Source of the DNA: Steroidobacteraceae bacterium | GTDB lineage: Bacteria > Pseudomonadota > Gammaproteobacteria > Steroidobacterales > Steroidobacteraceae | NCBI GenBank assembly: GCA_027531255.1 | Contig: JAPZRU010000018.1 | Location: forward strand, 62,001-126,000 | DNA: 64,000 bases | Direction: 5' to 3' | Part shown: positions 1-64,000 of the stretch, one piece after another | How the letters are laid out: the number at the start of each line of letters is the position of its first letter | Numbering within the stretch: the first letter of the stretch is position 1 | Translations under genes and position numbers: made by a program | Notes under the pieces: generated by a model | Database searches by the model: none | What the model was told of the DNA's origin: nothing | Seen by the model: the letters and a program-made list of their open reading frames with translations, nothing else

Positions 1-1
1 C

Positions 2-2581
2 AAGACCAAGACGGACTTCGAGGGCATCGACATCCGGGCCGGCTACTCGAACCATCTCGAGCTGTGGGACGCCCGCGAGTACAACCTCTCGGCGGCGCTC
101 GGCGGCAACTTCGCCGACGGCCGCGGCAACGCGATCCTCGGCTTCGAGTTCGCCCAGCGCGACGGCCTGATCAAGAGCCAGCGGCCGTTCTCCGCGATCG
201 CGACTCAGACCACCGGCGCGATCCCCGAGGGCGTGGTCCGGCCGAACCCGAGCAACAACTTCAGCCAGGCGGCCGTGAACCAGGTGTTCGCGCAGTACGG
301 TGTCGCCGCCGGCGCGGTGAACGCCGCTGTCAGCTCGCTAGGCCTGAACACCGACGGAACCCTGTTCTCGCTCGGCACCTTCAACAGCCCGCTGGACGTC
401 CAGAACTTCCGCTATCCGATCGACCTCGCGGTCAACACGCGGTTCTTCCCGGACTTCTACAGCTACAACTTCGATGCTGTGAACATCCTGACCCTGCCGA
501 ACAAGCGGCGCAGCTTCATGGCCAAGTTCGACTACGAGCTCGGCGGCGGCGTCGAGGCCTTCGCGCTGGTCGGCTGGACCGAGTACGACTCCACGACGGC
601 GATCGCGCCGACGCCGGTACCGACCGGCACCGGCACCGAGAACCCGGCCGGCGTCAACGGCGTCGTCGACCCGTTCCGGCCGAAGTCGAACCTGGTCGCG
701 GCGAACCAGAGCGTCCCGGGCAGCCTCGTGGTGCCGGCGACGAATCCGTTCATCCCGGCCGACCTGCGCACGGTCCTCGCCTCGCGTACCGGCGACGACC
801 CGCGTCTCGTCGGCGCCGGCGCGGCCGAGCCGTTCCTGATGGGCACGCGCACGCTGCCGCTCGGCCTGCGCGAGAGCCTCTACAACTTCTCGGTCACGCA
901 GTACACGCTGGGCTTCCGCGGCGACCTGCCGGTCGGCGAGGGCTGGCGCTGGGAGTTCTCGGCCAACGAGGGCCGCACCGAGGAAGACCAGATCCAGACC
1001 GGCAACGTCAACGCGCAGAACATGCAGGCGCTGCTCGAGTCCCCGACCGGCAGCGTCGGCGGCTGCACCTACAACCCGTTCGGCCGCAACGACCTGTCCG
1101 AGGCCTGCAAGTCCTTCCTGCGCGCCGAGGGCGGCATCTCCCGCGAGTTCCGCCAGCGCATCCTGCAGGGCTTCGTGACGGGCAACGTCGCGGAACTGCC
1201 GGCCGGCGACGTCGGGGTGGTGCTCGGCGCCGAGTGGCGCGGCTTCACGTACGCGTTCAACCCCGGCGCGGCCTCGGGCGCGATCTACGGCTTCAACTCG
1301 CAGTCCCCGGCGCGCGGCAAGAACTCGTTCAAGGACGTGTTCACCGAGCTCTACGTGCCGATCCTCAAGGACGCGCCGTTCGCGCAGGTGCTCGACCTCA
1401 CGCTGGGCTACCGCCAGTCGCAGGCCGACTTCCGCGACCTGCGCCGCAACACGGCCGGTGACAACACCAGCGACTCCTACAAGGTCGAGCTGAGCTGGCA
1501 GCCGCTGGACTACCTGCGCGGCCGCGCTTCGTACCAGCGGGCGGTCCGTTCGCCGAACTTCGGCGAGCTGTTCGACGGCAACACGTCGGCACCGCAGTAC
1601 TTCGACCCTTGCTCGAGCGAGAGTGCGATCCGGCGCGGCGCCAACGCCGCGCAGGTGCAGGCGCTCTGCGTCGCGACGGGCGTCGGCGCCGCGGCGTACC
1701 CGAACTTCGCGGCCACGCCGGGCGGCCAGATCACCACGCAGGTGACGGGCAACACCGAGCTCAACCCGGAGAAGGCGGACACGATCACGTTCGGCGTCGT
1801 GTTCAACTCACCGTGGGGCGGTGCGCTCGAGCGCCTGACCGCGTCGCTCGACTACTACTCGATCGAGATCGACGGCGCGATCCTGACGCCCGACCCGAAC
1901 CTGTTCGTGGCGGACTGCTACAACTACTTCGGCAACAACCCGACCTACTCGGCCACCTACGCGGCCTGCCAGCAGGTGATCCGCAGCGCGAACAACATCT
2001 CGCGCATCAACGGCGCGCCGGGCGTGGTGCCGTTCCCGGGCGTCAACGCGACGACGATCGCGACCGACGGCATCGACCTGCAGGTCGACTACGGCATCGG
2101 CATGCCGGCGCTGTTCGGCCAGGAGAGCGACCTGCGGCTGAACCTGCTGGTCAACTACCTGCTGAGCTTCGAGCGCCAGGACCGGCCGTCGGTGCCGAAG
2201 ATCGACTACGCGGGTTCGGTCTCGTACTTCGGACAGGACCTCGGCACGAGCTTCCCGGAACTCAAGGCCAACCTGACGGCGGGCTACCGCGTCGGCCCGG
2301 TGTCGGCGGACGTCCGGCTGCGCTTCATCGACAGCATGGTCAACCGTGCGTCGCTGCAGTTCGCCGGCCAGCCGACCTTCACCGGCGTGCCGTCGATGAC
2401 GTACGTCGACCTCGGCCTGACCTGGCGCTTCATGGAAGGCGCGTCGATCCGCGTCGGCATCAACAACCTGACCGACAAGGAGCCGCCGCTGTACTCGCCG
2501 AACGTGCAGTCGGGCACCGACCCGTCGCTCTACGACGTGATCGGGCGCCGGATCTTCGGCCAGGTGAACTTCAAGTTCTGA
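2..2581 (+). CDS. TonB-dependent receptor, 3' part
   Basis: The frame is open from the window edge, so the signal peptide, TonB box and plug are missing or only partly present; about 859 residues are visible. The sequence has the alternating aromatic/polar pattern of outer-membrane beta-strands, loops rich in N, G and T, paired cysteines in loops, a late stretch reading SIRVGINNLTDKEPP typical of the last barrel strands of the family, and a terminal phenylalanine (QVNFKF) used for barrel insertion. Such receptors bind a substrate at the surface and import it using TonB-ExbBD energy. The substrate (siderophore, glycan, peptide or other) cannot be told from the sequence. A strong intrinsic terminator follows 27 bp after the stop, so transcription probably ends here. 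Confidence 0.93.
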   Translation, partial: KTKTDFEGIDIRAGYSNHLELWDAREYNLSAALGGNFADGRGNAILGFEFAQRDGLIKSQRPFSAIATQTTGAIPEGVVRPNPSNNFSQAAVNQVFAQYGVAAGAVNAAVSSLGLNTDGTLFSLGTFNSPLDVQNFRYPIDLAVNTRFFPDFYSYNFDAVNILTLPNKRRSFMAKFDYELGGGVEAFALVGWTEYDSTTAIAPTPVPTGTGTENPAGVNGVVDPFRPKSNLVAANQSVPGSLVVPATNPFIPADLRTVLASRTGDDPRLVGAGAAEPFLMGTRTLPLGLRESLYNFSVTQYTLGFRGDLPVGEGWRWEFSANEGRTEEDQIQTGNVNAQNMQALLESPTGSVGGCTYNPFGRNDLSEACKSFLRAEGGISREFRQRILQGFVTGNVAELPAGDVGVVLGAEWRGFTYAFNPGAASGAIYGFNSQSPARGKNSFKDVFTELYVPILKDAPFAQVLDLTLGYRQSQADFRDLRRNTAGDNTSDSYKVELSWQPLDYLRGRASYQRAVRSPNFGELFDGNTSAPQYFDPCSSESAIRRGANAAQVQALCVATGVGAAAYPNFAATPGGQITTQVTGNTELNPEKADTITFGVVFNSPWGGALERLTASLDYYSIEIDGAILTPDPNLFVADCYNYFGNNPTYSATYAACQQVIRSANNISRINGAPGVVPFPGVNATTIATDGIDLQVDYGIGMPALFGQESDLRLNLLVNYLLSFERQDRPSVPKIDYAGSVSYFGQDLGTSFPELKANLTAGYRVGPVSADVRLRFIDSMVNRASLQFAGQPTFTGVPSMTYVDLGLTWRFMEGASIRVGINNLTDKEPPLYSPNVQSGTDPSLYDVIGRRIFGQVNFKF

Positions 2582-2607
2582 TCGATCTTCCCGGCGACGG
2601 GAACCTC

Positions 2608-2641
2608 GGGGGCGGCAGGCAACTGCCGCCCCCATTTTCTT
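2608..2641 (+). terminator. Rho-independent terminator after TonB-dependent receptor
   Basis: An 11-bp perfect GC-rich stem (GGGGGCGGCAG pairing with CTGCCGCCCCC) closes a GCAA tetraloop and is followed by a T-rich tract (ATTTTCTT). This is the clearest intrinsic terminator in the window and separates the receptor from the downstream genes. Confidence 0.9.
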
Positions 2642-2713
2642 GCCCGCCCGCGAGGGCGGCGAGATCCACGGAACGGCTTGCGTCGCGGCCGGGTTCTGCG
2701 GTTCGATGATTTC

Positions 2714-4309
2714 ATGCGCCAGCGCCGCCCCCCCTCGTGTCCAGACGCTCGTCCGCCGAATGCCGCACGGCTGGCGAGCGCGTTCGCTGCGGCTGCACTT
2801 GCGGCGGTGGCATCCTCCGCGACGGTAATCGCTGCGACCGCACCCGCCGCGAATGCGCAGGCTGCCCCGGTCGCGCCTGCGGGGCCCGCATCGCGGCCCG
2901 CACCCGTATCCGCATCCGCCGCCGCCACGCCCGCGGCCGCCCCGGCGGGGCCCACGTCGGCCGAGCGCTTCGGCCGGCTGCGCGACGCCCACGCCGCGCA
3001 ACGGTGGCTCGAGGTGCTGGAGGAGTCGATACCGGTCGCCACGGCACTGGCGCGCGACGGCAAGGCCGAGAGCGTCGAGATGAGCGAGGTTCTGCTAATG
3101 CGCGGCGATGCGCTGCGGGTCGCCGGCGATGCGGCCGCTGCCCATGCGAGCTACCGCGCGAGCCTCGACGCCGCCGAGCGCGCCGCGGGGCCGCAGGGTA
3201 CGGCCCTGCTGCTGCCGCTCGAGCGGCTCGCGGACGCGGCCCGGGCCGCCGGCCTCCGGGAAGAGGAAGTCGAACTGGTCGCCCGCTCGCTCGCGATCCT
3301 GCGGCGCCGGGACGGGCTGCGGACGGCGGGCACCGACGAGCTGCAGGGGCGCCTGATCGACGGGCTCGCGGCGCTCGGTCGCTTCGACGCGGCCGAGCGC
3401 GAAGCGCTGACGCAGCTGCGGGCGGCGGAGAGCCGCTACGGCACCGATTCGCCCGCGCTGCTCCCGGCGCTCGACGCGGTCGCCACGCTCTACTCGAGTT
3501 TCGCCGCCGGCGCGCAGGCGCGCCCGCATCTCGAGCGGATGGTGCGGCTGCTCGAGACCGGCGGCTCGCCGGACGATCCCCGGCTGCTCAAGCCGCTGCT
3601 CGGCCTCTCGCGCAGCCACGCGCTCGAGTACCGCTTCGGGATCGTGGACCCGCGGACGATGTCGGTGCACGCCGACCGGACGGCCGACGTGCGTCGCCCG
3701 GTCGAGAATGCGTTCGCGCCGCCACTCTGCGTGACGGACCCGCGCACCGGCCTGCCCGTCTGCCAGCAGGTGCCGACCCCGTTCACGCGGCCCAACCTGC
3801 CGCCGCGGCTGTCGACCGACGGCGAGGCGCCGTTGCTCCGGGCCTTGCGGATCGCCGAGGCGCAGCCGAGCGTGACGCCGTTCCAGCGCGGCGTCGTGCA
3901 CGTGGAGGCCGGCGACTGGTTCCTGCTGCGGGGCGAGGCCGCGCGCGCCCACGAGCACTACCGCAAGGCGTGGACGCTGCTGGCCGATCCGGCGGGGCGC
4001 CCGACCGGTTTCGAAAACCCGCTGCGCGCGCCTCGCCAGCTGCTGTACCGACGCCCGGCGTCGACCCAGGACTTCGCACACCTGCCGGCCGGCAAGTTCA
4101 CGGTGCAGAGCGTGGTGACGGAGTTCACCGTGCGACCGGACGGCCGCGTCGGCGACGTTCGCACCGTGGAGGAGAACACCAACCTGCGGCGGCTCGAGGA
4201 CGCCCGCGCGGCGGTGCGAGGCGCGGTGTTCGCACCGCGTCTCGAGAACGGCGAGCCGGTGGCGACCGAGGGCGTGCGGATCGTCGAGAACTTTCCGGTC
4301 CCGCGCTGA
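2714..4309 (+). CDS. TPR-like periplasmic protein with C-terminal TonB-like domain
   Basis: About 531 residues. The start at 2714 gives a short basic N-terminus, then an Ala-rich hydrophobic stretch ending near residue 45, consistent with export; an in-frame ATG at 2678 is possible but would put extra charged sequence before the signal. Residues about 75-270 are alanine-rich helical repeats resembling tetratricopeptides (for example GDALRVAGDAAAAHASYRAS). The last about 70 residues (FTVQSVVTEFTVRPDGRVG ... VVREAVF-like) resemble the TonB C-terminal fold found in stand-alone periplasmic proteins of this lineage. No proline-rich TonB spacer is present, so a role as a true energy transducer is doubtful. 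It sits next to the TonB-dependent receptor, but a terminator separates them. Function unknown. Confidence 0.75.
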   Translation: MRQRRPPSCPDARPPNAARLASAFAAAALAAVASSATVIAATAPAANAQAAPVAPAGPASRPAPVSASAAATPAAAPAGPTSAERFGRLRDAHAAQRWLEVLEESIPVATALARDGKAESVEMSEVLLMRGDALRVAGDAAAAHASYRASLDAAERAAGPQGTALLLPLERLADAARAAGLREEEVELVARSLAILRRRDGLRTAGTDELQGRLIDGLAALGRFDAAEREALTQLRAAESRYGTDSPALLPALDAVATLYSSFAAGAQARPHLERMVRLLETGGSPDDPRLLKPLLGLSRSHALEYRFGIVDPRTMSVHADRTADVRRPVENAFAPPLCVTDPRTGLPVCQQVPTPFTRPNLPPRLSTDGEAPLLRALRIAEAQPSVTPFQRGVVHVEAGDWFLLRGEAARAHEHYRKAWTLLADPAGRPTGFENPLRAPRQLLYRRPASTQDFAHLPAGKFTVQSVVTEFTVRPDGRVGDVRTVEENTNLRRLEDARAAVRGAVFAPRLENGEPVATEGVRIVENFPVPR

Positions 4310-4433
4310 ACTCCGCCCGCGCCGCGCGCCGCTCGAGATCCGGCGCACCGAAACGAGTGCCGCGCATCGGCATCGGCAGCGACCGTGGTAGCCTCCGGCC
4401 GAGCGGGCCCGTCGCCCGCGACGGAGGCATGCC

Positions 4434-4727
4434 ATGCAACCGTTCGAACATCCGCGTGTTTCGAGCCTGGTTCCGGTCGTCGCGGCCTGCGCACTGACGA
4501 CCGGGTGCGCCGCGAAGCCGCCGGCGGACGCGCCGGCCTGGCGGCAGGTCGCGCCGGACCCGCAGCGCATCGCCGCCAACCTGCGGTGGAACGAGGTCTG
4601 CGGCTACGAGACGCCGTCGCGCACCCGGTTCCCGGAGTGGGTCTGCAGGACCCGCGAACAGGCGGCGCGACAGGAGCAGCAGGCGGTGGACCTGCTGCGC
4701 AACTGGCAGCGTGGCCACGGCGGCTGA
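4434..4727 (+). CDS. Small putative lipoprotein
   Basis: 97 residues. A hydrophobic N-terminal segment ends in a lipobox (ALTTGC, cysteine near residue 25), followed by a short polar domain with two further cysteines (NEVCGYE, EWVCRTRE) and a charged C-terminus. A clear Shine-Dalgarno GGAGG lies at 4423-4427, 6 nt before the ATG. The gene overlaps the next one by 17 bp in another frame, suggesting co-expression with the oxygenase. No family recognised. Confidence 0.7.
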   Translation: MQPFEHPRVSSLVPVVAACALTTGCAAKPPADAPAWRQVAPDPQRIAANLRWNEVCGYETPSRTRFPEWVCRTREQAARQEQQAVDLLRNWQRGHGG

Positions 4728-5493
4728 GCCCACCGGCGAAGGCGCGGCCGGCGAGGGCGAGGCTGCGCGCGCGACCGACGCGCGCCTCGCGATCGACCCG
4801 AGAGTCGACGTCCCGCTGGTCGCGCAGCTGTACCGCGAGCGCGGTCGCGTCCACGTGCCGGGCTTCCTCGCGCCGGCCGCGGCCGCGGCCGTCCACGCCG
4901 CGCTCGAGCGCGACACGCCGTGGTCGGTCAGCGCGAACGAGGGCGAACGCAACTTCACGGTGCGCGTCGAGGCGTTCGCCCAGCTCGCGCCCGAGGCGCG
5001 CGCGGGCTTCGAGGCACGGGTTCTGGCCAACGCCGCGCGCGGTTTCCAGTACTACTACAAGAACTTCCCGATCCACGACGAGTACGCGGCCGGCCGGTTC
5101 CGCGATCACCTGCTGATGCGCGTCTACGAGTTCCTGAACTCGAGCGCGTTCCTCGATTTCGCGCGCACCGTGACCGGACGCCCCGACGCGACGCACGTGG
5201 ATGCGCAGGCGACGCTGTTCGAGAAGGGCCACTTCCTGACGCGGCACGACGACCGCGACGACCGGAAGCGGCGGATCGCCGCCTACGTGCTGAACCTCAC
5301 GCCGGCCTGGCAGGCCGACTGGGGCGGGCTGCTGGCGTTCCTCGACCCGGACGGCCACGTCGCCGAGGCCTACACGCCGGCGTTCAACGCGCTGAACCTG
5401 CTGCGCGTGCCGCAGCCCCACGCGGTCACGTGCGTCGCGCCGTTCGCACCGGCGGGGCGCTACAGCATCACCGGCTGGATCCGCGCGGACTGA
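4711..5493 (+). CDS. 2OG-Fe(II) oxygenase, prolyl-hydroxylase-like
   Basis: 260 residues from a GTG start inside the preceding gene. The double-stranded beta-helix signature is complete: iron ligands H179-x-D181 in FLTRHDDRDD, a distal histidine at 237 (VPQPHAVTCV) and R250 (GRYSITGW) placed 13 residues later, as expected for the 2-oxoglutarate salt bridge. This is the pattern of prolyl 4-hydroxylase-type enzymes that couple decarboxylation of 2-oxoglutarate to hydroxylation of a protein or small molecule. No signal peptide, so cytoplasmic. It is the first of three oxygenase genes in a row, all on the same strand. The substrate cannot be read from the sequence. Confidence 0.88.
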   Translation: MATAAEPTGEGAAGEGEAARATDARLAIDPRVDVPLVAQLYRERGRVHVPGFLAPAAAAAVHAALERDTPWSVSANEGERNFTVRVEAFAQLAPEARAGFEARVLANAARGFQYYYKNFPIHDEYAAGRFRDHLLMRVYEFLNSSAFLDFARTVTGRPDATHVDAQATLFEKGHFLTRHDDRDDRKRRIAAYVLNLTPAWQADWGGLLAFLDPDGHVAEAYTPAFNALNLLRVPQPHAVTCVAPFAPAGRYSITGWIRAD

Positions 5494-5518
5494 CCGTTCG
5501 CGCCCGCAGGCCGTGGCC

Positions 5519-5524
5519 TACAAT
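5519..5524 (+). promoter_or_regulatory. -10 box (TACAAT), leaderless start likely
   Basis: TACAAT lies exactly 6 nt before the GTG at 5531, so the expected transcription start falls on the start codon. No good -35 or Shine-Dalgarno is seen. This supports 5531 over the in-frame GTG at 5513 as the start of the next gene. Confidence 0.45.
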
Positions 5525-5530
5525 GGCGCG

Positions 5531-6196
5531 GTGTCCGCCCCCGCCCCGCTCCGCATCGCGCCGATCTTCGCCGCCCCGTTCGCCTCGGCCGTCCCGGCCG
5601 GCGCGGCGGAGCTCAACGCCGAGCTCGCGCCGCTGCTGATCGCGCGCGCGACGGAAGCCTGGCGCGATCCGGCGGCGCCCCTGGACCCCGGCCGCTTCGA
5701 GAGCCGGCCCGACCTGTTCCAGTGGCCGGAGCCCGCCGTCGCGCGCCTGCGGGAGATGCTGCTCGAGCACGTCGGGCGCGTGGCCGCCGAACTGTCCGGC
5801 TTCGGCGCCGCCGAGGCGGCCGCGCTGCGGCTGCAGGCGAAGGCGTGGTTCGGCCTGGTGCGCCCGGGCGGCGCGGTGCCCGCGCGCCAGCACGCGATGG
5901 CGTCCTGGTGCGCGCTGTACTGCGTGCAGTCCACCGACGCACCGGCGGAGCGCCTCGATGCAGGCTCGTTGCGGCTGTACGACCCGCGCCTCGGCAATGC
6001 GTACCTGGACGCGGGGAACGGCCGGCTGCGGATGCCTTACGGGCACGGCCACTTCGGGGCACGCCAGTCGCCGGGCCAGCTGTCGATCTTCCCTGCCCAC
6101 CTGCTCCACGAGATCGCGCCACTGCCGGAGTCCTGCACCCGGCCGCTCGTGTACGTCGGTGCGACGTTCCGCTTCGCGCTCGCGGAGGGCGCGTGA
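5531..6196 (+). CDS. Putative 2OG-Fe(II) oxygenase, TIGR02466-like, copy 1
   Basis: About 221 residues. It is a paralogue of the next gene: the same order of blocks is seen (N-terminal IFAAPF, FQWPEP, MASWCALYCVQS, LYDPR, GQLSIFPAHLLHEI, TRPLVYVGATFRF). The family folds as a 2-oxoglutarate/iron oxygenase. The distal histidine (LLHEI) and the arginine after it are kept, but the block reading AHNHPM in copy 2 reads ARQHAM here (R119, H121), so one candidate iron-binding histidine has become arginine. The protein may be inactive, use altered ligands, or serve as a partner subunit. The start 5531 is preferred; 5513 is an alternative. Its stop overlaps the next start (GTGA), which implies translational coupling. 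Confidence 0.75.
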   Translation: MSAPAPLRIAPIFAAPFASAVPAGAAELNAELAPLLIARATEAWRDPAAPLDPGRFESRPDLFQWPEPAVARLREMLLEHVGRVAAELSGFGAAEAAALRLQAKAWFGLVRPGGAVPARQHAMASWCALYCVQSTDAPAERLDAGSLRLYDPRLGNAYLDAGNGRLRMPYGHGHFGARQSPGQLSIFPAHLLHEIAPLPESCTRPLVYVGATFRFALAEGA

Positions 6197-6897
6197 GCGC
6201 GGCTTCGCAGCCGTCGGCCGCGTCGACTGCGTCGACGTCGTCTTCGGCGTCGTCCGCCTCGCCGGAGCTCCAGCCGCTGTTCGCAGTGCCGTTCGCCACG
6301 ACGCGGCTCGCGGACTGCGCGGCGCTGAACACCGAACTCGAGTCCCTGTTCCTGGCCCGCGAGACCGATGATTGGCGCAACCCGGTGCCCACCCACCGCC
6401 CGCAGCGCGAGCTGTTCGAGAGCGCCTTCGACCTGTTCGCCTGGCGGGAACCCTGCGTCGCGCGGCTCCGCGACTTCGTGTTCGACGCGGTCGGGCGCGT
6501 GGCCGCCGCTGCGGCTGGCGTGCCGCTGCAGCGGTTCGCGGGACTGCGCCTGCACCACCACGCCTGGTTCCACGTGACGCGTCGCGGCGGTTCGTTCGTC
6601 GCGCACAATCATCCGATGGCGTCGTGGTCGGCGGTGTACTGCGTGCGGGCCGGAGAAGCGCCCGCCGACCGGCCCGAGAGCGGCCTGCTGCGGTTCCTCG
6701 ATCCTCGCGGCGGCGCCGGGGCGTTCGTCGACGCGGCGAACGCGGCGCTGCGGTCGCCGTGGCGCGTGGGCGCCCACGATGTGCGACTCGAGGCTGGCCA
6801 ACTGGTCGTGTTCCCCGCGTACCTCGTGCACGAGGTCACGCCGTTCCACGGCTCGGACACCCGCATCACCGTTGCCGCGAACTGCTGGTTCGCGTGA
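6193..6897 (+). CDS. Putative 2OG-Fe(II) oxygenase, TIGR02466-like, copy 2
   Basis: About 234 residues from a GTG overlapping the previous stop. A Ser/Ala-rich N-terminus (residues 2-23) precedes a domain with VAHNHPMASWSAVYCV (H138, H140), LRFLDPRGG, GQLVVFPAYLVHEV and TRITVAANCWFA, matching the histidine, distal histidine and arginine elements of the putative oxygenase family TIGR02466. All candidate ligands missing from copy 1 are present here. It is probably a cytoplasmic hydroxylase of unknown substrate, expressed with copy 1. Family members are often found near TonB-dependent receptors and TPR proteins, as here, which hints at modification of an imported or secreted compound (inference). 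Confidence 0.78.
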   Translation: MSAASQPSAASTASTSSSASSASPELQPLFAVPFATTRLADCAALNTELESLFLARETDDWRNPVPTHRPQRELFESAFDLFAWREPCVARLRDFVFDAVGRVAAAAAGVPLQRFAGLRLHHHAWFHVTRRGGSFVAHNHPMASWSAVYCVRAGEAPADRPESGLLRFLDPRGGAGAFVDAANAALRSPWRVGAHDVRLEAGQLVVFPAYLVHEVTPFHGSDTRITVAANCWFA

Positions 6898-6939
6898 CGG
6901 CGCGCGGCGAGCCTGCCGGCGGAGGAGGCGATCGCGCTC

Positions 6940-7776
6940 GTGCTCGCGCTGTTCACCTTCCAGGTACTGCCGGTCAAGTACGCGGGACTCGCGCTGATCC
7001 TGCTCGGCGTGCTGATGCTCGTCGGCGAGGTGCTGGCCGCCGGCACCGGCGTGCTCGGACTCGGTGGCATCGCGGCGTTCGTGATCGGCTCGGTGATCCT
7101 GATCGACACCGACGCGCCCGGCTTCGGCGTCAGCCGGGCGCTGATCGAGCAGGTCGCCGGGGGCGACCTGCGGGCAGTAACGCTGGGCGTGCCGACGCAG
7201 GACGTGATCTCGCGCGACAACGTCTCGGTGAAGGTCAACGCGGTGATCTACTTCCGGATCGTCGACCCGGCGCGGTCGATCATCCAGGTCGCAAGCCCGT
7301 TCGAGGCGACGAGCCAGCTCGCGCAGACGACGCTGCGCTCGGTCCTCGGCCAGCACGAGCTCGACGAGATGCTCTCGCAGCGCGAACGGCTGAACGCGGA
7401 CATCCAGTCGATCCTCGACCAGCAGACCGAGGCCTGGGGCATCAAGGTCTCGAACGTCGAGTTGAAGCACGTCGACCTCGACGAGTCGATGGTGCGCGCG
7501 ATGGCGAAGCAGGCGGAGGCGGAGCGCACGCGGCGCACCAAGATCATCCACGCCGAGGGCGAGAAGCAGGCGGCTGCGCAGCTGGTCGAGCCGCTCGAGC
7601 GTCGCCGCGGCCTGCGGCGCGTCGTCGAGGCGCAGCCGCCCCGACTGCGCCGAGCGCGAAACTCGGCGACGCGATCGACGACCGCGATCGCGCCTGCATC
7701 GGGCACTCGCTGGAACTCGCCGAGACGGGCCGCGCGGCAGTCTGGACCAACCCGGCCACGGGCGTCGGTTACGTAG
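6940..7776 (+). CDS. NfeD-slipin chimera, probably a remnant
   Basis: An open frame of 278 codons made of three parts. Residues 1-69 match the membrane segment of NfeD proteins (QVLPVKYAGLALILLG, GVLGLGGIAAFVIGS, ILIDTDAPGFG). Residues 76-215 match the core of slipins (SPFH/stomatin family: DLRAVTLGVPTQDVISRDN, ATSQLAQTTLRSVLGQHELD, AKQAEAERTRR). Residues 216-278 are arginine-rich and resemble nothing. NfeD normally has an N-terminal serine-protease domain and a C-terminal OB domain, and slipin has an N-terminal membrane hairpin; all are absent, as is the slipin C-terminus. nfeD and slipin genes usually adjoin, so an in-frame deletion joining them is the simplest reading. GGAGGAGG at 6921 could serve as ribosome site for the GTG. 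Function doubtful. Confidence 0.6.
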   Translation: MLALFTFQVLPVKYAGLALILLGVLMLVGEVLAAGTGVLGLGGIAAFVIGSVILIDTDAPGFGVSRALIEQVAGGDLRAVTLGVPTQDVISRDNVSVKVNAVIYFRIVDPARSIIQVASPFEATSQLAQTTLRSVLGQHELDEMLSQRERLNADIQSILDQQTEAWGIKVSNVELKHVDLDESMVRAMAKQAEAERTRRTKIIHAEGEKQAAAQLVEPLERRRGLRRVVEAQPPRLRRARNSATRSTTAIAPASGTRWNSPRRAARQSGPTRPRASVT

Positions 7777-7910
7777 TCAGGCCGCTGCGCGACCTCGGCG
7801 GCGGCTCCCGCGAGTTCGAGCTGGTGGCGGAGCGCAACGGTCGCAAGCAGAAGGACGTGCTGCAGGCGTGCCGGGGCGACGGCGCCGCGTGGACCTTCCG
7901 CGCGCGCTGA
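7653..7910 (+). pseudogene. Fragment of RT0821/Lpp0805-type surface antigen
   Basis: In a different frame from the slipin piece, the translation from 7653 reads KLGDAIDDRDRACIGHSLEL, then AVWTNPATGVGYVVRPL and ends KDVLQACRGDGAAWTF before a TGA. This resembles the C-terminal domain of 17-kDa surface-antigen-like lipoproteins (pattern W-N-P-x-T-G-x-x-Y ... C-R-x-x-D-G-x-W). The usual signal peptide, lipobox and glycine-zipper are missing, and there is no start codon in context. It abuts the slipin remnant directly, so this is the third fragment of the same mosaic. The stop is 6 bp from the convergent pbpC stop. Confidence 0.5.
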
Positions 7911-7916
7911 ATCGGG

Positions 7917-10106
7917 TCACTCGCCCGGCGGCGCACCCCGGACGCTGATCGTCACCGCCGCGAGCGGACGGCCCGCAGCGTCCACCAGTTCGATGCGGTG
8001 GCGACCACCGACCGGCGACCAGAACGCCGCCTCGGCCAGGGGCCGACCGTTCACCCGCCAGCGGCCGGCGTTCGCCGGCTCCGCGAGCAGCGGCACCCGC
8101 TGCAGGTGCGGCGGGATGTCGGGATCGAGCGCGACGATCGTGCCGTCCGCGGGCGCGACGATCCGAGCCACCTGCGCGCGCGGCGCGGGCGGCACGACGC
8201 GTTCCTGTTCAGTGCCCGCGTAGAACCACTCCCGTCGCGGCGGTTCGCGCCCGTCGAAGGCGACCTCGCGAGCGACGAGGCCCGTCGGCACGGGCGGCGC
8301 GGCCGCGCCCTCGCCGCCCTCCAGACGATCGACGATCGCCGCCCAGGCGGGCGCGGCGCCGGAGACGCCCGACACGGCGCGCATCGGGTCGCCCTCGAAG
8401 TTGCCGACCCAGACGCCGACCGTGTAGCGGCGCGTGAAGCCGACGCACCAGTTGTCGCGCAGGTCCTTGCTGGTGCCGGTCTTCACGGCGCTCCACGCGC
8501 GCGTCGCGAGCGCGCTCTCGAGGCCGAAGGTGGGCGCGCGGGCACCGCGATCGGCGAGGATGTCGGCGACGAGCCAAGCCGCCCGCGGATCGACCACCTG
8601 GCGGGCCGCGGCCGCGTTCGCCGGTTCGTTCGCGTTGGCCGGCTCGTGCGCGTGCGCGATGCCGCCCGTGATCGCGGCCGCTGCGACAGCGTACTGCAGC
8701 GGCGACCACCGTCCGCCGTTGGCGAGCGTGCGGTAGGCGTTCACCTGCTCGAGCAGCGAGACGTCCGCGGTGCCGAGCGCCAGCGACCAGCCGTAGTGGG
8801 CCGGGTCGTCGACGAGCCCGGCGTAGCCGAGTTCCTGCAGTTCGCGGTGCAGCGCGTCGGGCCCGAGCAGCAGCAGCGTGCGCACGGCGGGCACGTTCAG
8901 GCTGCTGGCCAGGGCGACGCGCAGGCTCACGAGTCCGCGGAAGCTGCGGTCGTAGTTCTGCGGCACGTAGAGGCCCGCGTCGGTGGCGAGACCGAGCGGG
9001 CCGTCGTCGAGCAGCGAGGCCGGCGTCAGCCGCTGCTGCTCCAGCGCGAGCGCGTAGAGGAACGGCTTCAGCGTCGAACCGGCCTGCCGGCGCGCGCGTG
9101 CGCCGTCGACCTGCGCGGCCCGCGAGGCGGGGCCTGCGCTGCCGACGTAGGCGAGCACCTCGCCGGTCGCGCTGTCGACGACGATCGCCGCGCCGTCGCG
9201 CACGCGCTCGGACCCGAGGCGATCGAGCTGCGCCGCGAGCACGTCGCGTACGTAACGCTGCAGTTCGGCGTCCAGCGAGGTCGCGACACGCTCGCCCGGC
9301 CGCGACAGCAGCCGCCGCGCGAGGTGGGGCGCGAGATCGGCGGCCGGCGGGATGGCCGCGGGCCGCGCGAAGGCCGACGCCGCGAGCGCAGCGGCCTCGG
9401 CGCACTGCGGCGCGGGCCAGCGCGCGAGCGCGCACGCGCGGCGTGCGATCGCCGCGGGCGTCGCGCCGGGAGCCCGCAGGGCGCTCGCCAGCAGCCACGA
9501 CTCCTGCGCCGTCAGCGCGCCCGGCTGCCGACCGTACAGCGCGCGTGCCGCCGCCGCGATGCCCTGCAGCTCGCCGCGGAACGTCACGCGGTTCAGGTAC
9601 GCCTCGAGGATCTGGTCCTTGCTCCAGCGCGCCTCCAGCGCGAGCGCGTCGCGAGCCTGCGCGAGCTTCGCCCACGCGCCGCGCGTCGGCCGCCCGCGCT
9701 CGCGGCGCAGGCTCGTGGCCAGCTGCATCGTCAGCGTGCTGGCGCCGCGCCACTCGCCGCGCCGCAGCCCGTCGCGCACGGCTGCCCCGATCGCGAGCGG
9801 ATCGACGCCGCCGTGGCCGCGGTAGCGCCGGTCCTCGACCGCCAGCACCGCCTCGACCAGGCGCGGGGACACTGCGTCGAGCGACGTCCACTCGAGGCGC
9901 CGCGCCGCGGTATCGAGCCGCAGGGTCTGGAGCGTGCGGCCGTGCCGGTCGAGGAGCATCGCCTCGGAGGAGACGTGGGCGGCGCGCACCTCGGCGAACG
10001 AAGGCACGCGGACGACCGCGACCCCGAGCGCGACGGCCACGACCCCGGCGACCGCCGCGAGCCCGGCGGCGCCGAGGAGCGCGAGGCGGCGCCCGCGCCG
10101 GTTCAC
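7917..10106 (-). CDS. pbpC: Penicillin-binding protein 1C
   Basis: 729 residues. An N-terminal membrane anchor (residues about 8-30) is followed by a GT51 glycosyltransferase domain with catalytic E91 (VLAVEDRRYRGHGG) and STLTMQLA, then a transpeptidase domain with S344-x-x-K (GSTLKPF), the SxN motif (SSLNVPAV) and KTG (VKTGTSKD), and a C-terminal PBP1C-specific domain ending in a beta-sandwich. It polymerises and may cross-link peptidoglycan in the periplasm. It lies 10 bp downstream of the alpha-2-macroglobulin gene, the standard arrangement in which the macroglobulin is thought to protect the cell when the envelope is breached. The start is GTG. Confidence 0.95.
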   Translation of the reverse strand: MNRRGRRLALLGAAGLAAVAGVVAVALGVAVVRVPSFAEVRAAHVSSEAMLLDRHGRTLQTLRLDTAARRLEWTSLDAVSPRLVEAVLAVEDRRYRGHGGVDPLAIGAAVRDGLRRGEWRGASTLTMQLATSLRRERGRPTRGAWAKLAQARDALALEARWSKDQILEAYLNRVTFRGELQGIAAAARALYGRQPGALTAQESWLLASALRAPGATPAAIARRACALARWPAPQCAEAAALAASAFARPAAIPPAADLAPHLARRLLSRPGERVATSLDAELQRYVRDVLAAQLDRLGSERVRDGAAIVVDSATGEVLAYVGSAGPASRAAQVDGARARRQAGSTLKPFLYALALEQQRLTPASLLDDGPLGLATDAGLYVPQNYDRSFRGLVSLRVALASSLNVPAVRTLLLLGPDALHRELQELGYAGLVDDPAHYGWSLALGTADVSLLEQVNAYRTLANGGRWSPLQYAVAAAAITGGIAHAHEPANANEPANAAAARQVVDPRAAWLVADILADRGARAPTFGLESALATRAWSAVKTGTSKDLRDNWCVGFTRRYTVGVWVGNFEGDPMRAVSGVSGAAPAWAAIVDRLEGGEGAAAPPVPTGLVAREVAFDGREPPRREWFYAGTEQERVVPPAPRAQVARIVAPADGTIVALDPDIPPHLQRVPLLAEPANAGRWRVNGRPLAEAAFWSPVGGRHRIELVDAAGRPLAAVTISVRGAPPGE

Positions 10107-10116
10107 CGCCGCCGCC

Positions 10117-13100
10117 TCACGGCGCCGGGCGCACGACGACGGCCGGATTCGGCGCGGCGCCGTACAGGTCCGGGGCGTACATCGCTTCCACCCGCGTCGG
10201 CGGCAGGACGAACTCGCCGGCCGCGTTCAGCCGCAGCATGTACTCGACGCGCCACGTGCCGCGCGGCAGGAACTCGAAGTAGGCGCGCCAACCGGCGAAG
10301 CCGCGCTCGACGAAGGTCGGGTACGCCGTCGCCGGCTCGCCGCGCCGTGGCGGCGCCGCGTCCGCAGTCGCGAGCGTCGACGCCGTGCGAGCCGTGCCGC
10401 CGAGGATCGTCGCGCCCGCCGGGACCGGGTCCGTCAGTGCGACCCAGGCCATGTCCTGGCGCGCCTCGACCTCGAGCACCACGCGCAGCAGGTCGCCGCG
10501 CGACAGCACACCCGGCGTCGCGACCTGCACGGGTTCGACGCGTCGCACGACCCGGTAGCCCGCCGCGACGGGGCGCGTCAGCGGCACCGCCGCGACGGAC
10601 TGCACGGTCGCCCACGGCGCGCCGGTGCCGGCGTGTTCCAGCACCAGCGACGCGCCGCGCGCATCCGGCCACGGCAGCGCGAGGGTCCCGTCGGCGATCG
10701 GCGTGCCGTCCCGCGCCGGGCCCGCGGTCGAGCCCGTGGCGGGCGTCGGCGCAGCCGCCGTCCACGCGTGCGCGGCGCGCGCCGCCCCGAGCGTCGCCTG
10801 CGTGGTGCCGCCCACGTTCGCAGTCTCGAACCGCGCCGCAAACCGGCGCACCGCGACGGTGCCCCACGCGTTCGCGGGCGTCGTGTCCCAGTGACCGCGG
10901 CGCTGGCGACCGAGCGCACCGCTTGCGAGCCGCGGCAAGTCGTCGCGGAAATCGGGCGCGTCGAGCGCCAGCAGCAGCGTGCGTACCGCGTCCGTGTCGG
11001 CCGAGTCGAGCAGCCAGCCGAAGGCCGCGTCGCGCTCGCCGGACAGCGCGACGCGCGAGCCGGCGAACGCGAGCCGCGAGCGCAGCAGCGCGCGCGCGTC
11101 GGCGAGGCGCGCCTCGCGGTCGGGTAGCGCGCGCGCGTGCTCGAGCGTCGCGATCCAGTGCAGCAGCGCGCTCGTCGGCCAGAGCTCGGGCTGCACGGAC
11201 AGCGGCTCGAGCATCGCCGGCTCGAGCCGGCCGTGGCGCGCGAGCGCCTCGTAGGCGGCGAGGCGCCGCACCGTGAGTTCGCCGGCGCGCCGCTGGTCGC
11301 GGGACGCGAGCCGGCCCTCGACGAACGCGCTCAGCGCGCCGAGCATCCGATCCCTCGCCTCCGCCGGGATCTCGCGCCCGTCGGCCTGCGCGATCGACAG
11401 CAGGTAGGCCGTGAGTACGTCGCTGCCGCGCTCCTGGGTCGCGAAGAAGCGCGCGAGGCCGTCGCCGTCGAGGTAGGCCGGCAGGTCGTTCGTCACCGCG
11501 GCCCAGAGCCCGGCGTCGCCGAGCCCGATCGCGCGCGAGGCACGCTGCTCGAGGCAGGTGTACGCGTAGCCGTCGAGGTACGCGCGCACGCCCGCGAGCC
11601 CGCCGACCAGCGTCGAGGCGAGCGCGACGCGCACTTCGCCGAGCCCGGGCACCGCGTCGCGCGGCCGCTCGACCGTCAGCCGACGCGGCGCGTCGAGCCG
11701 CAGCAGCGTCGCCTGCTGCACGGCGGGTTCGGCGCGGCCCGGCAGCACCCGCGAGACGACGCGGACCGCGTCCGCGGGCACGCCCGGCGCACGGGCCTCG
11801 ACGCGCCACTCGAGGCGCGCGGCCTCCGGCGGCACGGTCACGGGCCACGCGAGTTCCTGCGACGCACCGGCCGCGAGCGCGACCGGCCGCGCGGGCAGCG
11901 CGATCGCGGCGAGCCGCCGCCCGTCGGCGGTCACCGGCACGACGCTGCCGTCGACCGCCACGTCGAGCGCACGCTCGGCGGCGTTGCGCAGCGTCACCGT
12001 CGCGCGCGGCACGTCGCCGACGCGCGCGACCTCGGGCACGCCCGCGAACAGCATCAGGTCGCGGTGCGTGCGCACGGTGGTGCTGCCGGTGCCGAACAGG
12101 TCGTCGCCCTGCGCACCGACGGCGGTGATCCGGAACGACGACAGGCTGTCGTTCAGCGGCACCTCGACGCTCGCGCGGCCCGCGGCGTCGAGTGCCACGC
12201 GGCCCTGCCACTTCAGGAGCGTGTCGAAGAGTTCGCGCGTGGTCGACCGGCCGCCGCCGCCGCCGGGCGGAGCCGCCTTGCGGCCGTAGTGCCGCTTGCC
12301 GATCACCTGCAGGTGGGCGGTGGCCGTGCGCACCTGCAGCGGGCGGGGTGCGAGCATCGCGCCGAGCAGGTCGACGGTGTCGTTCGGCGCGAGTTCCAGC
12401 AGCGCCTCGTCGACCGCGGCGAGCGCGACTTCGGCGTTCGCCGCCGGCGTGCCGTCGGGACGCCGCGCCGCCACGGTGACGCGCGCGGTACCGCGCGTCG
12501 GGTAGACGGCGCGGTCGGCGCCGACGTCGACCCGCAGTTCGTGCGGCGCGCGGCCGATCTCGAGCTGCGCGTAGCCGACGCGGAAGGTCGGCTTCGCGAG
12601 ATCGACGAGCGCGGTCGGCGCGGGATCACCGACGCGACCGCGCACGGCCAGCACCGAGACGTAGACGTTCGGCGACCAGCCGCGGCGGACGGCCACGCTC
12701 ACGTTCGGCGAGCGCGCGGCCAGCGGCACGACCTGCGCGTCGAGCACGCCCTCGCGTTCGACGGTGACGAGCGCCGTGCTGGCGCGGAACGGCACGCGCG
12801 CCTCGAGCCGCGCGGTCTCGCCGACCTCGTAGCGACGCCGCTCCGGCACGAGATCCATGCGTTCGCTGTCGGTGCCGCCCCACCACGCGTCCTGGTCGGC
12901 GAGCCACAGCGAGTCCGTGGCGTCGGCCGTGCGACCGAGGTCGTCCTGTGCGGAGGCGCGCAGCAGCACCTGGTGGCCGCCGGGCAGTTCCGCCTCGCAC
13001 CGCACGCGGCCGCGCGCATCGGTCGTCGCCTCGCACAGGCGGCCGAGCGATTTCACCTCGGCGCGGTTCTCGTAGCCGTAGAAGCCGCCGAACAGCCGCT

Positions 13101-15861
13101 TGCGGTACGAGTAGATCGTGCGCGAGTAGGCCTCGACCACCACCCGGCGACCGGCGAGCGGCCGCCCGGCGAGATCGACGACGACGGCACCGACCTCGAA
13201 GCGCTCGCCGGCGCGCGGCCACCGGGGCGAGCGCAGCCCGACCTGCAGGGCGGCCGGGTACAGCGTCGCACGCGTGGACACCGAGAGCCGCTGGCCGTTG
13301 GCGTCCGGGTACTCGAGTTCCGCGACCAGGCTGGCCGGGCGACCGAGCGGGCCGAGCCCCTCGAGCGTGGCGCGGACGCCGCCCTGCGCATCGAGGACCA
13401 GGGGCAGCGCGCGGACGTTCGCACTCGGGCCGGCCGCGACCTCCGCACCGGCGTCGCCCTCCCCGGCCTCCTCGACGAGGTCGCCTTCGCCGTCGACGTC
13501 GGCACGACCGACGCCGACCCGGATCGGCTCCGCGGCGAACGTGTAGTCGTCGTAGCCCGCCGGGCGCGGTGAGGCCGCCTCGGTGCGCCAGCGCAGCGTC
13601 ACCGGCGCGCCGGCCGCCCCGCCGCCGGCCAGGAACGTGACCGCCGCGTCGGCCATCACGCGGGCCGGCGCGACCAGCGGGCCCCGTTCGAGCTGCAGCG
13701 TGGCGCGCTGCGTCGGCAGGCGGAACTCCTCGACCGCGAATTCGCCCGCAAGGCCGAGCCAGCGGTCGGCGCGGACGTACGCGAGCCGGTAGTCGCCGAG
13801 CTTCGCGTCGCGCGGGACCTCGAAGCTCGACAGCGCGGCGCCGCGCTGGAACTGCAGCGGCAGGCGCCATTCCTGCCCGGTGCCGACGTGGGTGACGGTG
13901 ACCGCTTCCGGCAGTTCGCGCGCCGGCAGTGCCGCGAAGCCGGCGCCGGTCCGGCGCCGCGCATAGTGCTTCATGTGCACGGTCTCGCCGGCGCGCAGCA
14001 GCGTGCGATCGAGCACCGCGTGCAGCGCCGCGTTCGTCGCATCCTGCCCACCGAACGGGAGGTCGAACGCCCACGGCGCGATGCCCTCGTCCCAGTCGGT
14101 CAGCGCGAACGCCAGGTCGTCGGCGGTGCGCGCGCTCACGTACAGGCCGCGCACGCCGCGGCAGCGTCGATCGCCGTTCTCGAGCGGCAGCGGGCCGGTG
14201 AACGCGAGGCCGCGCGCGTCGGTACGGCCGGTCCACAGCGACGTGCCGTCGCAGGCGCGGACCGTGACGTTGGCGTCGGCGACGGGCCGCGCGGTGTCGA
14301 GCGTCGTGACCCACACCAGCGAGCGCTCCGGCGCGGTCTTGACGTGCACCGACAGGTTCGTGACGAGCGCGGCGCTGCGCACGTACCAGGTGCGGTCGCG
14401 CTCGCCGGTCAGCGCGGCGCCGAGCGTCGGGCTCGCGAGTTCGACGACGTGCAGCCCCGGGGCGGGCAGCGGGATGCCGACCACCTCCGCCTCGCGCGTG
14501 CTGCGCGGCACCGCGATCGCCCGCGCCGCGTCCTGCGGACCGAGGACCGGCTTGCGCGCGTCCCACGCGGCGTCGAGGCGGCCGAGCCACGCGAGGATCT
14601 GCGCGTCGTCGGTGACGCTCACCACGCGACCGGGCACGGGCTGCGGCGTCTTCGCGCCCGGCGCGTCGAGGTTGCGCAGGGTGACGGGCAAGGCCGGCTG
14701 CGCACGCCGCTCCAGCACGCCGAAGCTCGCCGCGAACTTCGCAAGCGGTGGGGCTGCCGCGATCGGTACGGCAAGCGGGAAGCGCGCGGCGTTCGCGAGG
14801 CGGCGACCGGCGTCGTCCTCGAGATCGGCCGGCACCTCGAGCCGCAGCTTTGCGTTCGCCGGGAACGGCGGCGCGAAGACCAGGTACTCGACGAGCGGCT
14901 CGGCCGCCTCGCCCTCCTTCGCGACGAACGCGCGGCCGCTGGCGGCGTCGACCAGCCGGACGCGGGCCGCGTCGGCGCGCGGCACCGGCGCGGTGAACTC
15001 GACGCGGATCGGGGTGACGGGCAGGCAGTCGCCGTCCGGCACGAGCCGCTCGCACGAGAGCCGCGCGACGAAAGCCGGGCGCGTGCGGAACTCGAGCACC
15101 TGTTCGTCCGTGCGCACGACGCCGGCGGTGGAACGGATCCCGCGGCCCCAGACCAGGCGCGCGGCCGCGTCGTTCGGCAGGCGCCGCGCGCAGGCGACCA
15201 CGAGCACCTTCGCGAGCACCGCGGTCTTCGGACCCTGCCACGGTGCCTCGGGGTTGGTGAGCACGGCGAGCCGCCAGCGCTCGGCGCCGAGGGCGGCGAG
15301 CGCCGACTCGCGCGAGGCGCCGTCGAGCACGCGCACCGGGATCGACTCGCCGACGCCGTCCGCCTCGCAGCGCGCGTGCTCGCCGATCGAGACGGGGTCG
15401 ACGTCGCCGTCGGCGAGCAGCGCGAAGACCTGCTGCTCGTCGATCGTCTCGCCCGCCGCAGGCGCGCTGCGAGCGATCGCCGGGCCGCCGCTGTCGATCG
15501 CATAGCTCGTCGCCTGCGCGAGCCGCGTGCCGTCGAGCGCGCGCAGCCGGCGGTCGAGCGTCACGCTGCAGCGCAGGCCGGCGGGCAGCGGCGTCGCGAA
15601 GTCGTAGCTCCAGGTGCGTTCGTCGAGCCACCGGCCCTCGCCCGGCACCGGGCACTGCACTGCCGCGGGCGCGGCGGCCCGTGCGTCGCCGAAGCGAACC
15701 ACCGGGCGGTCGAACCGCAGCACCGCCTGGGCGGCACCGCGCGCGTCGGCCGCGGGCGAGAAGCTCGCGACCGCGAGCGGCCCGGGCCGAGAGGGCGGCG
15801 CCGCGGTGGCGATCGACAGGCCGACGGCGGACAGGAGGGCGAGAGGCAGGACGCGACGCAT
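10117..15861 (-). CDS. Bacterial alpha-2-macroglobulin
   Basis: About 1914 residues. The start at 15861 begins directly with a signal peptide (MRRVLPLALLSAVGLSIATA), preceded by GGGGG; a longer frame to 15918 would bury the signal. The protein has many MG-type beta-sandwich repeats, a bait-region stretch and the thioester motif CLEQ at residues 1436-1439 (YAYTCLEQRASR), followed by the helical thioester domain and a receptor-binding-like C-terminus. It belongs to the YfhM-type group, which traps foreign proteases in the periplasm. The E. coli protein is a lipoprotein of about 1650 residues; this one is longer and its signal lacks a lipobox cysteine, so it may be soluble or held otherwise. Operon with pbpC downstream. 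Confidence 0.93.
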   Translation of the reverse strand: MRRVLPLALLSAVGLSIATAAPPSRPGPLAVASFSPAADARGAAQAVLRFDRPVVRFGDARAAAPAAVQCPVPGEGRWLDERTWSYDFATPLPAGLRCSVTLDRRLRALDGTRLAQATSYAIDSGGPAIARSAPAAGETIDEQQVFALLADGDVDPVSIGEHARCEADGVGESIPVRVLDGASRESALAALGAERWRLAVLTNPEAPWQGPKTAVLAKVLVVACARRLPNDAAARLVWGRGIRSTAGVVRTDEQVLEFRTRPAFVARLSCERLVPDGDCLPVTPIRVEFTAPVPRADAARVRLVDAASGRAFVAKEGEAAEPLVEYLVFAPPFPANAKLRLEVPADLEDDAGRRLANAARFPLAVPIAAAPPLAKFAASFGVLERRAQPALPVTLRNLDAPGAKTPQPVPGRVVSVTDDAQILAWLGRLDAAWDARKPVLGPQDAARAIAVPRSTREAEVVGIPLPAPGLHVVELASPTLGAALTGERDRTWYVRSAALVTNLSVHVKTAPERSLVWVTTLDTARPVADANVTVRACDGTSLWTGRTDARGLAFTGPLPLENGDRRCRGVRGLYVSARTADDLAFALTDWDEGIAPWAFDLPFGGQDATNAALHAVLDRTLLRAGETVHMKHYARRRTGAGFAALPARELPEAVTVTHVGTGQEWRLPLQFQRGAALSSFEVPRDAKLGDYRLAYVRADRWLGLAGEFAVEEFRLPTQRATLQLERGPLVAPARVMADAAVTFLAGGGAAGAPVTLRWRTEAASPRPAGYDDYTFAAEPIRVGVGRADVDGEGDLVEEAGEGDAGAEVAAGPSANVRALPLVLDAQGGVRATLEGLGPLGRPASLVAELEYPDANGQRLSVSTRATLYPAALQVGLRSPRWPRAGERFEVGAVVVDLAGRPLAGRRVVVEAYSRTIYSYRKRLFGGFYGYENRAEVKSLGRLCEATTDARGRVRCEAELPGGHQVLLRASAQDDLGRTADATDSLWLADQDAWWGGTDSERMDLVPERRRYEVGETARLEARVPFRASTALVTVEREGVLDAQVVPLAARSPNVSVAVRRGWSPNVYVSVLAVRGRVGDPAPTALVDLAKPTFRVGYAQLEIGRAPHELRVDVGADRAVYPTRGTARVTVAARRPDGTPAANAEVALAAVDEALLELAPNDTVDLLGAMLAPRPLQVRTATAHLQVIGKRHYGRKAAPPGGGGGRSTTRELFDTLLKWQGRVALDAAGRASVEVPLNDSLSSFRITAVGAQGDDLFGTGSTTVRTHRDLMLFAGVPEVARVGDVPRATVTLRNAAERALDVAVDGSVVPVTADGRRLAAIALPARPVALAAGASQELAWPVTVPPEAARLEWRVEARAPGVPADAVRVVSRVLPGRAEPAVQQATLLRLDAPRRLTVERPRDAVPGLGEVRVALASTLVGGLAGVRAYLDGYAYTCLEQRASRAIGLGDAGLWAAVTNDLPAYLDGDGLARFFATQERGSDVLTAYLLSIAQADGREIPAEARDRMLGALSAFVEGRLASRDQRRAGELTVRRLAAYEALARHGRLEPAMLEPLSVQPELWPTSALLHWIATLEHARALPDREARLADARALLRSRLAFAGSRVALSGERDAAFGWLLDSADTDAVRTLLLALDAPDFRDDLPRLASGALGRQRRGHWDTTPANAWGTVAVRRFAARFETANVGGTTQATLGAARAAHAWTAAAPTPATGSTAGPARDGTPIADGTLALPWPDARGASLVLEHAGTGAPWATVQSVAAVPLTRPVAAGYRVVRRVEPVQVATPGVLSRGDLLRVVLEVEARQDMAWVALTDPVPAGATILGGTARTASTLATADAAPPRRGEPATAYPTFVERGFAGWRAYFEFLPRGTWRVEYMLRLNAAGEFVLPPTRVEAMYAPDLYGAAPNPAVVVRPAP

Positions 15862-15954
15862 GAGACCCCCGGGCGCGGGCGCGAGCCTCCGGAATGCTAA
15901 CCGAGCGCGGCCGACCACCGCGCGCTACCCGGAGCGAACCGGCCGGCCCTTCCC

Positions 15955-15960
15955 TACACT
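15955..15960 (+). promoter_or_regulatory. -10 box (TACACT), leaderless start likely
   Basis: TACACT is followed by exactly 6 nt and then the ATG at 15967, so the message would begin on the start codon. No Shine-Dalgarno is present. The divergent macroglobulin gene starts 105 bp away. Confidence 0.45.
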
Positions 15961-15966
15961 GCGGGC

Positions 15967-17211
15967 ATGACCGTGCGACGCCTCGCCTGGCGCATCGACC
16001 GCGCCGGCTCCCTGGATCGCCTGCGCCTCGTCGAGGAAACCCTGCCGCCGCCCGCGGCCGGCGAAGCGCGGGTGCGCGTGCACGCGGTCGGGCTGAACTT
16101 CGCCGATGCGTTCGCGTGTCTCGGGCTCTACTCCGCGACGCCGGAGGGTTCGTTCGTGCCCGGGCTCGAGTGCGCCGGCGTCGTCGAGGCGGTCGGACCC
16201 GCACCGGCCGGGCAGCCGCCGCGCCTCGCGCCCGGCGACCGCGTGGTCGTACTGACGCGTTTCGGCGGCTATGCGACCGCCCTCAACGTGGACGCGCGAT
16301 ACCTCCACCCGATCCCACCGGGATGGGATTACGCCCACGCGGCCGCGTGGCCCGTGCAGGGGCTGACGGCGTGGTACGGGCTGGTGCGGCTCGGCGCCGT
16401 GCGCGAGGGCCACGTCGTGCTCGTGCAGTCGGCCGCGGGCGGCGTCGGCCTGCAGGCGCTCGCGATCCTGCGGGCGCTCGGCGCTCGTCCGCTGGCGGTG
16501 GTCGGCCGGCCGGAGAAGGTCGCGTTCCTCGGCGCCCACGCGGGCGTGCCCGCCGAGTCGGTGATCGTGCGCGGACCGCCGCGCGACTACGCGCGGCGGC
16601 TGGACGACGCGCTGCGAGCCGTCGGCGCGCGGGGCATCGACGTCGCGTTCGACGCCGTGCTGGGACCGTGGTTCGAGCCGACGTTCGCGCGCCTCGCTCC
16701 CGAGGGACGCTACGTGCTGTACGGCGCCGCGGACTTCATGACCGGCGGCGCGCGCCCGAGCTGGCCGCGGCTCGCGTGGCGGTGGCTGACGCGCCCGCGA
16801 CTCGACCCGCTCGCGATGATCTCGACGAACCGTGGCTGCCTCGCGTTCAACCTGATCTGGCTGTGGGACGCGGTGGACCGCGTGCCCGAGGCCTACGCCG
16901 CGCTGCAGGCGCTCAGCCCCCTGCCGCCCCACGTCCACGGGCGGCGGCCCTTCGACCGTGCGCCCGAGGCGCTGCGCGAACTGCAGTCGGGCAGCACCGT
17001 CGGCAAGCTCGTGCTCGCGACCGACGCAGACGGCGCCGACGCGGGCGGCGGAACCGGGCCGGGCTCCGGCGTCGGCGCGCGGCTCTGCAGCGGGCCCGAC
17101 CGCTCTTCTACTTGCGCACCACCTGCCGGATCGTCGCCAGCAGCGGGTCGAAGTCGCCAGACTTCACGACGAAGGCGCTCGCTCCGCGCCGCTTCGACTC
17201 GCGGGCGGTGA
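15967..17211 (+). CDS. MDR-family zinc-free oxidoreductase (quinone oxidoreductase / VAT-1-like)
   Basis: 414 residues. The N-terminal GroES-like domain (VHAVGLNFADAFACLGLY, PGLECAGVV, GDRVVVLTRFGGYA) lacks the structural and catalytic zinc cysteines of alcohol dehydrogenases. The Rossmann domain carries QSAAGGVGLQALAILRALG for NADPH binding. This fits the quinone oxidoreductase/VAT-1 branch of medium-chain reductases, cytoplasmic, substrate unknown. Family homology ends at STVGKLVLAT (about residue 354). The remaining about 60 residues are low-complexity and overlap the convergent response-regulator gene by 104 bp, so an ancestral stop has probably been lost. Confidence 0.88.
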   Translation: MTVRRLAWRIDRAGSLDRLRLVEETLPPPAAGEARVRVHAVGLNFADAFACLGLYSATPEGSFVPGLECAGVVEAVGPAPAGQPPRLAPGDRVVVLTRFGGYATALNVDARYLHPIPPGWDYAHAAAWPVQGLTAWYGLVRLGAVREGHVVLVQSAAGGVGLQALAILRALGARPLAVVGRPEKVAFLGAHAGVPAESVIVRGPPRDYARRLDDALRAVGARGIDVAFDAVLGPWFEPTFARLAPEGRYVLYGAADFMTGGARPSWPRLAWRWLTRPRLDPLAMISTNRGCLAFNLIWLWDAVDRVPEAYAALQALSPLPPHVHGRRPFDRAPEALRELQSGSTVGKLVLATDADGADAGGGTGPGSGVGARLCSGPDRSSTCAPPAGSSPAAGRSRQTSRRRRSLRAASTRGR

Positions 17212-17506
17212 TGTCGCTGCCGTAACCGCTGTACATCACGACCTTGGCGCCCGGGACGGCGGCCTGCAGTTCGCGGATCACGTGCATCGAGCTGCCGCCC
17301 TCGAGCAGCAGGTCGAGTACGACGACGTCCGGCTGCACCTCCCGCGCGAGCGGCAGCACCTGCTCGGGCGTGGCGACGCGCCCGACGCACTCGAGGTCGG
17401 GCTCGGCATCGAACAGCGCGGCGAGCACGCGCCGGAGGTCGTCGTTGTCCTCCGCGACCAGCACGCGGATCTTCGCCGCGACGCCCGCTTCGGCATCCAT
17501 GCTCAT
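17108..17506 (-). CDS. Single-domain response regulator (CheY-like)
   Basis: 132 residues, a lone REC domain. The acidic pocket (AEDNDD, residues 18-23), phosphoacceptor D65 (VVVLDLLLEGG), the Ser/Thr switch (VMYSGYGSD) and the conserved lysine (VVKSGD) are all present. No output domain follows, so it would act by protein contact or in a phosphorelay. The start at ATG 17506 or 17500 cannot be separated; both follow weak ribosome sites. No histidine kinase is adjacent, so the partner is elsewhere. It converges on the oxidoreductase gene. Confidence 0.88.
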   Translation of the reverse strand: MSMDAEAGVAAKIRVLVAEDNDDLRRVLAALFDAEPDLECVGRVATPEQVLPLAREVQPDVVVLDLLLEGGSSMHVIRELQAAVPGAKVVMYSGYGSDITARESKRRGASAFVVKSGDFDPLLATIRQVVRK

Positions 17507-17655
17507 CCGGCACCCCGTTGCACACCCCCGTGACCAGACTAAGCGGCCGGGGCCGCACGGGGCAATCGGCGACAGCCCGATGGCCTGCCTCGGGAATCCA
17601 CCCGCGCGGCTGTACGGATGCACAGCCGCGCGTCCGGCCCGGGGGTCAGGAACCG

Positions 17656-17684
17656 TGCTTTCCGAAAGCGCGTTCCCGTATAGT
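17656..17684 (+). promoter_or_regulatory. Candidate promoter for terC
   Basis: TATAGT at 17679-17684 lies 17 bp after a weak -35 (TGCTTT, 17656-17661). The leader to the ATG at 17723 would be about 30 nt. Confidence 0.35.
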
Positions 17685-17722
17685 CGCGCGCTTTCCCGCC
17701 ACCGCCCAGGCCCGGAGCCGCG

Positions 17723-18754
17723 ATGACCATCGGCACGCCCCTCCTCTGGACGATCTTCACGGTGTTCGTGATCGTCGCCCTGCTGATCGACTTCTTCGCG
17801 ATGAAGCAGCAGGGCGCGCACCGGGTCTCCATGAAGGAGGCGGGCATCTGGTCGCTGATCTGGGTGCTCGTGTCGTTCGCGTTCTGCGGCTGGCTCTGGT
17901 GGTACATCGGCAAGGAAGACCCGGCGCTCGCCGACACCAAGGCGCTCGAGTTCATCACGGGCTACCTCGTCGAGAAGGCGCTCGCGGTCGACAACATCTT
18001 CGTGTTCCTGATGGTGTTCACCTACTTCGCGGTGCCCGCGGAGTTCCAGAAGCGCGTGCTGATGATCGGCATCCTGGGCGCGCTCGTGCTGCGCGCGATC
18101 CTGATCCTGATCGGCGCGTGGCTGCTCGCGAAGTTCCACTGGCTGCTGTACGTGTTCGGCGCGTTCCTGCTGCTGACCGGCGTCAAGATGTGGTGGGCGG
18201 CCGGCCAGGAGCCGGACCTCGGCACCAACCCGGTGCTGAAGTGGATCAACAGCAAGATGAAGATCTCGAAGGGCTACGACGGCGAGAAGTTCTTCACCGT
18301 CGAGAACGGCGTGAAGGTGGCCACGCCGCTGTTCGTCGTGATCATCATGATCGGCATCGTGGACGTGATCTTCGCGGTGGACTCGATCCCGGCGATCTTC
18401 GCGATCACGCGGGACCCGTTCATCGTGCTGACCTCGAACGTGTTCGCGATCCTCGGCCTGCGCGCGATGTACTTCCTGCTCGCGAACATGCACGAGAAGT
18501 TCCACCTGCTGAGCTACGGCCTCGCGATCATCCTCGCGTTCATCGGCACGAAGATGCTGCTGATCGACGTCTACAAGATCCCGGTCGCCTGGTCGCTCGG
18601 CGTGACCGCGTCGATCCTCGTGATCACGATGGTGCTGTCGCTGATGATCCCGCCGAAGGAGAAGCCGGCGCGCCCCGGCAAGAGCAGCCTCGCGGGCGCA
18701 CCTTCGGCCAAGCTGCGCGCCGGCCAGCAGGGCGCCGAGAGCGAGAACCGCTGA
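17723..18754 (+). CDS. TerC/Alx-family integral membrane protein
   Basis: 343 residues with about nine hydrophobic membrane segments. The family hallmark acidic motifs are present: EKALAVDNIFVFLMVF and GIVDVIFAVDSIPAIFAIT, with aspartates in the membrane. A basic C-terminal tail follows. TerC/Alx proteins are implicated in manganese export, loading of exported proteins with metal, and alkaline or tellurite response. In enterobacteria alx is controlled by a manganese riboswitch; I looked for the yybP-ykoY motifs in the 215 bp upstream and did not see them. The gene stands alone. Confidence 0.92.
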   Translation: MTIGTPLLWTIFTVFVIVALLIDFFAMKQQGAHRVSMKEAGIWSLIWVLVSFAFCGWLWWYIGKEDPALADTKALEFITGYLVEKALAVDNIFVFLMVFTYFAVPAEFQKRVLMIGILGALVLRAILILIGAWLLAKFHWLLYVFGAFLLLTGVKMWWAAGQEPDLGTNPVLKWINSKMKISKGYDGEKFFTVENGVKVATPLFVVIIMIGIVDVIFAVDSIPAIFAITRDPFIVLTSNVFAILGLRAMYFLLANMHEKFHLLSYGLAIILAFIGTKMLLIDVYKIPVAWSLGVTASILVITMVLSLMIPPKEKPARPGKSSLAGAPSAKLRAGQQGAESENR

Positions 18755-19007
18755 CCGGCGGTCGATTCCGGGCGCGGCCGCCGTGCAGCGCAAGACCACG
18801 CGCCGAGCGACCTGCCGGCCGGACCCGGCCACCGTCGAACGCGACGCTCGGCGCTGCGCGACGGCGGCGGAAACGCGCCTGCAACGCGCCCGCGCAGCAC
18901 AGATCCTGAGTGGCGCACGCAGCGGCTACGGCGGCAGCTGGTAGAACTCACGGCCCGCCGACCCACTCGGCGCATGGCCGCCCTTCGCGCATACTCCCCA
19001 GGTACGC

Positions 19008-20498
19008 GTGGCGGCGATCCCGCGCCGCGCTGCGCGGGGGCTGCCGCACTTGCGATCCGTGAACCGGCTCGGCTTCTGGCTGGGCCTCGCCGTCTTTCTC
19101 GTCCTCCGCACCCTCGACCCGCCCGCCGGTCTGGGCGACGCCGGCTGGGCGACCGCGGCCGTCGCCGCGCTGATGGCGGTCTGGTGGTTCACCGACGCGG
19201 TGCCCGCCGCCATCACCGGCACGCTTCCCTTCCTGCTGCTGCCGCTGCTGGGCGTCGCGAAGCCCGGCGAGGTCGCGGCCGACTACATGCACCCCGTGCT
19301 GTTCCTCGTGATCGGCGGCGCGATGCTCGGCCGCGCGCTCGAGAAGTGGGGCCTGCACCGCCGGCTCGCGATTGCCGTCGTTTCGCGGGCCGGCACGCGC
19401 CCCGAGCGCCTGCTGTTCGGGCTGATGGCCGCCACGGCGTTCGTGTCGATGTGGGTCAACAACTCGGCGACCACCGTGATGATGCTGCCGATCGCGGGCG
19501 CGCTCGCGCTGGCCGCGCGCGGCGCCGAGGGCGAGGACCGCGACGCGCGCAACTTCGGCGCGGCGCTCGCGCTCTCGGTCGCGGTAGCGTCGAACATCGG
19601 CGGCTTCGCCACGCCGGTCGGCACGCCGGTGAACCCGGTCGCGATCGGGCTGATCGACCAGCACTTCGGCGTCCGGATCGGCTTCGCCGAATGGATGGCC
19701 TTCGGCGTGCCGATCATGCTCGCCGCGCTGCCGGCGGCGTGGTGGTTCATCGCCCGCGTCGTGCTGCCGTTCCGGCTGCCCGCGCTCGCGCCCGCCGACG
19801 TGCTGGCCGCGATCGGGGCGCAGGCCGGACAGGCGGCGCCCTGGAGCGGCCCGGAGCGGCGCGTGCTGGCGTTGCTGCTCGCGACGGCGGCCGGCTGGGT
19901 GACGCTCCCGCTGTACGAGAAGCACCTCCCGGGGGTGACGGACGCTGCGCTCGCCGTGGGCGCGGCGCTGCTGCTGTTCGTGCTGCCGAGCGGTGCCCGA
20001 GGCACGGGGTCCGCGAGCGGGCCGCTGCTCGAGTGGCACGATGCGCGCGACGCGCCGTGGTACCTCGTACTCCTGCTCGGCGGCGGCCTCGCGCTGGCGG
20101 ACGCCGTGGGCGGCACCGGCCTGAGCCGCTGGCTCGGCGCAGAGCTCCAGCAGCTCGCGCCTGCGCAGCTGTTCGCACTGGTGCTGGTGGTCACCGCGAT
20201 CTGCGTGCTGCTCACCGAGTGCTCGAGCAACCTCGGTACCGCCGCGACCTTCGTGCCGATCGCCGGCGCGCTGGCGATCGCCGCCGGCCACGACCCGGTG
20301 CCGGTCGCCCTGGCCGCCGGGCTCGCCGCGAGCTGGGGCTTCGCGAACCCCGCGGGCACGTCGTCGAACGCGATGGTGATCGGCACCGGCCGCGTGCGCG
20401 TGCCGGAGATGGCGGGAGTCGGCGCGCTGGTCGATCTCGCGGGCGTGGTGCTGATCGCTTGCGCGTGCGCCTGGCTGGTGCCGGTCGTGCTCGGCTGA
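19008..20498 (+). CDS. DASS (SLC13) family sodium/anion symporter
   Basis: 496 residues from GTG 19008 (a second in-frame GTG at 19059 would give 479). Eleven to twelve membrane segments are visible. The two re-entrant substrate/sodium motifs of the family can be seen: MWVNNSATTVMMLP near residue 150 and ECSSNLGTAATFVP near residue 405, together with GFATPVGTPVNP and FANPAGTSSNAM. Members take up dicarboxylates, citrate, sulfate or similar divalent anions with sodium; the specificity cannot be assigned. The 253 bp upstream (18755-19007) hold no gene that I can support. Confidence 0.88.
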   Translation: MAAIPRRAARGLPHLRSVNRLGFWLGLAVFLVLRTLDPPAGLGDAGWATAAVAALMAVWWFTDAVPAAITGTLPFLLLPLLGVAKPGEVAADYMHPVLFLVIGGAMLGRALEKWGLHRRLAIAVVSRAGTRPERLLFGLMAATAFVSMWVNNSATTVMMLPIAGALALAARGAEGEDRDARNFGAALALSVAVASNIGGFATPVGTPVNPVAIGLIDQHFGVRIGFAEWMAFGVPIMLAALPAAWWFIARVVLPFRLPALAPADVLAAIGAQAGQAAPWSGPERRVLALLLATAAGWVTLPLYEKHLPGVTDAALAVGAALLLFVLPSGARGTGSASGPLLEWHDARDAPWYLVLLLGGGLALADAVGGTGLSRWLGAELQQLAPAQLFALVLVVTAICVLLTECSSNLGTAATFVPIAGALAIAAGHDPVPVALAAGLAASWGFANPAGTSSNAMVIGTGRVRVPEMAGVGALVDLAGVVLIACACAWLVPVVLG

Positions 20499-20568
20499 GC
20501 CACCGCGCGGGACGGCGCACCGCGCGGCGCCATCGCGCCCCGTGCGTACCGCGCGCGAACGGCGCCGA

Positions 20569-20961
20569 TCAGGGCGTGACTGCGTGCACGGCCCGCTCCA
20601 GCCGCGCGCGGACTTCCTCGGCGTAACGGACGAGCGCCGCGTTCCCGGTGCGCTCGAGGCTCGTGACCGGGTCGATCGCGGCGATCTCGCACTCGCCGCC
20701 GCCCGCTTCCCGGACGATCACGTTGCACGGCAGCAGCACGCCGAGCTTGTCCTCGAGCTGCAGCGCCTCGTGCGCGATCTTCGGGTTGCACGCGCCGAGG
20801 ATCCGGTAGCCCGGAAACTCCGCGCCCAGCTTGGCCTTCAGCGTGGCCCGGACGTCGATGTCCGTCAGCACGCCGAAGCCCTCGGCCCTCAGTGCCTCCG
20901 TCACCCGCGACACGGCCGCGTCCAGCGGCAGCGCGGTGCGCTTCGCGATGTAGTAGCTCAT
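20569..20961 (-). CDS. DUF302 protein
   Basis: 130 residues. The DUF302 signature is clear: AEGFGVLTDIDVRATLKAKLG, YRILGACNPKIAHEALQLE and GVLLPCNVIV, with the two conserved cysteines in GACNP and LPCN. The fold binds an unknown ligand. DUF302 genes often travel with sulfur-handling and redox genes (established association, mechanism unknown). The start overlaps the RND permease stop as ATGA, so this is the last gene of a translationally coupled operon behind the RND transporter. Confidence 0.9.
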   Translation of the reverse strand: MSYYIAKRTALPLDAAVSRVTEALRAEGFGVLTDIDVRATLKAKLGAEFPGYRILGACNPKIAHEALQLEDKLGVLLPCNVIVREAGGGECEIAAIDPVTSLERTGNAALVRYAEEVRARLERAVHAVTP

Positions 20962-23900
20962 CTCGCGTACTGCTCCTTCGATGTGGCGGATTCGACCACC
21001 TGCGCCGCGCGGCGCCGCAGGTAGCCGTAGTAGAGGATCGGAATCACGACCAGCGTCAGGATCGTCGAGACGAGGATGCCGAAGATCAGCGAGACCGCGA
21101 GCCCGTTGAAGATCGGGTCGTCGAGGATGAACACCGCGCCGAGCATCGCGGCCAGGCCTGTCAGCGCGATCGGCTTCGCGCGCACCGCGCCGGCGCGGAT
21201 GACCGCGTCCGGCAGCTCGCGGCCTGCCGCGAGCTCCTGGTTGACGAAGTCCACCAGCAGGATCGAGTTGCGGACGATGATGCCGGCGAGCGCGATCATC
21301 CCGATCATCGAGGTCGCGGTGAACTGCGCGCCGAGCAGTGCGTGGCCGGGCATGATGCCGATCATTGTCAGCGGAATCGGCGCCATGATCACGAGCGGCA
21401 CCGCGTACGAGCGGAACTGCGCAACCACCAGCAGGTAGATGAAGACGAGGCCGACCGCGTACGCCGCGCCCATGTCGCGGAAGGTCTCGTAGGTGATCTG
21501 CCACTCGCCGTCCCACTTGATCGCAGGGCCGGTGGTGTCCAGCGGCTGCGAGATGAAGTACTGGTCGATCTCGACGCCGCCGGCGGACGGCAGCGGCGCA
21601 CGGCCGTCACCGATGGCGCCGACCAGCGCGAACATGCCGTACAGCGGGCTGTCGAGCCGGCCCGCTTCGTCGCCGAACACGAATACCACCGGCAGGCCGT
21701 CCTTGCGGTAGCGCGTCGGGTCGCGCGGCACGCGCTCGACCGCTACCAGTTCGGTCAGGGGTACGCGCGCACCACTGGCGGCGCGCACGGTCAGCAGCAG
21801 CGCCCGGTCGAGCGCGGCCTTCTCGCCGACGGGCAGTTCGAGCCGCACCGGGATCGGCGCCTGCTCGCGGCCGACGTGCACGAACGTGGCGTCGAGGCCG
21901 CCGAGGCCGAGCGCGAGCGTCTCCGCCACCGCGGCCTGCGAGACGCCGAGACGCGCGGCGCGCACGCGGTCCACCGCGACGACGTAGCGATGCGAGTCGG
22001 CCTCGGCGGTGGTGTCGGTGTCCACGACGTCCGGCGTCGCACGGAACGCGCGCTCGAGTTCCCGCGCCAGACGGCGCTGCGCTTCGTAGTCCGGCCCGTA
22101 GACCTCCGCCACCAGCGGCGCCATCACCGGCGGGCCGGGCGGCACCTCGACGATCTGCACGCGTGCGCCGTGGCGCTCCGCGATCGCCGCGACCGCCGGG
22201 CGCACCGCGCGCGCGATGTCGTGGCTCGCGCGGTCGCGTTGCGCCTTGTCGACCAGATTGACCTGCAGGTCGCCGAGTTCCGGCGCGCGCCGCAGGTAGT
22301 ACTGCCGGACGAGGCCGTTGAAGTTGATCGGCGCGGCGGTGCCGGCGTAGGCCTGCCAGTCCGTGACCTCGGGGACCTCGCGGATCACCGCGGCCATCTC
22401 GCCGAGGACGCGCGCGGTGTCCTCGACCGCCGCGCCCTCGGGCATGTGCAGCACGACCTGGAATTCGCTCTTGTCGTCGAACGGCAGCATCTTCAGCACG
22501 ACCCACTGCAGGCCGGCCATCGAGACGGCCGCGAGGATCGCGACCAGCGTGCCGAGGTAGAGCCGGTGCCGCGCCCTGCGGGCGCCGGATCCGGCGAGGA
22601 ACGGCGCCATGACGCGGCGGAAGAACGGGTCCAGGGCGCGGTCGAGCGCGCTCGGGGTTGGCGCGTGCACGGGCATCGCAGCGCCCGGGCCCGCGCTCGC
22701 GCCCGCGCCGCCGTGCCCGCCGCCGAGCAGCCTCATCGCCATCCACGGCGTCAGCACCAGCGCGACCGCCAGCGAGATCAGCATGCCGAGGCTCGCATTG
22801 ATCGGGATCGGGCTCATGTATGGGCCCATCAGCCCCGAGACGAAGGCCATCGGCAGCAGCGCCGCTATGACGGTGAAGGTCGCGAGGATCGTGGGGCCGC
22901 CGACCTCGTCCACGGCCGGCGGGATCGCCTCGAGCAGGCTTCGCCCGCCCATCGCCATGTGACGGTGGATGTTCTCGACCACGACGATCGCGTCGTCGAC
23001 CAGGATGCCGATCGAGAAGATCAGCGCGAACAGCGACACGCGGTTGATCGTGAAGCCCCAGGCCCACGAGGCGAACAGCGTGATCGCGAGCGTGACGAGG
23101 ACCGCCGCGCCGACCACGACCGCCTCGCGCCAGCCGAGCGCGAAGGCCACCAGCAGCACGACGCACGCGGTCGCGAACGCGAGCTTCTGGATCAGCTTCT
23201 GCGCCTTGTCGTTCGCGGTGAGGCCGTAGTCGCGCGTGACCGTGACCTCCACGCCGTCGGGGATCACGGTACCGCGGAGCCGCTCGACGCGGTCGTTGAC
23301 CGCGCTCGTGACGTCCACCGCGTTCGTGCCGGGCTGCTTCGAGACCGCGATCGTCACCGCCGGCGATTCGCCGGCGAGTTCGATCCGGCTCTGCGCGGCG
23401 GCGGGGCCCGCGCCGAACCATACGTACTGCTCGGGTTGGTCGGCGCCGTCGGTGATGGCGGCGACGTCCGAGAGGTAGACCGGGCGGCCGTCGGCCAGGC
23501 CGATCACGAGTTCGGCGACGTCGTCGCGGCCGGCGAGGAACTCGCCGGCGGTGACCGGGCGATCACCGCCTTCGCCCACCACGCTGCCCGCGTGCGTCAC
23601 GACGTTGGCCGCACGCAGCGCACCGAGCAGCTCGGTGGCGGTCAGGCCGTGGCCCGCGAGGCGCGCCGGGTCGAGCTGCACGTGGACGACGCGCTCCGGC
23701 GCACCGACCGAGTAGACGTTGCGCGTGCCGCGGATCCGCTTGAGCTCCTCCTCGAGCGAGCGCGCGACCAGGGCGAGTTCCGCACCGCCCCGCGCCGGGT
23801 CTGCCGTCCACAGCGTCAGCGTGACCACCGGCACGTCGTCGATGCCGCGAGGCTTCACGAGCGGCTCGCCGATGCCGAGCCCCGGCGGCCGCCAGTCGCG

Positions 23901-24311
23901 GTTGGAGTAGATCGCGTTGTACAGCCGCACGAGCGCCTCGTTGCGCGCGATGCCGACCTCGAACTCGACGGTGAGCACCGCGCTCCCCGGCCGGGAGACG
24001 GCGTAGACGTGCTTCACGTCCGAGATCTCGCCGAGCACACGCTCCATCGGAGCGGCCGCGAGACTCTCGACCTGGGCCGCGGAGGCGCCGGGGAACGGGA
24101 TGATCACGTTCGCGAACGTGACCTCGATCTGCGGCTCTTCCTCGCGCGGCGTGACGAGCACCGCGAACAGTCCGAGCAGCAGGCCGAAGATCCCCAGCAG
24201 CGGCGTCAGCTGGTTGCGGTAGAACGCGCGCGCGACGCGCCCGCCGAAGCCGAGGGGCACGGCGTCGGAGCCCGGCGCGGCCGAGGTGCCGGGCGAGGCG
24301 TGCCCGCTCAC
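20958..24311 (-). CDS. RND efflux permease
   Basis: 1117 residues with the RND layout: a membrane helix, a large periplasmic domain, TM2-6, a second periplasmic domain and TM8-12. The TM4 proton-relay pair is intact (GILVDDAIVVVENIHRH), and TM10 carries GIIVRNSILLVDFVNQ, where an arginine replaces the lysine of AcrB. This is a branch of the acriflavin/HAE-1-like group distinct from AcrB and lacking the metal-binding methionines of CusA. A cytoplasmic N-terminus of about 35 residues is rich in G/A/P. The GTG start overlaps the adaptor stop (GTGA). With the upstream adaptor it would form an inner-membrane pump; no outer-membrane TolC gene is nearby. Confidence 0.93.
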   Translation of the reverse strand: MSGHASPGTSAAPGSDAVPLGFGGRVARAFYRNQLTPLLGIFGLLLGLFAVLVTPREEEPQIEVTFANVIIPFPGASAAQVESLAAAPMERVLGEISDVKHVYAVSRPGSAVLTVEFEVGIARNEALVRLYNAIYSNRDWRPPGLGIGEPLVKPRGIDDVPVVTLTLWTADPARGGAELALVARSLEEELKRIRGTRNVYSVGAPERVVHVQLDPARLAGHGLTATELLGALRAANVVTHAGSVVGEGGDRPVTAGEFLAGRDDVAELVIGLADGRPVYLSDVAAITDGADQPEQYVWFGAGPAAAQSRIELAGESPAVTIAVSKQPGTNAVDVTSAVNDRVERLRGTVIPDGVEVTVTRDYGLTANDKAQKLIQKLAFATACVVLLVAFALGWREAVVVGAAVLVTLAITLFASWAWGFTINRVSLFALIFSIGILVDDAIVVVENIHRHMAMGGRSLLEAIPPAVDEVGGPTILATFTVIAALLPMAFVSGLMGPYMSPIPINASLGMLISLAVALVLTPWMAMRLLGGGHGGAGASAGPGAAMPVHAPTPSALDRALDPFFRRVMAPFLAGSGARRARHRLYLGTLVAILAAVSMAGLQWVVLKMLPFDDKSEFQVVLHMPEGAAVEDTARVLGEMAAVIREVPEVTDWQAYAGTAAPINFNGLVRQYYLRRAPELGDLQVNLVDKAQRDRASHDIARAVRPAVAAIAERHGARVQIVEVPPGPPVMAPLVAEVYGPDYEAQRRLARELERAFRATPDVVDTDTTAEADSHRYVVAVDRVRAARLGVSQAAVAETLALGLGGLDATFVHVGREQAPIPVRLELPVGEKAALDRALLLTVRAASGARVPLTELVAVERVPRDPTRYRKDGLPVVFVFGDEAGRLDSPLYGMFALVGAIGDGRAPLPSAGGVEIDQYFISQPLDTTGPAIKWDGEWQITYETFRDMGAAYAVGLVFIYLLVVAQFRSYAVPLVIMAPIPLTMIGIMPGHALLGAQFTATSMIGMIALAGIIVRNSILLVDFVNQELAAGRELPDAVIRAGAVRAKPIALTGLAAMLGAVFILDDPIFNGLAVSLIFGILVSTILTLVVIPILYYGYLRRRAAQVVESATSKEQYAR

Positions 24312-25408
24312 GGCGCGACCCCGGCGCGCCGCCGGGCGGCCTCGATCGGGTTCGCGGCGATGCGCTCTCCGGCGGCGAGGCCCGCGAGCACCTCGACCTC
24401 GTCACCGTAGCGACGACCCAGCCGCACCTGCCGGAACTGCAGCCGGCCGTCGGCGCCGACCACGTAGACCGCGGTGACTTCGCTGCGGACGGCCACGGCC
24501 GAGGTCGGGATCGTCGGCACGGCGGCAGCGCCAGGCATCGCGTCCGTGGCCGGCGCGGCGCCCGCGAAGGCGACCTTCGCGTACAGGCCCGGATAGGCGC
24601 CCGCCGCGCCCGGCGGCAGGTCCACGCGCACGCGCACCGTGCTGGACTGCGCCGTAGCCGCGGGGAACACGGTGATCGCACCGGCCTCGTGGCGACGCTC
24701 GCCGACCCAGACGACGGCGTTCGCCTGCTCGCCGGCCGCCCGGAGCACACCCGCGACCGCACTCGGCACGTCCACCACCACGCGCAGGCGCTCGAGCGCC
24801 GCCACTTCCATCAGCGGCTGGCCCGGCGCCACCGCCTCGCCGGGCTCGACGTGCCGCCGCGTGACGACCGCCGCGTACGGCGCCCGAAGTGCGGTGTAGC
24901 CCGCGTTCTCCCGCGCGGCCGCGACGCCGGCCTCGGCCGCGTCCAGCTGGGCCGCGGCGGCGTCGCGCTCCGCGGTGGCGCGGTCGAGCGCCGACCGGGC
25001 CACGAGACGCTTCGCGTACACGTCGCGGATGCGCTCGTATTCGGCGGCGGCCACCGTGTTCCGCGCCTGCGCCTCGCGCAGCGCCTGCTGCGCCTGGCGC
25101 AGCCCAGCGCGCTGCTCCACGCCGGCGAGCCGCAGCAGCAGTTCGTCGGCGCGCACCCGGTCGTCCACGTCGTGCAGCACCTCCGCCACTCGCCCGGCGG
25201 TCTGCGCCGTGAGCGTGGCGTGGCGCACCGCCTCGATGCTGCCGTCGTAGCGGCGCTCCGCGCCGGTGCCGACGCGCACTTCGAGCGTCGGCAGCGCGGC
25301 ACCCGCCGACGCCGGCGCTGCGGCGGGCGGCGCCTCGCCGCAGGCGGCGAGCACGCCGGCGGCGGCGAGGACCAGCACGGCGGCGAGGCCGGCGGGGCGC
25401 ACGGGCAT
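24308..25408 (-). CDS. RND periplasmic adaptor (HlyD/MFP family), lipoprotein
   Basis: About 366 residues. The start at 25408 gives a lipoprotein signal (MPVRPAGLAAVLVL ... GVLAACGEAPP, cysteine at residue 23). Then come the lipoyl halves, an alpha-helical hairpin of about 90 residues rich in Q/A/E (AGLRQAQQALREAQARN), the beta-barrel and a membrane-proximal domain (GLQFRQVRLGRR-like block near the C-terminus). It links the permease to an outer-membrane channel. The start overlaps the DUF2892 stop (TGATG) and its stop overlaps the permease start, so the three are coupled. Confidence 0.92.
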   Translation of the reverse strand: MPVRPAGLAAVLVLAAAGVLAACGEAPPAAAPASAGAALPTLEVRVGTGAERRYDGSIEAVRHATLTAQTAGRVAEVLHDVDDRVRADELLLRLAGVEQRAGLRQAQQALREAQARNTVAAAEYERIRDVYAKRLVARSALDRATAERDAAAAQLDAAEAGVAAARENAGYTALRAPYAAVVTRRHVEPGEAVAPGQPLMEVAALERLRVVVDVPSAVAGVLRAAGEQANAVVWVGERRHEAGAITVFPAATAQSSTVRVRVDLPPGAAGAYPGLYAKVAFAGAAPATDAMPGAAAVPTIPTSAVAVRSEVTAVYVVGADGRLQFRQVRLGRRYGDEVEVLAGLAAGERIAANPIEAARRRAGVAP

Positions 25409-25611
25409 CACTCGAACGCGAGGCCCGGGCGGGCGCCGAGCCGCCGCAGGATCAGCGCGAGCGGGCAGAAGCGCGTGAACGCGGCCTGCAGCAGGTTGGC
25501 GCCGACGAAGGCGGTCAGCCACAGCCAGTTCGGGTGCGCGAAGTACGCCGCCAGCAGGCTCAGCAGGATCACGCTGCCCGCGAAGGCCATCACGATGCGG
25601 TCGATGCTCAT
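25408..25611 (-). CDS. DUF2892 / YgaP-type membrane protein
   Basis: 67 residues with two membrane helices (MAFAGSVILLSLLAAYFA and WLTAFVGANLLQAAFT) and the typical ending FCPLALILRRLG. DUF2892 is the membrane part of YgaP rhodaneses; in bacteria with BigR/YgaV regulators it is commonly the first gene under their control. Here it opens the operon that contains the RND system, 61-70 bp from the operator region. Confidence 0.9.
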   Translation of the reverse strand: MSIDRIVMAFAGSVILLSLLAAYFAHPNWLWLTAFVGANLLQAAFTRFCPLALILRRLGARPGLAFE

Positions 25612-25653
25612 CGGTTCGCTCCCGGCGGCCCCCGGGCCACCTGTCGGAGCGAA

Positions 25654-25697
25654 TACTATATTAGGATTTACTAAATTAGTAGATGCTGGTTTATACT
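25654..25697. promoter_or_regulatory. Divergent promoter and ArsR-family operator
   Basis: A sharply AT-rich island in GC-rich DNA. It contains TTAG-N6-CTAA (25661-25674) and a 13-bp perfect inverted repeat, TACTAA-A-TTAGTA (25669-25681). On the minus strand TATAGT (25659-25654) is a -10 for the DUF2892 operon; on the plus strand TATACT (25692-25697) is a -10 for the regulator. The repeats overlap both promoters, as expected for autorepression by an ArsR-type dimer. The TTAG/CTAA half-sites resemble BigR/YgaV operators (from memory of the family). Confidence 0.75.
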
Positions 25698-25757
25698 GAC
25701 TCGCAGCAGGTGACCGGGCGGTCCAATCGACCGCGGCCGCCCCAGGAGGAAGCCCGG

Positions 25758-26099
25758 ATGAACGCGCGTGCCGCCGAGCTCGCGGAAATGGCCCGCCACG
25801 CGGACGCCGCCGCCGCGCTGCTGAAGGCGCTCGCGAACGAGCACCGGCTGCTGGTGCTCTGCGCGCTCGTCGACGGCCCGAAGTCGGTCGGCGAACTGAA
25901 CGATCGAGTCGACCTCAGCCAGTCCGCGCTCTCGCAGCACCTGGCGGTGCTGCGCGCGGCCGGCATCGTGGCCACGCGGCGCGAGGCACAGACGATCTGG
26001 TACGCGCTGGCCCAGGGCCCCGCGGCGGCCGTGATGGAAGCGCTGCACGCTGCGTACTGCGCGCCGCGCAAGGCAAGGAGCCGGCACACCCGCGGCTGA
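25758..26099 (+). CDS. ArsR/SmtB regulator of BigR/SqrR persulfide-sensor type
   Basis: 113 residues. The start at 25758 is fixed by AGGAGGA ending 7 nt upstream. Winged helix: LLKALANEHRLLVLCALVDG, recognition helix SQSALSQHLAVLRAAG, wing VATRREAQTIWYAL. It lacks metal-site residues such as ELCVCDL. It has exactly two cysteines, C35 in RLLVLCAL and C101 in HAAYCAPR, 66 residues apart; this is the place and spacing of C41/C107 in SqrR and C42/C108 in BigR, which form a polysulfide bridge with sulfane sulfur. It therefore probably senses persulfides or oxidants and controls the divergent DUF2892-RND-DUF302 operon and itself. Confidence 0.9.
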   Translation: MNARAAELAEMARHADAAAALLKALANEHRLLVLCALVDGPKSVGELNDRVDLSQSALSQHLAVLRAAGIVATRREAQTIWYALAQGPAAAVMEALHAAYCAPRKARSRHTRG

Positions 26100-26185
26100 A
26101 GGCGCACGCCGACCGCGGCGCGGCCTCGGCCGGCTGCGGAAGTCCCTCCACCACGACCCGCGCCGCGCCATCGTTGCACCTCCGG

Positions 26186-26191
26186 TACGAT
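26186..26191 (+). promoter_or_regulatory. -10-like box (TACGAT) 6 nt before an ATG
   Basis: TACGAT with exactly 6 nt to the ATG at 26198 matches the leaderless arrangement seen elsewhere in the window. The frame opened by that ATG does not look coding, while the adjacent frame does; see the next entry. Confidence 0.3.
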
Positions 26192-26219
26192 CGCGCGATG
26201 CGCCGTCGAGGGCACGGCC

Positions 26220-26381
26220 GTGCCGACGTACCACGACCAGCGCCGCTGGGGCGCGCGCTGGCTACTGCTGGGCGAAGTCGACACGCGAGGCTCGCACGTC
26301 GTCATGCGGCAGCGAGCCGATGCGGAAGGCGCGCTGGAGGCCGAGTGGCTGCGCGTCAGCGCGGTACCGCAGGCGCGCTGA
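26220..26381 (+). CDS. Possible small hypothetical protein
   Basis: A 53-codon frame from GTG 26220 whose translation has normal composition (MPTYHDQRRWGARWLLLGEV ... WLRVSAVPQAR), unlike the arginine-rich frames around it. Codons in the same frame extend coding-like sequence upstream to about 26202, and the ATG at 26198 is one base out of frame, so a frameshift or deletion near the start is possible. It overlaps the end of the convergent ChaN-like gene by 26 bp. No family recognised. Confidence 0.3.
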   Translation: MPTYHDQRRWGARWLLLGEVDTRGSHVVMRQRADAEGALEAEWLRVSAVPQAR

Positions 26382-27444
26382 CGGCCGCGGCCTCCGCCGG
26401 CCGCCGCAGGCGCTCCAGCTGCTCCCGGAACTGCCGGCACGGATCGGGCTCGTCCACGCGCGGCGTGAACCAGACGAAGTCGAACGCGTCCGCGGGCTCG
26501 TAGCCGGCGGGGTCGTCGCGGCCGGGCACGACCTCCACGAAGCCCACGACCAGCACGGACTCGGCACCCAGCAAGGTCGGCACGCCATAGTCGCGCCGCG
26601 CGTGGCCGTTGCCCGCGACCAGCACGGCGAGCGGCGCGGCGTCGGCCGTCGCCGCAGCCACGAGAGTCCCCGCGGCGCCGAGGGCGTCCCGCGCGCGCTC
26701 GAGAGTCGCCGCCATCGCCGCGTCGCGCAGTCGCTGCGCGTGGACCATCGGGATCGTGCGCTCCGGCGGCAGGTGGCCGCAGTGCCCGGCCACGAGATCC
26801 TCGATCAGCCGCTCGCGTCCGACGGCCGGCAACGCCGCCTCGGCGCGGGCGGCCCACGCCGCCTCGTCGGCCGCGGGTTGGCCGCCGCCCGCCAGTACGC
26901 GGATCCGCCGCGCCCCCGGGTTGCCCGCGTACACCGGGGCGCCCACGGCGTCGGCCGCCGCGAAGACGGGAGCGTACAGCGCGTAGTTCGGCCAGCCGCC
27001 CTGCGCCCAGCCGACGCGCCCACCGAGCTCGAGGCCGAAATCCGTACACTCCCGCGCGCAGGCGTCGATCGCCGACTGCGCCGGGAAGTCGAGCTGCTCC
27101 GCGACGACCGCTACGCGGCGCCCGCGCTCCGCCGCGGCCGCGATCAGCCGGCCCTGCAGGCGATGGTGCTCCGGGTTGCCGTGGCGCTCGCCGAGCAGCA
27201 GGTAACGCACCTGCGCGGCGCGCGCGAGCAGCGCCGCAGCGTCGACGAAGCGGCGTTCCCGCGTCGACCAGACGCGGCCCGCGAGCGCGTGATCGGCGTG
27301 CAGCAGGCGCACTTCCCCCGGCGCGACGCCCGTCGCCGCCGCGCTCGCCGCGAGCGGCGCGATCGCACCGAGTGCGGCGGCCGCGAGGATCGTGAGCCGC
27401 CGCACCCGCGCCCACGCCCGGTTTCGTCGCGTCGTGTCGGACAT
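26356..27444 (-). CDS. ChaN-like haem-binding / Tiki-superfamily protein
   Basis: 362 residues. A basic N-terminus and hydrophobic stretch (RRLTILAAAALGAIAPLAASAAA) form a signal peptide without a lipobox. Family motifs follow: YLLLGERHGNPEHHRLQ near residue 80, a central domain with GHCGHL, and LAVLVAGNGHARRDYGVP near residue 290. ChaN of Campylobacter is an iron-regulated lipoprotein that binds two haems; the wider superfamily includes proteases of the Tiki/TraB type with catalytic E/H pairs. Location periplasmic. It is divergent from the Dcp peptidase gene, 111 bp apart. Confidence 0.85.
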   Translation of the reverse strand: MSDTTRRNRAWARVRRLTILAAAALGAIAPLAASAAATGVAPGEVRLLHADHALAGRVWSTRERRFVDAAALLARAAQVRYLLLGERHGNPEHHRLQGRLIAAAAERGRRVAVVAEQLDFPAQSAIDACARECTDFGLELGGRVGWAQGGWPNYALYAPVFAAADAVGAPVYAGNPGARRIRVLAGGGQPAADEAAWAARAEAALPAVGRERLIEDLVAGHCGHLPPERTIPMVHAQRLRDAAMAATLERARDALGAAGTLVAAATADAAPLAVLVAGNGHARRDYGVPTLLGAESVLVVGFVEVVPGRDDPAGYEPADAFDFVWFTPRVDEPDPCRQFREQLERLRRPAEAAAVSAPAVPR

Positions 27445-27475
27445 TCGACCCTGCTCCGCGGCCCCTGCCGGCGCT

Positions 27476-27481
27476 TATGAT
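27476..27481 (+). promoter_or_regulatory. Candidate -10 box for dcp
   Basis: TATGAT in the divergent intergenic region between the ChaN-like gene and dcp. The leader would be about 70 nt. The -35 is not convincing. Confidence 0.3.
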
Positions 27482-27555
27482 GCCGCTCCGCCGCGCCCGG
27501 CGCGCGCGCCGTTCCCAAGGAACGCGTCTCGTACACGGCAGCCGCCTGGATACTC

Positions 27556-29703
27556 ATGACCAGCACACCGAGCCCCACCCCGACCGCTTCGCCCGCCGAG
27601 TCGCAGCCCGCGCCAGCCGCGCCACCCGCGGTGCTCGCCCCGTGGAGCGGCCCGTACGGCGGCTTGCCGCCGTTCGACCGCGTCGTCGTCGCGGACTTCC
27701 CGAGGGCCTTCACCGCCGCGATGCGCGAGGAACTCGACGAGATCGAGCGCATCGCGAACGACCCCGCGCCGCCGACCTTCGACAACACGATCCTCGCCTA
27801 CGAGCGCGCGGGCCGCGCGTTCGACCGCGTGGACGCGGTCTGGGACGTGCACGTCGCGAACCTGAGTACGCCGGAACTGCAGGCGATCGAGCGCGAGATG
27901 GCCCCGAAGCTCGCCGCGCACGAGGACCGCATCCGGCAGAACGCGAAGCTCTACGCGCGCATCAAGGCGGTGTACGACGCGCGCACGAAGTCCCGCCTCA
28001 CGCCCGAGCAGCAGCGGCTGGCGTGGCTGCACTACACCGGGTTCGCGCTCGCGGGCGCCGGTCTCGACGCGAAGGCCAAGGCGCGCCTCTCGGAACTGAA
28101 CCAGCGGCTCGCGGACCTCCATACGAGCTTCTCGCAGCAGATCCTCGCCGAGGAGAACGACCGCTTCCTCGTGCTCGAGTCGATGGCGGATCTCGCCGGC
28201 CTGCCCGAATCCTTCGCGGATGCGCTGGCCGCCGCCGCCGAGGCGCAGGGGCTGAAGGGCCAGTGGCTGGTGCCCAACACGCGGTCGTCGGTCGAGCCGT
28301 TCCTGACCTACTCGGACCGACGCGACCTGCGCGAGCAGGTCTGGCGCACGTTCGTGATGCGGGGTGACGACGGCGGCGCGAACGACACCAACGCGACGAT
28401 CGCCGAGATCCTGCGAATCCGCGCCGAACGCGCGCAGCTGCTCGGGTACCCGACGCACGCGCACTGGCGTCTGGCCGACACGATGGCGAAGACGCCCGAG
28501 CGCGCGATGCAACTGATGGAAGCCGTGTGGAGGCCCGCGGTCGCGCGCGTGCGCGAGGAGGTCGCCGCGCAGCAGGCCATCGCGGACGCCGAGGCGAAGG
28601 CGGCGGGTCGCGCACCTGCCCCGATCGAGCCGTGGGACTACCGCTACTACATGGAGAAGGTGCGGAAGGCGCAGTACGACCTCGACCAGAACGACGTGAA
28701 GCCGTACCTGCAGCTGGAGAAGCTGCGCGAGGGCATGTTCTGGGTCGCGGGCGAGCTCTTCGGCTTCCGCTTCGTGCCGGTCCCGGAGGGCACGGTGCCG
28801 GTGTGCCACGAGGACGTCCGTGTCTGGGAGGTGAAGGACGCCAGGGGCGCTCACGTCGGGCTCTGGTACTTCGACCCGTATGCGCGCAGGGGCAAACGCT
28901 CGGGCGCGTGGATGACGTCGTACCGCGACCAGGAGCGCGCGAACGGCGCGATCACGCCGATCGTGTCGAACAACTCGAACTTCGTGAGGCCGCGGCCCGG
29001 CGAGCCGGTGCTGATCAGCTGGGACGACGCGATCACGCTGTTCCACGAGTTCGGCCACGCGCTGCACGGGCTCGCGTCGGACGTGACCTATCCCGCGCTT
29101 TCCGGCACCGAAGTGCCGACCGACTACGTCGAGTTCCCGTCGCAGGTGCTGGAACGCTGGCTGGCCACGCCGGAGGTCCTGAGCCGGTTCGCGCTGCACT
29201 ACCGCACGGGCCAGCCGATTCCCGCGGAGCTCGTGCGCAAGATCGTCGCGACCGAGACCTTCAACCAGGGCTTCGCCACGGTGGAGTACCTGGCGAGCGC
29301 GCTCGTCGACATGCAACTGCACCTGGCCGGCGGGACGCGGATCGACCCGCGCGAGTTCGAGCGGAAGACGCTGGCCGACCTCGGCATGCCGCGCGAGATC
29401 GTCATGCGCCACCGCACGCCGCACTTCCAGCACGTGTTCGCGGGCGACGGCTATTCGGCCGGCTACTACAGCTACCTGTGGTCCGACACGATCTCGGCCG
29501 ACGCGTACGAGGCCTTCTCCGAGGCCGGCGGGCCGTACGACCCGAAGGTCGCGGCGCGGCTGAAGGAGCACGTGTACTCCGCCGGCAATACGGTCGACCC
29601 GGAAGTGGCGTACCGCGCATTCCGCGGTCGCGATCCGCGCATCGACGCGCTGATGCGCAAGCGCGGGTTCGCCGCGCCGAGCGCAGCGACGACCGGCCGC
29701 TGA
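27556..29703 (+). CDS. dcp: M3 family peptidyl-dipeptidase
   Basis: 715 residues. The N-terminal helical domain begins with the Dcp-type block (LPPFDRVVVADFPRAFTAAM), and the metalloprotease core contains H497-E-F-G-H501 (TLFHEFGHALHG) with the third zinc ligand E526 in PTDYVEFPSQ. C-terminal blocks HFQHVFAGDGYSAGYYSYLW and DAYEAF are typical of M3A. The enzyme removes C-terminal dipeptides from oligopeptides. No signal peptide is seen, only a Pro/Ala-rich N-terminal extension of about 30 residues, so it is probably cytoplasmic. E. coli Dcp is about 680 residues. Confidence 0.95.
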   Translation: MTSTPSPTPTASPAESQPAPAAPPAVLAPWSGPYGGLPPFDRVVVADFPRAFTAAMREELDEIERIANDPAPPTFDNTILAYERAGRAFDRVDAVWDVHVANLSTPELQAIEREMAPKLAAHEDRIRQNAKLYARIKAVYDARTKSRLTPEQQRLAWLHYTGFALAGAGLDAKAKARLSELNQRLADLHTSFSQQILAEENDRFLVLESMADLAGLPESFADALAAAAEAQGLKGQWLVPNTRSSVEPFLTYSDRRDLREQVWRTFVMRGDDGGANDTNATIAEILRIRAERAQLLGYPTHAHWRLADTMAKTPERAMQLMEAVWRPAVARVREEVAAQQAIADAEAKAAGRAPAPIEPWDYRYYMEKVRKAQYDLDQNDVKPYLQLEKLREGMFWVAGELFGFRFVPVPEGTVPVCHEDVRVWEVKDARGAHVGLWYFDPYARRGKRSGAWMTSYRDQERANGAITPIVSNNSNFVRPRPGEPVLISWDDAITLFHEFGHALHGLASDVTYPALSGTEVPTDYVEFPSQVLERWLATPEVLSRFALHYRTGQPIPAELVRKIVATETFNQGFATVEYLASALVDMQLHLAGGTRIDPREFERKTLADLGMPREIVMRHRTPHFQHVFAGDGYSAGYYSYLWSDTISADAYEAFSEAGGPYDPKVAARLKEHVYSAGNTVDPEVAYRAFRGRDPRIDALMRKRGFAAPSAATTGR

Positions 29704-29903
29704 CGCCCGCCACGGCCGACGGCGCGGCTCATGGGAGTCCTCGGGGTGGGCGACCGAGGCTCGCCGGCGCCGCCCCAGCCATCAAGGGTGGTACGCCGCG
29801 ACTCCGATTCAGCGCCTTCCGACCCCGCCGGCGCGGGGTTGCGCTCATGTCGGCGGCGGGGACTAACGGCTACGATGCGAGGCGGGACGAATCGGAGCAT
29901 TCC

Positions 29904-31004
29904 ATGGCGATCAAGGTGGTCGAACTGCATCACCACGCGATCCGCGTCGGGCCGACCGGCGCGGAAGTGGACGCGGTCCGCGACTTCTACGTGGACGTGC
30001 TCGGGCTCGCCGTGGACCCGGGCCGTCGCGTGCGCTCCGGCATACCGGGCCACTGGCTCGACGTCGGCGACCACGCGCAGATCCACCTGATGGGCGTGGC
30101 CGGCTGCCACGACGAGGTGAGCGGCATCGACGCCTCGGCGCCGCACGTCGCGCTGGCGGTGGCCGACATCGCGCAGGCGCGTGCGGAACTGCAGCGGCTC
30201 GGCGTTCCGCACCGCGTGCTGGAGCGTCCGCAGGGTCCGGCCGCGATGCAGGTGTTCCTGAAGGATCCGGCCGGCAACCTCGTCGAACTGCACCAGGCGG
30301 GCTTCTGCCGCTGCGTGCCGAGGTCACGGCGGGCGGAGACCGAAGGCCACGTGCGTTCGCACGGTGCGGTCATGTTCGCCGACATGCGCGGCTTCACGAC
30401 GCTCGCGGAGCGACTGCCGCCCGCCGCGGTCGTGCCGCTGCTGAACGAGTACTTCACCGTGCTGATCGACGCGACGGATGCGCACGGTGGCACCGTCTAT
30501 CACCTGGCCGGCGACGGCCTGATGGCGGGCTTCGGCGTCGAACCGGCCGACGCGGCGGATCGCGATGCCGGCGGTTTCGCGTCGCCGCACGCGGCCGCGG
30601 CGGCGAGCCACGCCGTGCAGGCCGCACGCCGGATGCTGGCGGGCTTCGGCGAGCTGGCAGGTCGCTGGAAGTCGGCGCTCGACGTGGAGACGGGCCTCGG
30701 CGTCGGCATCCACGCTGGCGAGGTGATCGCGGGCGACGTCGGCTCGCGCCTGCACCGGCGCTACACGCTGATCGGCGACACGGTGAACGTCGCCGCGCGA
30801 CTCGGTCAGCGGGCCCGCGCGGGCGAGGCGCTGTTCTCGCGCTCGGTGCAGCGCGCGGTCGAGCAGGCGGGCCTCGACTGCCCGGTGCTGCCGCTGCCGA
30901 AGCTGGTCGTGCGCGGCCGCGCGGCGCCGGTCGAGATCTGGTGCATCCCGGCCGGGGAACGAGTCGACTGGCGCGCGAACGAGCCGGCGCTGGAACCGGC
31001 CTAG
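29904..31004 (+). CDS. VOC domain-class III nucleotidyl cyclase fusion
   Basis: 366 residues. The start at 29904 has GGAG 6 nt upstream and TACGAT (29871-29876) as likely -10; ATG 29847 is an alternative. Residues 1-135 form a VOC (glyoxalase/bleomycin-resistance) domain: VELHHHAIRVG, a first beta-alpha-beta-beta-beta unit, and MQVFLKDPAGNLVELHQ with the usual metal-site glutamate. Residues about 150-335 form a class III adenylate/guanylate cyclase domain: metal aspartates D160 (MFADMRGFTTLAE) and D204 (LAGDGLMAGFG), and transition-state residues N295 and R299 (LIGDTVNVAARLG). The base-selecting lysine of adenylate cyclases is replaced by H200 in TVYHLAGDG, so the nucleotide made is uncertain. 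A ligand-sensing VOC domain controlling a cyclase is the natural inference. It overlaps the convergent peptidase stop by 4 bp. Confidence 0.85.
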   Translation: MAIKVVELHHHAIRVGPTGAEVDAVRDFYVDVLGLAVDPGRRVRSGIPGHWLDVGDHAQIHLMGVAGCHDEVSGIDASAPHVALAVADIAQARAELQRLGVPHRVLERPQGPAAMQVFLKDPAGNLVELHQAGFCRCVPRSRRAETEGHVRSHGAVMFADMRGFTTLAERLPPAAVVPLLNEYFTVLIDATDAHGGTVYHLAGDGLMAGFGVEPADAADRDAGGFASPHAAAAASHAVQAARRMLAGFGELAGRWKSALDVETGLGVGIHAGEVIAGDVGSRLHRRYTLIGDTVNVAARLGQRARAGEALFSRSVQRAVEQAGLDCPVLPLPKLVVRGRAAPVEIWCIPAGERVDWRANEPALEPA

Positions 31005-33082
31005 GTCGACTCCTTCAACTGCGCCAGGAACGTCACGAGCGTCTCGAGCCAGGCGTCGCGGTTCGGCTTCTTGCGGAAGCCGTGGCCCTCGTCCTTGGCC
31101 GCGAAGTACCACGCGTCGCCGCCGTTGGCCCGGATCGCCGCGACGATCTGCTCGGACTCGCGCGCGGGCACGCGCGGGTCGTTCAGCCCCTGCCCGATCA
31201 GCATCGGCTTCGTGATCCGGCCGGCGTTCGTCAGCGGCGAGATCCGCTGCAGGAACTCCCGCATCTTCGGATCGCGCTCGTCGCCGTACTCGACGCGCCG
31301 CAGGTCGCGACGGTAGTCCGCCGTCGCCTCGAGGAAGGTCAGGAAGTTGCTGATGCCGACCACCGAGACGCCGCCGAGCAGTCGCGCGTCGTAGTGCGTC
31401 ATGGTGGCGAGCGTCATGTAGCCGCCGTACGAGCCGCCCATCACGACGACGCGCTTCGGGTCGAGATCGGGCTGCGTCGCGATCCAGTCGAGCAGCGCCC
31501 CGATGTCCTTGACCGCGTCCTCGCGCCGGAAGCCGTTGTCGAGCGTGACGAAGGTCTTCCCGTAGCCGGTCGAGCCGCGCACGTTCGGCTCGATCACCGC
31601 GTAGCCGAGCTCGGTCGCGAGGTACTGCGTGAGCGGATCGAACCCGGGCCGCGCCTGCGCTTCCGGGCCGCCGTGGATGTCGATGACGACCGGGTGCGGC
31701 CCGGGGCCCTGCGGCCGCACGATGAACGCGGAGATCTGCCGTGGCTTGCGACCGTCACGGTCGAAGGTCGGATACGTGAACAGCTGCGCTTCCTGGAAGC
31801 GGCGGGTATCCACCGGGCCAGGCTCGCTGAAGGTCCACTGCTCGAAGGCGTGCGCCGCGAGGTCGAGCACGTGCACGTCCGAGGGCGCGCGGGCCGTGGA
31901 CCACGCGACCGCGAGGCGCCGGCCCGCGGGATCGAACTCGAGGTTCGAGATCAGTGCCGGCGCCATCGTGGGAACCAGGGCGGGCGCGGGCCGGCGCTCG
32001 CGCGTCGTGGGATCGAGCAGGTACAGCCGGCTCGCGGCGTTCTCGTTCGTGACGAACGCGACGAGCCCGGTGTTCGGTGCGACCTCGATCGACGTCACGT
32101 CCCACGGCACGTCCGCGGTCAGCACCGTCGCGCGCTGCGTGGCGGGATCCCAGTAGCGGAGCAGCTGGAACTCCGCGTCCCGGTCGCTCGAGTACCAGAC
32201 GCCGCGGCCGTCGGCGGCGAAGCGCGCGTCGCCGATCGCGACGCGCTCGCCGCGGCGCGGCGGATCGACCGGCGTACGCGTGCCGCTCGCGAGATCGAGC
32301 ACGTACAGGTGGTCCTCGTTGACGGACACGGAGTTGATCACCAGCAGCGCCGAGTCGTCCGGGGCCCAGTCGAGCACCGACCACAGGCGCTGCTGCCCGT
32401 CGAGCACCATCCGCGGCGCGATGCGCGCGATCGGGTCCGCGACCCACAGGTCGTAGCTGCGGCCGTCGCGCGCGGTGGAGCTGTAGGCGTAGCGCGTGCC
32501 GTCGTTCGACCAGCGCACGCTGCCGTGCTGCCCGCGGCCGGAGGTCAGCCGCACCGCTCCGGGCGCGTCGTAGCGCTGGAACCAGACCTGGAAGTTCTCG
32601 TCGCCGCCGGTGTCCTTCGTGAACAGGAAGCCGCCGCGGGCGGCGGTGGGCGCGGGTCGCGCGCTGCCGACCGGTTCGCGGAAGAAGGTCAGCTGGCGGC
32701 GCGCGCCGCCCGCGCGGTCGACGACGTGGATCTGCGCGGCGTCGCCGAAGCGCGTCGAGATCAGCAGGCGGCCGTCGTGGGTCCAGCCGGCGAGCCCGGC
32801 GCTGCGGGCGTTCAGGTACGCGTCGAGCCGCTCCTTCACGACCGCAGGCACTTCGGGCACGTTCTCGAGGATCAGCGAACCGCGCTCGACGCGGGTGACC
32901 GCGGCGGCTGCGGACGACGCGGCGGCTGCGGGCGACGGGGCGACGGCCGGAGCCGCCGGCGCCGCGGCTGGGGCGACGGCCGGAGCCGCCGCCAGGGCCG
33001 GCGCGCCGACGAACAGGGTGGCGAGCGCACACAGCGTAGCGGCGACCGGCAGGGTCGACCGGAGCGGGATCGATCTCGACAT
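31001..33082 (-). CDS. S9 family prolyl oligopeptidase-like peptidase
   Basis: 693 residues. A signal peptide (about residues 1-32) leads into an Ala/Pro-rich linker (to about residue 62), a seven-bladed beta-propeller (about 65-430) and an alpha/beta-hydrolase domain. The catalytic triad is S551 (MGGSYGGYM), D635 (GQGLNDPRVP) and H667 (KDEGHGFRKK). It is secreted to the periplasm and cleaves short peptides, probably after proline or as an acylaminoacyl/dipeptidyl peptidase. A Shine-Dalgarno AGGAG sits 10 nt upstream of the ATG. Confidence 0.94.
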   Translation of the reverse strand: MSRSIPLRSTLPVAATLCALATLFVGAPALAAAPAVAPAAAPAAPAVAPSPAAAASSAAAAVTRVERGSLILENVPEVPAVVKERLDAYLNARSAGLAGWTHDGRLLISTRFGDAAQIHVVDRAGGARRQLTFFREPVGSARPAPTAARGGFLFTKDTGGDENFQVWFQRYDAPGAVRLTSGRGQHGSVRWSNDGTRYAYSSTARDGRSYDLWVADPIARIAPRMVLDGQQRLWSVLDWAPDDSALLVINSVSVNEDHLYVLDLASGTRTPVDPPRRGERVAIGDARFAADGRGVWYSSDRDAEFQLLRYWDPATQRATVLTADVPWDVTSIEVAPNTGLVAFVTNENAASRLYLLDPTTRERRPAPALVPTMAPALISNLEFDPAGRRLAVAWSTARAPSDVHVLDLAAHAFEQWTFSEPGPVDTRRFQEAQLFTYPTFDRDGRKPRQISAFIVRPQGPGPHPVVIDIHGGPEAQARPGFDPLTQYLATELGYAVIEPNVRGSTGYGKTFVTLDNGFRREDAVKDIGALLDWIATQPDLDPKRVVVMGGSYGGYMTLATMTHYDARLLGGVSVVGISNFLTFLEATADYRRDLRRVEYGDERDPKMREFLQRISPLTNAGRITKPMLIGQGLNDPRVPARESEQIVAAIRANGGDAWYFAAKDEGHGFRKKPNRDAWLETLVTFLAQLKEST

Positions 33083-33095
33083 CGTCGTCGGACTC

Positions 33096-34646
33096 CTAGG
33101 GCTGCGGTCGCGGCCCGAACACTTCGGCCGCGTCGGGATAGAGCTCGACCAGCACCTCGACGCCGGCGGCGCGCAGTTCGGCGCCGAGCCGGTCGGCGAG
33201 CGGTGGGTCGGAGACCCCGACGTTAACCGGCGCGTCGCCGGCCGTCATCTGCGCGCCCGCCCACAGCGCCGCGAGTCGCGGCCGCCGGCGCTCGACCGCG
33301 GCGCGCGCGGCGGCGCGCCACGCGTCCGGGACGGGCACCGCGCGGAACGCGCCGCGCCCGCGGCCGAAGTGCGCGACCGCGAGGTAGCGGACCAGCGCCG
33401 CGGCGAACCGTTCGTCCAGGAACGCGGGCGACCAGCGCACCTCGCCGACGTCGCGCCCGCGGGCGAGGTTCCAGGCCTTCGCGGCGCCGCGCGCGCCGAA
33501 GGCGCCCAGCAGGCCGCCGAGCACGGCGCCCGCGCCGAATGTCAGCCCGCCCGCAGCGACGTCGGCGGCGAGACCGCCGAGCGCGCCCGACACGAGGCCG
33601 CCGAGCACCCCGGCCGACTGCGGGTCCACCGGCCGGTCCACCGCGAGGTCGCGGGCGATGGCCTCGAGGATCTCGGCGCTCGCGCGCCCGTCGAGGCAGT
33701 GCAGCCGCACGAGTTCGTCGGTCGCCGCGCGCACGCGCGCATCGAGGCGGCCGGCGAGCGCGTCGCGCGCCGCGAGTTCCTCCGGCGACTCGGCCGCAGC
33801 GCCGGCCCCGAGGCGGCCGAGCCACGCGCGCGCCCGCTCCTGCAGCCCGGGATCCCCGAGCCGCTCGCGGTCGTGCGCGAGCGCGGCCAGCTGGCCGCCC
33901 AGCACGCGCATCGAGCGCTCGAACGTGTCGAGCCGCCGCTCGCGCCACGCGACGAGCAGCCGCGTCCACGCCGCGCGCCTGGGCGCAGGCACGTGGGGCG
34001 CGAGCCGCGCGAGCAGCACGTGCTCCTGGACCCAGCAGCGCGTGAACGCGTCGAGCGGCAGCACGTCGACGACGCGCACCGGCGCACGTTCCAGCCGCTC
34101 GCGCCAGCGCCGCACGTCGGCGGCGGGGTCGGTGGCGCCTGCCTCGCCGAGTTGGTTCAGCACTACGCAGACCGGTTTGCCGAGCCAGTCGAGGATCTCT
34201 AGCTCCGGCTCGACGTAGGCGGCCGAGTGCGGATCCTCCGCGGCACTCGCGACGTAGAGCACGAGATCGGCCGAGTCGCGCGCCGCCCTCAGCGCCTGCT
34301 GGCTGCTCCAGAACGGGCGGTCGGTCCAGCGGTCCCAGACGGCCGACAGGAACCAGCCCAGCGGGTTGGCGCGGCCGCGCAGTCTCCGCAGCAGGCGCAC
34401 GCTGTCGCCGAAGCCGGGCGTGTCCCACAGCACCAGCGCATCGCCGGCCGACGATTCGAGCGCGACGTACGAGTTCGCGAAGTCGGTGACGTGCGCGCGA
34501 TCGGCGACCTCGCCGACGTCGCGCTCGAGCCACGTGCGCGCGAGCGTGGTCTTCCCGGCGTTGGTGTGCGACACGAGCGCGACGTGCACCTGTCGCGGCG
34601 CGCCGGCGTCGACCTCCACCCCGGCGTCGGTCCGCCTGTCGTTCAC
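33096..34646 (-). CDS. GTPase / DUF3482 protein
   Basis: 516 residues from a GTG overlapping the upstream stop. The N-terminal GTPase domain shows G1 VSHTNAGKTTL (K32), G3 LWDTPGFGDS and a G4 variant VLNQLG in place of NKxD. The C-terminal DUF3482 region includes a long glycine-rich hydrophobic stretch (about residues 350-400, GVLGGLVSGALGGLAAD) that could insert in or lie on the membrane. It always pairs with DUF2868, as here, and the two are translationally coupled (GTGA). Function of the pair unknown; a membrane-remodelling or transport role is speculative. Confidence 0.88.
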   Translation of the reverse strand: MNDRRTDAGVEVDAGAPRQVHVALVSHTNAGKTTLARTWLERDVGEVADRAHVTDFANSYVALESSAGDALVLWDTPGFGDSVRLLRRLRGRANPLGWFLSAVWDRWTDRPFWSSQQALRAARDSADLVLYVASAAEDPHSAAYVEPELEILDWLGKPVCVVLNQLGEAGATDPAADVRRWRERLERAPVRVVDVLPLDAFTRCWVQEHVLLARLAPHVPAPRRAAWTRLLVAWRERRLDTFERSMRVLGGQLAALAHDRERLGDPGLQERARAWLGRLGAGAAAESPEELAARDALAGRLDARVRAATDELVRLHCLDGRASAEILEAIARDLAVDRPVDPQSAGVLGGLVSGALGGLAADVAAGGLTFGAGAVLGGLLGAFGARGAAKAWNLARGRDVGEVRWSPAFLDERFAAALVRYLAVAHFGRGRGAFRAVPVPDAWRAAARAAVERRRPRLAALWAGAQMTAGDAPVNVGVSDPPLADRLGAELRAAGVEVLVELYPDAAEVFGPRPQP

Positions 34647-36175
34647 GAGCTCGCCTGGCCGGAACCGTTCGCGAGCGCCCGCCGCAGGCCCTCGACCGGC
34701 TCGCCGCTCGCGTCGGCCTCGCCGGCGCGCGCGAGATCGACGCGGCACGCGGGCAGACCCTGCGCCGTGACGAAACGCTCCCACGCGCGGACGCGCTCGG
34801 CGACGCGGGCCGCGTCCATCCGCCGTGCGTAGCCGCCCGCCTCGAGCAGCACCGCGAGCCGCACCGCCGGGCCGCGGCGCGCGGCCGCGTCGCGAAGCCC
34901 GCGCAGGAGCGCGCCGTGCGTCTCGTCCTCGGGCGTCGCCGCGAGATCGACGATCGCGAGTACGCGCGACGCCGTGAGCGGTGCCGGGCCGGCGAGCGCG
35001 TCCGCGAGTTCCGCTTCCGCGCCGTAGCGGACCACCTCGCGTCGGTGCAGCACCACGTCCGAGCCCAGCGCCCGCGCGCACAGGCGCTCGAGCGCGGCCC
35101 ACTCGCCGCCGTCGAGCGCGCGTCCGCAGGGGATCGCCTCGACCGCGGGCAGGCCGACCGGCAGCCCGGCGGCGCGCAGCACGCCCTGCCCGTAGTCGTG
35201 CACCGTCGCCGGCAACGGCAGGTGCCGCAGCCGCCACTGCGCGCGCAGGCCGCTCGCGATCGCGAGCAGCAGTCGCGGCACGATGACGTAGAGCACGACC
35301 GTCGCCGCCATCAGGTGCAGCCACGGCGCCGCGGGCACGCCGCCGTACGCGCGTCGCAGCGCCTCGGTCTCGATTGCGTTCGCCGGCAGCGGCAGGCCGG
35401 TCAGCGCGCTGGCCGGGCCGTAGAGCCACGCGAGCGCGACGCGCACGCCGTCGGCCGCGAGGAACGTGCTCTCCCACGCCGCGCGATACTCGAGCGTGAG
35501 CCCGCGGAAGTAGAGTCCCGCGACGAGGCCGAGGGCGACCGCGGCCGCGGCGAAGTGCAGCAGCGCGCGTGCGCGGCCGGCGAGCCACGGCCCGAGCACC
35601 GCGCGCCACTCGCGCGCGAAGCCCACGAGGGCACGGCCGAGCGCCGCGTCGAACTCGCTGGCGCGTGCGAGCCACGCGGTCACACGGCGCGCAGCCGCGC
35701 CGGCATACAGGCCCACGAGGCCGAAGCCGGGCCCGCCGGCGGCCGCGCCGCGCCGGCGGAGCGCGGCCAGCGCCAGCCCGAGGTACACGAGCAGGTTCCA
35801 CGCCACGAGCCCCGCGAGCGGGAACGCGAGCAGGTCCACCTGCCGGGAGCCGTCGAGCGTCGCCAGCGCGGCGCCGAGCAAGAACGCGCCGCCGGGCAGC
35901 AGGCCCGCCAGCGGCAGGCCGCCGGGCGGCGCGGACGCGAGCCGCGCGACCGCGGGATGGCTCTGCTCGAGGCGCCGCCGCAGCCGTTGCGCGCGGTCGG
36001 CCAGCAGGCGCTCGAGTAGCCGCCCGTCGATCGCCCGTGCGCCCGGGCTGCCGGCCTCGCGGAGCGCCTCGCGCGTGGCCTGGACACGGTCGGCCGCCGG
36101 CAGCAGGCCGCCGTCGGGATCGGCGTCCTCGATCGCGCGGATCAGCAGGATGGAGCGCAGCGTCGGCTCGCGCAT
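34643..36175 (-). CDS. DUF2868 membrane protein
   Basis: 510 residues. An N-terminal soluble helical part (ILLIRAIEDADPDGGLLPAADR) precedes several hydrophobic segments (GGLPLAGLLPGGAFLLGAAL, LLAFPLAGLVAWNLLVYLGL, ARALLHFAAAAVALGLVAGL, HLMAATVVLYVIVPRLLLAI), and a C-terminal soluble domain of about 170 residues rich in Ala/Leu/Arg. It is the standard partner of the GTPase/DUF3482 protein encoded next. It is divergent from the HicA-like gene. Confidence 0.85.
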   Translation of the reverse strand: MREPTLRSILLIRAIEDADPDGGLLPAADRVQATREALREAGSPGARAIDGRLLERLLADRAQRLRRRLEQSHPAVARLASAPPGGLPLAGLLPGGAFLLGAALATLDGSRQVDLLAFPLAGLVAWNLLVYLGLALAALRRRGAAAGGPGFGLVGLYAGAAARRVTAWLARASEFDAALGRALVGFAREWRAVLGPWLAGRARALLHFAAAAVALGLVAGLYFRGLTLEYRAAWESTFLAADGVRVALAWLYGPASALTGLPLPANAIETEALRRAYGGVPAAPWLHLMAATVVLYVIVPRLLLAIASGLRAQWRLRHLPLPATVHDYGQGVLRAAGLPVGLPAVEAIPCGRALDGGEWAALERLCARALGSDVVLHRREVVRYGAEAELADALAGPAPLTASRVLAIVDLAATPEDETHGALLRGLRDAAARRGPAVRLAVLLEAGGYARRMDAARVAERVRAWERFVTAQGLPACRVDLARAGEADASGEPVEGLRRALANGSGQASS

Positions 36176-36368
36176 GCGTTGACTCGCTCCCGGCGTCCCG
36201 GCCGGGCCGCCGCGGATGGTCGCATTCCCGGGCGCACCGCGGCGAGCGGGGTACGGCCCCGCTGCGCAGGGCGAAACCCGCCGATGGGCTTTGCGGATGG
36301 CCGAAGCGCTCGCCAGGGCGCACCGTAGTCAGGTCCGCGCCGCAGGGCGCAGCGACCGGAGATCCGCC

Positions 36369-36656
36369 ATGAGCCACAAGCACGAGCAGCTGGTGACGAC
36401 GCTGTTCCGGGATCCGATCTCCGGCAACGTCCACTGGCGCGAGATCGAGTCGCTGCTGCACCACCTCGGTGCCACGCTCGAGCCGTTGTCGGGCGCGCGC
36501 TTCCGCGCGCGGCTGGCCGGCGTCGAGGACGTGCTGCACCGGCCGCACCACGGGAGCACGCTGGACCGCTCGGCGGTGAAGCAGGTGCGCGCCTTCCTGG
36601 CCCGCGCGCGCGTGACGCCGTCGTCGTACCCCACCCATCCGACCCAGGCCACCTGA
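36369..36656 (+). CDS. HicA-like protein without HicB
   Basis: 95 residues. The sequence (TLFRDPISGNVHWREIESLL, GATLEPLSGARFRARLAG, VLHRPHHG, VKQVRAFLARA) fits the double-stranded-RNA-binding-like fold of HicA toxins, with the histidine of the HRPH block at the usual catalytic place. A GGAG site precedes the ATG. No hicB antitoxin gene lies on either side; the next gene, 5 bp downstream, is unrelated. Solitary HicA-like proteins of this type are common in Proteobacteria and may not be toxins. Confidence 0.8.
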   Translation: MSHKHEQLVTTLFRDPISGNVHWREIESLLHHLGATLEPLSGARFRARLAGVEDVLHRPHHGSTLDRSAVKQVRAFLARARVTPSSYPTHPTQAT

Positions 36657-36661
36657 ACGCG

Positions 36662-37150
36662 ATGAGCGCCCGGCTCGACGCCGCCGATGCGGGTGCGAGG
36701 CTGCCCGTCTTCACCACTCCGCACCTGCGGCGGGAATTCCGCACGCTCGGCTTCATGATGCAGGCGTGGTGCAAGGGCAGGCACCCTGATCTCCCGAAGC
36801 AGGCGCGGCTCGCGGCCGGGGTGTTCCCGACGCTCTGCGAGGAGTGCGCGGCACTGCTCGAATACGCGGCGTTCCGGCTCGAGAAGTGCCCGTACGGCGA
36901 GGCCAAGCCGACCTGCGCCAACTGCCCGGTGCACTGCTACAGGAAGGCGCCGCGCGAGCAGATGCGCGAGGTGATGCGCACGACCGGGCCGGGCCTGCTG
37001 CTGACGCACCCGATCCTGTCGATCCGGCACCTGTTCGTCGACGGGCGCAGGCGCGTGGGGCTTCCCGGGGCGCACAAGCGCGGCGAGGCCGGGAGCGCGG
37101 CGCCGGATGCGCTTCGCAGGCGCCGCGACGAGCGCGGCGGCACGACATAA
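36662..37150 (+). CDS. YgbA-like nitrous-oxide-stimulated promoter family protein
   Basis: 162 residues. Seven cysteines occur in the family pattern: C37, C59-x2-C62, C76, C85-x2-C88 and C92 (LCEECAALLEYAAFRLEKC, TCANCPVHCY), followed by MREVMRTTGPGLLLTHP. The family (PF11756) is induced by nitrosative stress in enterobacteria and includes YgbA; the cysteines suggest a zinc or iron-sulfur site. It is probably co-transcribed with the HicA-like gene. The Arg-rich C-terminus is not conserved. Confidence 0.85.
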   Translation: MSARLDAADAGARLPVFTTPHLRREFRTLGFMMQAWCKGRHPDLPKQARLAAGVFPTLCEECAALLEYAAFRLEKCPYGEAKPTCANCPVHCYRKAPREQMREVMRTTGPGLLLTHPILSIRHLFVDGRRRVGLPGAHKRGEAGSAAPDALRRRRDERGGTT

Positions 37151-37182
37151 GGCGGCGGTGGCGTAGCCGAGCGCGCGGCAGG

Positions 37183-37188
37183 CACAAT
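37183..37188 (+). promoter_or_regulatory. Candidate -10 box for fbp
   Basis: CACAAT about 30 nt before the fbp start; the implied leader is about 24 nt. Weak evidence. Confidence 0.25.
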
Positions 37189-37218
37189 CCGGGGCCGCAA
37201 GACGCTCCGGATACCGCC

Positions 37219-38229
37219 ATGGCCGCCGACCCGCTGCTGACTCTCGACCACGCGAGCCCCATCGTCACGCTGCAGGGTCACCTGCTGGCGAAGCAGGCCT
37301 CGATCCCCGGCGCGACCGGCACGCTGTCGTGGATCCTCTCGGCGCTGTCGATCTCCGCGAAGATCATCGCGAACAAGGTGCGCTGCGCGCGCCTGCAGGA
37401 CGTGCTCGGCGAGGCGGGCGCGGACAACGTGCAGGGCGAGCAGCAGCAGAAACTCGACGTGATCTCGAACAACGTGCTGCTGCGACTGCTCGGCCAGCGC
37501 GAGGGCGTCGCGATCGTCGCGTCCGAGGAGAACGAGGAGCCGGTGATCATCCGCGACGACCCGTCGGGCGAGCGCCGCTACTGCGTGCTGTTCGATCCGC
37601 TCGACGGCTCGTCGAACCTCGACGTCTGCGGCGGCGTCGGCACGATCTTCTCGATCCTGCGGCACGATCGTCGCGCCAAGGACGCGCCCTCCTCGCTGCT
37701 GCAGCCGGGGCGCGAGCAGGTGGCCGCGGGCTACGTGCTGTACGGCTCGTCCACCGTGTTCGTGCTGACGGTGGGCGACGGCGTCGACATGTTCGTGCTC
37801 GACCCCGCGGTCGGCGCGTTCATGCTGGTCGAGCGCGGCATCCGCTGCCCGTCGGCGAACAAGAGCTACTCGGTGAACGAAGGCAACCGCCGCACGTTCC
37901 CCGAGGGCTACCAGAGTTACCTCGACTGGGCTCAGGAGCGCGGCTACTCGTCGCGCTACGTCGGCTCGATGGTCGCGGACGTGCACCGCATCCTGCTGAA
38001 GGGCGGCGTGTTCATGTACCCGCCGACGAAGAAGGCGCCGGACGGCAAGCTGCGGCTGATGTACGAGGCGAACCCGATGGCGATGCTGATCGAGCAGGCC
38101 GGCGGGGCCGCGCTCGCGGCACCCGGCCAGCGGATCCTCGACGTGCAGCCGACCGACATCCACCAGCGAGTGCCGGTCATCCTCGGCAGCCGGGACGAGG
38201 TCGCGAACGTGGCCGCGCAACTCGGCTGA
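37219..38229 (+). CDS. fbp: Class I fructose-1,6-bisphosphatase
   Basis: 336 residues. The metal-binding motif FDPLDGSSN is present (about residue 130), preceded by SEENEEPV (the glutamates of the second metal site) and followed by YVGSMVADVHRILLKGGVFMYP and LRLMYEANPMAMLIEQAGG for sugar-phosphate binding. The enzyme hydrolyses fructose-1,6-bisphosphate to fructose-6-phosphate in gluconeogenesis. Length and order match the class I family. The start is chosen as the first ATG that aligns with the family; the frame continues upstream without coding character. Confidence 0.96.
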   Translation: MAADPLLTLDHASPIVTLQGHLLAKQASIPGATGTLSWILSALSISAKIIANKVRCARLQDVLGEAGADNVQGEQQQKLDVISNNVLLRLLGQREGVAIVASEENEEPVIIRDDPSGERRYCVLFDPLDGSSNLDVCGGVGTIFSILRHDRRAKDAPSSLLQPGREQVAAGYVLYGSSTVFVLTVGDGVDMFVLDPAVGAFMLVERGIRCPSANKSYSVNEGNRRTFPEGYQSYLDWAQERGYSSRYVGSMVADVHRILLKGGVFMYPPTKKAPDGKLRLMYEANPMAMLIEQAGGAALAAPGQRILDVQPTDIHQRVPVILGSRDEVANVAAQLG

Positions 38230-38257
38230 GAGCGGGATCAGCGCGACGCGCACACCG

Positions 38258-39031
38258 ATGACGTCCGCTCGTCCCCGGCTTCCCGACGCGGCGCGGCAGG
38301 CCCTGGTGCTGCTGTTCGCGCTCGCGCAGCTGTTCGCGCCGGCGCTGCCGAGCTTCGGCTACGGCCTGCCGATCGGCACCCGCGCGGACCTCGCGATGAC
38401 GCCGAACACGCCGGCCGGCTACGCGTTCGCGATCTGGAGCGTGATCTACCTCGGCTGCACGGCGTACGCGTTCTGGCAGGCGTGGCCTTCGCAGCGGGCG
38501 CGCGAGATCCACCGCGCGGTCGGGCCGTGGCTCGTCGCCGCGTTCGCCGCGAACACGGCGTGGCCGCTGATCGTGCAGTTCGACGGGCTGAGCGTCGCGA
38601 GCGTACTCGTGATCGGCGCGCTGCTGGTCGCGCTGTTCGGCGCGCTGGAGCGGGCGCAGGTCGCGACGCGCGGCGCGGACCGCTGGTTGCTGCGCGTGAC
38701 GGTCGGCCTGTTCGCCGGCTGGATCACGGCGGCGAGCTTCGCGAACCTCGCGGCGATGCTGCTCGCCGAGGGCCACGTGACCGAGGACGCCACGCCGGTG
38801 TGGGTCGCGATCGCCGCGGGCGCGACCGCCTTTGCCGCGTGGGCGGTCGTGCGCTGCCGCGCCGAACCGGCCTACGTGTTCGCCGTAGCGTGGGCGGGGG
38901 TTGCGCTGCTGGCACGGAACTGGGCGGAGCGGCCCGGCGCGCCGGAGACGGGCGCGACGTTCGGCCTGCTGCTGGTGCTGACGCTCGCCACGCTGCACGC
39001 GTGGCGCGTGCGGCGCGGCGGGTCGGCCTGA
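38258..39031 (+). CDS. TspO/MBR-like tryptophan-rich membrane protein
   Basis: 257 residues with about seven hydrophobic helices. The block TPNTPAGYAFAIWSVIYLG followed by AYAFWQAW is typical of the larger TspO-related proteins, as are ANTAWPLIV and the late ALLARNWAE. Classical TspO has five helices and about 160 residues, so this belongs to the longer branch. The ligand is unknown; porphyrin or sterol-like ligands are known for TspO itself. It starts 28 bp after fbp, so the two may share a transcript. Confidence 0.75.
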   Translation: MTSARPRLPDAARQALVLLFALAQLFAPALPSFGYGLPIGTRADLAMTPNTPAGYAFAIWSVIYLGCTAYAFWQAWPSQRAREIHRAVGPWLVAAFAANTAWPLIVQFDGLSVASVLVIGALLVALFGALERAQVATRGADRWLLRVTVGLFAGWITAASFANLAAMLLAEGHVTEDATPVWVAIAAGATAFAAWAVVRCRAEPAYVFAVAWAGVALLARNWAERPGAPETGATFGLLLVLTLATLHAWRVRRGGSA

Positions 39032-39086
39032 CCGCCCCCGCCGGCCGGCGAGTCGCGCACCCGATCGCCGCGGTCGTCCCTCTCGC

Positions 39087-39305
39087 CTAGTCGCGCCCGG
39101 AACCGGATGTTCCCGGCGCGCAACCCTGGGCGTCGGCCTTCTCCCGGCGGATCGTGTGCACCAGCAGGCCGAACGCGCTCGCGAGCACCGCGATCATCGC
39201 GAACATCAGCACGACGAGACCGCCGGCGAGCTGCCAGCCCTCGTAGAGGCCCCAGGCGAGGCCGATCGGCGTCGAGACCAGCAGCATCGGCTTCGCGATC
39301 TTCAT
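39087..39305 (-). CDS. Small hypothetical membrane protein
   Basis: 72 residues with two hydrophobic segments (MLLVSTPIGLAWGLYEGWQL and LVVLMFAMIAVLASAFGLLVH) and a charged C-terminal tail. The start at 39305 gives MKIAKPMLLV; upstream codons in frame are arginine-rich and not coding-like. It lies 31 bp after namZ on the same strand, so co-transcription is likely. No family recognised. Confidence 0.65.
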   Translation of the reverse strand: MKIAKPMLLVSTPIGLAWGLYEGWQLAGGLVVLMFAMIAVLASAFGLLVHTIRREKADAQGCAPGTSGSGRD

Positions 39306-39336
39306 GGCGTCATTAGGATACGCGGGTCGCGCGCGG

Positions 39337-40548
39337 TCAGGCCGCCGGGTACAGCAGGAACGGCGCGCGCTGCTCGCGCCAGGCCGCTTCATCCGCGAGT
39401 GCGAGCATGTCGAGGTCACCCGGCACCGCGTTGGGGTCGTCGACCCACTCGCGGAGCAGCGGGCTGCCGTTGATCAGGTCGATCGCGAGGCGGTCGCGCT
39501 CGTACTCGTACGGGAAGTCGCGCCACAGCGGGTAGTCCGGGTACAGCCGCCGGATCGCCTTGAACGCGAGCGCCTGCAGCCGCCACGGCCGGAACGCCTG
39601 GTGGTCGTAGCTGCCGTCCTCGACGTGGAACTGCAGGCCCGCGCACAGCCGGCCCGCGTGCTTGTGGAAGGTCGGCTCGAACCAGCACGGGCGCAGTCGG
39701 CAGCCGCGCAGCCAGTGCGGCGCGAGTTCGCGCATCTTCGCGGCCACCGCGTTCGCGTCGAGATCGGGTGCGCCGAACAGCTCGAGCGGGCGCGTGGTGC
39801 CGCGGCCCTCCGAGAGCGTCGTGCCCTCGACCATCACCGTGCCGGCATAGCATCGCGCCATGAACAGGTTCGGCGCGTTCGGGCTCGGGTTGACCCACGT
39901 GCGCGCGCCGAGCGGCCAGCCGTAGCCGGGCGCGCGTTCCGGCTGCCAGCCCTGCATCGCGATCGCGCGGTACTCGAGGTCGAGCCCGTGGCGCTTCACG
40001 AACCACTGCCCGAGTTCGGCCATCGTCAACCCGTGGCGCATCGGCAGCGGTCCGGCGCCGACGAAGCTCTCCCAGCCGTCGCGGAGCTCGAGGCCTTCGA
40101 CCGGCCGGCCGGCCGGGTTCGGGCGATCGAGTACCCACACCGCCTTGCCCGTGCGCGCGCAGTCCTCGAGCACGTAGCGCAGCGTCGTGATGAACGTGTA
40201 GATGCGACAGCCGAGGTCCTGCAGGTCGACCAGCAGCACGTCGAAGGTGTCGAGCATCGCGCTCGTCGGCCGCCGGACCTCGCCATAGAGGCTGAAGACC
40301 GGGATGCGGTGCACCGGGTCGTGGAAGTCCGGCGACTCCACCATGTTGTCCTGCTTGTCGCCGCGCAGGCCGTGCTGCGGGCCGAAGGCGGCGGAGAGCT
40401 TCACGCCCCGCCTGGCGCCGAGCGCGTCGAGCGCGTGCGTGAGATCGCGCGTGACGGAGGCGGGATGCGCGAGCAGCGCGACGCGACGACCGGCGAGCGG
40501 CTTGCGCAGCTCGGCTTCGGCGAGCAGACGATCGATGCCGAACCTCAT
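39337..40548 (-). CDS. namZ: Exo-beta-N-acetylmuramidase NamZ-like (DUF1343)
   Basis: 403 residues covering the whole DUF1343 domain: RRVALLAHPASVTRDLTHAL, GPQHGLRGDKQDNM, PVFSLYGEVRRPT, DVLLVDLQDLGCRIYTF, LDRPNPAGRPVEG and PTFHKHAGRLCAGLQFHV. The family (GH171) releases N-acetylmuramic acid from peptidoglycan fragments. Known NamZ enzymes are exported; here no signal peptide is visible at the ATG, so the protein would act in the cytoplasm on imported fragments unless the start is wrong. The downstream part of an operon starting at recQ is plausible. Confidence 0.88.
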   Translation of the reverse strand: MRFGIDRLLAEAELRKPLAGRRVALLAHPASVTRDLTHALDALGARRGVKLSAAFGPQHGLRGDKQDNMVESPDFHDPVHRIPVFSLYGEVRRPTSAMLDTFDVLLVDLQDLGCRIYTFITTLRYVLEDCARTGKAVWVLDRPNPAGRPVEGLELRDGWESFVGAGPLPMRHGLTMAELGQWFVKRHGLDLEYRAIAMQGWQPERAPGYGWPLGARTWVNPSPNAPNLFMARCYAGTVMVEGTTLSEGRGTTRPLELFGAPDLDANAVAAKMRELAPHWLRGCRLRPCWFEPTFHKHAGRLCAGLQFHVEDGSYDHQAFRPWRLQALAFKAIRRLYPDYPLWRDFPYEYERDRLAIDLINGSPLLREWVDDPNAVPGDLDMLALADEAAWREQRAPFLLYPAA

Positions 40549-40561
40549 CGGGGCGGACCTC

Positions 40562-41104
40562 TCACGACAGCGTCAGCGCGAAGCCGCCCGGATGGTGGAA
40601 GTCCGGGCGTGCCGCCGGGTGGCGGAGCGCCCAGTACGACCGGTTCCCGGCGGCGTCCTCGATCACGGCCGTGACGGCCAGCTTCAACGTGCGCCAGGCG
40701 GAATCGTACAGGCCCGCGAGTTCGACCGCCGCCGACAGTTCGAGGCGCTCGTCGGTGCGGCGGATCTCGAGCGCCGGCACGACCTGGTCGAGCCTGCGCA
40801 TCCCCTCGCGCTGGGCCGTGAACGCGTACGCGGCCCACTCGCGCGAGGGCGCGAAGTTGAACTCGCGGTAGGCCGGGTCGCCGTCGGCGCGCACGAAGGC
40901 CTCGAAGCAGGTGCGGCGCCACAGCTCGTCGCGGAACCGCAAGGGGCCAAGCGTCGGGATCGCGAGTTCCGCCAGCGGCGCCCGCAGCACGTAGTGGAGC
41001 TGCAGGCGCCCGCTGGCCGTCAGGGTCGCGTGCACGCCGAGCCCCTGCACGAGCGGGGCGGGCGTGGTCGGGTGCGGAACGAGCGTGGCGCGGGTGGTGG
41101 TCAC
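40562..41104 (-). CDS. DOMON-like domain protein
   Basis: 180 residues with an all-beta pattern (LQLHYVLRAPLAELAIP, DELWRRTCFEAFVR, YREFNFAPSREWAAYAF, WRTLKLAVTAVIED, YWALRHPAARPDFHHPGGF). This matches the DOMON-like family of short bacterial proteins related to carbohydrate/haem-binding beta-sandwiches. No signal peptide. The GTG start overlaps the recQ stop by 4 bp. Function unknown. Confidence 0.85.
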   Translation of the reverse strand: MTTTRATLVPHPTTPAPLVQGLGVHATLTASGRLQLHYVLRAPLAELAIPTLGPLRFRDELWRRTCFEAFVRADGDPAYREFNFAPSREWAAYAFTAQREGMRRLDQVVPALEIRRTDERLELSAAVELAGLYDSAWRTLKLAVTAVIEDAAGNRSYWALRHPAARPDFHHPGGFALTLS

Positions 41105-43128
41105 GGGTTCGCGGCGATGACCCTGAGGAAGGCGGTGCCGTAGCGCTCGACCTTCTGCGGCCCGAAGCCCGGCACCTGCAGCAGCGCGACCGGGTTCGTG
41201 GGCCGCAGGCGCGCGAGTTCGCGCAGCGTGCGGTCGTGCGCGACCACGTAGGCCGGCACGCCCTGCGACTGCGCGAGTTCGAGGCGCGCGGCGCGCAGCG
41301 CGTCGAACAGCGCGAGACCGGCGGCGTCGAGATCAGCGTCGACCCCAGCCGCCACGCCCGGGGCGGCCGCACCGCGCGCGGCACCCGTCGTGCTCGCGCG
41401 GTCCGACGACCCGTCTCCGGCGACGCTCGCACGGGCGTCGACACGGGCCCGCGAGCGTGCGACCTTGCCGCCGGTACTCTTCGGCCGCGAGGCCGGTGGC
41501 GGCAGCCAGCGCGCCTGGCGCTGGCCGCGCATCACCGCGACGCCGTCGTCCGTAAGGCGCACGACCGGGTGCTCGTCGCCGGAGAACTGCACCCAGCCGG
41601 CGGTCACGCAGCGCGCGAGCGCGCGCTGGATCCAGTCGGCGGGACGGTCCTTCAGGCGGCCGAACGTGCTCACCTGCATGAGGCCGAGGCGCTCGAGACG
41701 TTCCTCCGGCTCGCCGTGCAGCAGCCGCACGACCTGCTTGAGCCCGAAGCGTCCGTGCAGCCGCGCTACGCCGGACAGCAGGATGCGCGCGAGTTCGGTC
41801 GCGTCGCCCTCGACCGCATCGCCGGCGTCGATCGACGTGCAGACGTCGCAGCGGCCGCAGCCGGCGAGCGTCTCGGCCTCGTCGCCGAAGTAGCGGAGGA
41901 TCGCGTCGTGCCGGCAGCTGCCGCCCTCGGCCCAGCGGACGAGCTCGAGGAACAGGTTCCACTTGTGCTCGACGACGTCGGCGTTCGGCGTCTCGCCGTC
42001 GTCCAGCGGGCGTTCGAGCAGGCGGCGGCGCAGCGGCAGGTCCTGCTGCGACCAGCACAGCAGGCCGAGCGCGTCCGCACCGTCGCGACCGGCGCGGCCG
42101 ACCTCCTGGTAGTAGGCCTCGATCGAGCCCGGCGGCCCGAGGTGCACGACCGCGCGCACGTCGCCGCGGTCGATGCCCATGCCGAACGCGTTGGTCGCGC
42201 AGACGACGTCCGCGTGGCCGGTCGTGAACGCGGCCTGCGCCTTCGCGCGGCGCTCCGCGTCGAGCCCCGCGTGGTAGACCGCGACGCGCCAGCCGGCGTC
42301 GCCGAGCCGCGCACCCTCCTCCTCCGCCTGCCGGCGCGTCGGTGCATAGACGATCGCGGCGCCGTGGCCGAGGCCCTTCGCGCGCGTGCGCGGATCGCCG
42401 AGCGCCTCGACCAGCGCGGCGTCCACGCGCCGCTCGCGGTCGCGCGCGCCCTCGACCTCGACCGCGCGCAGGCTCAGGTTGGGTCGCGCGAAGCCGCGCA
42501 CCAGCTGCGGCGTGTCGGCGGCCAGGCCGAGGCGCACGAGGATCTCGTCGCGCACCACGGGAGTCGCGGTGGCCGTGCACGCGAGCACGTGCGCGGGCGC
42601 GAGCTCGCGGATCAGCTCGCCGATCTGCAGGTACTCGGGGCGGAAGTCGTGGCCCCACTCGCTGATGCAGTGCGCCTCGTCGACCGCGACCAGCGGCACG
42701 CCGCCTTCGAGCTGCGCGAGGCGCGCACGGAAGTCCGCGTTCGCGAGCCGCTCCGGCGCGACGTACACGAGGCGGTACTCGCCTCGCATCACCGAGCCGA
42801 ATCGCGCGCGCGCGGTCGCGGCGTCCAGCGTCGAGGCGAGGAAGGTCGCCGCGACGCCGCGCGCCTGCAGCGCGCTCACCTGGTCCTGCATCAGCGCGAT
42901 CAGGGGGCTGACGACCAGCGTGGTCCCGGGCAGCAGCAGCGCGGGCGCCTGGTAGCAGAGGCTCTTGCCCCCGCCGGTCGGCGCGACCAGGAGCGCGCGG
43001 CCGCGGTCGAGCAGCGTCTCGATCGCCTCGCGCTGGCCGGGGCGGAAGCTCGCGTAGCCGAGCCGGTGCAGCACGTCGTCGAGGACGTCGTAGGCTGTGT
43101 CCATCGGCTCGGGGTTCGCGGGGACCAT
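41101..43128 (-). CDS. recQ: ATP-dependent DNA helicase RecQ
   Basis: 675 residues (ATG 43104, MDTAYDVL, is an equally good start). Helicase motifs: Walker A PTGGGKSLCYQ, DEAH box (VAVDEAHCISEWGHDFRPEY), motif III TATATP, motif VI QEVGRAGRDG. The RecQ zinc site C-x-x-C (CGRCDVC) is present, then a winged helix and, after an Ala/Arg-rich linker, an HRDC domain (LFDALRAARLELAQSQGVPAYVV). A 3'-to-5' helicase in recombination repair. The linker of about 70 residues (about 520-590) is not conserved. Confidence 0.96.
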   Translation of the reverse strand: MVPANPEPMDTAYDVLDDVLHRLGYASFRPGQREAIETLLDRGRALLVAPTGGGKSLCYQAPALLLPGTTLVVSPLIALMQDQVSALQARGVAATFLASTLDAATARARFGSVMRGEYRLVYVAPERLANADFRARLAQLEGGVPLVAVDEAHCISEWGHDFRPEYLQIGELIRELAPAHVLACTATATPVVRDEILVRLGLAADTPQLVRGFARPNLSLRAVEVEGARDRERRVDAALVEALGDPRTRAKGLGHGAAIVYAPTRRQAEEEGARLGDAGWRVAVYHAGLDAERRAKAQAAFTTGHADVVCATNAFGMGIDRGDVRAVVHLGPPGSIEAYYQEVGRAGRDGADALGLLCWSQQDLPLRRRLLERPLDDGETPNADVVEHKWNLFLELVRWAEGGSCRHDAILRYFGDEAETLAGCGRCDVCTSIDAGDAVEGDATELARILLSGVARLHGRFGLKQVVRLLHGEPEERLERLGLMQVSTFGRLKDRPADWIQRALARCVTAGWVQFSGDEHPVVRLTDDGVAVMRGQRQARWLPPPASRPKSTGGKVARSRARVDARASVAGDGSSDRASTTGAARGAAAPGVAAGVDADLDAAGLALFDALRAARLELAQSQGVPAYVVAHDRTLRELARLRPTNPVALLQVPGFGPQKVERYGTAFLRVIAANP

Positions 43129-43166
43129 CGGGTGGACTCGGGTTGTCGCGGGCGCGGACGGTCGAT

Positions 43167-43568
43167 TCAGCGCCGCGCGTCCTGGCGCCGCAGGGCATTC
43201 GGCCAGGCGAGCAGCCGCTCGTCCGCGGTGACCAGCACCGCATCGTGGAGCATGGCCGTGGCCGCGAGGAAGCGGTCCACGGGATCGCGATGCAGGTCGA
43301 GCGTGGCTGCGAGCAGCGCGACCGGTCCCGTCAGCGGCAGCTCCAGGTAGCCGGCCGCCAGCGCCTGCGCGCGCATCTCCGCGGCCGACGTCGGGGTCGC
43401 CAGCCGGCCGCGCGCCACCAGCATGCCGACTTCCCAGAAGCTGACGGCGGAGACGTAGAGGCTGCCGTCCGTCGACGCCGCGTTCGCCAGCTGCCGCGAA
43501 CGCCGGCCGAGCGGCACGTCGTCCGTGGCGAGCCAGACGAGCGCGTGGGTGTCCAGCAGGACCTTCAA
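43167..43568 (-). CDS. vapC: VapC-type PIN-domain toxin
   Basis: 133 residues. PIN ribonuclease fold with acidic residues D6 (LLDTHALVWLATDD), E46 (SFWEVGML), D94 (DLHRDPVDRFLAATA) and a final D (VTADERLL). Toxins of this family cleave RNA (tRNA or rRNA). It lies 43 bp downstream of its antitoxin gene, in the usual order. Confidence 0.92.
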   Translation of the reverse strand: MKVLLDTHALVWLATDDVPLGRRSRQLANAASTDGSLYVSAVSFWEVGMLVARGRLATPTSAAEMRAQALAAGYLELPLTGPVALLAATLDLHRDPVDRFLAATAMLHDAVLVTADERLLAWPNALRRQDARR

Positions 43569-43611
43569 GGCGGGCGGCGACCGGCTGCGCCGCGACCCCG
43601 CGCGAAGCGCG

Positions 43612-43845
43612 TCACTCCCGCGCCTCCGACGGCTCGTCGAGCGGGGAGACGATGTCGCCGACGATCCGGACCTGTCCCTTCCAGGCCGCGAGGCCGCGCT
43701 TGCCGTGGCCGGTGGCCGGGCGCAGCTCCGCGACCGGACGGCCGCGCTTCGTGACCAGCACGGGCTCGCCGGTGCGTGCGACCTCGTCCATCAGCGCGAG
43801 GCAGCGGGCCTTGAACTCGGAAGCCTTGACGGTGCGCACGGGCAT
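43612..43845 (-). CDS. vapB: Phd/YefM-type antitoxin (VapB)
   Basis: 77 residues. The DNA-binding N-terminus VRTVKASEFKARCLALMDEV and EPVLVTKRGRPVAELRP are diagnostic for the Phd/YefM family; the charged C-terminus would wrap the toxin. The start at 43845 is chosen because the family begins here. It is the first gene of the vapBC pair and probably represses its own promoter through the repeats just upstream. Confidence 0.9.
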   Translation of the reverse strand: MPVRTVKASEFKARCLALMDEVARTGEPVLVTKRGRPVAELRPATGHGKRGLAAWKGQVRIVGDIVSPLDEPSEARE

Positions 43846-43857
43846 CTCCGTACGATC

Positions 43858-43879
43858 TGACCATATTAAATGACCATAT
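43858..43879. promoter_or_regulatory. Direct-repeat operator in the vapBC upstream region
   Basis: TGACCATAT occurs twice (43858-43866 and 43871-43879), 13 bp apart, in an AT-rich patch 13 bp upstream of vapB. The second copy runs into a CATATG palindrome. Placement and spacing suit binding of the VapBC complex; it may also affect the divergent aminotransferase gene. Confidence 0.6.
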
Positions 43880-43952
43880 GGGCACAGGCAATTTCCGGCG
43901 CGTTCGGTCAGAATCGCGCACCGTCGGCCCCGCCGCATTCCGGACCACGCCC

Positions 43953-45146
43953 ATGCTCCAGACGCTCTCGCCCGTACCGCCCGACGCTCTCCTCGGCATC
44001 ACCACCGCGTTCCGCGCCGACACGAGCGCGTGGAAGGTCGACCTCGGCGTCGGCGTGTACCGCGACGAGCAGGGCATCACGCCGATCATGCGGTCGGTCC
44101 GCGAGTCCGAGCGGCGCGTGATCGCGAACGGCACCACGAAGGTGTACGTCGGGCCGGCCGGCAACCGCGAGTTCGCCGCGGCACTCGAGGAGTTGACGCT
44201 CGGGGCCGATCATCCGGCACGCAAGGCCGGCCGCGTCGTGACGCTGCAGGCGCCGGGCGGCTGCGGCGCGCTGCGGCTCGGTGCGGAACTCGCGAAGTTC
44301 GCGGGCGCGACCGACCTCGTCGTCAGCGACCCGACCTGGGCGAACCACGTCCCGCTGCTGTCGAGCGCGGGCCTCCGGCTCGGCAAGTACGCGTATCTCG
44401 ACGCGGCCACCGGCCGCGCGGATGCGAACCGCATGCTCGACGCCCTCGCCACGCTGCCCGCCGGCACGCTCGTGCTGCTGCAGGGCTCCTGCCACAACCC
44501 GACCGGCGCGGATCTCGACCGCGCGGCGTGGCACGCGATCGCGGATCTCCTCGACAGGCGCGGGCTCGTGCCGTTCGTCGACATCGCGTACCAGGGCCTC
44601 GGCGACGGCCTCGAGGAAGACGCCTACGGCGTGCGCCTGCTCGCGGAGCGGCTGCCGGAAGTGCTGATCGCGGTGTCGTGCTCGAAGAACTTCGGACTGT
44701 ACCGCGAGCGCGTCGGCGCGACGCTCGTGGTCGGCCAGGCGCCCGCGCAGGCGAGCGTCGCGATGGGCCACCTGCAGACGATCGCGCGCCGCATGTACTC
44801 GATGCCGCCCGACCACGGTGCGGCGATCGTCGCGGGCATCTGGGCGGATCCGCAGCTGCGCGCCGACTGGCAGCGCGAGGTCGCCGAGATGCGCACCCGC
44901 GTGCTGGAACTGCGCCGCGGCCTGGCGGCCGCGCTGCGCGACGGCCACGACGGGCGCTTCGACTTCGTCGCGGACCAGCGCGGGATGTTCTCGCTGCTCG
45001 GGCTGCCCCCCGCGGTCGTCGAGCGGCTGCGAACCGAGCACCACGTCTACATGGCGCCGGACAGCCGCGTGAACATCGCGGGTCTGAAGAGCGCCGACGT
45101 GGTACCGGTGGCGCGCGCGATCCGTGCGGCGCTCGCAGCGGGCTGA
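43953..45146 (+). CDS. Aromatic/aspartate aminotransferase, TyrB/AspC family
   Basis: 397 residues. Class I PLP fold: Schiff-base lysine K245 (SCSKNFGLYRERVG), substrate arginines in NIAGL-type C-terminal block, GSCHNPTGADL and PFVDIAYQGLGDGLEEDAYG. The sequence resembles TyrB/AspC of Proteobacteria, converting aromatic amino acids or aspartate with 2-oxoglutarate. The start 43953 aligns with the family; an in-frame ATG at 43878 would add 25 non-conserved residues. Confidence 0.94.
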   Translation: MLQTLSPVPPDALLGITTAFRADTSAWKVDLGVGVYRDEQGITPIMRSVRESERRVIANGTTKVYVGPAGNREFAAALEELTLGADHPARKAGRVVTLQAPGGCGALRLGAELAKFAGATDLVVSDPTWANHVPLLSSAGLRLGKYAYLDAATGRADANRMLDALATLPAGTLVLLQGSCHNPTGADLDRAAWHAIADLLDRRGLVPFVDIAYQGLGDGLEEDAYGVRLLAERLPEVLIAVSCSKNFGLYRERVGATLVVGQAPAQASVAMGHLQTIARRMYSMPPDHGAAIVAGIWADPQLRADWQREVAEMRTRVLELRRGLAAALRDGHDGRFDFVADQRGMFSLLGLPPAVVERLRTEHHVYMAPDSRVNIAGLKSADVVPVARAIRAALAAG

Positions 45147-45301
45147 ACGGCGGACGTCGCGACGCGGACCCGCGCTTCGCGCGACCGATCCGATCGTCAT
45201 GGCGGCATGCCCGATCGCCGTACCGCGAGCGCGACGCCACCCGTTTGATTCGTGACTCGCCGGCCCCACCTCCCGGGTTCGTTCCCCTTGCGGAGCATCG
45301 C

Positions 45302-46390
45302 GTGACCACGCTCTTCGAACCGCTGCGCGTCGGCGACCTGCAGCTGCCCAACCGTCTCCTGATGGCCTCGCTGACGCGGGCGCGCGCCGGCCGCACGCAC
45401 GTGCCGAACGAACTGATGGCCGAACAGTACGCGCAGCGCGCAGGTGCCGGCCTGATCCTGACCGAGGCGACGATGGTCGCCGCCGACGGCTGCGCGTTCA
45501 CCGGCGAGGGCGGCCTGTACGACGACGCCACCACCGCGGGCTGGAAGCGCGTCACCGACGCGGTGCACGCGCGCGGCGGCCGCATCGCCGTGCAGCTGTG
45601 GCACCCGGGCCGCGCGGCGCACTCGGCTCTGAACGGCGGCGTACGGCCGGTGTCGTCCACCGACCGTGCGATCCGCAACGCAACCATCCGCACGCCGGCC
45701 GGCACCGAGCCCTACGAGGTCCCGCGCCGCCTCGCGCGCGAGGAACTGCCGTCGTACGTGCAGCTGTTCCGCGACGCCGCCTCGCGCGCGCGCGAGGCCG
45801 GCTTCGACGGCGTGCAGATCCACGGGGCGCACGGCTACCTGCTCGACCAGTTCCTGCGCGACGGCACGAACGACCGCACCGACGACTACGGCGGCCCGCT
45901 CGCGAACCGGGCCAGGCTGCTGCTGGAAGCGACCGACGCCGCGATCGAGGTGTGGGGTGCGGGCCGCGTGTCCGTGCGCATCTCGCCGCTCGTCGCGTTC
46001 AACGACATGGTGGACTCGGATCCCGAGGCGCTGGTGCGCCACGTCGCGACCGAGCTGGACCGGCGCGGTCTCGCGTTCCTCGAACTGCGGCACGCCGATC
46101 ACTCGCTGCCGGCGGAGCAGGCGCTCGCGCGCGTCGCGCGCGCGCACTTCCGCGGCCCGCTGGTGCTGAACGGCGGTTTCGATCGCGCGAGCGCGGAAGC
46201 GGCGCTGCGCGAAGGCCGCGCCGACGCAATCTCGTTCGGCCGCCTCTACATCGCGAACCCGGACCTCGAAGTGCGCTTCGCGCGCAACGCGCCGCTGAAC
46301 CCGCTCGACGGCGCGACGCTCTATTCGCCGGGCGCGAAGGGCTACACGGACTATCCGTTCCTCGACGACGCGGTACGTCGCGAGGCCTGA
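45302..46390 (+). CDS. Old yellow enzyme, N-ethylmaleimide reductase type
   Basis: 362 residues from a GTG with CGGAG upstream. FMN-binding TIM barrel: [38 protein letters not shown], the catalytic/substrate block [31 protein letters not shown] with H...H-type ligands (here H-G-A-H), and C-terminal [13 protein letters not shown] and [15 protein letters not shown]. Reduces activated C=C bonds (enones, nitro compounds) with NAD(P)H. Located 155 bp after the aminotransferase; no link in function is evident. Confidence 0.94.
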
Positions 46391-46458
46391 GACCGCCCGG
46401 GCGGTGCCGGGATGCGCCCGGCCGCGTCGCCGCCCGCGGACGGGGACGGAGCGGGTTC

Positions 46459-47115
46459 TCAGCGCGCCCGACGGAACGTCAGGTTGTAGCGCAGCGGCGC
46501 GTCGCCCGTGACCGGCGCCATCCCGCGCGGCGCCTTGAGCTTGCGCACCGCGTGGTACCCCGCACGCGCGCTACCGCCCCAGACGAGCACGTCGCCGTCC
46601 TCGAGCAGCACCGACACGGGCGGGTCGGTGCGCCTGGCGCCGTACCAGAGGAACGTCGCGGGCAGGCCGATCGACACGGAGACGATCGGCTGGCTCATGT
46701 CGAGTTCGTCGTAGTCGCGGTGCGCTCCCATCTGCGCACCGATCGCGTAGCGGTTCACGAGGCAGGCGTCCGGTACGTAGCCTGGGAAGCCGCCCGCGGC
46801 GGCGGCGCGCGCCGCGAGGTCGAGAAAGGCCGGGGGAATCGCCGGCCACGGCCGGCCGGTCTCGGGATCGACGTCGACGTAGCGATAGCCGCGACGGTCG
46901 CTGTGCCAGCCCCAGGTCCCGCAGTTGGTCATCGCGACGGACATGCGGCCGCCCCGCGGCACGACCAGGTGACGGAACGGCGCAGCGGCGGCGATGCGGT
47001 CGATCGCGTCCCGCAGCGGTGCGGTGGCGACGAAGTGCGGCAGCCAGGTGACCTGCGGCGCGATCTCGCGGGGCGACCCCGGGCCCGCCGCGACCCCGAA
47101 GTCGAAGCCGCTCAA
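46459..47115 (-). CDS. alkB: AlkB-like 2OG-Fe(II) dioxygenase
   Basis: 218 residues. The AlkB block [19 protein letters not shown] supplies H-x-D iron ligands, GYHAVRKL the second histidine and [12 protein letters not shown] the 2-oxoglutarate arginines. The N-terminal [23 protein letters not shown] is the nucleotide-recognition lid. It repairs alkylated bases. The start appears to be TTG at 47115, overlapping the upstream stop by 4 bp (TTGA); no ATG or GTG fits better. Confidence 0.92.
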
Positions 47116-47405
47116 GCGCTCATCGCAGGCCGCACGTGGGCGCGGCCAGCGTGTCGATTGGCCCGCGCGTCGTGCAGCGCGTGGTGCCTGCGCATCCCGG
47201 GCAGCATGGAGAAGTCCTCGCAGGCCTCGCGGCAGGTCGCGCCGAGCAGCGGCAGCACTTTCCGCTCCACGAACGGCGTGCAGGCGTCGACGGGGAGGTC
47301 GCAGCGTTCGGCGTAGAACTCGCGGCCGTCCTCGGCGACGAGGCCGAGGCTGATCAGCTGCGGCGCACGCAGGTCGGTGAATTCGGTGTCGATGAAGATC
47401 GGCAT
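47112..47405 (-). CDS. 3'-5' exoribonuclease-like protein with internal deletion
   Basis: 97 residues. The N-terminus carries the first DEDD motif (PIFIDTEFTDLRAPQLISLG) and VAEDGREFYAERCDLP, and the C-terminus the last motif (HHALHDARANR), both typical of Rv2179c-type 3'-5' exoribonucleases. The family is about 150-180 residues; the central part with the second catalytic aspartate is missing between about residues 55 and 72 (ATCREACEDFSMLP). The protein is probably inactive. The frame is intact, so the loss was in frame. Coupled to alkB. Confidence 0.7.
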   Translation of the reverse strand: MPIFIDTEFTDLRAPQLISLGLVAEDGREFYAERCDLPVDACTPFVERKVLPLLGATCREACEDFSMLPGMRRHHALHDARANRHAGRAHVRPAMSA

Positions 47406-47487
47406 GAGGTTCGGCCGCCGTTCCCGGCGAGGGTCTGGATGCGATGCGCCGGATCGTCCGCTGCGCCCGAGTGTAGGGCCGCGACCG

Positions 47488-47544
47488 GGATCACGGAAAC
47501 GCGGGGCCGGTTCGCCCCGCCCTGCACCGGATCACGGAAACGCG
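47488..47544. repeat. 16-bp direct repeat in intergenic region
   Basis: GGATCACGGAAACGCG occurs at 47488-47503 and again at 47529-47544, start-to-start 41 bp. It lies in the 300-bp gap (47406-47705) between two divergent genes, where I see no coding sequence. It could be a regulator-binding site or a duplication scar. Confidence 0.6.
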
Positions 47545-47705
47545 CGCTGCCGCACTCGCGGCGCTGCCGATTCGCGAGTCGCGGCGCGGCTCGCGCTCGT
47601 CGCCCGGCTGCCGTGCGCACCGCCCGGCTCCGCCTTTCGCGTATCCTTCACGCCTCCCGAAGGCCGTGAAGCCCCGCGCGCGACCGTGAGCCGCCGCCCC
47701 TCCCG

Positions 47706-49334
47706 ATGACGTCCGCGCCACGCCGCCCAGCGTGGGCCGCAGGCCTGCTCGTGCTGCTCGCGCTCGCCGTGCTCGCCGGCTGGTGGCTGGACGCGCGGCC
47801 GGTCGCCGTGCCCGATGGCACGGGCGGTCGCCTGCCCTGCATCTCCTACGCTCCGGCGCGCGAGGGCGCGGACGGGCGAGGCGACGTCACGGTCGAGCAG
47901 CTGCGGCTCGACTTCGCGGTGCTCGCGCGTCACACCGGCTGCATCCGCACCTACACCGTGTCCGAGGGCTTCGACCGCGTGCCCGAGATCGCGCGGGAGT
48001 TCGGGCTCGAGGTGCTGCTCGGCCTCTGGATCGGTCGCGACCGCGCCCACAACGCGAAGGAGATCGCCGCCGGCGTCGCGCTCGCGCGCGCCAACCGCGA
48101 CGTGGTCCGCGCGCTGGTGGTCGGCAACGAGGTGATGCTCCGGCGCGAACTGCCGGAGGCCGAGCTGGCCGGGCTGATCCGCCAGGTCGCGACGGCGAGC
48201 GGGATGCCGGTGACCTACGCCGACGTGTGGGCCTACTGGCGCAAGCACCGCGCGCTCGCGCGCGAGGTCGCGTTCGTGACCGTGCACGTGCTGCCGTACT
48301 GGGACGACGAACCGCTCGGCATCGACCACGTGCTGCCGTTCGTCGACGCACTGATGGCCGACCTCGCCCGCGAGTTCGCGGGCAAGCCGCTGTTCGTCGG
48401 CGAGACCGGGTGGCCGAGCGCCGGACGACCGCGCGGCCCGAACGAGGCGACGCTCGTGAACCAGGTGCGGTTCCTGCGCGGCTTCGATGCGCTCGCGCGC
48501 GAGCGCGGCTGGGAGTACAGCGTGATCGAGGCCTTCGACCAGCCCTGGAAGATCGCGTACGAAGGCACGGTCGGCGGGCACTGGGGGCTGCACGACTCGC
48601 ACCGTCGCGAGAAGTTCGCGTGGGCCGGGCCGGTGGTGGAAGCACCGCACGGGCGCACGATCGCCGTGGCCGCGCTGGGCGTCGGACTCGCCGGCGCACT
48701 GTTCGCGGCCGCGCTCGCCACCCGTGGCCGGCGCGCATTCGGCGCGACGCTCGGCGGTGGCGCGGCGGCGCTCGCAGTCGGCGTCGGCGCGCGGCAATGG
48801 GATTACGTGGTCGACGGCAACGTCGGGATCGCCGCGTGGCTGCTGACGCTCGCGCCCGCCGCGATCGCATGGCTCGCGTTCGCGTACGCGCTCCGCTCGC
48901 TCGGCGGCGCGCGGGGCGAGGACGGTGCGTCGGCCGCTGGCGATGCCGGTGGCGTGACGGTGCCGCCCCGGTGGCTCGTGCTCGCGCTGCTGCTGACGGC
49001 CGCCTACTGCGGGCTCGGCCTCGTGTTCGACGCGCGCTACCGCGACTTCCCGGTCTGGCTGTTCCTGCCGGGAGTGCTCGCGCTCGCGAGCGTGGCGCTC
49101 GCACGTCCCGCCGCGTGGACCGCATTGCTCGTCTCGCGCCCGGACACGGCCGCCGTGCTGCTCGCCGCGTGGCTCGTGGTCGCGGCGGTGCTGGTGCCGC
49201 TGCTCGAGGGCTTCGCGAATGCCCGCTCGATCGCCTGGGGCGCCTCCAGCGCCGTGCTAGGCCTCGCGGTGCTGGTGCCGCTCGTCCTGCAGGCGCGCGA
49301 ACGCCAGCGCGCCGGCCAGGAAGCCGACGGCTGA
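47706..49334 (+). CDS. GH17-type glycoside hydrolase/transglycosylase with membrane domain
   Basis: 542 residues. An N-terminal membrane anchor (AAGLLVLLALAVLAGWW) precedes a TIM-barrel domain (about 40-320) with acid/base E142 (VVGNEVMLR) and nucleophile E233 (FVGETGWPSAG), the GH17 pair. The C-terminal half has about seven membrane helices. Proteins of this layout are annotated as beta-glucan synthases in Proteobacteria and probably remodel beta-1,3/1,6-glucans at the inner membrane. Its 3' end overlaps the convergent small membrane gene by 78 bp. Confidence 0.85.
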   Translation: MTSAPRRPAWAAGLLVLLALAVLAGWWLDARPVAVPDGTGGRLPCISYAPAREGADGRGDVTVEQLRLDFAVLARHTGCIRTYTVSEGFDRVPEIAREFGLEVLLGLWIGRDRAHNAKEIAAGVALARANRDVVRALVVGNEVMLRRELPEAELAGLIRQVATASGMPVTYADVWAYWRKHRALAREVAFVTVHVLPYWDDEPLGIDHVLPFVDALMADLAREFAGKPLFVGETGWPSAGRPRGPNEATLVNQVRFLRGFDALARERGWEYSVIEAFDQPWKIAYEGTVGGHWGLHDSHRREKFAWAGPVVEAPHGRTIAVAALGVGLAGALFAAALATRGRRAFGATLGGGAAALAVGVGARQWDYVVDGNVGIAAWLLTLAPAAIAWLAFAYALRSLGGARGEDGASAAGDAGGVTVPPRWLVLALLLTAAYCGLGLVFDARYRDFPVWLFLPGVLALASVALARPAAWTALLVSRPDTAAVLLAAWLVVAAVLVPLLEGFANARSIAWGASSAVLGLAVLVPLVLQARERQRAGQEADG

Positions 49335-49649
49335 CCAGGTGAACGAGTAGAGCACCATGCCCCAGGTGCCGAACGCGACGCCGGCGTAGGCGGCCGCGGG
49401 CGAGCGTCGCCAGAACGCGAGCGCGGCGAACGCCAGGCTCGCCCAGGCATAGACTTCGTATACGAAGCCGTGGATGAACATCAGCCGCACGGCGCACCAC
49501 CCCGGCGCACCGGAACCCGGCGCCTCGCAGATCGCGCCGAGATCGTCCCGCTGAATCAGGCCGTAGCGCACCCCGGCGGCAGTGCCCCAGGCGGCGAGCA
49601 CCGCGAGCGCGAGGCCGAGCAGCGCGCGGCCGAGTGGACGGGAAATCAT
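49257..49649 (-). CDS. Small hypothetical membrane protein
   Basis: 130 residues with about four hydrophobic segments (ALLGLALAVLAAWGTAAGV, LMFIHGFVYEVYAWASLAFA, AAYAGVAFGTWGMVLYSF, AVGFLAGALAFARL) and a His-rich tail. Two cysteines lie in a periplasmic-side loop (GAICEAPGSGAPGWCAV). No family recognised. The att site of the tRNA-Phe element begins 11 bp upstream of its ATG, so its native upstream region was replaced by the element; before insertion it lay just downstream of tRNA-Phe in the same direction. Confidence 0.7.
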   Translation of the reverse strand: MISRPLGRALLGLALAVLAAWGTAAGVRYGLIQRDDLGAICEAPGSGAPGWCAVRLMFIHGFVYEVYAWASLAFAALAFWRRSPAAAYAGVAFGTWGMVLYSFTWSAVGFLAGALAFARLQDERHQHREA

Positions 49650-49659
49650 GGCGGGCGGA

Positions 49660-49676
49660 GGATGGTGGCCAGGGTC
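49660..49676. repeat. Distal attachment site (att) of tRNA-Phe element
   Basis: A 17-bp exact copy of 54254-54270 (the tRNA-Phe 3' end including encoded CCA and acceptor strand). Identity continues imperfectly to about 49685 (3 mismatches in the next 9 positions). It marks the far end of a 4.6-kb element. An ATTTC-GCG-GAAAT inverted repeat (49685-49697) lies beside it. Confidence 0.85.
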
Positions 49677-50094
49677 TCAATCCAATTTCGCGGAAATCGG
49701 CTTGGTTTACAGGTCCGGACGCAGTCTACAGATTCGGTTACCCCCGAATGCTACCCGACGCCCACCCCGCCCTCTTCGCGTGCGCCAACTCCCTTGCGCC
49801 GACGACAGCATAGTTCACCGACCTGGACGCATTTCCAGCCCATCGATTGCACTGATGGCCGCAACTACGTCCCTCGAACGTCGGGTCGGTCGAATGCCCG
49901 CGGGTGGACGCCAACCGAGTCTTCCTCCGGCCTACACCGCATCCCCGACCCCTCCGAGTTTCTGCACGAGATCAACCAATACCCTCGAGGCAAGGGAGCG
50001 AGTTTCGGCAGATTCTGGAAACCCACTACGCTCGCTTCCAAGGTGTCGTGGCGACAGGATCGACATCGTGGCCCCCTTCCCCGACGGACCCACG

Positions 50095-50484
50095 ATGCGA
50101 CGCACCAACAGCGCACAGCAGCAGTTGACTCTGGCCGCTTCCAGCGATGGCACGACCCCGGCGCGAGTGGACCGGGCTACTGCCGACGCTTCATCCCCGC
50201 CGATCATCATTCTTCGGCTTCCCGATGTCTGTCGGGTCACGGGACTGTGCCGGTCCCTGGTGTACGAGTTGGAGTCGAACGGCACGTTCCCGCGCCGCGT
50301 GCCTCTCGGGGCCCACTCCGTCGGTTGGGTCGAGTCGGAAGTGCAGTCGTGGCTGGCCGCGCGGGTGAAGGCCCGAGAGGCGGGCTCAGCGATGCGCAGT
50401 GCGCGGACGGCAGACAACCGGACGATCGGGCCGCAGGCGCGGCGGGCGCCGGGTGGGACCGCGTCGCCTCGGGCAGTCAGCTGA
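50095..50484 (+). CDS. AlpA-like excisionase/regulator
   Basis: 129 residues. After an unstructured N-terminus (to about residue 38) comes a MerR-like winged helix of the AlpA type: ILRLPDVCRVTGLCRSLVYE, FPRRVPLGAHSVGWVESEVQSWLAARV. AlpA proteins activate integrase genes and help excision in P4-like elements, which fits its place here. The C-terminal 30 residues are basic. The start at 50095 is the first ATG near the domain and is uncertain. Confidence 0.82.
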   Translation: MRRTNSAQQQLTLAASSDGTTPARVDRATADASSPPIIILRLPDVCRVTGLCRSLVYELESNGTFPRRVPLGAHSVGWVESEVQSWLAARVKAREAGSAMRSARTADNRTIGPQARRAPGGTASPRAVS

Positions 50485-50493
50485 GGGCAGCGA

Positions 50494-51099
50494 TCAGCGT
50501 CGACGCTTCGCCGAGCGCTTGAAGTCCCGGTTGATCCGGTTCAGGTCGAAGCCCTTCGGGTCGAACACGCCGCCGATCCATCGCACCGTGTCCTCGTGCT
50601 CCTCGTGAGTGCGATCGCCGAGGATCTGCAGGAACGACTCGTAGCCGTGCGGGCCGCCGACGTCTTCCGGTGGACACGCGTTCTCCCCGGCCAGGCAGAT
50701 CGGCAGCGGCAGGTCCGGTATCGACTCGATCACCGTCGGCGGCTCGATGACTATTCGATGCCGCCAGCCGTCGCCCATGTCGTAGCGATACTCGAACTCG
50801 GCGCGGGAGCCCGACTCCGACACGACGGCAGCGACGGACACGCGGCGCTCGTCGCGGTACGTACTCGCGTCAGTGTCCCAGCCGGCCTCGTGAATCCACC
50901 AGTCGGGCGCGACGATGCCGCCGGCGGTCTCGAACTCGTGCGCGTGGGAATCCGTCCACCCCATCACCCACTGCAGATAGCCGTGCAGGCTGGCGAGGGT
51001 CCATTGATTCGAGACCAGCACGCGACGCCAGACGAGCGGCGTGACGTCCAGCAGCTCGATTCGGAGTGCCACGGGTCGTGGGCGGGGTGGTGTCGGCAC
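50494..51099 (-). CDS. Plasmid pRiA4b ORF-3 family protein
   Basis: 201 residues. Typical blocks: LRIELLDVTPLVWRRVLV, LHGYLQWVMGWTDSHAHEF, FEYRYDMGDGWRHRIVIE, CLAGENACPPEDVGGPHGYESFLQI, DPKGFDLNRINRDF. This family (PF07929) is common on plasmids and islands; its function is unknown. It converges on the AlpA-like gene with 9 bp between stops. Confidence 0.92.
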   Translation of the reverse strand: MPTPPRPRPVALRIELLDVTPLVWRRVLVSNQWTLASLHGYLQWVMGWTDSHAHEFETAGGIVAPDWWIHEAGWDTDASTYRDERRVSVAAVVSESGSRAEFEYRYDMGDGWRHRIVIEPPTVIESIPDLPLPICLAGENACPPEDVGGPHGYESFLQILGDRTHEEHEDTVRWIGGVFDPKGFDLNRINRDFKRSAKRRR

Positions 51100-51192
51100 G
51101 TCGATGTCTCCGGGGCAATCGGTGGAACAGCGCCACCGTCGCGATCCATCCAGAAGAGAGGCCTGCCGAGCATCTCGTCGGCGAGCCGCGTA

Positions 51193-52434
51193 CTACTCCC
51201 ACAGCGTCCGGATCGGGACGGCGTGCATCTCGTCTCCGAAGCCTGCGACGGTTTCGCCGTCATAGAGCACGACGCCCGAGGCAAACTTTCGTCCTGATGC
51301 GTCCCTCAGCTTGCGCAGTCCTCGAAAGTCCGCCGTCGTGACTGTCGCGGCCGCCTTGACTTCCACGCCGGCGATCTGCCCGCCCTCGCGCTCCAGCACG
51401 AGGTCCACCTCGGCGCCGTCCTTGTCGCGGAAGTGACTGAAGCGGATTTCGCCGGTGTACCAGCTGGCCTGGCGGCGCAGTTCCTGATAGACGAAGGTCT
51501 CCAGCAACTGGCCAAAAGTGCTGCGGTCCTGCCAAAGGCCCGCTGCATCTACACCGAGAAGCGCGCATGCCACGCCCGTGTCGCCCACGTGCAGCTTCGG
51601 CGTCTTGACCAGACGACTCAGTCGATTGCTGTGCCAGGGCGGCAGTTCGTCGATCAGGAAAACCTGCTCGAGCAACGTGACGTAATCGCGGATCGTCGGG
51701 CGACTGAGCTGGAAGGGACTCGCGAGATCGCTGATGTTGATGAGCCGCGCGGTCTGCCCGGCGGCGAGCGCCAGCAGGCGCGGCAGCGTGTCGAGCGAGG
51801 CAATGCGCGCGAGATCACGGACGTCCCGCTGCACGAGCGTCTCGATGTAATCGCGGTACCAGACAGCCCGGCGACGCGCGGTGCTACGTGCCAGCGCGGC
51901 CGGGTAGCCACCGGCCGCGATGCGCTCGGCGAGAGCCTTCCCCAGTCGGCCGAGCTTCCGGATCTTGAAGCCGCCGTCGAAGAGGAGGTCGATGAAGCTC
52001 GATTCGTGCGCGACCAGCTCGCATTGTGCCAGCGGATGCAGCCGCAGCAGGCCCAGGCGGCCCGCGAGCGAGTCCGAGAGCGCCGGCAGCAGCAGCACGT
52101 TCGCCGAGCCGGTCAGGAGAAAGCGGCCTGGCGTCCGACGTCGATCGATCGCCGACTTGAGTGCCGCGAAGATCATCGGCGCGCGCTGGACTTCGTCGAG
52201 CACCACGCGCTCGGGCAGTTCCGCGACGAAGCCCACGGGGTCCGCTTTCGCTGCCGCCAAGGTCACGTCGTCATCGAAGCTGAAGTAAGTGTATTCCCTC
52301 GCGTCGCCGACGCTTCGCGCCAGCGTCGTCTTGCCGCACTGGCGCGGGCCGTGGATCAGGACTGCGGGCGTATCGGAGAGGGCTTCGACGAGGCCCGCCT
52401 CTGCGAATCGACGGTAAAGCGGGGCGGCGGCCAT
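51193..52434 (-). CDS. AAA ATPase with DUF4143
   Basis: 413 residues. Walker A HGPRQCGKTTLA near residue 28, Walker B VVLDEVQRAP, sensor LLTGSANVLLLP. The DUF4143 half ends with DKDGAEVDLVLEREGGQIAGVEVKAA, which has the D...E-x-K arrangement of PD-(D/E)xK nucleases, although activity is unproven for the family. Such genes are frequent in accessory DNA. TACGAT (52447-52442 on the minus strand) stands 7 nt before the ATG with TTGCAA 18 bp upstream, suggesting a leaderless message. Confidence 0.92.
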   Translation of the reverse strand: MAAAPLYRRFAEAGLVEALSDTPAVLIHGPRQCGKTTLARSVGDAREYTYFSFDDDVTLAAAKADPVGFVAELPERVVLDEVQRAPMIFAALKSAIDRRRTPGRFLLTGSANVLLLPALSDSLAGRLGLLRLHPLAQCELVAHESSFIDLLFDGGFKIRKLGRLGKALAERIAAGGYPAALARSTARRRAVWYRDYIETLVQRDVRDLARIASLDTLPRLLALAAGQTARLINISDLASPFQLSRPTIRDYVTLLEQVFLIDELPPWHSNRLSRLVKTPKLHVGDTGVACALLGVDAAGLWQDRSTFGQLLETFVYQELRRQASWYTGEIRFSHFRDKDGAEVDLVLEREGGQIAGVEVKAAATVTTADFRGLRKLRDASGRKFASGVVLYDGETVAGFGDEMHAVPIRTLWE

Positions 52435-52481
52435 GCGTCCGATCGTAGACTTACGCTTCGTCCAATTGCAAGGTTAGGAGT

Positions 52482-52550
52482 CGGCTGATTGAAACCTTAT
52501 TGTTCGGCTGATTGAAAGGTTGTTGGACGGCCAGGTGAAAGGCTGAATTC
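52482..52550. repeat. Three tandem 23-bp imperfect repeats
   Basis: Units at 52482-52504, 52505-52527 and 52528-52550. Units 1 and 2 share CGGCTGATTGAAA exactly; unit 3 keeps CGGC and TGAAAGG. They lie upstream of the DUF4143 ATPase, outside its -35. Regular phasing of two helical turns suggests a protein-binding array. Confidence 0.65.
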
Positions 52551-52709
52551 CTGATCCGAGGCGGACGGCGACGCGCGCGCCGTACGTGGAGCCGTCGAGC
52601 TCAAGCGCCTATTCGACTTAGTGAGGCGGAGGATGGATAGAAGCGAGGCAGTCTGTGGCGTTCGGCGAGGCCCTGGGAGCCAACGAACTCCGAGACTCCG
52701 TCTCGGAAA

Positions 52710-53402
52710 TCAGTTGAGCTGGCAACGGAGCGCTTCCTCGATCGCTTCCGGCGGGACGTCATGGTCCCTTGCGAGATCGTTCAGGCGATCGCCCGCCTTG
52801 AACCGGTCGGCCAGCACGGCAGTCGGCACGGCGCGTCCGACGATCACGGGGCGACCGAACGCGACGCGCGGGTCGATTACAATCGGCATCGGCGCGTGGC
52901 CGGATTCGCCCCGTCGCGTGAACGGGTACAGGCGGATCGGCAGGCCCCCGTCGTCCCATTCCACGAGGTCGACGTGTCCGCGCACGCGCTCCGCGATCCT
53001 CGCCTGTGCATCGCGATTCACGCTAGCCAGACGCCCGAGTTCCGCGACGAACAGATCGACGCCGTGCGTGCCGAAGCGTGCGGTCGCGATTGGCCGCGCG
53101 TTCTCGATTCGCTTCACGACGTAGTCGAGCGCACGGCGCATCGTCGGCAGCTGGATCACGTGATCGCGCGGGATCGCGGCCACCACGTGCGACTCCACCA
53201 GGTTCAGGAACGACAGCCCTTCGCTCGGCGCACCGTCGAGACGGATCAGCGGCCGAAGCGTCTTGCGAATGCCGCGGCGATCCGCATACGTCTGGCCGAC
53301 GCACCACGCGCGCAGGGTGGCCTTCGGCACACCGAGGTAGTGCGCGGCCTCCGCGAACGAATAGGCGGGCGTGCGTCGCAGCAGGTCGAGATCGATTCGC
53401 AC
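52710..53402 (-). CDS. DUF433 antitoxin-like protein, orphan
   Basis: 230 residues. An N-terminal HTH (SFAEAAHYLGVPKATLRAWC) and middle domain (FLNLVESHVVAAIP) precede a C-terminal DUF433 (IVIDPRVAFGRPVIVGRAVPTAVLADRFKAGD, NDLARDHDVPPEAIEEALR). DUF433 proteins are antitoxins for PIN-like DUF5615 toxins, normally encoded immediately downstream. Here the 275 bp downstream hold no such gene, so the toxin has been lost or was never present. It cuts off the integrase 3' end, 11 bp away. Confidence 0.88.
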   Translation of the reverse strand: MRIDLDLLRRTPAYSFAEAAHYLGVPKATLRAWCVGQTYADRRGIRKTLRPLIRLDGAPSEGLSFLNLVESHVVAAIPRDHVIQLPTMRRALDYVVKRIENARPIATARFGTHGVDLFVAELGRLASVNRDAQARIAERVRGHVDLVEWDDGGLPIRLYPFTRRGESGHAPMPIVIDPRVAFGRPVIVGRAVPTAVLADRFKAGDRLNDLARDHDVPPEAIEEALRCQLN

Positions 53403-53412
53403 GCCGGTTCAG

Positions 53413-54134
53413 TTCCTGACCGGCGGCGATCGGTGCACGCGCGCCGCTGGATCGACAGCGCCGCGACGGCGTCTCCGCCCCGCAGGGCGCTCGCGCTCGG
53501 CCGTCCGCGCGCCCTGCAGATCGACGATCGGGTCGCGGTCCGCGCGACGCGTCGCGACGGCATAGCGGAGGATCTGACTGCAGTTGGCTCACGCCCGATG
53601 CGCGGTCTCGAGCGCCCCACGCCGCTGGATCCGACGCAGGCAGTCGAGCACGTCCGCCGCGTGAAGGATTGCGACCGGCCGCGAGCCGATCCACGGGAAG
53701 ATGTCCCGCTCGAGCAAGCGGCGGACGATCGTCGCGTGGTCGGGGGTCCAGGTCGGGGTCTTCTGCTCCATCCACTCGAGGGCGACTGCCTCGAATGAGC
53801 TGACCAGCGCCCGCTTCTCGGCGCGGCGCTGGGCGGCCGGGTCGCGCCCGTCCGCGACCAGCCGCCGGGCTTCGTCACGCTTCTCTCGAGCCCGCTTCAG
53901 CGGCACCTCGGGATAGGTGCCGAGCGCCAGCAACTTCTCCCGCCGCTCGAACCTGTACTTGAGGCGCCACCACCGGCCACCGGCCGGCGTGACTACGAGA
54001 AACAGGCCGTCCTCGTCGTGCATCTTGTACGGCTTGGGGCCCCGCTCGGCGGAGCGGATCGCGGCATCGGTCAGCGCCCTTGGGATTTCGGACGTTGGGG
54101 ATATCTGGTGTCCGGCGGACCCACGTACCCCCAA
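53413..54134 (-). pseudogene. P4-type tyrosine integrase, nonsense-mutated and truncated
   Basis: The N-terminal DUF4102 arm-binding domain is intact (RALTDAAIRSAERGPKPYK, GRWWRLKYRFERREKLLALG, PLKRAREKRDEARRLVADG) and the core-binding domain begins normally. After GALETAHRA a TGA (53589-53591) interrupts, but the same frame resumes as ANCSQILRYAVATRRADRDP, as expected for the family, so an arginine codon CGA probably became TGA. Homology stops at about IVDLQGA and the frame ends near 53413; the catalytic domain with R-H-R-Y is absent. The element can no longer integrate or excise on its own. Confidence 0.85.
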
Positions 54135-54214
54135 AAAAGCCTCGACCTCGGGCGGACGGCGATGGACGCCAACCTACGCCGCCGGACCACTGCCGGCAAT
54201 AGAAACAATCAGTT

Positions 54215-54236
54215 GCAGACGTCCGCGGACGTCTGC
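54215..54236 (-). terminator. 22-bp perfect palindrome, probable terminator of tRNA-Phe
   Basis: GCAGACGTCCG followed by its exact reverse complement. On the minus strand it lies 21 nt beyond the tRNA 3' end and is followed by a T-rich run (TTGTTTCT). It is inside the element, so the element seems to bring a terminator for the tRNA it entered. It could instead be a binding site for recombination proteins. Confidence 0.55.
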
Positions 54237-54256
54237 GAATCTCTGTGGAAGTGGGA

Positions 54257-54332
<76 letters not shown>

Positions 54333-54383
54333 ACGCGAGAACCGCGGCGCGGCCCACCGGGCCGGCGGGCGAGTCGAACGCGT

Positions 54384-54413
54384 ATTAGACCGGCCGGCCG
54401 GCTCGCCCGTCAA
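54384..54413 (-). promoter_or_regulatory. Promoter of tRNA-Phe
   Basis: TTGACG (-35, 54413-54408) and TCTAAT (-10, 54389-54384) separated by 18 bp on the minus strand, about 52 nt upstream of the tRNA 5' end. The best sigma-70 match in the window. Confidence 0.65.
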
Positions 54414-54734
54414 GCAACGGCGACCGGGGCGCCGGCTGGCTGCGCCCTGGACCCGGCCGGCAACCACGGCCGCTCGCGGCATGCGCACAGGGCACCCCGA
54501 CCAGTGCGCCGGCCGCGGTCGTACCGCACGCGCTGCGTGGCACTGCGCGCACGTCCGCGACGCCGAGCATCGCCGGGCCGTCGACCGAGCGCTCCAACAC
54601 GACGCGCTGGCCGTCCGGGATCGGCAGTACGCCCGTGGTGGCCGAGCCCTCGCGCGACACGCGCACCGGCGCGGTGATCGCCGTCGCGCTGCCGCCGGCG
54701 TTCGGGTCGACGAGTCGGAGCGTGCGGCGCGTCG
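54414..54734. other. Intergenic stretch without supported gene
   Basis: Together with the tRNA promoter region this leaves about 400 bp between tRNA-Phe and yggX. Several short frames are open, the best on the minus strand from 54666, but composition is arginine/proline-rich or the homology is nil. I see no gene I can support. Confidence 0.5.
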
Positions 54735-55010
54735 CTACTCGGCGGGCGGCACGTAGCCTTCGGGTTTCGTGCTGGCACCGCCGCCGAAGAGGAACTTCTC
54801 CATCTCCTGCGCGAGGAACTGGCGGTGCTTCGGGTCGATCGGCGTGAGCCGGTACTCGTTCATCAGCATCGTCTGGTGGTCGACCCAGCGCTGCCAGCCC
54901 TCCTTCGAGACCTGCTGCCAGATGCGCTTGCCGAGTTCACCGGGATACGGCGCGTAGGCGAGACCCTCGGCTTCGCGGCCGAGCACGACGCAATGAACCA
55001 TTCGGGGCAT
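54735..55010 (-). CDS. yggX: Fe(II)-trafficking / oxidative damage protection protein YggX
   Basis: 91 residues matching YggX throughout: [55 protein letters not shown], with the single conserved cysteine near the N-terminus. It protects iron-sulfur clusters from oxidation. It lies 2 bp after mutY, an order conserved in gammaproteobacteria; MutY itself carries an Fe-S cluster. Confidence 0.97.
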
Positions 55011-55012
55011 GT

Positions 55013-56071
55013 TCAGTCCTCGAGCACGGCGGCGAGCAGACCGGCCACGGGCGCCGCGAGACCGAGCTTACTGGGCGAGCGCGGGTCGTACCACGTCCAG
55101 CGCTCCGGCTCCGCGACCGCGGCCGACGCCGTCACGTCCGCGACGTACGGCTCGACGTCGAGATCGAAGTGGCTGAACGCGTGCGCTAGCGGCGCCCAGG
55201 CGCGCAGCTCCGCGGCACCATGCCGGGCGAGCGCGAACTCGACCGCGGCGTCGCGCGACTCGAACTCCGGGAAACCCCACAGCCCTCCCCACAGGCCGGT
55301 GGGCGGGCGACGCTCGAGCAGCACGGCATCGCCTGCGCGCAGCACGAGCCAGGCGACGCGCCTGCGCGGTCGCGCCTTCGCAGGCTTCGGCGTCGGCAGT
55401 TCGTGCTGCCGGCCCGAGACCCGCGCGACACAGTCCCCGGCCACCGGGCACAGCACGCAGGCGGGCCGCGCGCGCGTGCACAGCGTGGCGCCGAGATCCA
55501 TGATGGCCTGCGTGTAGTCGGCCGCACGGTCCGGCGGCGTGACCGCTTCCGACGCCGCCCACAGCGAGTCCGCCACCCTGGTCTCGCCCGGCCAGCCCTC
55601 GATGCCGAACCAGCGCGCGAGCACGCGCTTGACGTTGCCGTCGAGGATCGCGTGCCGCTCGCCGTGCGCCTGCGCGAGGATCGCGCCGGCAGTGGATCGA
55701 CCGATTCCCGGCAATGCGAGCACGTCGTCGAAGGCCGTCGGGAACTCGCCGCGGTGTGCGTCGCGGATCGCCCGCGCCGCGGCGTGCAGGTTGCGGGCGC
55801 GCGCGTAGTAGCCGAGACCGGACCACAGGTGCAGCACCTCGTCGAGCGGCGCATCCGCGAGCGCACGCACGTCGGGAAAGCGCGCGACAAAGCGCTCGAA
55901 GTACGGGATCGCGGTCTGCACCTGCGTCTGCTGCAGCATCACCTCGGACACCCAGACGCGGTACGGCGTGCGATCCACCTGCCACGGCAGGTCGTGACGA
56001 CCGTGGCGCTCGAACCAGGCCAGCAGCCGCGGTGCGAACGCGCGCACGGCGGTGGCATCGCGCTCGCTCAT
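55013..56071 (-). CDS. mutY: Adenine DNA glycosylase MutY
   Basis: 352 residues. Catalytic E43 ([10 protein letters not shown]), helix-hairpin-helix ([13 protein letters not shown]) followed by the catalytic aspartate ([12 protein letters not shown]), and the [4Fe-4S] ligands C-x6-C-x2-C-x5-C ([17 protein letters not shown]). A NUDIX-like C-terminal domain ([12 protein letters not shown]) reads 8-oxoguanine. It removes adenine opposite 8-oxoG. The ATG overlaps the asmA stop (ATGA). Confidence 0.97.
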
Positions 56072-57354
56072 CGTGCGCGGGACTCCCCGTCGAGCTGCAC
56101 GCGCACGCCGGTCAGGCGCGTGCCGCCGACGCGCAGTTCGTCGAACGCGAGCACGCCCACGGCGTCCAGCTCGCGCAGGAATTCGACCGGCAGTTCGACC
56201 GGCGCGTCGTGGCGCAGCGCTTCCGGCTCCCGATAGCGTTCGGCGTCGAGACGGTCGATGGCGAGATCGAACCGCCAGCTGGGCGCGGTACCGAGACCCA
56301 CCGTGACCGCGCCCCGCAGCCGCGAGTCGTCCAGTCGCGCATCGAGTTCGCGGAACCGGAACTCGCCGCCGCCCCACTCGACGCGGGCGTCGAGCGCGGC
56401 CCGCGACAGCGCGGTGGGATCCTGCGTGGTCGGCAACTCGCGCCCGAGCGCCTCGTACACCTCGCGCGGCGAGAACGGCGCCACGCGCATGCGCCCACCG
56501 AAGGCCGGCCCCGGAGCCTCGGCCAGCCGCGCTTCCCCGTCCAGGCGCACGTCCAGACCGAGGCCGCTGGCCCGCAGTCCTTCGATCCGCGCGCGACCGT
56601 CGCGCCCCGACGCGGTGAGCGAGTTCACGACGACGCGGACCGTCTGCTGCGCCAGGGCAGGCCATCCAGGGATCTTCTCGGGCACGAGTTCCAGGGCGAG
56701 ATCGCGACCACCGTACTCGTCGGCGCCGGGGTCGATCGCGAGCGCACCGCGTGCGGCGGCGCGCAGACGCGCGGCCCCGTACTGGGCGCCCTCGATCCGC
56801 AGGTCGAAAAGCACCTCGCCGGGCACGCTCACCGGCCCGGCGACGACCGACAGGCCCTCCAGGCTCGCCGACGTGCCGTCGCGGGCGTCCTGCCAGTCGA
56901 CGCGGCCGTCGACGATCTCGAGGCGTCGGACCGACCACTCGGGCGCGGGTCCTGCCGGGGCCGCGGCCGTCGGCGCCAGGGGCTCCCAGTTGCCCCGTCC
57001 GGCCGCATCGACCGCCAGCCGCAGGCGCGGCCGCTCGATCCGCACCGTACCGAGCGCGACCCGGCCGGCGGCGAGCGCCGCGACGTCAACCTCGACCGCG
57101 ACGCGCCCGATCTCGAGCAGGGGCCCGCCGGCGCCCGCGACGCGCAGGCCCGCAACGTCGAGCCGGGGAGTCGGCTGCAGCACGAGATGCACGGGACCGG
57201 CGATCGAGACCTCCCGGCCGAGCGCCGCGGACAGGCGATCCTCCAGTTCCAGGCGCACGCGATCGCGCCCCAGCAGCGAGGCCAGGGCAGCCGCCAGGCC
57301 GACGACGAGCAGCAGCGCGGCGCTCCACGCCGCCCAGCGGGGAATCCGGGGCAT
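56068..57354 (-). CDS. asmA: AsmA family protein, C-terminally short
   Basis: 428 residues. A membrane anchor ([21 protein letters not shown]) is followed by the AsmA N-terminal domain ([53 protein letters not shown]) and beta-strand repeats of the bridge-like lipid-transfer superfamily. Other AsmA proteins have about 600-700 residues; here the frame stops after [16 protein letters not shown], just where the conserved C-terminal AsmA region (L-x-L-x-P-L-x-A-x-L-Y-G-G type) should begin, and runs straight into mutY. A deletion of the 3' third is likely. Confidence 0.85.
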
Positions 57355-57469
57355 CGATCACCTGCGGGGGACGCCCCAGTGTAAGCCACGTCCACCCCGG
57401 GGCCCTCAAGTGGATCCGAGGGGCGGCCGATACCAATACAGGGTCGCGACGCGCGACCGCCTCGCCGTC

Positions 57470-61096
<3,627 letters not shown>

Positions 61097-61129
61097 GGCG
61101 CAGCCGAGCGAGCCGGTCGTGCCGGGTCG

Positions 61130-62101
61130 CTAGGCTTCCGCGCTCGTGACGCGGTTGCGGCCTTCCTGCTTGCTGCGATGGAGGCAGACGTCCGCACGCT
61201 CGACCAGCGTCGCGGGCGCCGTCTCCGACGGCCAGCCGCCCGGCTGGGCCGCCACGCCGAAGCTCGCGGTGACGCGCAGCAGCGTCTCGCCAGCGCGCAG
61301 TTCCGAGTTCTCGACGAGCCGGCGCAGCTTCTCGGCGAGTGTCGCCGCGCCGGACAGGTCGGTGGCCGGCAGCACGACGACGAACTCCTCGCCGCCGTAG
61401 CGTGCCACCCAGTCCACCTCGTGCCGCACGCTCTCCGCCAGCACGCTGGCGAACGCCTGCAGCACCATGTCGCCGACCTGCTGGCCGTGCGTGTCGTTGA
61501 TCTTCTTGAAGTGGTCGATGTCGCAGATCACGAGCGACAGCGGTCGCTGGTTGCGCCGGGCGCGTTCGAACTCGCGCGCGAGCTCAGTGGTCAGGTAGCA
61601 CCGGTTGTAGACGCCCGTCAGCGCGTCGGTCAGCGACAGACGGCGCGCCTCCTGCTCGGCCGCGCGCAACCGGCGCTCGAGCGTGCCCACCCGCACGGCC
61701 GTCTTCACCCGGGCCAGCAGTTCGGCCTCGTGCACCGGCTTCTTCAGATAGTCGTCCGCCCCGCTCTGGAGACCCGCGACCACGTGCTCGGGGGAATCGC
61801 GGCCAGTCAGCAGGATCGTGTACACGTAGCCGGGCCACTCGTCGGCGCGTACGGCCTTCACCAGCCCGACGCCATCGAGACCGGGCATCTCCCAGTCCGT
61901 CAGCAGCACCGGGCAGAAGCTCTCGCGCAGCGCGGCGAGCGCGCGCTCGCCGTCCGCCACCGCGACGACATCGTAGCCGGCCTTCTTCAGCAGTCGCGAG
62001 GTCAGGAGGCGGGCAACCGGGTCGTCGTCCGCGAGCAGTACGCGGGGCAGCGCCGCCGGCGCCGCGCCGGCCGAATCCGGGAGAGTCGGGACTGGGGACA
62101 A
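61130..62101 (-). CDS. Response regulator diguanylate cyclase (REC-GGDEF)
   Basis: 323 residues. REC: ADDDPVARLLTSRLL, phosphoacceptor D69 (LLTDWEMPGLDG), LTGRD, KKPV. GGDEF: DALTGVYNRCYL and active-site GGEEF at 236-240 (ARYGGEEFVVVLP), so active. The inhibitory I-site R-x-x-D reads HEVD, so product inhibition may be weak. PleD/WspR-like control of cyclic-di-GMP. It converges with the hybrid kinase, 33 bp apart, which suggests a shared pathway. Confidence 0.94.
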   Translation of the reverse strand: MSPVPTLPDSAGAAPAALPRVLLADDDPVARLLTSRLLKKAGYDVVAVADGERALAALRESFCPVLLTDWEMPGLDGVGLVKAVRADEWPGYVYTILLTGRDSPEHVVAGLQSGADDYLKKPVHEAELLARVKTAVRVGTLERRLRAAEQEARRLSLTDALTGVYNRCYLTTELAREFERARRNQRPLSLVICDIDHFKKINDTHGQQVGDMVLQAFASVLAESVRHEVDWVARYGGEEFVVVLPATDLSGAATLAEKLRRLVENSELRAGETLLRVTASFGVAAQPGGWPSETAPATLVERADVCLHRSKQEGRNRVTSAEA

Positions 62102-62213
62102 AGATCGCTCCAGGAACGGGACGAGCGTCCCGTCTTCAGCGTTATCGGCCGCATCGCGCCAGCCTTAAGGGGGTCGCGGACGCGCTTTCGGATGACCTTC
62201 CCGAGGCGTCCGC

Positions 62214-63125
62214 CTATCGGTTGCAGAGCGTCACGTCCCCGTTCTTGGTGTCGGCCCGCACGCGCGCGGAACCGGCGCCTTCCCGGAACACGAGGCGCAC
62301 GCCCGGCCCGTACTGCTCATGCGTCGGCCGGGGACCGAAGCAGTTGTCCACGTCGCCGCTGAAGCTCTCGATCTCGTACTCGGCGGCCGGCGGAGCTCCC
62401 GGGAACCGCAATGCGAGGTCGCCGCTCACGGATTCGGCCTCGAGCCGGGCGTCCTGCGCGAGCGTCGCCGTGACCGCGAAGTCGCCGGACACGGTCTCGA
62501 AGCGGCCCGAGACGAGCTGGCCGAACCGCAGGCGCGAATCCCCGCTGACGGTGCTGACCTCGAGCGTGCCGTCGATGCCGGTGAGCTCGACGTTGCCGCT
62601 GACCGTCTGGGCCTCGACGCGCCCGGCCCCGCGGACGGCGGAGTGGCGGGTGGCGTTCAAGTCGCCGCTGACGGAACGCAGCCGTGCCTCGCGCCCGAGC
62701 TCGGCGCGGATCTCGCCGCTGACCGTCTGGAGCCGCTGTTCGCCGAGCACACCGCGGGTCGTGACGTCCGCGCTCACGAGCGAGGCGGCGAGGCCGGCCG
62801 TGCCGGGCATCCGCACCACGAGATCGGCCTCGTTGTCCGCGTTCCAGTAGCGCCCCTTCGGCAGCACGACGCGCACCGCCGTGCGAGTACCCTGCGTCGT
62901 GAGCTCGAGACGCTCGACGCCCGCGCCCAGCTTGCCGGTGACGTGGACCTCGGGGCGATCCCAGCCCTGCACCTCGACGCCGACGATCCGCCACGCGCCG
63001 ACCGCTTCGTCCAGCGCGTCGGCGAGTCCGGGCGGGAGCGGTTCCGGGATGGTGACTGCGTGGGCCTGCATCGGGTCTCGGGCGCGAACGGGCCGGGGCG
63101 AGACGGCTCGCCACCCGTTCCTCAT
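62214..63125 (-). CDS. DUF4097 beta-strand repeat protein with odd N-terminus
   Basis: 303 residues. From about residue 50 it shows the DUF4097 pattern: VEVQGWDRPEVHVTG and repeated T/S-V-S-G units (TVSGEIRAEL, SVSGDLNATR, TVSGNVEL, TVSGDSRLR, TVSGDFAVT, SVSGDLALRF) forming a beta-solenoid. Family members in this class have a signal peptide; here the first 48 residues (from MRNGWRAVSPRPVRARDPMQ) are charged and show none, so the 5' end may have been replaced by other sequence. ATG at 63071 is an alternative start. It lies 52 bp after the NarL-type regulator on the same strand. Confidence 0.78.
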   Translation of the reverse strand: MRNGWRAVSPRPVRARDPMQAHAVTIPEPLPPGLADALDEAVGAWRIVGVEVQGWDRPEVHVTGKLGAGVERLELTTQGTRTAVRVVLPKGRYWNADNEADLVVRMPGTAGLAASLVSADVTTRGVLGEQRLQTVSGEIRAELGREARLRSVSGDLNATRHSAVRGAGRVEAQTVSGNVELTGIDGTLEVSTVSGDSRLRFGQLVSGRFETVSGDFAVTATLAQDARLEAESVSGDLALRFPGAPPAAEYEIESFSGDVDNCFGPRPTHEQYGPGVRLVFREGAGSARVRADTKNGDVTLCNR

Positions 63126-63177
63126 CGACCGTCCCCGGTCTCGACTCGACGGGGCCCAGCCCGGTACGGGGAAAACC

Positions 63178-63900
63178 TCAAGGTCCGCGCGGCGCCTGCG
63201 CGGCCCCGGCTTCGCGGCCTGAGAACCAGTTCACGGCGAACTGCACGAGTTGCGACCCCGTGTTCAGGTTCAGCTTCCGCTTGATGCGCTGGCGGTGGGA
63301 CTCCACCGTCTTCACCGACAGGTTCAGCGCCTCGGCCGCCTGCCGGGTCGACAGGCCGCGACCGATCATGTGCAGGATCTGGAGTTCGCGGTTCGACAGC
63401 CGGTCGATCGGGTTGGCCGAGATGTAGGCCCCACCCGAGGCGAACTTCTGGATCATGCTGTTGCCGACGACCTCGCTGACGTAGATGCCGCCCTCGAGGA
63501 CCCGCCGCAGCGCGACCAGGAACTGGTCGCTCGCAGCCTCCTTCATGATGTAGCCGTTCGCGCCGGCCGAGAGCATGCGCTCCGCGTAGATCGACTCGTC
63601 GTGCATCGACAGCACCAGGATCGGCAGGCTCGGGTAGTGCGAGCGGGCGTCCTTGACGAGCTCGATGCCGTCGCCCTGCTTCAGCGAGATGTCGACGATC
63701 ACGACGTCGGGCTTCAGCTCCCGGATCGCGCCCTTCGCCTCGCGGGTCGACTCCGCCTCGCCGCAGACCGTCAGGTCTTCCTCCTGCTCGATCAGCCGGC
63801 GCAGGCCCTGCCGCACGATCGGGTGGTCGTCGACGATCAGCACCCGGTTGCGCCGCCGTGCAGCCGGCTCACCCTGTTTGCGCAACGTGCCGTTGGTCAT
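63178..63900 (-). CDS. NarL/FixJ-type response regulator
   Basis: 240 residues. REC with VLIVDDHPIVRQGL, phosphoacceptor D70 (VVIVDISLKQGDGIEL), VLSMHDES and GANGYIMKEA; then a LuxR-type HTH (LSNRELQILHMIGRGLSTRQAAEALNLS, VKTVESHRQRIKRKL). It resembles UvrY/GacA-type activators. Its ATG overlaps the stop of the upstream gene (ATGA), which encodes the end of a histidine kinase, so the two form a coupled two-component pair. Confidence 0.95.
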   Translation of the reverse strand: MTNGTLRKQGEPAARRRNRVLIVDDHPIVRQGLRRLIEQEEDLTVCGEAESTREAKGAIRELKPDVVIVDISLKQGDGIELVKDARSHYPSLPILVLSMHDESIYAERMLSAGANGYIMKEAASDQFLVALRRVLEGGIYVSEVVGNSMIQKFASGGAYISANPIDRLSNRELQILHMIGRGLSTRQAAEALNLSVKTVESHRQRIKRKLNLNTGSQLVQFAVNWFSGREAGAAQAPRGP

Positions 63901-64000
63901 CGCTCGTCTCCGGCCCTCGCGTCGCCGAGGGCTGCCAGTGGGAATGAAACCTCGATCTCGTGTCCGCGGCCGTTCCCGGCCCGGACCGCCAGTGCGGCGC
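63897..64000 (-). CDS. C-terminal end of a sensor protein, probably histidine kinase
   Basis: Only the last 33 codons lie in the window. They read ALAVRAGNGRGHEIEVSFPL followed by a short charged tail, resembling the final strands of a HATPase domain (G-x-G-T-x-I-x-V-x-x-P-L). The stop overlaps the regulator start by 4 bp. The usual partner of a NarL-type regulator in this position is its kinase. Confidence 0.65.
   Translation of the reverse strand, partial: AALAVRAGNGRGHEIEVSFPLAALGDARAGDER

Follow-up and report, generated by a model that had tools for sequence, protein, structure and literature searches.

The characterised members of the HlyU/BigR/SqrR group of ArsR-type repressors share two cysteines, which sulfane-sulfur donors join through a tetrasulfide bridge (PMC12423496). 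The pair has the same spacing in BigR (Cys42/Cys108; PMC5823870) and in sHdrR (Cys50/Cys116; PMC12423496), and in HlyU it is glutathione persulfide, and not H2O2, that abolishes binding to DNA (PMC10509353). That RND efflux pumps are linked to sulfane-sulfur ArsR regulators is stated in one sentence of PMC12423496, which describes the same pairing of regulator and pump that is reported here, whereas section 2.1 of that paper names no pump subfamily, operator or substrate.

The other close precedent comes from Azospira suillum PS, where the operon Dsui_3440-3443 encodes a protein of unknown function, an efflux pump, an SQR and an RND adaptor; it was the only operon to which Bar-seq pointed, it is highly expressed with H2S, and its deletion left the rate of H2S oxidation unchanged (PMC5358917). 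The same account reports that an unlinked DUF2892 gene rises about tenfold with H2S and that three other RND transporters rise too, and its authors proposed that H2S-induced efflux pumps export metal sulfides (PMC5358917). The Allochromatium genes Alvin_0013-0015, which carry a CzcA-type annotation (PMC11267869), were set aside as support. Already in print are thus the link between regulator and RND pump (PMC12423496) and one H2S-induced operon (PMC5358917); among open-licence PMC papers none was found that combines DUF302, RND and sulfide, and none that defines a sulfide-linked RND subfamily or deals with the operator or cargo of one.

Here we describe an operon of this kind in a stretch of 64,000 nucleotides from a Steroidobacteraceae bacterium (the window). 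Taken as a whole, it is probable that the locus is a local operon for sulfide and sulfane-sulfur stress, which persulfides derepress and which exports a sulfur product. The regulatory half of this reading is held with considerable confidence, while for a sulfur species as the cargo of the pump the chances appear about even.

The operon and its regulator

The regulator gene (25758..26099, plus strand; 113 aa from the ATG at 25758; PF01022 52.8 bits) is divergent from four genes on the minus strand. These encode a DUF2892 or YgaP-like transmembrane protein of 67 aa (25408..25611; PF11127 54 bits), an RND periplasmic adaptor or membrane fusion protein (24308..25408; TIGR01730 172.6 bits, above the cut-off of 94.9), an RND permease of 1117 aa (20958..24311; PF00873 470 bits) and a DUF302 protein of ~130 aa (20569..20961; PF03625 87.9 bits), the host genome having no second DUF302 match. 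Each gene shares a few bases with the next, so that the four are likely a single operon, upon which a DASS-family symporter gene (19008..20498, plus strand) converges. The adaptor, of the lipoprotein type, has a lipobox-like LAAC near its start, and the gene arrangement given by the sequence-only reading is borne out by the Pfam and NCBIfam matches and by the coordinates.

What kind of sensor does the regulator resemble? Its translation contains exactly two cysteines, C35 and C101, which phmmer aligns on the cysteines of the HlyU chains; the 66-residue spacing that had first drawn attention to them is real and is shared with BigR and sHdrR. The nearest solved protein is HlyU (4k2e, E 1.1e-27), followed in order by the ArsR-family regulator 6o8l, which we take to be SqrR, and by BigR, NolR and YgaV. 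On the NCBIfam model for BigR proper, NF040642, the regulator reaches 100.7 bits against a cut-off of 155, and it is therefore filed in the broader HlyU/BigR/SqrR group and not as BigR. With HlyU, BigR, SqrR, YgaV and sHdrR it has in common the HTH_5 winged-helix fold, the two cysteines 66 residues apart and an AT-rich operator with TTAG/CTAA half-sites upstream of the target operon, but it differs from them in that the target is an RND operon and not Blh, SQR, Sox or sHdr genes.

The operator

An AT-rich block is common to the regions upstream of the divergent two-Cys regulators in relatives, from which a motif of 28 positions (consensus TATATTAGnnnTTGCTAATTTAGnAA) was counted over 20 other loci, the window being excluded from the counts. 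Its top place in the window lies between the divergent genes (25657..25684, no strand), where the sequence TATATTAG-N6-CTAAATTAG carries the TTAG/CTAA half-sites and has a motif score, from sequence only, of 30.9 bits. When the intergenic region of the window is shuffled the maximum is 8.7 bits and 0 of 3000 reach the window score, a comparison to be read with the fact that the seed of the motif was picked by eye with all regions, the window's included, in view. Within the operator, ACTAAATTAGT recurs unchanged in the hlyA operator probe of V. cholerae printed in PMC10509353. When up to 3 mismatches are allowed, the pattern matches this place and no other in the host genome of 4.2 Mb (95.6% complete), where a reversed control pattern gives 0 matches. 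The initial proposal had the operator spanning the promoters on both sides; its position between the two genes stands, but a sigma-70 consensus scan of both strands found no promoter there, and control of both promoters from this site is plausible.

A distinct RND subfamily

The permease resembles HAE-type RND pumps such as MdtB, MexK and AcrB in its PF00873 domain and in the Asp pair of TM4 (D439, D440), but it departs from them in TM10, where the relay lysine, which in AcrB we take to be K940, is replaced by an arginine, R1014. How general is this exchange? In the alignment, throughout which the TM4 Asp pair is preserved, the relay place is occupied by Arg in 132 of 134 group A rows among the matches listed (the other two are gaps), in 18/18 group B rows and in both rows at 33-34% identity, and hence in every one of the 152 subfamily rows that have a residue at this place, whereas 19 of 20 paralogs have Lys. 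The groups are bands of identity to the window permease, 53-65% for A and 39-48% for B. A FastTree phylogeny was built from 27 permeases of A, 18 of B, the 2 at 33-34% and 20 paralogs, 67 in all, one control row having a long branch. In it the A, B and 33-34% permeases are separated from the paralogs with a local support of 100; A is a single group with the window inside it, and B requires two changes. Judged from alignment and tree, the permease is a member of a distinct RND subfamily, defined here as sulfide-linked: it carries R1014, it falls inside group A, and its gene is accompanied by ArsR, DUF2892, DUF302 and the operator, SQR being absent.

Among 58 other host-related genomes, 21 have a permease of at least 58% identity, some as fragments, and below this come the two at 33-34% and then matches of ~31% or less. 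Across the phylum, 153 of 398 sampled genomes contain a match to the permease at E <= 1e-120, and these matches fall into the A and B bands. The general Pfam ACR_tran cut-off is reached, while the more specific models are not: the best NCBIfam multidrug RND model gives 438.5 bits against a cut-off of 1250, the CusA/CzcA model TIGR00914 gives 202 against 701 and, for the adaptor, the CzcB model gives 124 against 319, so that identity as a heavy-metal pump was rejected.

Sulfur genes beside the pumps

Neighbours were counted from ~5 kb upstream to 8 kb downstream of the pump at 156 subfamily loci, made up of 79 named A loci (the best 80 among the matches listed), 19 A loci from relatives, 37 A loci from the phylum sample (of 44 listed) and 21 B loci (hand-picked from ~100 listed). 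The control was a set of 20 paralog loci with identities of 28-31%, of which the host genome supplied two. L042, whose contig is as long as the one that gave L035, was left out of all counts, and the fragments L023, L024, L029, L030 and L040 were excluded from the neighbour counts. Genes were called by codon usage, because raw ORFs in GC-rich DNA gave shadow ORFs; this caller misses some genes, and the ArsR genes of L024, L031, L107 and L169 were seen only by raw ORF search. SQR was counted with a profile at E <= 1e-60 that had been built without five shorter FAD proteins (~375 aa) from the first SQR cluster, and the one representative of the SQR cluster that was checked, from L032, scores 544 bits to 3sz0, 'Sulfide-quinone reductase'.

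Among the matches listed, ArsR is nearby at 57, DUF2892 at 88 and SQR at 39 of the 156 subfamily loci, as against 0/20 paralog loci for each, all these counts being lowered, as are those of the operator below, because contigs with short flanks were retained. At least one of ArsR, DUF2892, SQR, dioxygenase and DUF302 is present at 96/156 subfamily loci among the matches listed, compared with 0/20 paralogs. Fisher p values, which are guides since related genomes are not independent, are 6e-7 for DUF2892, 3e-4 for ArsR and 0.008 for SQR over the pooled subfamily (among the matches listed), and 3e-5, 0.002 and 0.016, respectively, when only the 58 loci of the phylum sample, from A and B, are taken. 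By group, ArsR, DUF2892, SQR and rhodanese are found at 26, 46, 18 and 10 of the 79 named A loci (best 80 listed), together with 6 dioxygenases; at 12, 14, 7 and 1 of the 19 A relatives; at 7, 16, 3 and 11 of the 37 A loci of the phylum sample; and at 12, 12, 11 and 10 of the 21 B loci, where there are also 4 DUF302 genes and 1 dioxygenase. The paralog control (n=20) has rhodanese at 2 loci, TolC-like genes at 4 and no ArsR, DUF2892, SQR, DUF302 or dioxygenase at all. The co-occurrence that was suggested as a check across genomes is therefore found, with ArsR, DUF2892, SQR and the operator recurring with the RND subfamily and at 0/20 paralog loci. Against the sulfur reading count the 60/156 subfamily loci (among the matches listed) with none of ArsR, DUF2892, SQR, dioxygenase and DUF302.

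Individual operons make the association more concrete. For instance, that of L145 reads ArsR | SQR-DUF2892-DUF302-adaptor-RND-OsmC, that of L201 includes three rhodaneses, DUF302 and SQR, and in those of L169 and L175 Sulf_transp and DUF6691 are accompanied by a rhodanese-domain protein that is close to CoA-disulfide reductase. The order adaptor-SQR-RND-DUF2892 in L081 and L108 agrees with that of Dsui_3440-3443, as described for Azospira, where adaptor, RND and SQR genes belong to an H2S-induced operon; the window operon differs from the latter in having DUF2892 and DUF302 and no SQR. DUF302 itself, which had been taken as part of the coupled operon type, was rejected as a core member: it is an occasional passenger, at 8/156 subfamily loci among the matches listed (3/79 of the best listed, 0/19, 1/37 and 4/21 by group). 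In the host genome a search for SQR, run without a positive control, gave no match, and one for a Blh-type dioxygenase gave two weak matches, of 35% over residues 37-199 and 42% over residues 124-210.

Are the neighbouring regulators of the same type as that of the window? Among the matches listed, 41 of the 60 called ArsR genes have both cysteines, and these lie in 40/156 loci; a further 10 have Asn at position 35, and 9, of which 7 are in B, are truncated or are without one Cys at the aligned place. Since both cysteines are thus not seen in 19/60, some of them truncated calls, the chemistry of the sensor is not uniform. Operator sites (intergenic, >12 bits, 0.7-4.2 kb upstream of the permease) were counted at the 126 subfamily loci outside training with at least 1.5 kb upstream, the 20 training loci being left out. 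They are present at 60/126 of these among the matches listed, against 0/20 paralog controls, with 35/55 for the named A loci (best listed), 6/13 for the A relatives, 13/37 for the A phylum sample and 6/21 for B; at the remaining 66/126 (among the matches listed) no site above 12 bits lies within this band. The sites are ~17x denser in the upstream band (155 in 425 kb) than elsewhere (31 in 1427 kb). They also occur at 33/84 subfamily loci, among the matches listed, with no ArsR seen in the stretch examined, although the regulator may sit just beyond some of these loci, because some stretches are short. With the operator recurring in this way also where no ArsR gene was seen, control by a HlyU/BigR-type regulator looks like a trait of the pump subfamily.

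Proposed mechanism and alternatives

In the proposed mechanism, the ArsR dimer would bind the operator, repressing the regulator gene as well as the DUF2892-adaptor-RND-DUF302 operon that diverges from it. Once persulfides had linked C35 and C101 by a polysulfide bridge, the repressor would leave the DNA and the pump would be made. Adaptor and permease would work with an outer-membrane channel encoded elsewhere, expelling a product of sulfur stress, which could be polysulfide, zero-valent sulfur, or a persulfide or conjugate. For the window system, binding to DNA, persulfide sensing, the direction of control and the substrate are all inferred, and the pump probably helps cells to dispose of toxic sulfur compounds. 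The idea of sulfur-linked efflux draws its support from the recurrence of ArsR, DUF2892, SQR and the operator beside pumps of the subfamily, and from the reported H2S induction and fitness signal of the Azospira operon; through this recurrence it is stronger than the sequence-only reading could know. Against it speak, besides the loci without sulfur neighbours, the 66/126 loci with no site in the upstream band, the 19/60 regulators in which both cysteines are not seen, the lack of an SQR match in the host and, in Azospira, the unchanged rate of H2S oxidation after deletion and the rise of three other RND transporters.

Sulfur need not be the cargo, because the permease resembles multidrug pumps. 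It could be a general pump for lipophiles or antibiotics that reactive sulfur controls in the role of sulfane sulfur as a stress signal, an alternative that we consider improbable. It matches best to PF00873 and to the multidrug RND models of NCBIfam, albeit below the cut-offs of the latter, its solved relatives (the nearest at 223 bits) are multidrug pumps, and titles of papers name MarR-type regulators of antibiotic resistance as targets of sulfane sulfur. Yet it is sulfide and persulfide genes that recur beside the pumps, and not resistance genes, among families that were chosen for scoring from the neighbour clusters, and none of the compounds tested proved to be a substrate of VexLM, a possible relative (PMC10225521). 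Export of metals, or of metal-sulfide complexes arising under sulfide stress, would follow the suggestion made for H2S-induced pumps (PMC5358917), but it fits poorly with the scores of permease and adaptor on the CusA/CzcA and CzcB models and is quite improbable. It is very improbable that the signal for the regulator is a general oxidant, a thiol reagent or another ligand and not a persulfide, for although the BigR cysteines are open to sulfenylation and glutathionylation (PMC5823870) and tributyltin derepresses E. coli ygaVP (PMC9774250), HlyU responds to glutathione persulfide and not to H2O2 (PMC10509353), and the pump at which the only operator of the genome sits is one of the sulfide-linked subfamily.

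Derepression by persulfides and export of a sulfur product thus being preferred for the window operon, a bolder and rather doubtful extension is that the whole subfamily, which is spread across the phylum and has the Lys-to-Arg relay and the persulfide-repressor operator as its marks, is dedicated to exporting zero-valent sulfur or polysulfide. The sulfur would be that made by SQR and other sulfide chemistry, and the pump might then be the missing step that puts it outside, which is tentative in equal measure. RND pumps have been studied mostly for antibiotics, and for many of them we know of no native cargo. A subfamily with a common operator and sulfur neighbours points to one physiological stress, and the operator and relay Arg are sequence marks by which such pumps can be found. 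If sulfane sulfur is exported, this would help to explain how bacteria with an SQR come to place sulfur outside their cells, and it could account for orphan pumps, perhaps including VexLM.

The vexLM locus tags lie near VC_A0642, and on this ground VexLM is a lead as a possible member of the sulfide-linked subfamily. VC_A0642 is among the two-Cys regulators listed in PMC12423496. The Vibrio-like genome G301 has, besides a HlyU that is 82% identical to solved HlyU, a second ArsR regulator, 42% identical to HlyU, which adjoins a group A pump on a 1.75-Mb contig, a location that resembles that of vexLM on the small chromosome of V. cholerae (PMC10225521).

The DUF2892 protein and neighbouring genes

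The DUF2892 protein of the window (25408-25611) and many of its relatives contain a Phe-Cys-Pro motif, which is present in 69 of the 90 DUF2892 proteins called as neighbours of the pumps and which might carry a persulfide. Downstream of the window operon lies the gene for a DASS-family symporter (19008-20498), and past the ArsR regulator is a gene for a ChaN-like haem-binding protein (26356-27444), with no indication that either is part of the system. In other genomes, genes for OsmC-like proteins are found in the pump neighbourhood at loci L017, L033, L045, L047, L049, L055, L057, L076, L090 and L145.

Variation among regulators and operons

Five regulators associated with group B permeases (39-48% identical to that of the window), at L187, L188, L193, L196 and L198, keep the first cysteine and have none at the place aligned with C101 of the window regulator; in most of them a cysteine is located a few residues before it. 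The pump subfamily is also adjoined by another type of ArsR regulator, in which position 35 is Asn and the C-terminus carries an LC-DLVCG-like motif, at 10 loci (L020, L021, L022, L084, L100, L111, L113, L118, L165 and L166). Finally, the Vibrio-like operon L169 (contig G301:C2), comprising genes for ArsR, Sulf_transp, DUF6691, adaptor, RND, DUF2892, rhodanese and TolC-like proteins, is a possible counterpart of VexLM, an RND pump of V. cholerae.
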